Positions 1-33,449 of a stretch of 33,449 bases of DNA are shown here, piece after piece. Below the pieces are notes generated by a model, which saw only the letters and a program-made list of their open reading frames with translations, made no database searches and was not told the DNA's origin. Within the stretch, counting starts at the first letter, position 1. The number at the start of each line of letters is the position of its first letter. The stretch comes from an uncultured Dehalococcoidia bacterium (GTDB taxonomy: Bacteria; Chloroflexota; Dehalococcoidia; Lucifugimonadales; Lucifugimonadaceae). The translations under genes and the position numbers were made by a program. Location: positions 1-33,449 of the forward strand of contig CAJXEJ010000024.1 in NCBI GenBank assembly GCA_913052475.1. The letters run 5' to 3'.

Positions 1-446
1 TGATCGACAATGGCTGTTCGATGGGCGGTGAAGAGAGCGGCGGCTACGCATTCAAAGGCCACGTTCCAGAGCGTGACGGATCGCTTTCTGGCCTGATCTT
101 CCTCGAAGCGATGGTCATGAGCGGTAAGAAACCATCGGAGCTCTTGAGCGATCTCCACGCCTTGGTCGGACCTCATACTTTCCGACGTATCGACGTCTCA
201 TACGACGAATCAGAACGCGCCAATTTAGCCAAACTGGTAGCGTCAACCTCACCTAGCTCACTCGGTGGGCTAGCAATCGAATCGGATGATCGTCGCGACG
301 GAGTGCGGTTCAACCTCGAAGGCGGTTCCTGGGCGGTGGTGAGAATGTCGGGCACAGAACCTCTTGTTCGAATCTACGCCGAAACCCCCGACGCCGAGTC
401 TCTCGAAGCTGTGTTGAACGAACTGAGTTCAATTCTTGGCGTTTAG
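1..446 (+). CDS. Phosphoglucomutase/phosphomannomutase family protein, C-terminal part (5' end outside window)
   Basis: This is the C-terminal third of an alpha-D-phosphohexomutase, which interconverts hexose-1-phosphate and hexose-6-phosphate through a phosphoserine enzyme. The reading frame is open from base 3, ahead of the first in-window ATG at 21, so the gene starts upstream. Visible motifs are the sugar-binding loop GGEESGG near the start and the phosphate-binding loop RMSGTEPLVRIYAE in domain 4. The catalytic serine and metal-binding loop lie outside the window. GEESGG fits the phosphoglucomutase/phosphomannomutase branch better than GlmM, which usually has GEQSGH. The sugar specificity cannot be fixed from this part. 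Confidence 0.88.
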   Translation, partial: IDNGCSMGGEESGGYAFKGHVPERDGSLSGLIFLEAMVMSGKKPSELLSDLHALVGPHTFRRIDVSYDESERANLAKLVASTSPSSLGGLAIESDDRRDGVRFNLEGGSWAVVRMSGTEPLVRIYAETPDAESLEAVLNELSSILGV

Positions 447-699
447 TCGCTACATTAGTCGAACACAAGTAGCTGTTCCTGTACCCCGTCACAAAACGGG
501 TAAACCACAATGAACAACGATTAGGTTTCCAAGACCAGAATCTTCGACATGAGGGGATCAAGACTCGAGCGCAGTACGGCAACGCCGCACAAGACACGAT
601 TAGTACTTTGCTCTTCCCAGTGAAAGCGACTCGCCTACTAGCTTTCCGTCCACAGTTCGCGACAATAGGAACGCAGCTCATATGGGCTGACACATTTGT

Positions 700-785
700 G
701 CCGGGGTGGTGGAACGGTAGACACGGCGGACTTAAAATCCTCTGTCCTAACGGACGTGTGGGTTCGAATCCCACCCTCGGTACCA
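700..785 (+). tRNA. tRNA-Leu (anticodon UAA)
   Basis: A class II tRNA. The acceptor arm GCCGGGG pairs with CCTCGGT through two G-U wobbles, followed by discriminator A and an encoded CCA at 783-785. The anticodon loop is CTTAAAA, giving anticodon TAA. The long variable arm pairs GTCC with GGAC around TAAC, as expected for leucine tRNA. The T arm is GTGGG-TTCGAAT-CCCAC. The anticodon stem has one C-U mismatch, the only irregularity. The tRNA lies alone between the phosphohexomutase gene and mtnP. Confidence 0.95.
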
Positions 786-848
786 AATATCAAACTCATC
801 CCCGGCTCGAATTTTCGATTCAGCCACCAGAAACCATCCAGAAATAAT

Positions 849-1733
849 ATGACTAACGGTTCGATCGGAATAATCGGCGGCACTGGCCTCTACGATATCG
901 ACGGTTTCGAGAATGCACAGTGGGTAACCATCGAATCAGCTTTCGGCGAACCTTCCGATCAACTTCTCATCGGTGAATTCGAAGGACACCGACTCGTCTT
1001 TCTTCCCCGGCACGGACGGAGCCATCGCATCCCGCCAACCGAAATAAACTACCGTGCCAATATCGAAGCGTTAAAAAGAGCCGGTGTCGATCGGGTGGTT
1101 TCTTTCTCTGCCGTCGGATCTCTCAGGGAGGAACATAAACCCGGTGATTTCGTCCTACCGCACCAGTTCATTGACCGAACGTTTGCACGGGAGAAATCCT
1201 TCTTCGGTACCGGTTTCGTTGCGCACGTCAGCATAGCCGATCCAATCTGCCACACTACGCAGTCGGTCATAGCCGATGCTGCTGACGAGCTCGGGCTGGA
1301 CCACGCCGTTGGCGGGACGTATTTGGTCATGGAAGGACCGCAATTCTCTAGTCGCGCCGAATCCAAGCTATACCGATCTTGGGGTTGCGATGTAATTGGC
1401 ATGACCAACATGCCCGAAGCCAAACTCGCCAGAGAGGCAGAGTTGGCGTATGCCACGGTCGCGATGGTTACCGACTACGACTGCTGGCACGATGGCCATG
1501 ACGACGTTTCGACAGCTTCTATCCTCGAAACGCTACAGTCGAACACCGTCCACGCGAAAAAGCTTCTCAAAGCATTCGTCCCGAAATTGGCTGCTCTCGA
1601 AGCACCGTTCGAATCCGGGGTCCACACATCGCTCGAACACGCCATTGCTACATCGTCCAAACATCGCGATCCCGAACTAGTAGCCAAGTTGGGAGTGGTC
1701 GCCAAACGGGTTATCGACAATCCCGGCTGGTAA
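849..1733 (+). CDS. mtnP: S-methyl-5'-thioadenosine phosphorylase
   Basis: Cleaves 5'-methylthioadenosine with phosphate to adenine and 5-methylthioribose-1-phosphate, the first step of methionine salvage and the removal of a polyamine/SAM by-product. The protein has 294 residues, normal for the family. Motifs: GGTGLY at 10-15, phosphate-binding RHGRSHRIPP at 54-63, VSFSAVGSLREEHKPGD at 84-100, MEGPQFSSRAES at 161-172, and the base/ribose-binding stretch GMTNMPEAKLAREAE followed by TDYDCWH near 208-214. Asp209 and Asp211 favour 6-aminopurine specificity as in MTA phosphorylases. The frame is open further upstream, but that part runs through the tRNA gene, so the ATG at 849 is the start. Confidence 0.93.
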   Translation: MTNGSIGIIGGTGLYDIDGFENAQWVTIESAFGEPSDQLLIGEFEGHRLVFLPRHGRSHRIPPTEINYRANIEALKRAGVDRVVSFSAVGSLREEHKPGDFVLPHQFIDRTFAREKSFFGTGFVAHVSIADPICHTTQSVIADAADELGLDHAVGGTYLVMEGPQFSSRAESKLYRSWGCDVIGMTNMPEAKLAREAELAYATVAMVTDYDCWHDGHDDVSTASILETLQSNTVHAKKLLKAFVPKLAALEAPFESGVHTSLEHAIATSSKHRDPELVAKLGVVAKRVIDNPGW

Positions 1734-1763
1734 GGACGATAATGCTCCATATTTCCCGAGCAG

Positions 1764-1783
1764 AGTCATCGGAGCCGAGGGAT
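1764..1783. repeat. Dispersed intergenic repeat, copy 1
   Basis: The 20-nt sequence AGTCATCGGAGCCGAGGGAT lies just after the mtnP stop and occurs again exactly at 7616-7635 after another gene end. The similarity continues loosely on both sides (CCGAGC before, GGACGCG-like bases after). It probably belongs to a dispersed intergenic repeat family. Confidence 0.6.
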
Positions 1784-1815
1784 TTAATGATGAGACGCGG
1801 CTAGCTTTCAAAGCT

Positions 1816-2433
1816 TCACAGTAGATCAACCGCCAGCACACCAGCGAACACCAGCATTAGTATGGCCATAGCACCGTCGATCTTACCCGAAATCGATCTT
1901 AGCTTCTCGGCGCGACGGCCTGAAGTTAGAAACAACGCCACACCTGCGTACCAACTAGCGTCGATAAACATTCCGATCGCGGCTATCCCGAGCAGCACTG
2001 GAACCTCGAAGTCAGCATCGATAAACGGACTGTAAATCGCCAACATCCATGCAAGAATCTTCGGGTTAAAGACCGCAATAAACATTCCGGCGGCGAAGCC
2101 AGATCGGTTGCTGTGGAAACCATGCTCTCCAGTTTGAGAGGCGTTTTTGAACACACTACGTCCGTACACGAATCCGAGATAGAGAAGTAGGGCGATACCG
2201 AGCCATCTCAACGCTTGAGCAAGGTCGTCGCTGGCGGCGATCGTTGCTGCCATACCGAGGGCCGCCAGGAACGCATAGATCCCGAAACCAAGTCCGTGCC
2301 CGAGCCCTGTAAGAACACCTTGCTTTCGCCCACCGACAACACTGTTTCGCAGGACAACCGCCAGCGACGGACCTGGACTCATCGCACCAAGCATGAATAC
2401 AGCGACGAACGGCGCTATGAGTTCAATTGTCAA
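1816..2433 (-). CDS. LysE/RhtB family translocator
   Basis: A 205-residue inner-membrane exporter of the LysE/RhtB family, which export amino acids or related metabolites. The N-terminal helix is followed by the family signature MSPGPSLAVVLRNSVVGGRKQG. About six hydrophobic segments are visible (residues ~5-27, 40-65, 70-90, 115-140, 145-167, 185-205). It starts at TTG, the first possible start after an in-frame TGA, with GGTGG eight bases upstream. It overlaps the 3' end of the aldo/keto reductase gene by 11 bp, so the two are probably translationally coupled. The substrate is not predictable. Confidence 0.88.
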   Translation of the reverse strand: MTIELIAPFVAVFMLGAMSPGPSLAVVLRNSVVGGRKQGVLTGLGHGLGFGIYAFLAALGMAATIAASDDLAQALRWLGIALLLYLGFVYGRSVFKNASQTGEHGFHSNRSGFAAGMFIAVFNPKILAWMLAIYSPFIDADFEVPVLLGIAAIGMFIDASWYAGVALFLTSGRRAEKLRSISGKIDGAMAILMLVFAGVLAVDLL

Positions 2434-3334
2434 GATTCAACCACCGTAAATCATCGGGGGATAATTCCACATCCAGCGCCGCAATCGAACTACGGGTCTC
2501 TTCCACCGTAACCGGACCTATCAGCGGAAACACCGGAGTCGGCTGTCGCAACACATACGCCAGCGCAACGCTCACAGCCGCTACATCCTGCCGTTCGGCA
2601 AACTCACGCACACGTCGCAAACGCTCGAAATTATCATCGCTGTACCAGCATCGAACCAGCTCAGGATCCGACAGATCCCGCTCATCAGCCCGTCCGTCCA
2701 CGAAAAAGCCACGGGCTTGAGCGGACCACGGAAACAAAGGCATCTCGCGATCGGCAAGCCATTGTCGTGACGCAGCATCCGCTGCAGCAAGGCATCCAGC
2801 CCATGGCGTCTCGACCATTCGCGCAAGGCTCATGTGATTGCTCAACACTGAAAACCCGACGAGTCCGTTCTGGACAGCGTATTCGTTCGCCTCGTCCACC
2901 CGCTCAAGGCTCCAGTTCGATCCGCCAAACACACCGATCCGACCGGTTGATTTGTGTTCATTCAACACGTCCACAAACTCACCGACCGGCACTTCAGGGT
3001 TATCGCGATGAAGGAAGTAGATGTCGACAGAATCGGTCTGCAACCGTTCAAGACTTTCGCTGAGTTCCTTCGTAACAGTCTCAGGATTGCAATTCGGCGT
3101 GTGCGCACCTTTCGTAATTACGACCATGCCGCCGCGAACTCCACGAATTCGCATCCACTCGCCAAAAACCAACTCCGCATCACCGTAGTGCCGAGCCGTG
3201 TCAAAGCAATTACCGCCCTGCTCCAGGAACTCATCGAATACCGACGAAGCACCCTCGATATCCCGCGCAAACAACGTCCCCATCACGATCTGCGACACAT
3301 CATGTTTCACGCCGTTCACCTGGCCGTATGTCAT
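2423..3334 (-). CDS. Aldo/keto reductase
   Basis: An NAD(P)H-dependent (beta/alpha)8 oxidoreductase of the aldo/keto reductase superfamily, reducing an unknown carbonyl compound. With the ATG at 3334 it has 303 residues. The catalytic tetrad is visible: Asp45 and Tyr50 in FDTARHYGDAE, Lys75 in VVITKGAH, and His109 in IYFLHRD. The C-terminal cofactor region VFPLIGPVTVEETRSSIAALDVELS is also typical. A TTG at 3349 would add five residues; the ATG puts MTYGQVNG at the N-terminus, like relatives. It is the first gene of a two-gene unit with the LysE-type exporter. Confidence 0.88.
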   Translation of the reverse strand: MTYGQVNGVKHDVSQIVMGTLFARDIEGASSVFDEFLEQGGNCFDTARHYGDAELVFGEWMRIRGVRGGMVVITKGAHTPNCNPETVTKELSESLERLQTDSVDIYFLHRDNPEVPVGEFVDVLNEHKSTGRIGVFGGSNWSLERVDEANEYAVQNGLVGFSVLSNHMSLARMVETPWAGCLAAADAASRQWLADREMPLFPWSAQARGFFVDGRADERDLSDPELVRCWYSDDNFERLRRVREFAERQDVAAVSVALAYVLRQPTPVFPLIGPVTVEETRSSIAALDVELSPDDLRWLNLDN

Positions 3335-3517
3335 TCGATTGCCGGTCAATAACTAATCTCTAATTTCATTAGCTGAGTTCGCTGGTTTGAGTGCATCGAC
3401 GAATGCCATCATAAATCTTCTCCTTGCAGGGGAACTTTAAAATTCGCTGCAAAGTGGGGGAGTTTAGCTTGCAGAGCGCAAGTCGAAGTTACACGCGAAC
3501 GAAAACGAGCGATCTTA

Positions 3518-4405
3518 TTGGCTTTGAAAGTCCACGATCCGTTATTCGCCCATCCTAGCGAATCAGAATTCGCGCAAATTCTCGACTTCTACGGAATCGA
3601 GTGGGACTACGAGCCGGCCTCGTTTCCGACCGAGTATGACGGCGAGCGGGTGGTCGAAATGTTCACCCCGGACTTCTATTTACCGCAGATGGATCTCTAC
3701 ATCGAACTCACCACGCTCAAACAAAGCCTGATCACCAGGAAGAACCGGAAGCTTCGGCGAATTCGAGAACTCAACCCCGATATCAACATCCGGCTTCTTT
3801 ACCGACGCGATTTTCATCGGCTGATGGCCAAATTCGGATTCGGCCCACTGGGTGCTTCCGAAACGCCCGTGCTCGATCGAGTGCTGTTTGGAACCGGACA
3901 AATCGCTATACGGGTTGGTGAACTCGGAAGAGAAATATCTACCGACTACGATGGCAAAGATCCCGTCCTCGTCGGCGTGCTGCGTGGCGTCTTCTGCTTC
4001 ATGGCCGACCTCATACGCCAGACATCGGTGCCAATGTCGGTCGATTTCATGTCGGTTTCGTACTACGAACACGACGAAACGACCGTCAAGATCACGAAAG
4101 AGCTCGATATCGATCTTGAGGGCCGACATGTCCTAATGGTCGAGGACATTGTCGACACGGGCATGACACTGAACTATCTGCTGGAGTATCTACGATCGAA
4201 GAATCCAGCAAGCCTCGAGGTGTGCACGCTACTCGATAAAAAAGCCCGACGACTGACCGATCCAGAGCTGAAGTACGTTGGGTTCGAGGCTCCCGACGAA
4301 TTTGTGGTCGGCTACGGACTCGACTACATAGAGGAGTACCGCAATTTACCGTTCATCGGCAGCTTGAGGGTGGACGCTGGCGACGCAGCAAATAAAGCCA
4401 AATAA
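3518..4405 (+). CDS. hpt: Hypoxanthine phosphoribosyltransferase with N-terminal PD-(D/E)XK-like domain
   Basis: The C-terminal domain (residues ~115-285) is a purine salvage phosphoribosyltransferase converting hypoxanthine/guanine plus PRPP to IMP/GMP. It shows LVGVLRGVFCFMADL at 151-165, MSVSYYE at 178-184 and the PRPP loop VEDIVDTGMTL at 208-218. At 295 residues the protein is about 110 longer than ordinary HPRT. The extra N-terminal part contains ILDFYGIEWDYEPASF at 21-36 and TPDFYLPQMDLYIELTT at 50-66, a pattern like Vsr/TnsA/DUF559-type restriction folds (Asp52, Glu63). The usual ExK lysine position is Thr65, with Lys68 nearby. The start is TTG at 3518 with a weak ribosome site; another TTG lies at 3524. 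The HPRT call is firm and the N-domain fold is an inference. Confidence 0.9.
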   Translation: MALKVHDPLFAHPSESEFAQILDFYGIEWDYEPASFPTEYDGERVVEMFTPDFYLPQMDLYIELTTLKQSLITRKNRKLRRIRELNPDINIRLLYRRDFHRLMAKFGFGPLGASETPVLDRVLFGTGQIAIRVGELGREISTDYDGKDPVLVGVLRGVFCFMADLIRQTSVPMSVDFMSVSYYEHDETTVKITKELDIDLEGRHVLMVEDIVDTGMTLNYLLEYLRSKNPASLEVCTLLDKKARRLTDPELKYVGFEAPDEFVVGYGLDYIEEYRNLPFIGSLRVDAGDAANKAK

Positions 4406-4407
4406 AT

Positions 4408-4607
4408 AAGCCCCAAGTGACCTCGGCTCTTCTGCTATTACTGAACTCTTCATTCAGGCTTGCGCCTGCCTTCCGAAATCCAGCTCCGAATTCTTTAACT
4501 CCGACGTTAATCTTCGTTTCAGAGTCCAGAACTTATATCTTTCACTTGGGTTTGCACCCTCATTCCAGTTACAAGTCTTAGCGTAGTGCTTCGACCTCTT
4601 GGGACCT
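4408..4607 (-). ncRNA. Putative structured non-coding RNA, about 200 nt, family unknown
   Basis: Reading the minus strand, the 5' end AGGTCCCAAG (4607-4598) pairs over ten positions with the 3' end CTTGGGGCTT (4417-4408), followed by an AT-rich tail. Inside are GGGT-GCAA-ACCC and CAGGC-GCAA-GCCTG, two hairpins closed by GNRA tetraloops. A third hairpin has arms GACTCTGAAACG and CGTCGGAGTT, and a helix CTGGATT/AGTTCAG encloses the second GCAA hairpin. No ORF fits. A promoter lies at the right distance upstream. I see no RNase P, tmRNA or SRP signature sequences. A 6S-like RNA is conceivable, but the shape is more branched than a 6S rod. Confidence 0.55.
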
Positions 4608-4614
4608 GCACAAA

Positions 4615-4642
4615 ATTAATCACACCGCATTCGGGGTGTCAA
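4615..4642 (-). promoter_or_regulatory. Promoter of the putative ncRNA
   Basis: On the minus strand a perfect -35 box TTGACA (4642-4637) is followed after 16 bases by ATTAAT (4620-4615), four of six matches to the -10 consensus. The predicted start, six or seven bases further on, falls at 4608-4607, exactly where the closing stem of the RNA candidate begins. Confidence 0.5.
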
Positions 4643-5067
4643 CCCATTTTCTACGATTATTCGATGTAGGACCGCATGTGAATAACTGATACCGCATTGA
4701 TTCGTTATATACAATTTTATTTCGTAGTATTTAATGGTATTTTTACGTTATTCGTTTTCACGCTCTGGGTTTGATTCTTAACCAGTTTCGAGTTTCGAAA
4801 CTGCATGGTTTGGACGAATTTTTTGATTCCGAGTTATCCACAATTTGCCAACAGTCCGGCCCTGTTCAAACTCTCGATATCGTGAAGTTTTTCACCGCAA
4901 GACTGACATCCGATTTTCACCAAAATGAGTTGTTTTTCGCGATTCTTCCTGCACCGGATCAGGCGTTTCTCTACTCGTTCTGGTAAGGAGAGATGGATCG
5001 CAGACAGAGATCCAAACGCGAAAACTCCCCACCTCAATCCGAGCAAGGAGTCTCCATGAGGAGTCAA
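4643..5067. other. Intergenic region, no convincing gene
   Basis: An AT-rich stretch (about 4680-4765) followed by mixed sequence. A 71-codon open frame on the plus strand at 4771-4986 has no recognisable domain and no ribosome-binding site, and I do not call it. Only the 3' side of a short imperfect hairpin near 5051-5066, after the small membrane-peptide ORF, stands out. Confidence 0.4.
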
Positions 5068-5193
5068 CTAGGCGTTTTCCGCCACTACAGACATCAGGAT
5101 TATCGCTATCACGGCGATACTTCCGATCAGTCCGACTATGGTCAATTTGCCTGAGAGTTTGGCGCTCCAGCGCTGGTCCTGATTGTTGCTCAT
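5068..5193 (-). CDS. Possible 41-residue single-span membrane peptide
   Basis: A short ORF from ATG at 5193 to TAG at 5068. The product begins with a polar head, MSNNQDQRWSAKLSGK, followed by about 20 hydrophobic residues (TIVGLIGSIAVIAIILMSVV) and the tail AENA. The basic-then-hydrophobic layout is typical of small N-in membrane peptides. No clear Shine-Dalgarno is seen, and I recognise no family. It lies alone, divergent from the amidohydrolase gene. It could be a chance ORF. Confidence 0.4.
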   Translation of the reverse strand: MSNNQDQRWSAKLSGKLTIVGLIGSIAVIAIILMSVVAENA

Positions 5194-5332
5194 GTTCTGG
5201 ATTCTGAGACTCTGCAAGTGACTCGCAATCCTCCATCAGTCATATTCACGTGAGGATCGCCCGTCGTGTGATTTCACCAGTTCGATGCGAATTCGTCGGG
5301 CAGACCGGTATTTACGCGCCTAGAATCCCCGC

Positions 5333-6661
5333 ATGCCAGAAACAGAAAATACGAAGTCGTCGGCATTTGCCGCGATAACAGCACGAGCCGATTCACTGAT
5401 AGCGCTATCGAAAGACATTTGGAATCACCCTGAACCGGGCTTCCGGGAACACCGTAGTGCGCAACTCGTCAGTGAGTTCATGCGGTCGGTCGATCTTGAA
5501 CCTCGCGAAAACGTTGCGATAACCGGTGTCGTGGCGAGAGTCGAATCAGGTCGACCCGGCCCGCACGTGGCAGTCATGGGCGAACTCGACTCACTGATCG
5601 TCCCTGAGCACCGCAACGCCGATCCCGGAACGGGTGCTGCGCACGTTTGCGGTCACTGCATCCAGATCGGAAATATGCTGGCGGCAGCAGTCGGCCTCTC
5701 ACAACCAGACGTTCTCAAATCGCTCAGCGGTTCGATTTCTTTCATGGCAGTCCCCGCCGAGGAATACATCGAAATCGAGTACCGCGAGGAATTGCGGGAA
5801 TCCGGTCAACTTGAATTTCTCGCCGGAAAACAGGAATTCGTTCGACTTGGCGAGTTGGACGATGTAGATATTTCTTTGATGACCCACGCCTCACCTACCG
5901 AGGAACAATCGCTTAAACCGGGCACGAGCCACAACGGCATGATCGCCAAGACAGTTCGGTTTGTCGGTCGCTCCGCTCACGCCGGTGGTGCTCCTCACCT
6001 CGGCATCAACGCTCTCAATGCGGCCAATCTCGCCATGCAGGGAATCGCCTTGCTTAGGGAGACATTTCAGGACGACGACCACGTCAGGATTCATCCGATA
6101 ATCACTCGAGGTGGATCGGCTGTATCTTCGGTTCCGGCAAACGTCACCATGGAGATGTTCATCCGCGCCGCATCGGTCGGGGCGATAAATGATGCCGAAA
6201 TAAAAGTTGAACGTGCTTTAAAAGGAGCAGCGATGGCTATAGGAGCCACAGTCGAGATAAGCACCTCACCGGGCTACATGCCTTCTCTATTCGATCCAGC
6301 GATGTCAGATCTATACGACGAGTCGGTCGTTTCACTCCTCGGTGATTCAGCGACTGGGCGAGTGCCTCACCGAACATCATCGACCGATATGGGAGACATT
6401 TCGATGATGATGCCGACGTTACACTCGTATGTGAGTGGAGCGAGCGGACGGACGCACAGCAACGAGTTTGAGATTACCAACTGGAACCTTGACGTAATCG
6501 ACGCTGGTAAAGCTTTGGCCTCAACGGTGATCGACCTGCTTTCCAACAACGCAGTCCGTGGACGAAAGATTATTGAGGATTTCGATACGCCTCTCACCAT
6601 CCCTGAGTACCTTGCAACTTTACGCGGCTTCAGGCGCACCGAAACCTGGAGCGGCAAATAA
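5333..6661 (+). CDS. M20-family amidohydrolase / metallopeptidase
   Basis: A cytosolic zinc/manganese-type hydrolase of the M20D group (AbgA/AbgB, IAA-amino-acid hydrolase and carboxypeptidase relatives), cleaving an N-acyl or peptide amide. It has 442 residues. Visible are NHPEPGFREH at 31-40, the metal-site strand GELDSL at 83-88, HVCGH at 104-108 and the catalytic glutamates in VPAEEY. The dimerisation domain has VGRSAHAGGAPHLGINALNA, and a C-terminal metal-ligand His lies in RTHSNEFE. The usual HACGHDxH motif reads HVCGHCIQ, so Asp is replaced by Cys109. The stop is followed after three bases by the EamA gene, suggesting co-translation and a paired uptake or efflux and hydrolysis role. 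Confidence 0.88.
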   Translation: MPETENTKSSAFAAITARADSLIALSKDIWNHPEPGFREHRSAQLVSEFMRSVDLEPRENVAITGVVARVESGRPGPHVAVMGELDSLIVPEHRNADPGTGAAHVCGHCIQIGNMLAAAVGLSQPDVLKSLSGSISFMAVPAEEYIEIEYREELRESGQLEFLAGKQEFVRLGELDDVDISLMTHASPTEEQSLKPGTSHNGMIAKTVRFVGRSAHAGGAPHLGINALNAANLAMQGIALLRETFQDDDHVRIHPIITRGGSAVSSVPANVTMEMFIRAASVGAINDAEIKVERALKGAAMAIGATVEISTSPGYMPSLFDPAMSDLYDESVVSLLGDSATGRVPHRTSSTDMGDISMMMPTLHSYVSGASGRTHSNEFEITNWNLDVIDAGKALASTVIDLLSNNAVRGRKIIEDFDTPLTIPEYLATLRGFRRTETWSGK

Positions 6662-6664
6662 CCG

Positions 6665-7576
6665 TTGGAACTCTGGATTCTTGCGGCTCTTGCTAATCCG
6701 CTAATTTTCTCGATCGTGACCCTGATCGACAAACGAGTTTTGTCAGGCTTTGGTCTCGGTCTGCCCAGCTTCAACCTGTTCGTTGGTGGTAGTCAGGGAC
6801 TGTTCGGAGCGACCGTACTACTACTAAACTTTCCGGCTGGAGTTGAATTTGAAATCATCGCTAGAGCATGGTCGATTGGTGTACTTCAGGCGTTCAGCCT
6901 GATCTTCATGTTCTGGATGTTGAAACGGGAAGATCCGTCGCGCGTGATTCCGGCGATGCAGACATCACCGATCTACGTCGCTCTTCTGGCATGGATGATC
7001 TTTGGAGAATCACTCAGTGTGCTGCATTGGCTTGCTGTGATCCTGGCAGTTAGTGGAAGCGTTCTGGCATCAATACAGGTCGGGTCGCTTAGTCCGAACG
7101 GCAAAGTTGGATTCCAGCCGGTGTTCCTGCTGCTTGCGGCTGGTGCGTTGCTGATGGCAAGCTCGCAGCTCATCACCAAATCGATTGTCGACGATCTTTC
7201 GACCATCCACATCGTTTCTCTGCGAGGCACCGGGCTGTTCACAGTGATGTGGCTGGTGTTTGCACGACCGACTGCGTTAAAAGGACTTGGCAGTTTTTTG
7301 AAACAGCCGAAATGGGCCCCGTGGTTGATAATCGCCGAGGGTGTGATGCCGTTCAACGGACATCTGCTCATCACCTACGCAATCGGCAAAGGTCCCATCG
7401 CATTGGTGTCGGCACTGGGAGGTGCGAGACCTATCTTCGTATTCAGCATGACGGCAATGAGTGCATGGCTCGCACCGAACCTGATCTACGAGAAGTTCAC
7501 CCGTGCCGACATGATCGTGAAGCTGGTCTCAGCAAGCATGGTCGTCACAGCCGTAGCGATTATCTCACTAGTGTAG
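6665..7576 (+). CDS. EamA/DMT-family transporter
   Basis: A 303-residue membrane protein of the drug/metabolite transporter superfamily. About ten hydrophobic segments form two EamA-like halves, roughly 1-140 and 155-300. The first half ends with PIYVALLAWMIFGESLSVLHW and the second with the pattern LVSALGGARPIFVF. It starts at TTG three bases after the amidohydrolase stop, so it is read in the same operon. It may carry the substrate or product of that hydrolase; the direction and solute are unknown. Confidence 0.85.
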   Translation: MELWILAALANPLIFSIVTLIDKRVLSGFGLGLPSFNLFVGGSQGLFGATVLLLNFPAGVEFEIIARAWSIGVLQAFSLIFMFWMLKREDPSRVIPAMQTSPIYVALLAWMIFGESLSVLHWLAVILAVSGSVLASIQVGSLSPNGKVGFQPVFLLLAAGALLMASSQLITKSIVDDLSTIHIVSLRGTGLFTVMWLVFARPTALKGLGSFLKQPKWAPWLIIAEGVMPFNGHLLITYAIGKGPIALVSALGGARPIFVFSMTAMSAWLAPNLIYEKFTRADMIVKLVSASMVVTAVAIISLV

Positions 7577-7615
7577 CTCCTCCTTCTCTCTTGAGGGAAT
7601 ACGGTTACCGAGCGA

Positions 7616-7635
7616 AGTCATCGGAGCCGAGGGAT
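7616..7635. repeat. Dispersed intergenic repeat, copy 2
   Basis: An exact 20-nt match to 1764-1783, again just downstream of a plus-strand gene. Flanking bases CCGAGC and GGGACGCG are partly shared between the two copies. Confidence 0.6.
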
Positions 7636-7726
7636 CTGGGACTGGGACGCGAGGGTGTTGGTGTGAATCGAGTTCGTTGACTAGAGATATCGGTCCTGAC
7701 CTGCTCCAATCAAACCCACCCTCTCC

Positions 7727-7760
7727 CTCAACTCCCTAACAAGGGAGTGAGGTTTCTTTC
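7727..7760 (+). terminator. Probable rho-independent terminator after the EamA gene
   Basis: CTCAACTCCCT pairs with AGGGAGTGAG (one bulged A) around a short AACA loop, followed by the T-rich tail GTTTCTTTCT. It would end the amidohydrolase-EamA transcript before the convergent dehydrogenase gene. Confidence 0.55.
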
Positions 7761-7776
7761 TGCGTGCCACAGTCCC

Positions 7777-8868
7777 CTAAACCAATTCGAAACCGAGGCC
7801 TAGCTCTGCCTTGATCGACTCAAACCACTCGACGACTTCTCGGTGGTACGGAATGCCATGTTTCTCGCGAATCTCGATCTCTTCGGCCTCGGGTAGCCCG
7901 GCGTAGACAACCCGGTCGTGACCAGGTGCCGGCTTTGCATTTCGCAGACGGGCAAGGAACTTGTCCATGTCGTCCTTGAACTGCTCAGGATCAATAAATC
8001 CATCAATCTTGATCGCCTGCACATAGTGCCCCATAATCGTACTCGGTGCGGGTGGCATAAAGAATCCAGCACCCATACCCGAAAGAATCGGTGCCATAAT
8101 CTCTGCCATTGCAGCAAATCCGTAGCCTTTATGCGAGCCCTGCTCACGCGTGCCGCCGAACGGCAGGATGTGATATTCCGCGGGAAGCGGGATTTCCTCC
8201 ATTATCGGAGTGCCGTCGATATCGCTGATCCAGGCAGGATCCATCGGTGCGCCGGTGCGCTCAGCGAGTCGCAGCTTGTTGCCGGCGACTTGCGTCGTCG
8301 CCACATCAAACACGAAAGGCGCTTCGTTTCGAGCCGGAGCCGCCCATGCCCACGGGTTGGTTGCAAACAATTTCTCACTAGCGTGCGTGGGAACCATGCT
8401 CAAAGGATTCCCTGCCGAAGTTGTGATACCGATCATGTCGTGCTTGAGCGGCATCATCGAGTGATACGCCAGCATGCCAATGTGCCGTGAGTTGTGGACG
8501 GTCACAGCACCCATGCCGTGACGGTCGGCCTTCTCGATCGCCATCTCCATGGCTTTGGGGAGCACGTGAAGACCGAGACCACTGTCGCCATCCAGATTCG
8601 CCGTTACATCAGTCTCTCGGGTGACACGTACATTCGGCGTGGAATTGATCTCCTGGTCGCCGTACATCTGCACGTATATGCGCAACATGTTCGATACGCC
8701 GTGAGATTCACAACCTCGAAGATCGCTAATCAGAAGGACTTCGGCGGAAAGAGCGGCATCCGCCGGCGATAGGCCACATTTCTCGAAGATCTCTGTCGTT
8801 GCCGCGAGCATCCGCTCGGGACGTACAGCAACACGATCTTTTTCTGGAACCAGGAATCGTTCAAGCAT
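7777..8868 (-). CDS. Ldh2 family malate/lactate dehydrogenase-type oxidoreductase
   Basis: A member of the Ldh2/MdhII/YlbC family of NAD(P)-dependent 2-hydroxyacid dehydrogenases (malate, sulfolactate, ureidoglycolate and similar), unrelated to classical LDH. It has 363 residues from the ATG at 8868. Family marks: LRGCESHGVSNMLRIY at 50-65, with the conserved SHG histidine at 56; HNSRHIGMLAYH at 125-136; ATNPWAWAAP; FVFDVATTQVAGNK; and GSHKGYGFAAMAEIM. The frame is open to 9033, but that extra N-terminus is translated partly from an inverted repeat, while the ATG at 8868 has a purine-rich GAAGAAAGAAAAA leader. The substrate is not resolved. Confidence 0.9.
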   Translation of the reverse strand: MLERFLVPEKDRVAVRPERMLAATTEIFEKCGLSPADAALSAEVLLISDLRGCESHGVSNMLRIYVQMYGDQEINSTPNVRVTRETDVTANLDGDSGLGLHVLPKAMEMAIEKADRHGMGAVTVHNSRHIGMLAYHSMMPLKHDMIGITTSAGNPLSMVPTHASEKLFATNPWAWAAPARNEAPFVFDVATTQVAGNKLRLAERTGAPMDPAWISDIDGTPIMEEIPLPAEYHILPFGGTREQGSHKGYGFAAMAEIMAPILSGMGAGFFMPPAPSTIMGHYVQAIKIDGFIDPEQFKDDMDKFLARLRNAKPAPGHDRVVYAGLPEAEEIEIREKHGIPYHREVVEWFESIKAELGLGFELV

Positions 8869-8964
8869 TATTTTTCTTTCTTCTTCTCGGATGTCACGTG
8901 GATCAACAAATGTATGGAAAAAAGGATGAACCAATCGAGAAGCACTAGCAATAGGCAGTGCTGT

Positions 8965-9096
8965 GTTGTCATTCTGAACTTTATTCAGAATCCCGTTGAC
9001 CTGACATTTCGATGGAGATGGCAAGATGATCAACTAGCGAAACGACATTGAGCAACGTGTTGCTCAATGATTCTGAATAAAGTTCAGAATGACAAC
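8965..9096. mobile_element. Small MITE-like element with 28-bp terminal inverted repeats
   Basis: The 28 bases at 8965-8992 (beginning GTTGTCATTCTGAAC) are the exact reverse complement of 9069-9096. Each arm contains an inner palindrome TTCTGAA-cttta-TTCAGAA. Between the arms is another perfect hairpin, ATTGAGCAA-CGTG-TTGCTCAAT, at 9047-9068. The 132-bp element carries no gene and sits between typA and the Ldh2-type gene. No target-site duplication is obvious. It may alternatively act as a transcript-processing or terminating structure. Confidence 0.5.
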
Positions 9097-9139
9097 GCGA
9101 AGAAGTGCCGAGCGAGTACAGATCGATTCGAGCGTGAAA

Positions 9140-10987
9140 CTACACGGTTACCTCGACGGCGTGCTTCTTGGCGCCCTTTGCCCTACCGCGCATCTGCTGA
9201 CTGAGAATCGTCTTGCGGATGCGAACATGGCTGGGTGTCACTTCAAGACACTCGTCATCCATGATGAACTCAAGTGCTTCTTCCAGTGAAAGGTCCTTGA
9301 ACGTATCGAGGTGCTGAGTGTGATCGGCTCCAGCCGATCGCATGTTGGTCTGCTTCTTTGCTTTCACGACGTTGAGGTCCATATCCTGCGGACGTGGATT
9401 CTCACCGATGATCATGCCCTCGTAGACCTCCGCACCGACCGGAACAAATAGCTGCCCACGCTCCTGCGCACTGAGTAGTGAATACGTCGTTGTTGCGCCA
9501 CGGCGGTCGGAAATCAAGCTACCAGTCGGGCGTGATCGCATCTCGCCTTGCCATCGTTCGTAACCTTCGAAAACGTGGTGAGCCAAGCCTGCGCCCCGGG
9601 TTTCGACTACGAATTCGTTGTGGAATCCGATCAAGCCCCGAGCGGGAATTACGAAGTCCATTCGAATCCTACCCTGTCCGTGGTTGACCATGTTCACCAA
9701 CTTGCCCTTGCGATGGGCAAGCATCTGCGTAACTGCGCCGAGATGATCTTCGTTGATGTCAACAGCGAGTCGTTCCATCGGTTCGTGCAGCTTACCGTCG
9801 ATCATCTTCGTAACAACTTCGGGCTTGCCAACGGTGAGTTCAAATCCTTCACGGCGCATCGTCTCAATCAGCACTGCCAGTTGAAGTTCGCCACGCCCCT
9901 GGAATATCCATGTGTCGGGTCGGTCGGAAGGAAGCACCTTGATTGAGACGTTACCAATCAGCTCACGCTCAAGACGGTCCATAACCATTCGAGCTGTCAA
10001 TTTCTTGCCATCGAGTCCTGTGAGCGGAGAAGTGTTGATGCCGATTGTTGCCGAGAGACTTGGCTCGTCGATTCGAATAATCGGAAGTGGGCGAGCGTCT
10101 TCTACGTCAGCGAGTGTTTCGCCGATAGTTACATCAGACATTCCGGCAACGGCGATGATTTCACCAGGGGCTGCTTCATCGGCATTGACTCGTTCGAGGC
10201 CTTCCGTGACGTACATCTCAGTGATCTTGGAATGGACGATTGATCCGTCCACTCGGCAATGCGAAATAATCTGGTCTTTCCGAATCGTACCCTGACGAAC
10301 TCGGCAGATGGCCAGTCGACCGACATACGGCGAAGCGTCGAGGTTGGTCACGTGCGCCTGTAGCGGGTGGCCTTTCTCGTATGAAGGTGCCGAGATGTTG
10401 TCCATCAGCAGCTCGAAAAGAGGCTTCAGGTTGGTACCCGGCTGATCGAGATCCATCGTCGCAATCCCCTCACGGGCGTTGGCGTAGATGATCGGAAAGT
10501 CGATCTGCTCTTCATTCGCATCGAGGTCGATGAAGAGTTCGTAAACCTCGTCCAACACTTCTGCAATTCGGGCGTCGGCACGGTCGATTTTGTTGATGAC
10601 CAGAATTACAGAAAGATCAGCTTCGAGCGCCTTTCGTAGTACAAATCGGGTTTGCGGCAGCGGCCCTTCACTGGCGTCGACCAGCAGGAGCACGCCGTCG
10701 ACCATTGCAAGACCGCGTTCGACCTCACCACCGAAGTCAGCGTGACCTGGAGTGTCGATAATGTTGATCTTCGTGTCGCCCCACCGAACCGCAGTGTTCT
10801 TGGCGAGGATCGTGATGCCCTTTTCCTTCTCAAGATCGGTGTTGTCCATGACGCGTTCGGTCAACTCTTTGTGAGAGGCAACCGAGCCGGATTGCTTGAG
10901 CATGGCGTCGACCAATGTAGTCTTGCCGTGGTCAACGTGGGCAATGATCGCGACATTCCGAATGTCGTTGCGTAGGGTGTTTGTCAT
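9140..10987 (-). CDS. typA: Ribosome-associated GTPase TypA/BipA
   Basis: A translational GTPase of the EF-G superfamily that binds the ribosome and helps large-subunit assembly and stress or cold growth. It has 615 residues, the family length. GTPase motifs: G1 AHVDHGKTT at 16-24, G2 KEKGITI, G3 DTPGHADFGGEVERGL and G4 NKIDR. Downstream are domain 2, the EF-G-like domain III/V pair and the BipA-specific C-terminal domain, with the signature GYERWQGEMRSRPTGSLISD and the run LLSAQERGQLFVPVG. The C-terminus is lysine-rich. It stands alone; the next gene in the same direction follows after the inverted-repeat element. Confidence 0.96.
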   Translation of the reverse strand: MTNTLRNDIRNVAIIAHVDHGKTTLVDAMLKQSGSVASHKELTERVMDNTDLEKEKGITILAKNTAVRWGDTKINIIDTPGHADFGGEVERGLAMVDGVLLLVDASEGPLPQTRFVLRKALEADLSVILVINKIDRADARIAEVLDEVYELFIDLDANEEQIDFPIIYANAREGIATMDLDQPGTNLKPLFELLMDNISAPSYEKGHPLQAHVTNLDASPYVGRLAICRVRQGTIRKDQIISHCRVDGSIVHSKITEMYVTEGLERVNADEAAPGEIIAVAGMSDVTIGETLADVEDARPLPIIRIDEPSLSATIGINTSPLTGLDGKKLTARMVMDRLERELIGNVSIKVLPSDRPDTWIFQGRGELQLAVLIETMRREGFELTVGKPEVVTKMIDGKLHEPMERLAVDINEDHLGAVTQMLAHRKGKLVNMVNHGQGRIRMDFVIPARGLIGFHNEFVVETRGAGLAHHVFEGYERWQGEMRSRPTGSLISDRRGATTTYSLLSAQERGQLFVPVGAEVYEGMIIGENPRPQDMDLNVVKAKKQTNMRSAGADHTQHLDTFKDLSLEEALEFIMDDECLEVTPSHVRIRKTILSQQMRGRAKGAKKHAVEVTV

Positions 10988-11495
10988 GAAGGCTTTCAGG
11001 CTCGTCGCAGCGAATATCGTCTGCGCGAAACGACCCGGGTGTGGAACCGGATCGGCTGTGTATCTGTGATTCGACTCTAATTGAGAAGCCGAAAAGGAAA
11101 ATTACGTCTACTTCGAGAATACCACCGCAACCCATTAAACGGCGTTAACCGTTTAGTGCAGGTTTGGAGGAGGATTCGTAGTAGGAATGGGAGGATACTA
11201 CGTCCCGACTCCGGTGGAGGGACCGTCGGAAGGGTTCGGGGACTAGCAATCCTAAAGAGCAATCGAACAATCACACCCAAACAAACTAACCTCCGCTCCG
11301 TTCGGTCTCATATGCGTCCTGAATCGCGTAGGCAGGTTTCTCAAACGGGTGTTTTCGCCCACCGCCGTACTTGAACCGCAGAGGTGAGGGTGAAATCGTC
11401 AGGGATCAAACGTCCGAGGTCTCTCTACTCCGCTTTGCTTCGGTCGCAAAGAGGGTGTAGGTATTAGAACCCTTAGTCGAATGATCGCCGAGCTG
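10988..11495. other. Intergenic region, no gene seen
   Basis: About 500 bp upstream of typA and downstream of a UroD-family gene. No credible ORF or RNA gene is seen. The only clear structure is the inverted repeat TAAACGG-CGTTAA-CCGTTTA at 11136-11155, which could be an operator or weak hairpin. The typA promoter presumably lies here on the minus strand, but I cannot place it. Confidence 0.4.
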
Positions 11496-12635
11496 TTAAT
11501 TGCGTCCGAGCGCGGTATCGAACATTGCCACGATGTTCTCGGGCGGCACTTCCGGCTGGATGTTGTGGACTGACGCCTGAACGTAGCCACCACTCTTGCC
11601 GAGGTCTTTACGCCGACCATGAACCGCTGCAATCACTTCTTTCGGTCCACCGAACGGCAATACATGCTGGGTGTCTATGCCACCCCAGAACGCCAGATCC
11701 ATTCCAAAGTCGCGATTGAGAGCTTCAGGTTCCATTCCAGTAGCACTCACCTGTACCGGATTAATACAGTTGATTCCGACATCGATGAAGTCAGGTATCA
11801 ACTCTCGAATCGATCCATCACTGTGAGTGATCACCTTGGCGTCGGTGTGTTTGTGGAGCGTGTCGATGAACCGACGGTGATGCGGCTTGACCATATCTTT
11901 GTAGAGAGACTCGCTCATGTAGGACTGGTTCTGCACACCCATGTCGTCAGCAAACGACACACCGTCTATCAGATCGCCGACTTCGTTTAGCGAAAGTTCG
12001 GCGATCCCGCAGATCACATCGGTAATGCGTTCTTGAAGAGCCTCGGCAAAGGCCTTGTACAACAGCAAATCTTGGAGTGTCTCGACAAATCCACGAACTC
12101 GCTGAGTTAGCGCAAACGTGCTGTTTGGCAAGTTCAAAACGATTGCGTAGTCGGATTGTTCACGCACAGCGAGCATCTTGTCGCGGAGCCCTCTAATCCT
12201 GCCCGGATCATCGGGAACGGGCCATGGGATTGAATCGACATCGGCAACTACGGGTTCAGATATGTGCTGAAGTGGTCCAAGGACGTTGATGTACGGGTGC
12301 AACACATCTGACTTGTCCCACACAGCGCCCCATTCGTCGGTGTAGCGGTAACCGTCCAGCTTCTTCCCGATACTCGAATCTGGCTCAGATGTGTAGAAGC
12401 CTCGGACATCGATGTCGAAGTACTGGAGCATCTTTTCGCTGGGAGCAACAACCTGACCTTCGCCACGATGGCCTACCGGAAGGTTCTCTTCGGGGAAGCC
12501 GAGGTATTCAAGCAGGTTTGAATACGCGGTTGGGTGAATCTGGGTCGCAGGGCCACCACTAAAATCGATCGGTACTCGATCGGTCTCTTCATGGTTGAGC
12601 GCCTTCTGGACACGTTCACGGTGCGACATTGCCAT
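11496..12635 (-). CDS. UroD-family corrinoid methyltransferase-like protein (first copy)
   Basis: A 379-residue TIM-barrel protein of the uroporphyrinogen decarboxylase superfamily, in the branch that includes cobalamin:coenzyme M methyltransferases (MtaA/MtbA/CmuA) rather than HemE. It opens with MSHRERVQKALNHEETDRVPIDFSGG, typical of these paralogs. The late barrel strand KVITHSDGSIRELIPDFIDVGINCINPVQ offers His271 and Cys290 as possible metal ligands. The C-terminus GGYVQASVHNIQPEVPPENIVAMFD is typical. An AAGGAA site precedes the ATG. Just upstream in the same direction is a pseudogene joining the ends of another UroD and a corrinoid gene, so this gene was once third in a methyltransfer operon. 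The substrate is unknown. Confidence 0.85.
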   Translation of the reverse strand: MAMSHRERVQKALNHEETDRVPIDFSGGPATQIHPTAYSNLLEYLGFPEENLPVGHRGEGQVVAPSEKMLQYFDIDVRGFYTSEPDSSIGKKLDGYRYTDEWGAVWDKSDVLHPYINVLGPLQHISEPVVADVDSIPWPVPDDPGRIRGLRDKMLAVREQSDYAIVLNLPNSTFALTQRVRGFVETLQDLLLYKAFAEALQERITDVICGIAELSLNEVGDLIDGVSFADDMGVQNQSYMSESLYKDMVKPHHRRFIDTLHKHTDAKVITHSDGSIRELIPDFIDVGINCINPVQVSATGMEPEALNRDFGMDLAFWGGIDTQHVLPFGGPKEVIAAVHGRRKDLGKSGGYVQASVHNIQPEVPPENIVAMFDTALGRN

Positions 12636-12672
12636 TTGATTCGATTCCTTACACTACGCTGCTAATTCGTGA

Positions 12673-12915
12673 TTATTCGTCAGAGAGCAGAGTGGATATA
12701 ACGTCGACCGCCGAAGCACCATCGGGTGCGTAGCCGTCGGCTCCGATCTGTGTCGCCAACTCTTGGCTTACCGGAGCTCCACCGATCGTCGCCTTCTCTT
12801 TTGTGCGAAGTTCTGCTTCCCTGAGAGCCTCGATCGTCAACGGAATGCGATCAGCCTTTCTGCCGCCCTCCGCATTGAGAGTCGACAGTCGTAATTCCCG
12901 TTCGGTCATATTCAT
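12673..12915 (-). pseudogene. Chimeric deletion remnant: UroD-family N-terminus fused to corrinoid-protein C-terminus
   Basis: An 80-codon open frame. Residues 1-25 (MNMTERELRLSTLNAEGGRK, then ADRIP) match the first 25 residues of the UroD-family protein at 20641-21768. From residue 27 on, TIEALREAELRT and IGGAPVSQELATQIGADGYA match residues ~159-212 of the corrinoid protein at 19940-20578. The simplest reading is an internal deletion in a duplicate methyltransferase-corrinoid pair that happened to stay in frame. The similarity continues past the stop codon (GCTAATTCGTGATTATTCG) and into the upstream region. The product lacks the DxHDIG cobalamin motif and almost all of the barrel, so it cannot do either job. 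Confidence 0.85.
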
Positions 12916-12927
12916 ATTGTTGGCCCA

Positions 12928-12947
12928 CCCGCGTTATTCTGTTCCAC
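12928..12947 (-). promoter_or_regulatory. Conserved upstream box, copy at the pseudogene
   Basis: GTGGAACAGAATAACGCGGG on the minus strand, identical to 21800-21781 ahead of the intact UroD-family gene. The bases around it are also shared (CTCGTGTA about seven bases upstream). AGAATA could serve as a -10 box, or the box may be an operator. Its core recurs at 13231-13242. Confidence 0.5.
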
Positions 12948-13028
12948 CCAGTACACGAGCACATTAATCAATTGGCAGCCAGTTGGCTCGATACCCTACG
13001 ATAGCACTAAGGGCTGAAAAAGACCGAT

Positions 13029-13168
13029 ATGAGCTTACAGGACAATCCCTCAATTTTTTACACGAGATCAATCGAGTTGGCTCTGTAAGAACCCAGTGCT
13101 CAGTCGATGATCAGGGCCGGCTTGACCCTCGACAGTTGCGCAACTCACCGGACGCACTGCAAAAATGA
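13029..13168 (+). pseudogene. Frameshifted remnant of the divergent MetH-activation-like gene
   Basis: The start of this stretch, ATGAGCTTACAGGACAATCC, aligns with the first codons of the gene at 21884-22624 (ATGAATTTGCAGGATAAACC). It stays alignable to ATCAATCGAGTT near 13078, with one base missing in the poly-T/TTACAC part that breaks the frame. The shifted frame stays open to a TGA ending at 13168 but no longer resembles the intact protein. With the chimera at 12673-12915 it shows that a whole divergent cassette once stood here. Confidence 0.7.
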
Positions 13169-13246
13169 TTTGCCGACGCGAATTTCTGGAAACCTAGCAC
13201 CGGGTAATAGCGCTGCTTAATTAGTCAATAATTCTGTTCCACACAG

Positions 13247-13281
13247 TTGCTCAGGTACTGGTTCTACCGGGACAGCACCTT
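13247..13281. repeat. Direct repeat, left copy, flanking the peptide ABC operon
   Basis: These 35 bases match 19876-19910 at 31 of 35 positions and end inside the stop codon of the ATP-binding gene that starts the block. On the minus strand they can fold as GGTGCTGT-CCCG-GTAGAACC. The right copy folds the same way, with changes that keep pairing through wobbles. Confidence 0.7.
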
Positions 13282-14302
13282 ACAGATTTATGCAGGCGGC
13301 ATAATGATTCGGGGCATGCTCTTTAATCGTTGGAACCGTCACTCGGCACTCGTCAGTGGCCATCGGACATCGAGTATGGAACACGCACCCTGACGGAGGG
13401 TTGCGGGGGCTCGGGATGTCGCCTTTTAGAACAATTCGTTCCCTGGTTCGCTCCAGCGCCCGGTCCGGCAACGGAACGGCGGACAGCAGGGCCTTTGTAT
13501 ATGGATGAAGCGGATTGTCGTAAAGTGCCTTGTAGTCCGAGAGTTCCACCACTTTGCCGAGGTACATCACCGCAATTCGGTCGCTGATGTGCCTCACTAC
13601 TGAAAGATCGTGGGCGATCAACAGATAGGCAAGATTGAACTCCTCCTGGAGGTCCTGCAGGAGGTTTATAAGTTGTGCCTGGATGGACACGTCTAGCGCC
13701 GATACCGGCTCATCAAGCACGATGAATCGCGGTTTGCTAGCGAGGGCGCGCGCGACTCCTATTCTCTGCCTCTGCCCTCCACTGAACTCGTGGGGGTATC
13801 GATCCGCCATTGATCTGGCCAGGCCTACAGTCTCCAGAAGATCACCGACCTGCCTGCTAAGGTCCTCTCTACCGTTGTGAAGTTTGTGGATCTTCAGCGG
13901 CTCACGAATCATGTTGCCGGCTGTCATTCGGGGGTTGAGTGATCCGTACGGGTCCTGGAAGACGAAGCCCAGTTCTCGCCGGCTTCGGCGCATATCTTGG
14001 TTGCTGAGATTTCTCAGTTCTTGACCATCAAAAATGATCTGCCCATCGGTGGGTTCAACAAGCCGCAAGGCCGCCCGCCCGAGGGTAGTTTTCCCGGATC
14101 CACTTTCCCCGACGAGTCCCAGCGTCTCTCCTGGATTGATGTACAGGCTCACGTCGTCCACTGCCTTAATATGGCCGACTGTGCGCCCGATCAGAACGCC
14201 GCTCTTGATCGGAAAGTAGACCTTCAGATTACGTAAATCCATTAGCGGTGGAGTCTTGGCCGCACCCGCCGGTGCGTCAGAGCTGGTCTTATGCTCCCTC
14301 AT
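13280..14302 (-). CDS. Peptide/nickel-type ABC transporter ATP-binding protein (DppF/OppF-like)
   Basis: A cytoplasmic ATPase subunit of a dipeptide/oligopeptide/nickel family importer, 340 residues. Walker A GESGSGKTT is at 65-73, the Q-loop in FVFQDPYGSLNPRM, the signature motif FSGGQRQRIGVARAL, Walker B FIVLDEP and the switch His in LLIAHDLS. The C-terminal oligopeptide-transporter extension ends in PSGCVFHTRCPMATDEC, with the typical cysteines. Its ATG overlaps the 3' end of the preceding ATPase gene by four bases (ATGA type), so the two are translationally coupled. The two ATPases form the usual DppD-DppF heterodimer. Confidence 0.93.
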   Translation of the reverse strand: MREHKTSSDAPAGAAKTPPLMDLRNLKVYFPIKSGVLIGRTVGHIKAVDDVSLYINPGETLGLVGESGSGKTTLGRAALRLVEPTDGQIIFDGQELRNLSNQDMRRSRRELGFVFQDPYGSLNPRMTAGNMIREPLKIHKLHNGREDLSRQVGDLLETVGLARSMADRYPHEFSGGQRQRIGVARALASKPRFIVLDEPVSALDVSIQAQLINLLQDLQEEFNLAYLLIAHDLSVVRHISDRIAVMYLGKVVELSDYKALYDNPLHPYTKALLSAVPLPDRALERTRERIVLKGDIPSPRNPPSGCVFHTRCPMATDECRVTVPTIKEHAPNHYAACINL

Positions 14303-15321
14303 GGCGCGACCGGCAGTCGAGTTTTTGAAACCGCTGCCGCTTCCCAGCAGGCAGACGCATGATCGTGGCCCAACGGTACGAGCGAAGGTTCACTGACGGA
14401 GCATTTATCTATCGCCCATACGCAACGGGGATTGAAACTGCATCCACTTGGCCGATGTGCTGGATCGGGAATTTCTCCCTCGATCATCTGAAGGCGAGAG
14501 CGATCGCCCTGGTCGAAGCGGGGTATAGCGTTGAGGAGGCCGACGGTGTAGGGATGACTCGGAGAGTCGAAGATGTCGTCGGCCGGCCCCATCTCTCTGA
14601 TCCTGCCGGAGTACATTACGTTCACACGGTCAGCAAAGCGAGCGACGACGCCCAGATTGTGTGTGATTATCATCAACGCCGTCCCGAATTCTTTAGAGAG
14701 GGTCATCATAAGTTCGAGGATCTGTGCCTGAATCGTCACGTCCAGCGCCGTTGTCGGCTCATCGGCAATTAGCAGTTTTGGATTGCAGCTGAGTGCCATT
14801 GCGATCATTATCCGCTGACGTTGGCCCCCACTCAGGCGGTGGGGATAGTCGGTCAGACGGTCTTCGGGATCCGGGATTCCAACCAATTCAAGCAGCTCGC
14901 ACGCGCGGCTTTTGGCTGCTGACCGAGTCATGCCAAGATGCAGGCGTAATGGCTCAGCAAGTTGCCGTTCAATACTGAGGACCGGGTTGAGGGAGGTCAT
15001 CGGCTCCTGGAAGATCATTCCGATCTGAGCGCCTCTTATATTGCGCATTTCCTCATCAGAGATCCGGAGCAAATCCTGACCCTGGAAATAAATTTCACCG
15101 CTCTCGATCTCGCCTGGTGGAGTTGGAACCAGCCGCATAATCGAAAGGGCTGTCACGCTCTTGCCACATCCACTCTCGCCAACAAGCCCGAGGGTCTCTC
15201 CCGCGTTGATCTGGAACGACACGTCATTGACGACCCGCACGGGCCCCTCGTCTGTCACAAAATGAGTGACCAGGTGCCGTACATCTAGGAGGGGGGCGGA
15301 ATCGCCCCTGTGTGCATCCAT
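14299..15321 (-). CDS. Peptide/nickel-type ABC transporter ATP-binding protein (DppD/OppD-like)
   Basis: The second ATPase of the importer, 340 residues from the ATG at 15321 (MDAHRGDSAPLLDVRHL). Walker A GESGCGKS is at 48-55, the Q-loop in GMIFQEPMTSLNPV, the signature LSGGQRQRIMIAMAL, Walker B LLIADEPTTALDVTIQ, and the H-loop ITHNLGVV. The C-terminal oligopeptide domain carries PSGCSFNPRCVWAIDKC. The frame is open to 15384, but the extra 21 residues (MPPTRWTAGWHTQERDRRFS) do not look like the family, so I prefer the internal ATG. It lies between the permease genes and the DppF-like gene. Confidence 0.92.
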   Translation of the reverse strand: MDAHRGDSAPLLDVRHLVTHFVTDEGPVRVVNDVSFQINAGETLGLVGESGCGKSVTALSIMRLVPTPPGEIESGEIYFQGQDLLRISDEEMRNIRGAQIGMIFQEPMTSLNPVLSIERQLAEPLRLHLGMTRSAAKSRACELLELVGIPDPEDRLTDYPHRLSGGQRQRIMIAMALSCNPKLLIADEPTTALDVTIQAQILELMMTLSKEFGTALMIITHNLGVVARFADRVNVMYSGRIREMGPADDIFDSPSHPYTVGLLNAIPRFDQGDRSRLQMIEGEIPDPAHRPSGCSFNPRCVWAIDKCSVSEPSLVPLGHDHASACWEAAAVSKTRLPVAP

Positions 15322-15443
15322 ATGACTAAACCTACGATCCCTTTCTTGAGTGTGCCAACCTGCCGTCCACCGTGTTGGTGGCAAGAAGCTGGTGCGTGAG
15401 CTGTAATCCTCTGGCGGTCATGGCAGGCCTCATCTCGGGGCAC

Positions 15444-16352
15444 TCATTCGAGTGTGCCGCGGTTTCTCGGATCCAGAACGTCCTGTAACCCGGCTCCTGC
15501 CAAGTTGAACGCCAGAACGGCGAGAGTGATGAACAGCCCCGGGAAGAAGACCAGCCACCAGAATGGCTCCAGGTTTGAAGCTGCCTCTCCCAGCATGCTG
15601 CCCCAGGTTGGGGTCGGCGGAGCAATACCCAGCCCGATGAATCCGAGAGACGCTTCGATCAATATGGCAATGCCAATATTGGTTGTGACAAGGACGAGGA
15701 ATGGAGCGAAAGTCTGAGGTGCCACGTGGAATAGCATCACCCGCCAGTAAGATGCGCCAGTACTACGGGCAGCCTCCACATAAGCCGTCTCTCGAACGGA
15801 TAGCGACACAGCCCGGATAACGCGAGCGCCGAACGCCAGCCTTGTGAATGCAATCGCGACGATGAGTGTCCACACTGACGCACCCAGAATAAACATCAAT
15901 ATCATCGCCAGGATCAATCCCGGTATCGCCATGAGGATTTCCAATAGGCGCTGGCTGATCAGATCAAATTTTCCTCCCAGATAGCCGCTGACCAGCCCCC
16001 ACAGTGAACCCACACCGACCCCGACAAGTACTGATATTAATCCTATGAACAGGGATGTTCGACCGCCGTATATGATCCGGGTCAACTGATCTCTACCAAG
16101 AAAATCAGTACCAAAAAAGTTCTCCGTAGAAGGTGAATTGGTCACCTTTGAGAAGTCAGGGATATAAGGATCTTGCGGCGAAACAACCGGCGCCGCAATC
16201 GACATGAACACGAGGAACAGGATCATTACCATCCAGAATGCGGCAACTGGACTCCGCCTGGCGAAGCCGCGGAAACTTACTGCGTTACGCTTCACCACTG
16301 CCCACAGGTAAGTGAATCCGTCGGAACCGGTTGTTTTCAGCGCTGATTTCAT
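15444..16352 (-). CDS. Peptide/nickel-type ABC transporter permease (DppC/OppC-like)
   Basis: A 302-residue inner-membrane subunit. An N-terminal cytoplasmic stretch is followed by a hydrophobic helix (FWMVMILFLVFMSIAAPVV) and the DppC signature DPYIPDFSKV...FFGTDFLGRDQLTRIIYGGRTSL. The MetI-like permease core has about five spans. The EAA-type loop YVEAARSTGASYWRVMLFHV contacts the ATPases, and GLGIAPPTPTWGSML near the end is a DppC-type mark. It pairs with the DppB-like protein encoded just upstream in the same transcript. Confidence 0.92.
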   Translation of the reverse strand: MKSALKTTGSDGFTYLWAVVKRNAVSFRGFARRSPVAAFWMVMILFLVFMSIAAPVVSPQDPYIPDFSKVTNSPSTENFFGTDFLGRDQLTRIIYGGRTSLFIGLISVLVGVGVGSLWGLVSGYLGGKFDLISQRLLEILMAIPGLILAMILMFILGASVWTLIVAIAFTRLAFGARVIRAVSLSVRETAYVEAARSTGASYWRVMLFHVAPQTFAPFLVLVTTNIGIAILIEASLGFIGLGIAPPTPTWGSMLGEAASNLEPFWWLVFFPGLFITLAVLAFNLAGAGLQDVLDPRNRGTLE

Positions 16353-16407
16353 GGATTATCTTCGATCCGAGTGATGAGCGGTCATCCACGATAGGTGACA
16401 GGTTGTA

Positions 16408-17364
16408 TTACGCAATTCGGATCCTCGGATCTATGTAGCTGTAACTGATGTCAACGAGAAGGTTAATCCCAACGAACACCATCGAATAAACAAGCACTAT
16501 GCTCTGAACCATCGAATGATCGCGATCTATCGCGCCGTCGATCAGCGCGCTGCCAAGACCGGGAGTACCAAACGCTCTTTCAATGGTCACAGAGCCTCCA
16601 AGGGCGAACCCCAGAAGGACACCACTCAACGTTATAACTGGCAACAGGGCGTTGGGAAGAGCGTGCCGGAATAGGATCACACTTTCCCTCAAGCCTTTCG
16701 ACCGGGCCGTTCGCACGTAATCCTCTCGGAAAACCTCGAATAGAGACGAACGAGCCATCCGGGCCACAAACGCAGCCTGTGCCAACCCGAGTACCAGCGC
16801 CGGCCCGGCTACGATCTGTAAATTCAGCCACGGATCCTGCCATAACTGGGAACTGATGATCGGGGGATGATATCCCCATCCATGGATAAGTCCAAGTACG
16901 ATCAACAGACCTAGCCAGAATCCTGGGATGGCCAAAAACAGCACCGTAAGCATGCTCGCTATCCCATCACCAAGTGAATTCGGGCGCATGGCGCTGAGAA
17001 TGCCTATCGGCAGGCCCAATATCCAGGCAATTAATATCGAAAGAATTCCGATCTCAGCACTTATGGCGCCTCGTCTTCCGATAGCTTCCGCGATGGAATC
17101 ACCGCGCAAGAATGAGGTACCAAGGTCTCCCTTTAGGATGTTCCCGGCCCACGTTAAGTACTGCTCCATCAGAGGGCGGTCCAGACCCAGATCCGCCATT
17201 AGGCCGGCCCGCTGCTCGTCGCTCATGAGTTGGATTTGACTGGGATCGAAGAACACTGACAGCGGGTCACCAGGGAGGGCGCGCATTATCAAAAAGATAA
17301 GCACTGTGACGCCGATGACCGTCGGAATCGCAATCAACAACCGTTTAAAAATGTAATTGAGCAA
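16408..17364 (-). CDS. Peptide/nickel-type ABC transporter permease (DppB/OppB-like)
   Basis: A 318-residue inner-membrane subunit starting with the typical MLNYIFKRLLIAIPTVIGVTVLIFLIMRALPGDP. It has about six spans. The EAA loop is DYVRTARSKGLRESVILFRHALPNALLPVI, and the end SYSYIDPRIRI matches the usual YAYLDPRIR pattern. The gene follows the binding protein gene after a 213-bp gap that holds two strong hairpins, consistent with lower expression of the membrane part than of the binding protein. Confidence 0.93.
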   Translation of the reverse strand: MLNYIFKRLLIAIPTVIGVTVLIFLIMRALPGDPLSVFFDPSQIQLMSDEQRAGLMADLGLDRPLMEQYLTWAGNILKGDLGTSFLRGDSIAEAIGRRGAISAEIGILSILIAWILGLPIGILSAMRPNSLGDGIASMLTVLFLAIPGFWLGLLIVLGLIHGWGYHPPIISSQLWQDPWLNLQIVAGPALVLGLAQAAFVARMARSSLFEVFREDYVRTARSKGLRESVILFRHALPNALLPVITLSGVLLGFALGGSVTIERAFGTPGLGSALIDGAIDRDHSMVQSIVLVYSMVFVGINLLVDISYSYIDPRIRIA

Positions 17365-17475
17365 TTCAGCAGAACCTTAGGATCAGATCCATTTAATCAA
17401 ATCGACGAGACGCGTCGACATCAGCATTAACCAGCCCGGCACCGAGGTCGATGCACTGCATACGGATTCTTTAAT

Positions 17476-17511
17476 CCCAAGGCACACCCGTCGAGACGGG
17501 TGTGCCTTGGG
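17476..17511 (-). terminator. Strong intercistronic hairpin (16-bp perfect stem)
   Basis: CCCAAGGCACACCCGT pairs fully with ACGGGTGTGCCTTGGG around a CGAG loop. On the minus strand no T-run follows (ATTAAAGAATCC), so it is more likely a transcript-stabilising or attenuating hairpin between the binding-protein and permease genes than a full terminator. Confidence 0.6.
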
Positions 17512-17517
17512 GAAATG

Positions 17518-17562
17518 AACAACAACGACCCGGAGCTTGGAAGCCCCGAGCCATTGTTGTTC
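17518..17562 (-). promoter_or_regulatory. Second hairpin directly after the binding-protein stop
   Basis: GAACAACAA and TTGTTGTTC form an outer stem, with an inner imperfect stem GGAGCTT/AAGCCCC. It lies between the stop at 17578 and the 16-bp hairpin, so the binding-protein message ends in two tandem hairpins. Confidence 0.45.
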
Positions 17563-17577
17563 AATCGGAGGCGATTA

Positions 17578-19392
17578 CTACTTGGCGAACCAAACGTCGT
17601 CCCAAGTGTGGAGGTCGTAATGTCCCGAGAAATCACCAGGCACTACGCCCAGCAAGTTCTCTGACCAGCCCCAGAACTGGGGTGCCGGTCCCATGGGCAT
17701 GAGGGGCCATTCATCTAGGAGTATCTCGCGCATCTCATTCACGATGGCGATCCGTGCTCCCTGATTTCCTTCATCGGTCAGTTTCACGATGAGATCATTG
17801 AACCCAGCGTGATTCCACTGGCCCATGTTCTGGTCGCATGGCTTGTCGCCACACATACCCAGACCGGCGACGATGTAGGCCGCAGGATCCGTGAGGCCGA
17901 CTGTGTAACCAGCGTTGGTTGAGAAGTCGAACTCTTGGGTCCTTAGCTTTTCACCGTGCACCGAAATGTCGGTCAGCTCAATCTCCGCGTCGATGTTCAA
18001 GTGTTGCTTAAGCAACGCCTGAATGGCGGCGTTTGTGACCTTCTGATCCGGTGTTTCACGAGTAACGAGCGTCACTGTCGGGAAGCCTTCAGCATTAGGA
18101 TAGCCAGCGTCCGCGAGCAAACTCTGAGCCAACGCAATGTCGTCGTCGGTTGGTGTTCGCAATCCCGGTGTAGCTGCCAACTGCTCAGGAGTCATGGCGA
18201 ACGGAGTTCCGAACAGGAACCAGTCGCCCAGCTCAGACTCCCTCAAGTCCTTCGTAGCCTCGTTGATAGACGCCTGGTCGATCGCTATTGAGATCGCCTT
18301 GCGCACTCTCTTGTCGTCATAAGGCGCGCGGGTTTGGTTGAAAACCATGCCGCCGACATTGGGCAATGTCCAACGCAGGCCTTTGAGGCCCTCTTTCTTT
18401 CCATCGCGTATATCGTTGCCCAATTTCGGGTCGAGCCACATACCCCAATCGACCACTCCGCTCAGGAGTGCAGCCGAGAGTTCAGGTGTCCAGGCGACGA
18501 GCCAAATGTGCTCGATCCTGTCCACGTTGGGCTTGCTCGGATCCCAGTAATCATCGAAACGTTCTTGGACCCATCTTTCGTCGTTACGAGACACGTATTT
18601 GAACGGTCCTGTTCCGGGGTGGTCGTCCACCTCTTTCAGGTCGCCGCCGGTAGCGTCCAAGGTCTCTTTCTGGACGATTACGTTCCAGCCGTGCGCCATG
18701 GCAGTTAGCATCCAGCCAGGTCCACGCGCTGCATCCAGTTTGAACTCAACCGTAAGCGGATCTACCACGTTTACCGCGGTTACCGCACCAAAGTTGGTCT
18801 TTCGGCCACTAACGAGGTCGCCCTGCGGGAAGATGATCCGATCGTACGAGGCTTTCACATCTTCGGCGCTGAACTCGGATCCGTCGTGGAACTTCACACC
18901 ATCCCGAAGGAAGAATGTGTAAGTCTTCGCGTCCGGGGCGATTTCCCAGCTGTGCGCCAGATCACCCGTAATCGGCAAGTCAGTTGAAACCCCGAGTTTC
19001 CTTACCAACTTGTTGTACATCGGGGCTTGTGACCCGATGTTCGCAATCGTGTTCGAAGCGTAGAAATCGAAATGAGCCGGCGGACCGTGGGCCGCCAGTT
19101 TTAGAGTTCCGCCCCATGTGCCGGGCTTCGTGACAGATTTAGTCGGAACGGGCACAGCGGTCTGAACGACGATAACGTCCTCTCGGATGATAACGTCATC
19201 TCCCTTTTCTGTGACGGTCACCGCCTTCTCAACGATGACTTGTACTTCCTTTTCAACAACGACAGTTTCAACAACTGTGACCGTCTCGGTGCCACCACAG
19301 GCGACAAAGAACGATGCTGACAAAACCATCGCCACAAAGGCGAGCCATTTCAAATTCAGGTTTCGCAATTTGAATCTATACATGAGCAACAC
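17578..19392 (-). CDS. Peptide/nickel-type ABC transporter substrate-binding lipoprotein
   Basis: A 604-residue SBP_bac_5 family protein, exported and lipid-anchored. The hydrophobic signal WLAFVAMVLSASFFVAC ends in a lipobox with Cys32. The mature part starts with a linker rich in V, E, K and T (about residues 35-85) that keeps the binding domain off the membrane; such linkers are common in Chloroflexota. Domain marks: PGTWGGTLKLAAHGPPAHFD near 92-111, SWEIAPDAKTYTFFLRDGVKFHDGSEFSAEDVKAS, and DDKRVRKAISIAIDQ. The ligand could be a peptide, nickel chelate, opine or sugar and is not predictable. It is the first gene of the five-gene importer operon. Confidence 0.93.
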   Translation of the reverse strand: MLLMYRFKLRNLNLKWLAFVAMVLSASFFVACGGTETVTVVETVVVEKEVQVIVEKAVTVTEKGDDVIIREDVIVVQTAVPVPTKSVTKPGTWGGTLKLAAHGPPAHFDFYASNTIANIGSQAPMYNKLVRKLGVSTDLPITGDLAHSWEIAPDAKTYTFFLRDGVKFHDGSEFSAEDVKASYDRIIFPQGDLVSGRKTNFGAVTAVNVVDPLTVEFKLDAARGPGWMLTAMAHGWNVIVQKETLDATGGDLKEVDDHPGTGPFKYVSRNDERWVQERFDDYWDPSKPNVDRIEHIWLVAWTPELSAALLSGVVDWGMWLDPKLGNDIRDGKKEGLKGLRWTLPNVGGMVFNQTRAPYDDKRVRKAISIAIDQASINEATKDLRESELGDWFLFGTPFAMTPEQLAATPGLRTPTDDDIALAQSLLADAGYPNAEGFPTVTLVTRETPDQKVTNAAIQALLKQHLNIDAEIELTDISVHGEKLRTQEFDFSTNAGYTVGLTDPAAYIVAGLGMCGDKPCDQNMGQWNHAGFNDLIVKLTDEGNQGARIAIVNEMREILLDEWPLMPMGPAPQFWGWSENLLGVVPGDFSGHYDLHTWDDVWFAK

Positions 19393-19569
19393 TTTCTAAA
19401 TACGTACGGCTGGGACCGCAAATCTTATTCGCGAACGCGCGCCATCCAACGCATGGCGGTCCAGCCCAATATATCCACCGATGTCGTGGATGGCAACCGC
19501 CAACTTACACTGGTCGATTTACCATTAGGAAAAAGCCGTGTGTTAAAAGTGTGAAATAACGTGGAAAAA

Positions 19570-19619
19570 TGAACCTATGACTGCTTTTCGAATCTAAAAC
19601 ACACAGTCAGTCCGGTTCA
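19570..19619 (+). other. Possible small-RNA hairpin preceding a plus-strand terminator
   Basis: TGAACC at 19570-19575 pairs with GGTTCA at 19614-19619, and TGACTG with CAGTCA inside. It lies directly upstream of a terminator in the same direction, although no plus-strand gene precedes it. A short sRNA is possible; the promoter match (TTACCA, 18 bases, TTAAAA) is weak. Confidence 0.3.
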
Positions 19620-19631
19620 CTGCAGCTAAAG

Positions 19632-19660
19632 AAACCGCCGCGGCCCGTCGGGCGGTTTTT
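19632..19660 (+). terminator. Rho-independent terminator-like hairpin with T-run
   Basis: AAACCGCC (19632-19639) pairs with GGCGGTTT (19651-19658) and a run of five Ts follows. No plus-strand ORF ends here, so it may terminate an unannotated small transcript. The mirrored form would also work weakly on the minus strand. Confidence 0.55.
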
Positions 19661-19875
19661 GCGCCCTCGTACGCGTACGCAATTCGAAACCCTTCGAACT
19701 TCGCTTTGACCGGCCCCCGATGAGCCTGTCAGAACTCCGAGCTCGATGCTTAATTTTGTCGACCTAAATCCAGATTAGATCACGACATATATACAGCCAA
19801 CTCGGTCAATAGAGCCGATCATTTTGAGGAGGATTTCTCTCCGCTGGATCCTACGATCAGTGCATCTCTATACGA

Positions 19876-19910
19876 TTGTTCAGATACTGGTTCTGCCGGG
19901 GCAGCACCTT
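19876..19910. repeat. Direct repeat, right copy, flanking the peptide ABC operon
   Basis: Matches 13247-13281 at 31 of 35 positions, same orientation. On the minus strand it folds as GGTGCTGC-CCCG-GCAGAACC, about 30 bases past the corrinoid gene stop, so it may be a 3'-UTR hairpin as well as a boundary. Confidence 0.7.
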
Positions 19911-19939
19911 GCGACCGACGATCCAACGCTAATTCGTGA

Positions 19940-20578
19940 TTATTCGCCTGAGAGCAGAACGGAGATAACGTCGACCGCCGTAGCACCATCGGGTGCGTAG
20001 CCGTCAGCACCGATCTGTGTTGCCAAATCTTGGCTTACCGGGGCCCCACCGATCATCACCTTCACCTTGGTGCGAATTTCGGCTTCTTCGAGAGCACCGA
20101 TAGTCTCCATCATCATTGGAACCGTCGTTGTCAGCAGCGCCGACATGGCGACAACATCTGCATTGTTTTCCTCGGCGGCCTGTACGAAAGCTTCTGGAGC
20201 AACGTCGTTTCCAAGGTCGTGAACCGTGTACCCCGCACCCTCGAGCATCATCACCACCAGATTCTTTCCGATGTCGTGAAGGTCACCCTTGACTGTTCCG
20301 ATTGCCACTGATCCACGGGAGGTGTCTGAAGTTGTCTTCAGTCGAGGCTTCACAACCGCCATACACGCCTGCATGGCACGGGCTGCGATCAAAACCTCAG
20401 GCATGTGAATTTCCTGTTCCTTCCAGCGCCTGCCGATTTCGTCCATTCCCGGAATCATCCCTTTATCGATGATGTCTTCCGGCGATACTCCGTCCTCGAG
20501 TTCGGTTTCAGCCCACTCAGCGGCTGCAATATGTTGACCGACGATGATCATATTTGAAAGGTCGTCGAATACGGGCAT
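19940..20578 (-). CDS. Corrinoid protein (MtaC/MtbC/MtmC-like cobalamin-binding methyl carrier)
   Basis: A small two-domain methyl carrier of 212 residues. An N-terminal helical cap (residues ~10-88, with MIPGMDEIGRRWKEQEIHMPEVLIAARAM) is followed by a Rossmann-like B12 domain. The cobalt-ligand motif DLHDIGKNL is at 99-107 with His101 as lower ligand. SALLTT at 146-151 and IGGAPV at 176-181 contact the nucleotide tail. It takes a methyl group from a substrate methyltransferase and passes it on. CAGGAG lies a few bases before the ATG. It sits 62 bp downstream of the UroD-family gene in one transcript, an expected partner. Confidence 0.93.
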   Translation of the reverse strand: MPVFDDLSNMIIVGQHIAAAEWAETELEDGVSPEDIIDKGMIPGMDEIGRRWKEQEIHMPEVLIAARAMQACMAVVKPRLKTTSDTSRGSVAIGTVKGDLHDIGKNLVVMMLEGAGYTVHDLGNDVAPEAFVQAAEENNADVVAMSALLTTTVPMMMETIGALEEAEIRTKVKVMIGGAPVSQDLATQIGADGYAPDGATAVDVISVLLSGE

Positions 20579-20640
20579 TGGTTACTCCTGGTTCGAATTT
20601 TCGAGATGAATAGCTGTTAGGGTCAGTCCGGTTTCATTGG

Positions 20641-21768
20641 TTACGGATAGCTACCCTGTTCTTTCGCCATCTCACCGATTCGTTTGACTCTCGACAGCAT
20701 AGACGATGGCATCATATTGTCAGCGATTCCGAGGATGAAGTTATCGCCGGGTTTCACAGCATCGAATATCTCGTCAAGATAGATTTCGAACTGCTCGTCC
20801 GAAACGGCTTCTTCGAGAATCACTGATGGTATTCCGCCGAAAATGACGATGTCATCGCCTAACGCCTTGCGACCCTCAGCGAGAGTCATCGGCACCATCG
20901 GACTCGTGACGAAGCACTCGTGCATGTCGTAACGAGACTGCCTCAGCAGGTCGATGATCGAGGTGGTGTCGTTATCAGCGTGGTGGGCAACTTTCTTGCC
21001 GAAACCGTGCATGTAGTCAGCAAATTCCTGCATGTACGGCAGCATGAACTCTTCGAGATAGTTGGCGGGAGTGGTTTCTGAGGCGAAGTGCGCTCCGTGC
21101 AGGAAGAGCGTCGCAGGTGAGTTCGCGGCCATCGGCCACAACTTTTCTTTGTTCACCTGCCACATAGTTTCGAGCAGGCGTTCGACCTTATCCGGGTAAT
21201 CGAACAGATCGAGATAGCCTTTTGCGTATCCTGAGTAAACTTCGAGAAAGTGGTGGAACGGTACATCGCCGATCGGAACCATGGGGAGACCATCGTCTCC
21301 AACGCTTTCATCGAAATCGATAAACTGCTCGTAGGCAGGGAAGTACTCGGTGTTCTCAACCATGTACATAACAGTGTCGAAGTCGTCTGCTGTCTTGATG
21401 AAATGTTCGACTTCGAGCGGGGCAATTCCCGCGTCGTCGAGTTCTGGCGTGCGTTGGTACATGCTAGAAACACTGCCAACCGGGGTTACGTAGTCGTAGT
21501 AAGTACGCAAACCGTCACGCCGTTCGTGAACTTCAACACCCTTTATCCGGGTGGTAAACACATGTCCGGTTCGAGCTGTTTTTCCGACACCGACTGCTTT
21601 CTGGATGTCACCGAGTCGCATACCTTTGAACTCTTCAGGGAGAGTTCCTGCGAGGTAGTGCGCGGTGTACCAGATCTCCAGTCGAGGCATCCACGGAATG
21701 CGATCAGCCTTTCTGCCGTCCCCCGCATTGAGTGTCGCCAGTTGTAGTTCCCGTTCGGTCATACTCAT
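20641..21768 (-). CDS. UroD-family corrinoid methyltransferase-like protein (second copy)
   Basis: A 375-residue barrel protein of the uroporphyrinogen decarboxylase superfamily, distinct from HemE and only distantly like the copy at 11496-12635. It begins MSMTERELQLATLNAGDGRK and then ADRIP. Possible metal ligands are His262/His263 in KKVAHHADNDTT and Cys285 in DMHECFVTSP, followed by the barrel-end strand DIVIFGGIPS. It is encoded directly ahead of the corrinoid protein, so it probably methylates or demethylates that protein. The first 25 residues recur in the chimeric pseudogene. A second ATG at 21762 would shorten the protein by two residues. Confidence 0.86.
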   Translation of the reverse strand: MSMTERELQLATLNAGDGRKADRIPWMPRLEIWYTAHYLAGTLPEEFKGMRLGDIQKAVGVGKTARTGHVFTTRIKGVEVHERRDGLRTYYDYVTPVGSVSSMYQRTPELDDAGIAPLEVEHFIKTADDFDTVMYMVENTEYFPAYEQFIDFDESVGDDGLPMVPIGDVPFHHFLEVYSGYAKGYLDLFDYPDKVERLLETMWQVNKEKLWPMAANSPATLFLHGAHFASETTPANYLEEFMLPYMQEFADYMHGFGKKVAHHADNDTTSIIDLLRQSRYDMHECFVTSPMVPMTLAEGRKALGDDIVIFGGIPSVILEEAVSDEQFEIYLDEIFDAVKPGDNFILGIADNMMPSSMLSRVKRIGEMAKEQGSYP

Positions 21769-21780
21769 ATTGTTAATCCA

Positions 21781-21800
21781 CCCGCGTTATTCTGTTCCAC
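21781..21800 (-). promoter_or_regulatory. Conserved upstream box / probable promoter of the methyltransferase operon
   Basis: GTGGAACAGAATAACGCGGG on the minus strand, identical to the box at 12947-12928. TTGCTC, 17 bases, then AGAATA would make a plausible -35/-10 pair, starting transcription a short way before the ATG at 21768. Conservation in the decayed copy shows it belongs to the cassette's control region. Confidence 0.5.
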
Positions 21801-21883
21801 GCCGATACACGAGCAAATTAATTAATTAGCAGCCCGCTGGCGAGACACCTTACAATAGCGCTGAAGATTGGGAAAGAGCGAAT

Positions 21884-22624
21884 ATGAATTTGCAGGATAA
21901 ACCTTCACACTTATTACACAAGATCAATCGAGTTCACGATATTGCAGTGGAACTCGATCCTGAAGAGGTCTGGCGATGTCTGGGGCCCTCCGGCGGAGCG
22001 CGGGAGAGCCTTCACGCCGACGTACTCAAAGCAACCGATTTCGCAGCTAACGCGAGTCAACCCCGGGGGATATCCCGAGTTTTGAACGTTGAATCGGCAA
22101 AACGCGGCAAGGTTCACTTCGAGTCGGGTTATATCGCCGAAGGCAAACAACTTCCTCACCTGTTCGAGGGTGCCGAGGGGGCTGTTTTTATGATTACAAC
22201 GGCCGGAGCGGGGGTCGAAACTGAAGTGGCTTCGATGATGGAGCGCGGTGACCATATTGAGGGCGTAGTTCTCGACGCCGGCGGATCGGCAGTGGCGATC
22301 AACGCCGCCGAGCAGATGCAGGCCCAAATCATGTGGGAGGTCGAGCAGGCGGGCTACAAGGTAGGTCCACCGATCACGCCTGGTACCGAACCATGGGACT
22401 TGGAAGGGCAACTGACGATGTTCGATGTGCTGGTTGCCGACGAGATCGATGTGACGCTTCTCGATTCCCGCCTCATGTACCCGCAGAAAACGCAGTCGAG
22501 GATCATCCCGTTCGGTCGAGAGCTACGTCTGGTCAACGATCCCGATGAAGCGCCCTGCCGTACGTGCCGGGCACGGCGCTGCCCAATGCGAATCGAAGAA
22601 TATCAGGGCGTGCCGGGCGAGTAG
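21884..22624 (+). CDS. MetH activation-domain-like protein, probable corrinoid reactivation partner
   Basis: A 246-residue cytosolic protein resembling the stand-alone version of the methionine synthase reactivation domain. It shows GAVFMITTAGAGVETEV at 99-115, VLDAGGSAVAINAAEQM at 129-145, the segment PPITPGTEPWDLEGQL at 162-177, and LLDSRLMYPQKTQSRIIPFG. Three C-terminal cysteines (225, 228, 233 in CRTCRARRC) could hold metal or act in redox. In MetH this domain binds SAM to reductively remethylate cob(II)alamin; here it would serve the divergently encoded corrinoid protein. GGAAAGAG precedes the ATG, and TACAAT at 21852-21857 is a plausible -10 box. A decayed paralog lies at 13029-13168. 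Confidence 0.75.
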   Translation: MNLQDKPSHLLHKINRVHDIAVELDPEEVWRCLGPSGGARESLHADVLKATDFAANASQPRGISRVLNVESAKRGKVHFESGYIAEGKQLPHLFEGAEGAVFMITTAGAGVETEVASMMERGDHIEGVVLDAGGSAVAINAAEQMQAQIMWEVEQAGYKVGPPITPGTEPWDLEGQLTMFDVLVADEIDVTLLDSRLMYPQKTQSRIIPFGRELRLVNDPDEAPCRTCRARRCPMRIEEYQGVPGE

Positions 22625-22705
22625 TTCGGTCCCAAAGACAACTTCTTCGCTTATTATCCGCTGCATCGACCAGCATGGCAGAATCCTCTCGGAGATAACC
22701 AGCCT

Positions 22706-23911
22706 ATGACCGCAGGTATGTCCAGCGAACGACTCCAGCGAATCGACCAGCACTTCCAGGAAAAATACATCGATGCAGGGAAGCTGCCCGGTGTGCTCAC
22801 GCTTGTTGCGAGACGGGGTGAAATAGTCCACTTTTCTACCCTCGGAAAGATAGACATCGAGCAGAACAAGCCGACCGAAAAAGACACGATTTATCGCATC
22901 TACTCAATGACCAAGGCGATAACGTCAGTCGCTTTGATGATGTTGTACGAAGAGGGTCGTTTCCAGCTCGGTGATCCGGTCCATCAGTACCTCCCGGAAT
23001 GGAAGAATACCGCGGTGTGGGTGAGCGGTGATTCGCCAAATTTCACTACCCGACCGCAAGACCGTCCGATGACGATTCGCGATCTACTCACGCACCAGTC
23101 GGGACTGTCGTACGGGTTTTCTGATGACCATGCCGTCGACCGCGCATATCAACAGGTCGATCGGGAAGAAATGATGGCAATGCATCTGCCCGAGTGGTCG
23201 AAGAAAGCTTCCGAAATACCGCTCCTGTTCTCACCGGGCACTGCGTGGGAGTACTCAGTAGCAACCGACCTCTGTGGATATCTCGTTCAAGTCATTTCTG
23301 GTCAGAATTTCGACGACTTTCTGAGCGAGCGAATCTTCGAGCCACTCGGCATGGGCGACACATCCTTTGGTATTTCAGATGAAAAAATCGACAGATTCGC
23401 CTCTTTGTATGTGCCAACACTCGAAGGTGGATTAAAACTTCAGGAGTCTGCCGAAGATAGTTACTACCGAAAGCCAATCAATTGGATATCTGGCGGTGGC
23501 GGGCTGCTATCGACAGCAATGGACTACTACCGATTCCTTCAGGTACTTGCGAACCGTGGTGTTGCTGAAGGATGTCGTTATTTGAGTCGAAAAACCATCG
23601 ATATGATGACTGCAAATCACCTGCCAGATGGAATTTCGGTAGCGGAGCATGCCAATCGCGAGCCCTGGAACGATCCCAAGCGTCTAGGTGAAGGATTCGG
23701 TCTGGGTTTCGCAGTGACTTTGTCACCCGAAAAAGCTCAGATCGTTGGTTCACAAGGTCAATACAGCTGGCGCGGCGCTGCAAGCACAGAATTCTGGATC
23801 GATCCGAAAGAGGAACTCGTCGTCATATTCATGACCCAACTCATGGGATCGGGGACATATCCGCTCCGACAGGAGCTACAAGTTTTGGTGAACGCCGCAA
23901 TCGACGACTAA
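22706..23911 (+). CDS. Serine hydrolase, beta-lactamase / family VIII esterase-like
   Basis: A 401-residue serine hydrolase of the class C beta-lactamase/DD-peptidase fold, most like family VIII carboxylesterases. The nucleophile motif SMTK is at 67-70, the Tyr motif YSV at 183-185, and a late SWRGAAST stretch takes the place of the KTG box, as is usual for family VIII. LLTHQSGLSYGF at 127-138 is a family hallmark. No signal peptide is visible, so it is probably cytosolic and an esterase or lactone/amide hydrolase rather than a resistance enzyme. It shares a strand and short gaps with the two enolase-superfamily genes. Confidence 0.88.
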   Translation: MTAGMSSERLQRIDQHFQEKYIDAGKLPGVLTLVARRGEIVHFSTLGKIDIEQNKPTEKDTIYRIYSMTKAITSVALMMLYEEGRFQLGDPVHQYLPEWKNTAVWVSGDSPNFTTRPQDRPMTIRDLLTHQSGLSYGFSDDHAVDRAYQQVDREEMMAMHLPEWSKKASEIPLLFSPGTAWEYSVATDLCGYLVQVISGQNFDDFLSERIFEPLGMGDTSFGISDEKIDRFASLYVPTLEGGLKLQESAEDSYYRKPINWISGGGGLLSTAMDYYRFLQVLANRGVAEGCRYLSRKTIDMMTANHLPDGISVAEHANREPWNDPKRLGEGFGLGFAVTLSPEKAQIVGSQGQYSWRGAASTEFWIDPKEELVVIFMTQLMGSGTYPLRQELQVLVNAAIDD

Positions 23912-23963
23912 CTATCTGCTCGCAGCCAAATATTACAAACAGAGCCGAAGAAAGGATCTCAAA

Positions 23964-25202
23964 GTGCAAATCAAAGATGTGAAAACGTGGGCAGTCGCTA
24001 ATCCCCCTCCTCACTTTGGCGGACCGTTCTGGGTGTTCGTAAAACTGACAACCGATAATGGAATATCGGGGTATGGAGAGGCTTACGGCGTTCCGTTTTC
24101 TCCTGATCGCGTCCGGCAGCTAATCGAGGATGTTGCCGACCGTCTGGTGGTTGGCCGAGATCCATTCCAGATCGAAACTATTTCTCGGACGATCTACACC
24201 AGCGGCTACTCCCACCACCCCGAATTCACGATGGGTGGAATACTCAGCGCACTCGAAATCGCCTGCTGGGACATTGTCGGCAAAGCCCTCAACCAGCCCG
24301 TTTACAACCTGCTGGGCGGCAAGGTCAACGACAAACTGCGATCGTACACATATCTGTATCCAGAAGATGACCCCGCTAGCACCGCCGACAACGCATCGAC
24401 GAACGCCCTTCGCAGCGTCCACAACGATCCTGATATAGCCCCAAAACGTGCGGAGCACTACATCAATCTTGGATTTACAGCGATCGGGTTTGATCCCGTC
24501 ATGCCAATGGGATCTTTCGATCCGAGGCAACTTTCGCTCGCTACGCTAGACAACGCAGAGCTTGTTACAAAAAATATTCGCGAAATGGCAGGCAGCAAGG
24601 CAGATCTGTTAGTCAAAACGCACGGAGAAATGACGACCTCCTCTGCGATTCGACTCGCCAAACGTTTGGAAAAATTCGATCCCCTATGGCTGGAAGAACC
24701 GGTACCACCAGAAAACGAAAAAGAGATGGCAAGGGTTGCCCATTCGACGAGTATTCCCGTCGCCACCGGCGAAAGATTGGTGAGCAAGTACGAGTTCGCC
24801 AACCTCCTCGATCGGCAAGCAGCTTCGATCCTCCAACCGGCACTCGCAAGAGTCGGAGGAATCCTCGAAGCGAAGAAGATCGCCGGTATGGCGGAAGCGC
24901 ACTACGCCCAGATGGCTCCCCATCTCTACACCGGACCCATCGAAGCGGCTGCCAACATTCAAATCGCCACGTGTAGCCCAAACTTCCTCATTCAGGAAAG
25001 CATTCAGACGTTCGATGGCTTTTACTCCGAGGTGCTAAAGAATCCAATCCAGTGGCAGGACGGATACATCATTCCGCCGACCGAACCCGGTATCGGATAC
25101 GAACTCGACGAGGACGTTGCCGACGCAAACCCGTACACAGAAAACAAGGTGTTCCCACCGATGGTCGACAAGCCGATCGTGCTCGAACTTGATGGTCGAT
25201 AA
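23964..25202 (+). CDS. Enolase-superfamily (mandelate racemase/dehydratase-like) protein with altered active site
   Basis: A 412-residue protein with an N-terminal capping domain (1-120, including ALEIACWDIVGKALNQPVYNLLGG) and a TIM barrel. It resembles sugar-acid dehydratases such as DgoD. Glu residues are kept in LEEPVPP (~244) and ATGERL (270), and His320 in MAPHLYTGP. The first metal-ligand strand reads LLVKTHGEM, where relatives have D-x-H-G, so Lys218 replaces Asp. The dyad Asp in QPD is Ala293, and the lysine of the second strand is Gly in TAIGFDP. It starts at GTG with AAAGGA upstream. The reaction is uncertain and may differ from classical dehydration. Confidence 0.85.
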   Translation: MQIKDVKTWAVANPPPHFGGPFWVFVKLTTDNGISGYGEAYGVPFSPDRVRQLIEDVADRLVVGRDPFQIETISRTIYTSGYSHHPEFTMGGILSALEIACWDIVGKALNQPVYNLLGGKVNDKLRSYTYLYPEDDPASTADNASTNALRSVHNDPDIAPKRAEHYINLGFTAIGFDPVMPMGSFDPRQLSLATLDNAELVTKNIREMAGSKADLLVKTHGEMTTSSAIRLAKRLEKFDPLWLEEPVPPENEKEMARVAHSTSIPVATGERLVSKYEFANLLDRQAASILQPALARVGGILEAKKIAGMAEAHYAQMAPHLYTGPIEAAANIQIATCSPNFLIQESIQTFDGFYSEVLKNPIQWQDGYIIPPTEPGIGYELDEDVADANPYTENKVFPPMVDKPIVLELDGR

Positions 25203-25262
25203 AACACCAATACCGCATTAATCACCAACAGTAATCACCAAGGAAAACTCTGGAGTACCAAA

Positions 25263-26429
25263 ATGAAAATCACAAACGTTGAAGCATGGGTTGTCGTGCC
25301 GGATCTTGGAGGTCTGAAGGACTATCAGGGTGAGTGGCAATGGACATTCGTGACGATCGAAACCGATGAAGGTATTACCGGTTGGGGCGAGTCGTCCAGC
25401 ACACCCCGGCACGGATCACTGCTGACGGGCGCAGGCGTACGAGCGGTTCGAGAAGCACTGATCGGCGAAGATCCTGCCGATATCGAACGACTCTGGCACA
25501 AACTGTTCCGTCGCTATACGTACATGGGTTCGCGTGGTTTCCCGACAACGATCATTAGCGGTATAGATATCGCTTTGTGGGACATCAAAGGCAAGGCGAC
25601 GGGGCGACCCGTCTACGATCTACTCGGCGGCAAGATGCGTGACGATATTCGCATGTACGCCAACGCATGGTTCGGCGGTTGCTCGACACCAGAGGACTAT
25701 CACAAGGCGGCGAAAAATGTGGTCGCCGAAGGACACGACGCCATGAAAATGGACCCGTTCCTCGAAATGCAGCCGTTCCACACGATGTATCAGGACGGCC
25801 AAATATCCGCCGCTGGTGAAAACCTTGGTTGCGACATCACCGCAGCGGTTCGCGATGCGGTTGGTCCCGATGTTGAAGTGCTAATCGACGCCCACGGGCA
25901 TTACAACGTTAAGACGGCGGTACGGCTGGCGAATCGGCTTTACAACGAGTCGAAGATCGACTGGTTCGAAGAGCCTTTGCCCCCGGAAGGCATCGAAGCA
26001 TTACGGTCAGTTCGGCAACAAATGCGAGCACCAATGTGCCTTGGTGAACGGCTTTTCACACGCTGGGACTACTCGCAGATCTTGCACGAGGGTCTGACTG
26101 ACTTCATCATGCCCGACGTCACCTGGACTGGTGGAATTTCCGAGCTGAAGAAGATCGCCACGATGGCAGAAACATACTACATCCCGATCAGCCCTCACAA
26201 CGCTCAGGGGCCGGGTCAGATTCTCGGAGGTGCTCACGTTTCAATCAGCACTCCGAATTTCTATCGCCTGGAACATGCCCTCGATTTCAAGCCGAGTTAC
26301 GACCGATATATGACCGAACCGTTCAACTGGCAAGGCAACAAGCTGGTACTCAACGGCAAGCCCGGTCTCGGGATCGATCTCGACATGGACGCGGTGCGCG
26401 CCGATCTGCACTCCGATTGGACTATGTAA
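25263..26429 (+). CDS. Enolase-superfamily sugar-acid dehydratase-like protein (mandelate racemase group)
   Basis: A 388-residue member of the mandelate racemase/galactonate dehydratase group, with complete catalytic landmarks: Lys162 in AMKMDPF, Asp209 and His211 in LIDAHGHYN, the FEEPLPPE glutamates at 236-237, GERL Glu262, Asp285 in IMPDVTW and His312 in SPHNAQGP. It would take a proton from the alpha-carbon of a hydroxy-acid using Mg2+ and probably lose water to give a 2-keto-3-deoxy acid. It follows the altered paralog after 60 bp with a GGAG site. The pair may work on related substrates, or the first may be regulatory or specialised. Confidence 0.9.
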   Translation: MKITNVEAWVVVPDLGGLKDYQGEWQWTFVTIETDEGITGWGESSSTPRHGSLLTGAGVRAVREALIGEDPADIERLWHKLFRRYTYMGSRGFPTTIISGIDIALWDIKGKATGRPVYDLLGGKMRDDIRMYANAWFGGCSTPEDYHKAAKNVVAEGHDAMKMDPFLEMQPFHTMYQDGQISAAGENLGCDITAAVRDAVGPDVEVLIDAHGHYNVKTAVRLANRLYNESKIDWFEEPLPPEGIEALRSVRQQMRAPMCLGERLFTRWDYSQILHEGLTDFIMPDVTWTGGISELKKIATMAETYYIPISPHNAQGPGQILGGAHVSISTPNFYRLEHALDFKPSYDRYMTEPFNWQGNKLVLNGKPGLGIDLDMDAVRADLHSDWTM

Positions 26430-26466
26430 ACCTGTAAAAGTTGACCCTCAGCATCGATCTAATTCA

Positions 26467-26661
26467 ATGAAATCTCCCGAATTTCAGACCTGTCCCGAAT
26501 GCGGTCGTGAATCACAACCGACCGACGAAATCCGCGGTTACGTCGTAGCCGAATGCGCTGGCAACTCTTTTACGGCAACCCCGATGAAGAAAAATGAACT
26601 GCCAAACATCACCGAAATAAGGACTACAATGCCCATTCGTACGCTTTCATCGATCGATTGA
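26467..26661 (+). CDS. Possible small protein with CPxCG motif
   Basis: A 64-codon ORF starting MKSPEFQTCPECGRESQP and continuing with a second isolated cysteine (AECAGN). The CPECG knuckle recalls zinc-ribbon proteins, but a second CxxC is missing. No good ribosome-binding site precedes the ATG. It lies in the 308-bp gap between the enolase-superfamily gene and the convergent livF, where nothing else is seen. It may be real or chance. Confidence 0.25.
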   Translation: MKSPEFQTCPECGRESQPTDEIRGYVVAECAGNSFTATPMKKNELPNITEIRTTMPIRTLSSID

Positions 26662-26737
26662 TCTGATGGTGGGATTCACGCTGTCTTCCGTTTGTGGTGC
26701 GCACGGATTTGATCCGAGCCGTACTAGCTAAATCGAA

Positions 26738-27472
26738 TCAGTCTTCCTGAAGACCCAGGAAGTAGGCTCCGATGCCATCGTCGTCCAGTAGTTCTTGCGC
26801 AGAACCCGTATGAACCACCTTGCCACCGGCAAAAATATAGCCACGATCGGAACGAGCGAGCGACAACCTGGCGTTCTGTTCGACGAGTAGCAGTGTGACT
26901 CCTTCGTTCCGGAGTCCGTCTATGCAGCTCATGATTTGCTGCTGGTACAGCGGTGACAGGGCGGCAGTTGGCTCATCGAGCATCAGGAACTTTGGATTCG
27001 ATATGAGTGCCCGCGAAATCGCCAGCATCTGACGTTCACCACCGGATAGTGACGCTGCGAGATCGCCCATCCGAGGCTCCAGATCGGGGAACGTCCAGCA
27101 GACCCGTCCGATGCAATCGGCGAGCACCCTACTGCCGAATTTGATCCCACCCATTTCCATGTTTTCTCGAACAGTGAGGGTGGGGAACACGTTGTCCACC
27201 TGCGGCACATACCCGATTCCGCGACTGGCAAGTTTGTCAGTCCGCCATCCTGATACGTTTTCACCGTCGTACTTCACAGTCCCGCCGTAATGCGACGCGA
27301 GGCCGAACACTGCCTTGATAAACGTTGATTTGCCGCAGCCGTTGGGTCCAATAATCGTGACGAACTCGCCTTCATCGACGTGCAGGTCAATGCCGTTCAG
27401 AATCTGGACTGAACCATATCCACCCTCAAGAGCTGTTACATCGAGTGCGGTTTTTGATGTTGCCTCTGTCAT
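26738..27472 (-). CDS. livF: Branched-chain amino acid-type ABC transporter ATP-binding protein LivF
   Basis: A 244-residue cytoplasmic ATPase of the HAAT (branched-chain amino acid/amide) importer family. Walker A GPNGCGKST is at 42-50, the signature LSGGERQMLAISRAL, Walker B LMLDEPTAALSP, and the H-loop/LivF stretch LLLVEQNARLSLARSDRGYIF. EGGYGSVQILNGIDL is LivF-like. Its start overlaps the livG stop by four bases (ATGA), so it is translationally coupled. It is the last gene of the operon. Confidence 0.93.
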   Translation of the reverse strand: MTEATSKTALDVTALEGGYGSVQILNGIDLHVDEGEFVTIIGPNGCGKSTFIKAVFGLASHYGGTVKYDGENVSGWRTDKLASRGIGYVPQVDNVFPTLTVRENMEMGGIKFGSRVLADCIGRVCWTFPDLEPRMGDLAASLSGGERQMLAISRALISNPKFLMLDEPTAALSPLYQQQIMSCIDGLRNEGVTLLLVEQNARLSLARSDRGYIFAGGKVVHTGSAQELLDDDGIGAYFLGLQED

Positions 27473-28236
27473 GTATCACCTAGATAGGCTTCGATCACAT
27501 CTTGATTCTGCCTGACTTCGTCGGGGTTGCCTTCCATAAGAATTCGACCTACATCGACCACAATAATTCTGTCGACACCGGTGCGAAGAATGAAATCCAT
27601 GTTGTGCTCGATGACGAGCATGCCGATATTCCGTTCCGAGGTGAGGGTTCGGAGGTTCTGGAAAATTTTTTCAGCCAGCGGTCCGGCAACTCCAGCGACT
27701 GGTTCATCGAGCAGTAGTACCCGTGGTGAACTCATTAACGCTCGTCCGATATCGACAAGTTTGCTCTGACCACCCGAGAGCTCACTGGCGAGATTGTGCG
27801 CCATATGCTCAATCTCAAGCATCTCTAGCACTTCGTAAGCGTTTATCAATCGCTGTTTCTCGGCTTTTCGGGTACTCGGTCGCAACAACGAAATAATCAA
27901 GTTGGGTGCGAACTGGTCTCTTGGCGGCACCAGAAGATTCTCGATCACCGTCATTTCCCGCCAGAGCCGAGTGTGCTGGAAAGTCCTTGTCAGACCAAAC
28001 GCCTGAATCTGGTCCGCCCTACTGTCAGTAACGTCCTGCCCAAACACCTCCACGGAACCGGACGTTGATTCAAGCAATCCGGATATGCAATTAAAGGTCG
28101 TCGACTTCCCGCAACCGTTGGGGCCGATTAGTCCGACGAACTCGCCTGCGCCGACACTGAATGAAATCCCATCGACTGCTCTGAGACCACCGAAATCTTT
28201 CGTCAGTTCTGATACTTGAAGTGCTGGTGATGTCAC
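27469..28236 (-). CDS. livG: Branched-chain amino acid-type ABC transporter ATP-binding protein LivG
   Basis: A 255-residue partner ATPase. Walker A GPNGCGKST is at 38-46; LTRTFQHTRLWREMTVIENLLV is the LivG-type Q-loop region; the signature LSGGQSKLVDIGRAL has an unusual SK in place of QR; Walker B is LLLDEPVAGV; the H-loop is VIEHNMDFI. Its start overlaps the permease stop by four bases. It forms a heterodimer with LivF under the fused permease. Confidence 0.93.
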   Translation of the reverse strand: MTSPALQVSELTKDFGGLRAVDGISFSVGAGEFVGLIGPNGCGKSTTFNCISGLLESTSGSVEVFGQDVTDSRADQIQAFGLTRTFQHTRLWREMTVIENLLVPPRDQFAPNLIISLLRPSTRKAEKQRLINAYEVLEMLEIEHMAHNLASELSGGQSKLVDIGRALMSSPRVLLLDEPVAGVAGPLAEKIFQNLRTLTSERNIGMLVIEHNMDFILRTGVDRIIVVDVGRILMEGNPDEVRQNQDVIEAYLGDT

Positions 28237-31169
28237 GTCGTAACACCTTTCTCAACTGACGGAGGCGTCTCTACCGGTGGAGTCGAATCTTGAGGAATCT
28301 CATCTATTGCGTCCGGGCGTTTCGGGCGACCAGGTATTTCAGGAAGAAGACCTTTGGCAGACATGAGTAGTGCGCTAACGATCACCACACCGATCAACGC
28401 CAGTTTTAGGTACGTCAATTGCACAGTGATCTCACCACGCTGGAACACCTGGCTGATGGAAAGGTCTGACCAGATAAGCCCTCCAATGTCGACGAGCAAC
28501 CATTCGAACGCTCGATCGATATCAGATACCAGGTTGTGGAACGCTAGATCCGCGTCACCCCGTGAAACAACCATCACATTGAATACGAATTCAACGATAA
28601 CGATCAGGAACGCACCGATAACCATGCCACGGTTGTTGGCTTTACCACCGACGATAAATGCAGCCCAAACTAGGAACGTCGAGCGAACCGGATTCATGAA
28701 ATCGGGGAAGATACTTGTGTTCAGCCACGCCCACAGTGCACCCGCAAGAGCCGCAATTGCGGCGCCCAGAGCGAGACTCAATGCTTTGTGAGTGAGAATG
28801 CTGTGCCCGTGGTGTTGGCTAACCTCTTCATCTTCCCTGATCGAGCGTAGGATTCGTCCCCACGGTGACGATAAAACGGTGTCGAGGAAATACCAGACAG
28901 CCAGCAACACGATCACGCTCAATATCGCGAGAAATACCAGGTAAGGTGCCGGACCATCCAGCCCGAGGACGTTACCTGCGGTTTCTGCAGGACCAGACTC
29001 CCACCACCCAAGCAGAGGGCGGGAGTAGTGCGATATCCCGATTGCCGACGTGACAGTACCGGCCCGCAGAATTGGTTCGGCCTGTAGCGCGATTCTAAGC
29101 ATTTCTCCGAGCGAGATAGTGACGATCGCAAAATAGTCTATTCGCAACTTACTGGTCGGGTAGACGAGCAACCAGCCGACGATGGCCGATATAGATACCG
29201 CCACGATTGTCGCCTGCCATGGCGCCCATCCATATCCGTTCGTTTCGACCGGTGCTGTGAGTATGCCGACCGCGATCGCTCCGATACCAACGAAAAAGAT
29301 GACTCCAAAATTGGTCATACCGGTAAGACCGGTATGCAAATTCAGCGAGAAACTCATCAAACCGAATATGCTCACCAGAGCGACAATTCGCGCTATCTGC
29401 ATCGTCTTAGTCAGGGTGCTGACACTCGGCAACATCCATACGATGGCGATCAAGATTACGAGGAAAATCCCGAAGGCTATCCACGATCCTCTGGAGGTTT
29501 CTCTGTCAATCTTTAAGAATTTCGCCGACCGGTCGCGAAGATCGGTAGTAACGCCTCCGGAAAATCCGAACACTGAGTCTTTAGCTAAAGCGATTCGTCC
29601 GCGGTATTCCGTCAGATATTTAGCGATGCCAGATGAAATCACCGCTCTGACTGGCTCGAGCGCACGGGAACTCTGTTCCAGCAACTGCCCCCACCAGTTC
29701 AGGTTCGTAATTACTCGCTGTCCAGAAGGATCAAAGGAATCTCGAATTGGTGTGCGCGCTTCGCCGGTATCAACAAGACGTCGTTTTCGGTCGCGCTCAA
29801 TGTTCCAGCGCTGAATCGCACTCCCGATGCCTCTCGGGGTAAGCAGAAGCACCCCGATCAGGAAAATGAAAGGCATTACCTCAGAAAAACCAGATGCAGT
29901 AGGGCGATCGAGGGCATTACCCGCACCAACCAGCAAAGGATCTGAAAATGCCCGAACAGCACCAACGATAAAGGCACCCATTATCACGCCTGGAATCGAT
30001 CCGATCGTACCAAGAACAATTACTGCAAAGGCAGGGAGCAGTAGAGAAATACCTAGCTCCGGATTGATCGGCAAGACGGCGGCAAGAAGCGCACCTCCGA
30101 AGCCTGAAATTCCGGCAGAAAGAAAGGCGCTTGTGCCGTGTACCCGCTCGACATGAATTCCGGCAGTAGCGGCAAGATCTGGATTGTCGGCAACCGCCCG
30201 CATCTGCCTGCCCAGACGAGTTCGGTGCAGTAATAGCAGTAGCAACACAACTGCGGCAAATACTCCGACAACCAGTGCCGATTTAGTGTAGCCAAATCCG
30301 TAAGGATTTACGTTTTCCGCCAACTGCATCAGCGGTTGTTCAACACGATCACCCAGATGGAGTTGGAGTCGTTCAGTGGGGATTTCGAAACGGGATGTTG
30401 CAAGCTTCCAATCGCGATCCGGCACAAACCTGAATGTTCGAGCAGAGAACCGCATATATAGAAGTGCTCGGATAATCATTGCGACACCGAGCGACGCAAT
30501 CATCATCACCTGGGGCGACGCCATTTTTCTTCGAAGGCGTGTGTAGATGAGCTTGTCGGCAATGAGGCCGATTAGTCCGGTGAGAACGAATGCTGCAATC
30601 GCAGCCCAAATCAGCAACTGCCAGTTGAGGTGATCATCTTTGGGCGAGTCGGCGATTGAGAAAAATCGGTCCGACCACATCAGTGTTAGGGCGATATACG
30701 CCCCTACCAGCATCATCTCAGCCTGGGCAAAGTTCCCGAATCTCTGGACTTTGTAGGTGAGAGTGAGACCGACCGCCACGCTCAAATATGCCGCAGCCCA
30801 GTACAACCCGCTGAGACCGATGGACGCCAGGTTGAAGTTCAACGTTGCCGACCGGCCCAATCCCGACAACGCTATTTCAAGAATTACAAACCCGAGGACC
30901 GCAACGATGACGGGCGTGGAGATGGTCGCCGTAGTTTTCCATCTGAATTTCGCCTGATTCAGCAGTAGATGAACAAGAGCAAGCCCACCGGCCAACATTT
31001 CCGTGACCAGCAACATCCACTTCAGGTCGCCTGTACGGAATCCCACCCACACCACGACACTAGCACCGTAGGTCATACCTGCGAACGCATCTAAAAGCAG
31101 AAGCGCACCGAGCGCCAGTTGCCGTTGCCAGAAGGGAATTACTTTCCACCGTTGCCACATTTCAGTCAA
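28233..31169 (-). CDS. Fused branched-chain amino acid-type ABC permease LivH-LivM
   Basis: A 978-residue inner-membrane protein joining both permease subunits that are normally separate. Residues 1-105 add about three spans. About 115-450 is LivH-like, with RFGNFAQAEMMLVGAYIAL at 143-161 and MRAVADNPDLAATAGIHVERV at 323-343. A polar linker runs ~455-560. About 565-930 is LivM-like, with LNLHTGLTGMTNFGVIFFVG at 609-628 and the ATPase-contact loop RSIREDEEVSQHHGH. The C-terminal tail is proline-rich. It lies between the binding protein and livG with a four-base overlap to livG. Such fusions exist elsewhere; substrate range is unknown (amino acids, amides, urea). Confidence 0.9.
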   Translation of the reverse strand: MTEMWQRWKVIPFWQRQLALGALLLLDAFAGMTYGASVVVWVGFRTGDLKWMLLVTEMLAGGLALVHLLLNQAKFRWKTTATISTPVIVAVLGFVILEIALSGLGRSATLNFNLASIGLSGLYWAAAYLSVAVGLTLTYKVQRFGNFAQAEMMLVGAYIALTLMWSDRFFSIADSPKDDHLNWQLLIWAAIAAFVLTGLIGLIADKLIYTRLRRKMASPQVMMIASLGVAMIIRALLYMRFSARTFRFVPDRDWKLATSRFEIPTERLQLHLGDRVEQPLMQLAENVNPYGFGYTKSALVVGVFAAVVLLLLLLHRTRLGRQMRAVADNPDLAATAGIHVERVHGTSAFLSAGISGFGGALLAAVLPINPELGISLLLPAFAVIVLGTIGSIPGVIMGAFIVGAVRAFSDPLLVGAGNALDRPTASGFSEVMPFIFLIGVLLLTPRGIGSAIQRWNIERDRKRRLVDTGEARTPIRDSFDPSGQRVITNLNWWGQLLEQSSRALEPVRAVISSGIAKYLTEYRGRIALAKDSVFGFSGGVTTDLRDRSAKFLKIDRETSRGSWIAFGIFLVILIAIVWMLPSVSTLTKTMQIARIVALVSIFGLMSFSLNLHTGLTGMTNFGVIFFVGIGAIAVGILTAPVETNGYGWAPWQATIVAVSISAIVGWLLVYPTSKLRIDYFAIVTISLGEMLRIALQAEPILRAGTVTSAIGISHYSRPLLGWWESGPAETAGNVLGLDGPAPYLVFLAILSVIVLLAVWYFLDTVLSSPWGRILRSIREDEEVSQHHGHSILTHKALSLALGAAIAALAGALWAWLNTSIFPDFMNPVRSTFLVWAAFIVGGKANNRGMVIGAFLIVIVEFVFNVMVVSRGDADLAFHNLVSDIDRAFEWLLVDIGGLIWSDLSISQVFQRGEITVQLTYLKLALIGVVIVSALLMSAKGLLPEIPGRPKRPDAIDEIPQDSTPPVETPPSVEKGVTT

Positions 31170-31236
31170 CAGGCAGCCCGTCCGGTCGACTAATCGTTGC
31201 TGAAAGAGTGTGCATTCCGGCCTATATCAACTTAAG

Positions 31237-31270
31237 CGGCGCGCAGCAGGATAAATCCCACTGCGCGCCG
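31237..31270 (-). terminator. Strong hairpin after the tandem binding-protein gene
   Basis: CGGCGCGCAG pairs perfectly with CTGCGCGCCG, enclosing a smaller GGA-TAAA-TCC stem. No T-run follows on the minus strand. It parallels the hairpins after the peptide-binding protein gene and may keep binding-protein mRNA above permease levels. Confidence 0.5.
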
Positions 31271-31285
31271 TGCTTCGAAGTTTTA

Positions 31286-33449
31286 CTAGTTCGTTAGTCC
31301 GCCGTCGGCGGTCCAGATCCGCGGACAGTCGAAGTCGGCGGAACCACCGGCAACGGCGAATTCACAGACTTCATAACCGGTACCAAGAACATCACCGTTC
31401 GAGTCGAACGTGTGCGATCCACTGGCTCCGTCGTAGTTGTCACCAACACTCGAGAGTGCGGTACGTAGGTCGCCACCGTTTGCTGCTGCAATGGCTGCAG
31501 CTGCGATGTTTACTGCATCGAAAGCCTCGTGCGTGTAGATTCCTTCGGTATCTCCACCGGCTGCCGAATACGCACTCTCAAATGCTGACTTCGCATCAGA
31601 AGCCGCACCTGGGCGAGGCCTCGTGGCGATCAGACCGTTGAGAGCAGAAACGTCAGTAAACGAATTCTGGAAGTTCGAGTCGGCAAGACCGTCAGCTCCG
31701 AACGAGGTACCCGAGAAGCCCTGGGCTGCCAGTGCTTCCATTATCGCAGCACCATCTGTTGCGTACGACATCAGGACTACTGAGTCACAACCACCGTCAA
31801 CAACTGACTGAGCCAGTGTCGCAGCATCGTATGAACCTTCGGTCGGGTCATAACCAACCTGTGTACAAACTGACTGCGAAGTGCTGCTGGCGAAATTATC
31901 TGCCAGACCTGCACCGTAGTCGTTGGTCATGTAGAGAACTGCAGGACTGCTTACGCCTGCGCTGTCGACCACCTGCGATAGAGCAACAGCCTGCTGCGCA
32001 TCACTCGGTACGACTCGGAACAGGTAACCGTCGTCGTCTGCTCCGGTTACTGCCGGCGAAGTGCTTGCATAAGACACCATCGGTACGCCAGCCGGGGCGG
32101 CAACGGCGATAGAGCCGAGGGTCGCACCTGAGCAGGCGGCACCTGCGATAACGCTCACGCCAGAATCAACGAGTGACTGTGTCGCGGTTGCCGCAGCAGT
32201 ACCATCACAGGCTGAGTCGGCAACGACCAGTTCATAAACGTAGTCGTCCTGGGAAGCGTTCAGTTCCGAGATCGCAACCGCGGCCGCGTCCTCGAATCCT
32301 GAGGCATATACAGCAAGCGGACCAGTCTGCGGACTCAAGAGTCCGATTTTGACCGACACGGCGCTTGATTGACCAACAGCCTCGCCCGTTAGTCCGCCGT
32401 CGGCGGTCCAGATCATCGGGCAGTCGAAGTCGGCGGAACCACCGGCAACGGCGAATTCACAGACTTCATAACCGGTACCAAGAACATCACCGTTCGAGTC
32501 GAACGTGTGCGATCCACTGGCTCCGTCGTAGTTGTCACCAACACTCGAGAGTGCGGTACGTAGGTCGCCACCGTTTGCTGCTGCAATGGCTGCAGCTGCG
32601 ATGTTTACTGCATCGAAAGCCTCGTGCGTGTAGATTCCTTCGGTATCTCCACCGGCTGCCGAATACGCACTCTCAAATGCTGACTTCGCATCAGAAGCCG
32701 CACCTGGGCGAGGCCTCGTGGCGATCAGACCGTTGAGAGCAGAAACGTCAGTAAACGAATTCTGGAAGTTCGAGTCGGCAAGACCGTCAGCTCCGAACGA
32801 GGTACCCGAGAAGCCCTGGGCTGCCAGTGCTTCCATTATCGCAGCACCATCTGTTGCGTACGACATCAGGACTACTGAGTCACAACCACCGTCAACAACT
32901 GACTGAGCCAGTGTCGCAGCATCGTATGAACCTTCGGTCGGGTCATAACCAACCTGTGTACAAACTGACTGCGAAGTGCTGCTGGCGAAATTATCTGCCA
33001 GACCTGCACCGTAGTCGTTGGTCATGTAGAGAACTGCAGGACTGCTTACGCCTGCGCTGTCGACCACCTGCGATAGAGCAACAGCCTGCTGCGCATCACT
33101 CGGTACGACTCGGAACAGGTAACCGTCGTCGTCTGCTCCGGTTACTGCCGGCGAAGTGCTTGCATAAGACACCATCGGTACGCCAGCCGGGGCGGCAACG
33201 GCGATAGAGCCGAGGGTCGCACCTGAGCAGGCGGCACCTGCGATAACGCTCACGCCAGAATCAACGAGTGACTGTGTCGCGGTTGCCGCAGCAGTACCAT
33301 CACAGGCTGAGTCGGCAACGACCAGTTCATAAACGTAGTCGTCCTGGGAAGCGTTCAGTTCCGAGATCGCAACCGCGGCCGCGTCCTCGAATCCTGAGGC
33401 ATATACAGCAAGCGGACCAGTCTGCGGACTCAAGAGTCCGATTTTGACC
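31286..33449 (-). CDS. Branched-chain amino acid-type ABC substrate-binding protein with tandem duplicated binding domains (5' end outside window)
   Basis: A Peripla_BP_6/LivJ-like protein. The frame is open to the window edge (V-K-I-G-L-L before the TTG at 33433), so the signal peptide is missing. About 720 residues are visible, consisting of two copies of a roughly 350-residue binding domain, each starting KIGLLSPQTGPLAVYASGFED and ending DCPxIWTADGGLT, joined by the linker GEAVGQSSAVSV. The copies differ only near the end (DCPMIW versus DCPRIW) as far as can be compared. Cysteines recur in each unit (SACDG, AACSG, VCTQ, GGCDS, YEVCEF). It is the first gene of the liv-type operon. More copies upstream are possible. 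Confidence 0.88.
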   Translation of the reverse strand, partial: VKIGLLSPQTGPLAVYASGFEDAAAVAISELNASQDDYVYELVVADSACDGTAAATATQSLVDSGVSVIAGAACSGATLGSIAVAAPAGVPMVSYASTSPAVTGADDDGYLFRVVPSDAQQAVALSQVVDSAGVSSPAVLYMTNDYGAGLADNFASSTSQSVCTQVGYDPTEGSYDAATLAQSVVDGGCDSVVLMSYATDGAAIMEALAAQGFSGTSFGADGLADSNFQNSFTDVSALNGLIATRPRPGAASDAKSAFESAYSAAGGDTEGIYTHEAFDAVNIAAAAIAAANGGDLRTALSSVGDNYDGASGSHTFDSNGDVLGTGYEVCEFAVAGGSADFDCPMIWTADGGLTGEAVGQSSAVSVKIGLLSPQTGPLAVYASGFEDAAAVAISELNASQDDYVYELVVADSACDGTAAATATQSLVDSGVSVIAGAACSGATLGSIAVAAPAGVPMVSYASTSPAVTGADDDGYLFRVVPSDAQQAVALSQVVDSAGVSSPAVLYMTNDYGAGLADNFASSTSQSVCTQVGYDPTEGSYDAATLAQSVVDGGCDSVVLMSYATDGAAIMEALAAQGFSGTSFGADGLADSNFQNSFTDVSALNGLIATRPRPGAASDAKSAFESAYSAAGGDTEGIYTHEAFDAVNIAAAAIAAANGGDLRTALSSVGDNYDGASGSHTFDSNGDVLGTGYEVCEFAVAGGSADFDCPRIWTADGGLTN
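31292..32386. repeat. 1095-bp tandem direct repeat, unit 1
   Basis: A unit of exactly 365 codons encoding one binding domain plus linker. It is followed without spacing by unit 2 at the same period. Apart from a few substitutions near the start (CCGCGGAC versus CATCGGGC around 31319 and 32414), the copies read the same in every stretch I compared. Confidence 0.93.
32387..33449. repeat. 1095-bp tandem direct repeat, unit 2 (cut by window end)
   Basis: The second copy, 1063 bp visible, still identical to unit 1 at the last base of the window (33449 corresponds to 32354). Ending inside a near-perfect repeat is what an assembly break at a longer repeat array would look like. Confidence 0.9.

Follow-up and report, generated by a model that had tools for sequence, protein, structure and literature searches.

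The DNA analysed here, referred to throughout as the window, is a stretch of 33,449 nucleotides from an uncultured member of the Dehalococcoidia (Chloroflexota). Near its start, a phosphoribosyltransferase fusion gene and a predicted structured RNA lie tail to tail on opposite strands (Table 1). An earlier reading made from the sequence alone had placed the RNA convergent to hpt; the convergence stands, but plain hpt is not an adequate name for the gene, which is a fusion that ends in a phosphoribosyltransferase domain. Its N-terminus matches phage endonuclease I (PF05367) only weakly, with an E-value of 0.0021 that falls below the cut-off, and the version found in an inferred Dehalococcoides (L171) also has an N-terminal GAF domain. 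Several of these genomes have a second, short phosphoribosyltransferase gene as well.

Table 1 Features of the fusion gene and the predicted RNA, in window coordinates
Feature	Position	Strand	Remarks
Phosphoribosyltransferase fusion gene	3518..4405	+	Outside the RNA; PF00156, E 4.8e-27; fusion described over 3401-4405
T-rich tail ATTTATTT	4400..4407	-	3' of the closing stem; overlaps the stop codon of the convergent gene
Predicted structured RNA, ~200 nt	4408..4607	-	From fold z-score and covariance model R3; ends predicted
Closing stem, 3' strand	4408..4421	-	Pairs to 4593..4607
Hairpin 2	4441..4483	-	Second copy of the GCAA/purine-loop module
Middle hairpin	4482..4533	-	Absent from the G010 homologue
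Hairpin 1	4532..4575	-	GCAA tetraloop; stem with two purine internal loops, GGA/GAA and GA/AA
Closing stem, 5' strand	4593..4607	-	Family positions 1-13 are 4605-4593
-10 box ATTAAT	4615..4620	-	4/6 to TATAAT; similar position in the family
-35 box TTGACA	4637..4642	-	Exact TTGACA also in 75/84 scored distinct family members

The principal elements described by the sequence-only reading were recovered on the minus strand. TTGACA (4642-4637) and ATTAAT (4620-4615) are separated by a spacer of 16 nt and lie upstream of a 10-bp stem in which AGGTCCCAAG (4607-4598) pairs with CTTGGGGCTT (4417-4408), while the two GCAA-tetraloop hairpins have the cores GGGT-GCAA-ACCC at 4559-4548 and AGGC-GCAA-GCCT at 4467-4456. 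When both strands of the closing stem are read, 12 of the 13 pairs typical of the family are formed in this copy. The minus-strand fold has an energy of -65.9 kcal/mol, as good as which only 1 of 200 shuffles folds (z -3.83), and the plus-strand fold of the same interval is unremarkable against shuffles (z -0.86). Seven open reading frames of at least 20 amino acids overlap positions 4408-4650, the longest being 54 amino acids on the plus strand and 35 on the minus strand, in agreement with the view that the element contains no long ORF. A terminator-like hairpin was listed at 4426-4413 on the minus strand, with two such sites found where 1.0 was expected in shuffles. The promoter was not listed by a consensus scan, its -10 box being poor, and it is convincing only because the family conserves it: the exact TTGACA hexamer occurs in 75 of the 84 members, among 85 distinct ones, for which a promoter could be scored. 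The proposal that the RNA has its own promoter thus gains support from its relatives.

The sole match to Rfam 15 at gathering score in the whole window was a tRNA at 700-782; the interval 4200-4900 searched under relaxed limits returned only sub-threshold, chance-level matches, and scans of relatives likewise gave the RNA no match at gathering score and only chance-level ones under relaxed limits. The element can therefore be regarded as an unassigned RNA, as first described. With cmscan, neither RNase P RNA nor tmRNA matched the window or the scanned relatives, and ARAGORN found no tmRNA in the window. Nor does the element carry a signature of signal recognition particle (SRP) RNA; a separate match to RF00169 is present in the window's genome (G000:C86:878-977, E 2.5e-15). 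RF00169 was found elsewhere in 18 of 26 genomes, including the window's own and that of its first relative (G010), and because a separate SRP RNA was found there, the RNA described here cannot be the SRP RNA in those 18 genomes. The model had no match in the remaining 8 of 26, five of which carry the new RNA (G046, G059, G078, G087, and G105). One may postulate that a known housekeeping RNA, whether SRP RNA, RNase P RNA, tmRNA, or Y RNA, was simply missed by the models, and the closed ends and compact size do recall SRP and Y RNAs. Given the separate SRP RNAs, the multiple copies of the new RNA in some genomes, and a TROVE (Ro) protein domain (PF05731) found in 0 of the 26 genomes, we consider this explanation to have almost no chance of being correct.

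Direct DNA similarity across 40 related genomes gave one accepted match besides the window itself, in G010; eight other weak matches were inspected, and the RNA was present in none. The G010 RNA, ~105-115 nt long, is convergent to the same gene, and its TTGAC is spaced much as in the window. Compared with it, the window copy has ~90 nt extra, which correspond to the second GCAA hairpin module and the middle hairpin. Several pairs in the stem of hairpin 1 differ between the two (L035 in G010), and the predicted pairing is kept through compensatory changes. A profile of the two sequences gave weak matches in many Dehalococcoidia records, just 3' of the same gene and on the same strand, and these loci proved on reading to contain promoters, closed stems, and T-runs.

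For a count of synteny, 80 fusion-gene loci from 118 relatives were kept, and in 63 of them the RNA and the gene face each other tail to tail, so that the convergent arrangement first seen in the window is conserved. Of these loci, 51 were recognized by sequence pattern (54 rows, less L041, L098, and L103, which were judged false), 10 by a scan for the stem and tail, and 2 at contig ends (L109 and L037). The scan required a site close to TTGACA, a 10-bp stem with every pair formed, and a T tail, and ignored all other sequence; it gave an antisense match past the gene in 55 of the 80 loci, compared to 9 matches in 934,098 bases of other sequence (an expectation of 0.0044 per window of the scan), a background that retains any real paralogues. 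No copy was detected at 17 of the 80 gene loci, one of which (L093) has just 19 nt after the gene. Within the window's genus, the full fusion gene occurs in 2 of 19 genomes, and the RNA is present in both. As a separate observation, the string CCGAATGRGGGTNNAARCCCAA recurs near position 1500 in three genomes of this genus (L008, L009, and L010), at seemingly corresponding places.

Several model-based searches extended the family. Model R1 was built from the short type of the RNA and run on 294 genomes of the class, with 12 candidates scored per genome; it gave matches in at least 22 of the 294, which is an underestimate and not a prevalence because R1 missed the known copy in the window. The covariance model R3, whose input excluded the window and included its relative L035, recovers the window copy at 4402-4645 on the minus strand (41.4 bits, E 2.9e-7). 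R3 includes the promoter, and bare promoters also score. At E-values up to 0.1 it gave matches in 26 genomes, of which 15 were kept and 11 dropped (G041, G058, G080, G089, G098, G107, G123, G129, G156, G174, and G186). One locus was inspected per dropped genome; nine of these look like bare promoters, and two (G107 and G186) look like a different element. Further R3 matches in G058, G107, and G186 stand outside this inspection. Together with G096 and G105, which were recognized by reading gene loci, the 15 genomes kept make 17 carriers besides the window's own; of the 18 known carriers, 3 (G000, G096, and G105) escaped R3. A 182-nt member lies beside the fusion gene in G046, G059, and G087, which are single-contig genomes of one genus, inferred to be Dehalococcoides; the RNA also lies beside the gene in G078, G096, and G105, and in divergent form in G029. 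Outside the class, members were read in 8 genomes.

Several genomes carry 2-4 copies, with four each in G152 and G273, where the sequences were read, and three each in G307 and G413 according to model R1. Copies also lie away from the fusion gene: no homologue of the gene was found in the flanks of 25 copies (~1.5 kb, less at contig ends), and by eye no neighbour is common to all 25, although one pair (L209 and L232) does share one. In this pair (genomes G068 and G159 of family f42, outside the class) the RNA is flanked upstream by a membrane protein gene that is similar in both and rhomboid-like by eye, and directly downstream by a 5S rRNA gene. At another locus (L150), a molybdenum/tungsten riboswitch at 1814-1928 lies ~155 nt downstream of one RNA copy and precedes a gene that by eye resembles a membrane transporter. 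Two genomes of family f40 (L218 and L220) have another TTGACA-promoted element, in which a GAGGAGC...GCTCCTC hairpin is followed by a long T-run; this element is unrelated.

The frequent proximity of the RNA to the fusion gene raises the possibility that it is a cis element of that gene, either an antisense 3' RNA or a shared terminator. Such a role would account for the conserved convergence, which extends to three of the genomes outside the class (L210-L212), where the RNA faces a homologous fusion gene, and for the co-occurrence of RNA and gene in the window's genus. The 25 copies with no homologue of the gene in their flanks argue against it, as does G152, in which none of the four copies lies beside the genome's own fusion gene (L178); moreover, the promoter and T-tail are on the minus strand. 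We therefore regard a cis role as highly unlikely. A riboswitch or other cis leader was also considered and rejected: copies at the gene are tail to tail with it, and by eye the 25 others do not share a downstream gene. Since copies in several genomes neighbour unrelated genes, and given also the multiple copies and those outside the class, we hold with good confidence that the family acts in trans.

Although the interiors vary, the ends of the RNA are consistent across the family. In 81 of 85 distinct members, at least 5 of the 10 bases that follow the 3' end are T, and promoter spacers of 15-18 were found in a search that allowed 15-19, so that this range is partly by construction. The RNA is ~80-270 nt long, mostly 100-160 nt, and purine-rich (66% G+A); fold z-scores average -4.97 in 40 of the 105 distinct members.

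Covariation, which had been proposed earlier as a check on the element, is evident in both the closing stem and the inner helices. In an alignment of 41 sequences (A5), 97.0% of the cells of the 13-bp closing stem are paired, 10 of the 13 pairs have changed on both sides compared to 4.9 in shuffles (0/500 shuffles as high), and 45 cells have both-side changes compared to 8.0; apart from pair types (1/500), none of the observed values is attained in any of the 500 shuffles. These shuffle figures are not probabilities because the shuffles keep no relatedness. A control that does keep it, in which the partner strand is shifted by one column, lowers pairing to 47-54%. Among 68 distinct stem pairs, a set that contains one truncated row (L139, removed from the 105-member set), 95.4% of cells are paired compared to 87.6% in shuffles (0/1000 as high). 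G-U pairs make up 78 of the 533 closing-stem cells of A5, which fixes the minus strand as the RNA strand because these pairs would be A-C mismatches on the other. The closing stem of one member (L043) is nearly palindromic. In an alignment of the short type (A3), pairing is complete (100%) in inner helices 2 and 3, and 5 of their 7 pairs have changed on both sides. Since the interiors of distant members align poorly, their homology rests on promoter, closing stem, tail, and position. Taken together, these results leave us nearly certain that the element in the window belongs to a real structured RNA family, and the earlier guess of a new class is supported by the lack of an Rfam match, the strong covariation, and the conserved synteny. 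No tested known RNA family claims it; the kind of RNA it represents in its working may still prove familiar.

Predicted folds are mostly unbranched, with a branch point in 20 of 105, and two motifs recur within them. GNRA hairpins are present in 71 of 105 members compared to 24.6 in shuffles, and a compact (A/G)GUA...GAAA module, which may resemble loop-E or sarcin-ricin-type motifs, is present in 42 of 105 compared to 4.0. The purine bias of the interior (38.5% G and 31.6% A) and the conserved purine strings in A3 would also suit a regulatory RNA that acts by base pairing, with mRNAs or 16S rRNA bound by unpaired purine stretches such as the Shine-Dalgarno-like GGGGAGGCAGAGG. A5 shows no long unpaired conserved segment, however, and the most conserved segment lies sealed inside the closing stem; we accordingly think base pairing with other RNAs quite unlikely to be the function. 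Protein binding is proposed instead because it is paired or purine-loop structure that recurs and not an exposed pairing sequence.

The sequence-only reading had also raised the possibility of a divergent 6S RNA. As a statement of homology this was not borne out: RF00013 matched neither the window nor the relatives in any Rfam scan run, the window's genome has no match over the cut-off (the best, at 18.7 bits, lies elsewhere), and Chloroflexota 6S RNA differs in sequence and composition. Among the matches listed (the first 12), Chloroflexota 6S RNA is 167-210 nt long, compared to mostly 100-160 nt in the family, and canonical 6S RNA is base-balanced, at 51% G+A in 16 matches, compared to 66%. 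As a sign of a large central bubble that mimics an open promoter, a two-sided loop of at least 8 nt was sought; it is found in 13 of 105 family folds and in 0 of 16 canonical 6S folds, a comparison in which predicted folds miss the bubble in 6S RNA itself.

The family could nonetheless be a replacement for 6S RNA, or an extremely diverged form of it, in which the rod would associate with RNA polymerase holoenzyme and modulate transcription when growth is slow. The rod closed end to end, with its consensus-like promoter and its ends paired in a long, covarying 13-bp stem as in 6S-type RNAs, fits such a role, and the distribution of canonical 6S RNA adds some evidence. At E-values up to 0.01, 34 of 151 Chloroflexota genomes have a match (28 over the cut-off), but it occurs in only 4 of 294 genomes of the window's class (L199, L200, L201, and L202; 3 over the cut-off), two of which have contamination of 5% and 9%. 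None of the 17 carriers besides the window's own, which are among the same 151 genomes, has a 6S match, giving P ~0.01 if genomes are treated as independent and ancestry is ignored. Retaining G058, in which canonical 6S RNA is present, gives one overlap and a probability of 0.066 for at most one overlap with 17 genomes. This pattern must be interpreted cautiously; the exclusion test takes no account of shared ancestry, and the overlap may be underestimated because R3 missed three known carriers. Considering also the differences in model match, size, and composition, we view a replacement or extreme divergence of 6S RNA as unlikely. A more specific scenario may also be postulated, in which an RNA unrelated to 6S RNA by descent took over its global role, or an equivalent one in binding RNA polymerase or the ribosome, where lineages lost 6S RNA, such that a rod rich in purines and composed of loop-E-like and GNRA modules would replace the open-promoter bubble; this we consider rather improbable.

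The explanation that we favour, with moderate confidence when taken as a whole, is that of a standalone Chloroflexota RNA family that acts in trans by binding a protein or ribonucleoprotein. Sequence comparison shows that a conserved sigma-70-type promoter sequence precedes an RNA of ~80-270 nt whose 5' and 3' ends pair in the 13-bp stem, which covaries and has a T-run after it. The RNA would be transcribed independently of its neighbours, and the closing stem may double as its terminator. Its interior is predicted to form a rod in which purine-rich loops separate short helices; a GNRA hairpin and the (A/G)GUA...GAAA module are frequent in it. An RNA of this kind would act in trans and not on the neighbouring gene; least certain of all is its putative protein or ribonucleoprotein partner, which it might bind as 6S or Y RNAs do theirs. 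Regardless of the partner, an RNA with a near-consensus promoter, multicopy in some genomes, spans a major environmental phylum, probably including cultured dechlorinating bacteria, yet is without an Rfam match. The family gives a defined transcript to seek in cultured strains, and it becomes directly testable what takes the place of 6S RNA in lineages without it.

Comparison with well-known small RNAs helps to place the family. 6S RNA is a standalone transcript with its own promoter, forms a long rod closed by pairing of its ends, and can be multicopy. The family RNA is likewise a standalone closed rod with its own promoter, but it has no match to the 6S covariance model (RF00013), its sequence is different, it is mostly shorter, and it is purine-rich; canonical 6S RNA, moreover, exists separately in other Chloroflexota, apart from this family. 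In Y RNAs the ends are sealed in a conserved lower stem, the upper part is variable, and the 3' end is short and U-rich; these traits are alike in the family, whereas no TROVE-domain partner was found in the genomes searched. The bacterial small SRP RNA is a closed rod of ~100 nt with a GNRA hairpin, and the resemblance in size, rod, and hairpin is set against the presence of a separate SRP RNA in most of the genomes searched. Among open-access papers in PubMed Central, we found no published description of the family. Chloroflexi-1 RNA (RF01698) is listed for Chloroflexus aggregans in PMC2864571, and it and the other candidates in that paper are likewise candidate structured RNAs of Chloroflexota, differing from the family in that the latter is without an Rfam match. 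According to PMC11109978, the rdhA motif is a structured RNA mostly from Dehalococcoides that lies upstream of reductive dehalogenase genes; the family described here instead consists of standalone RNAs.
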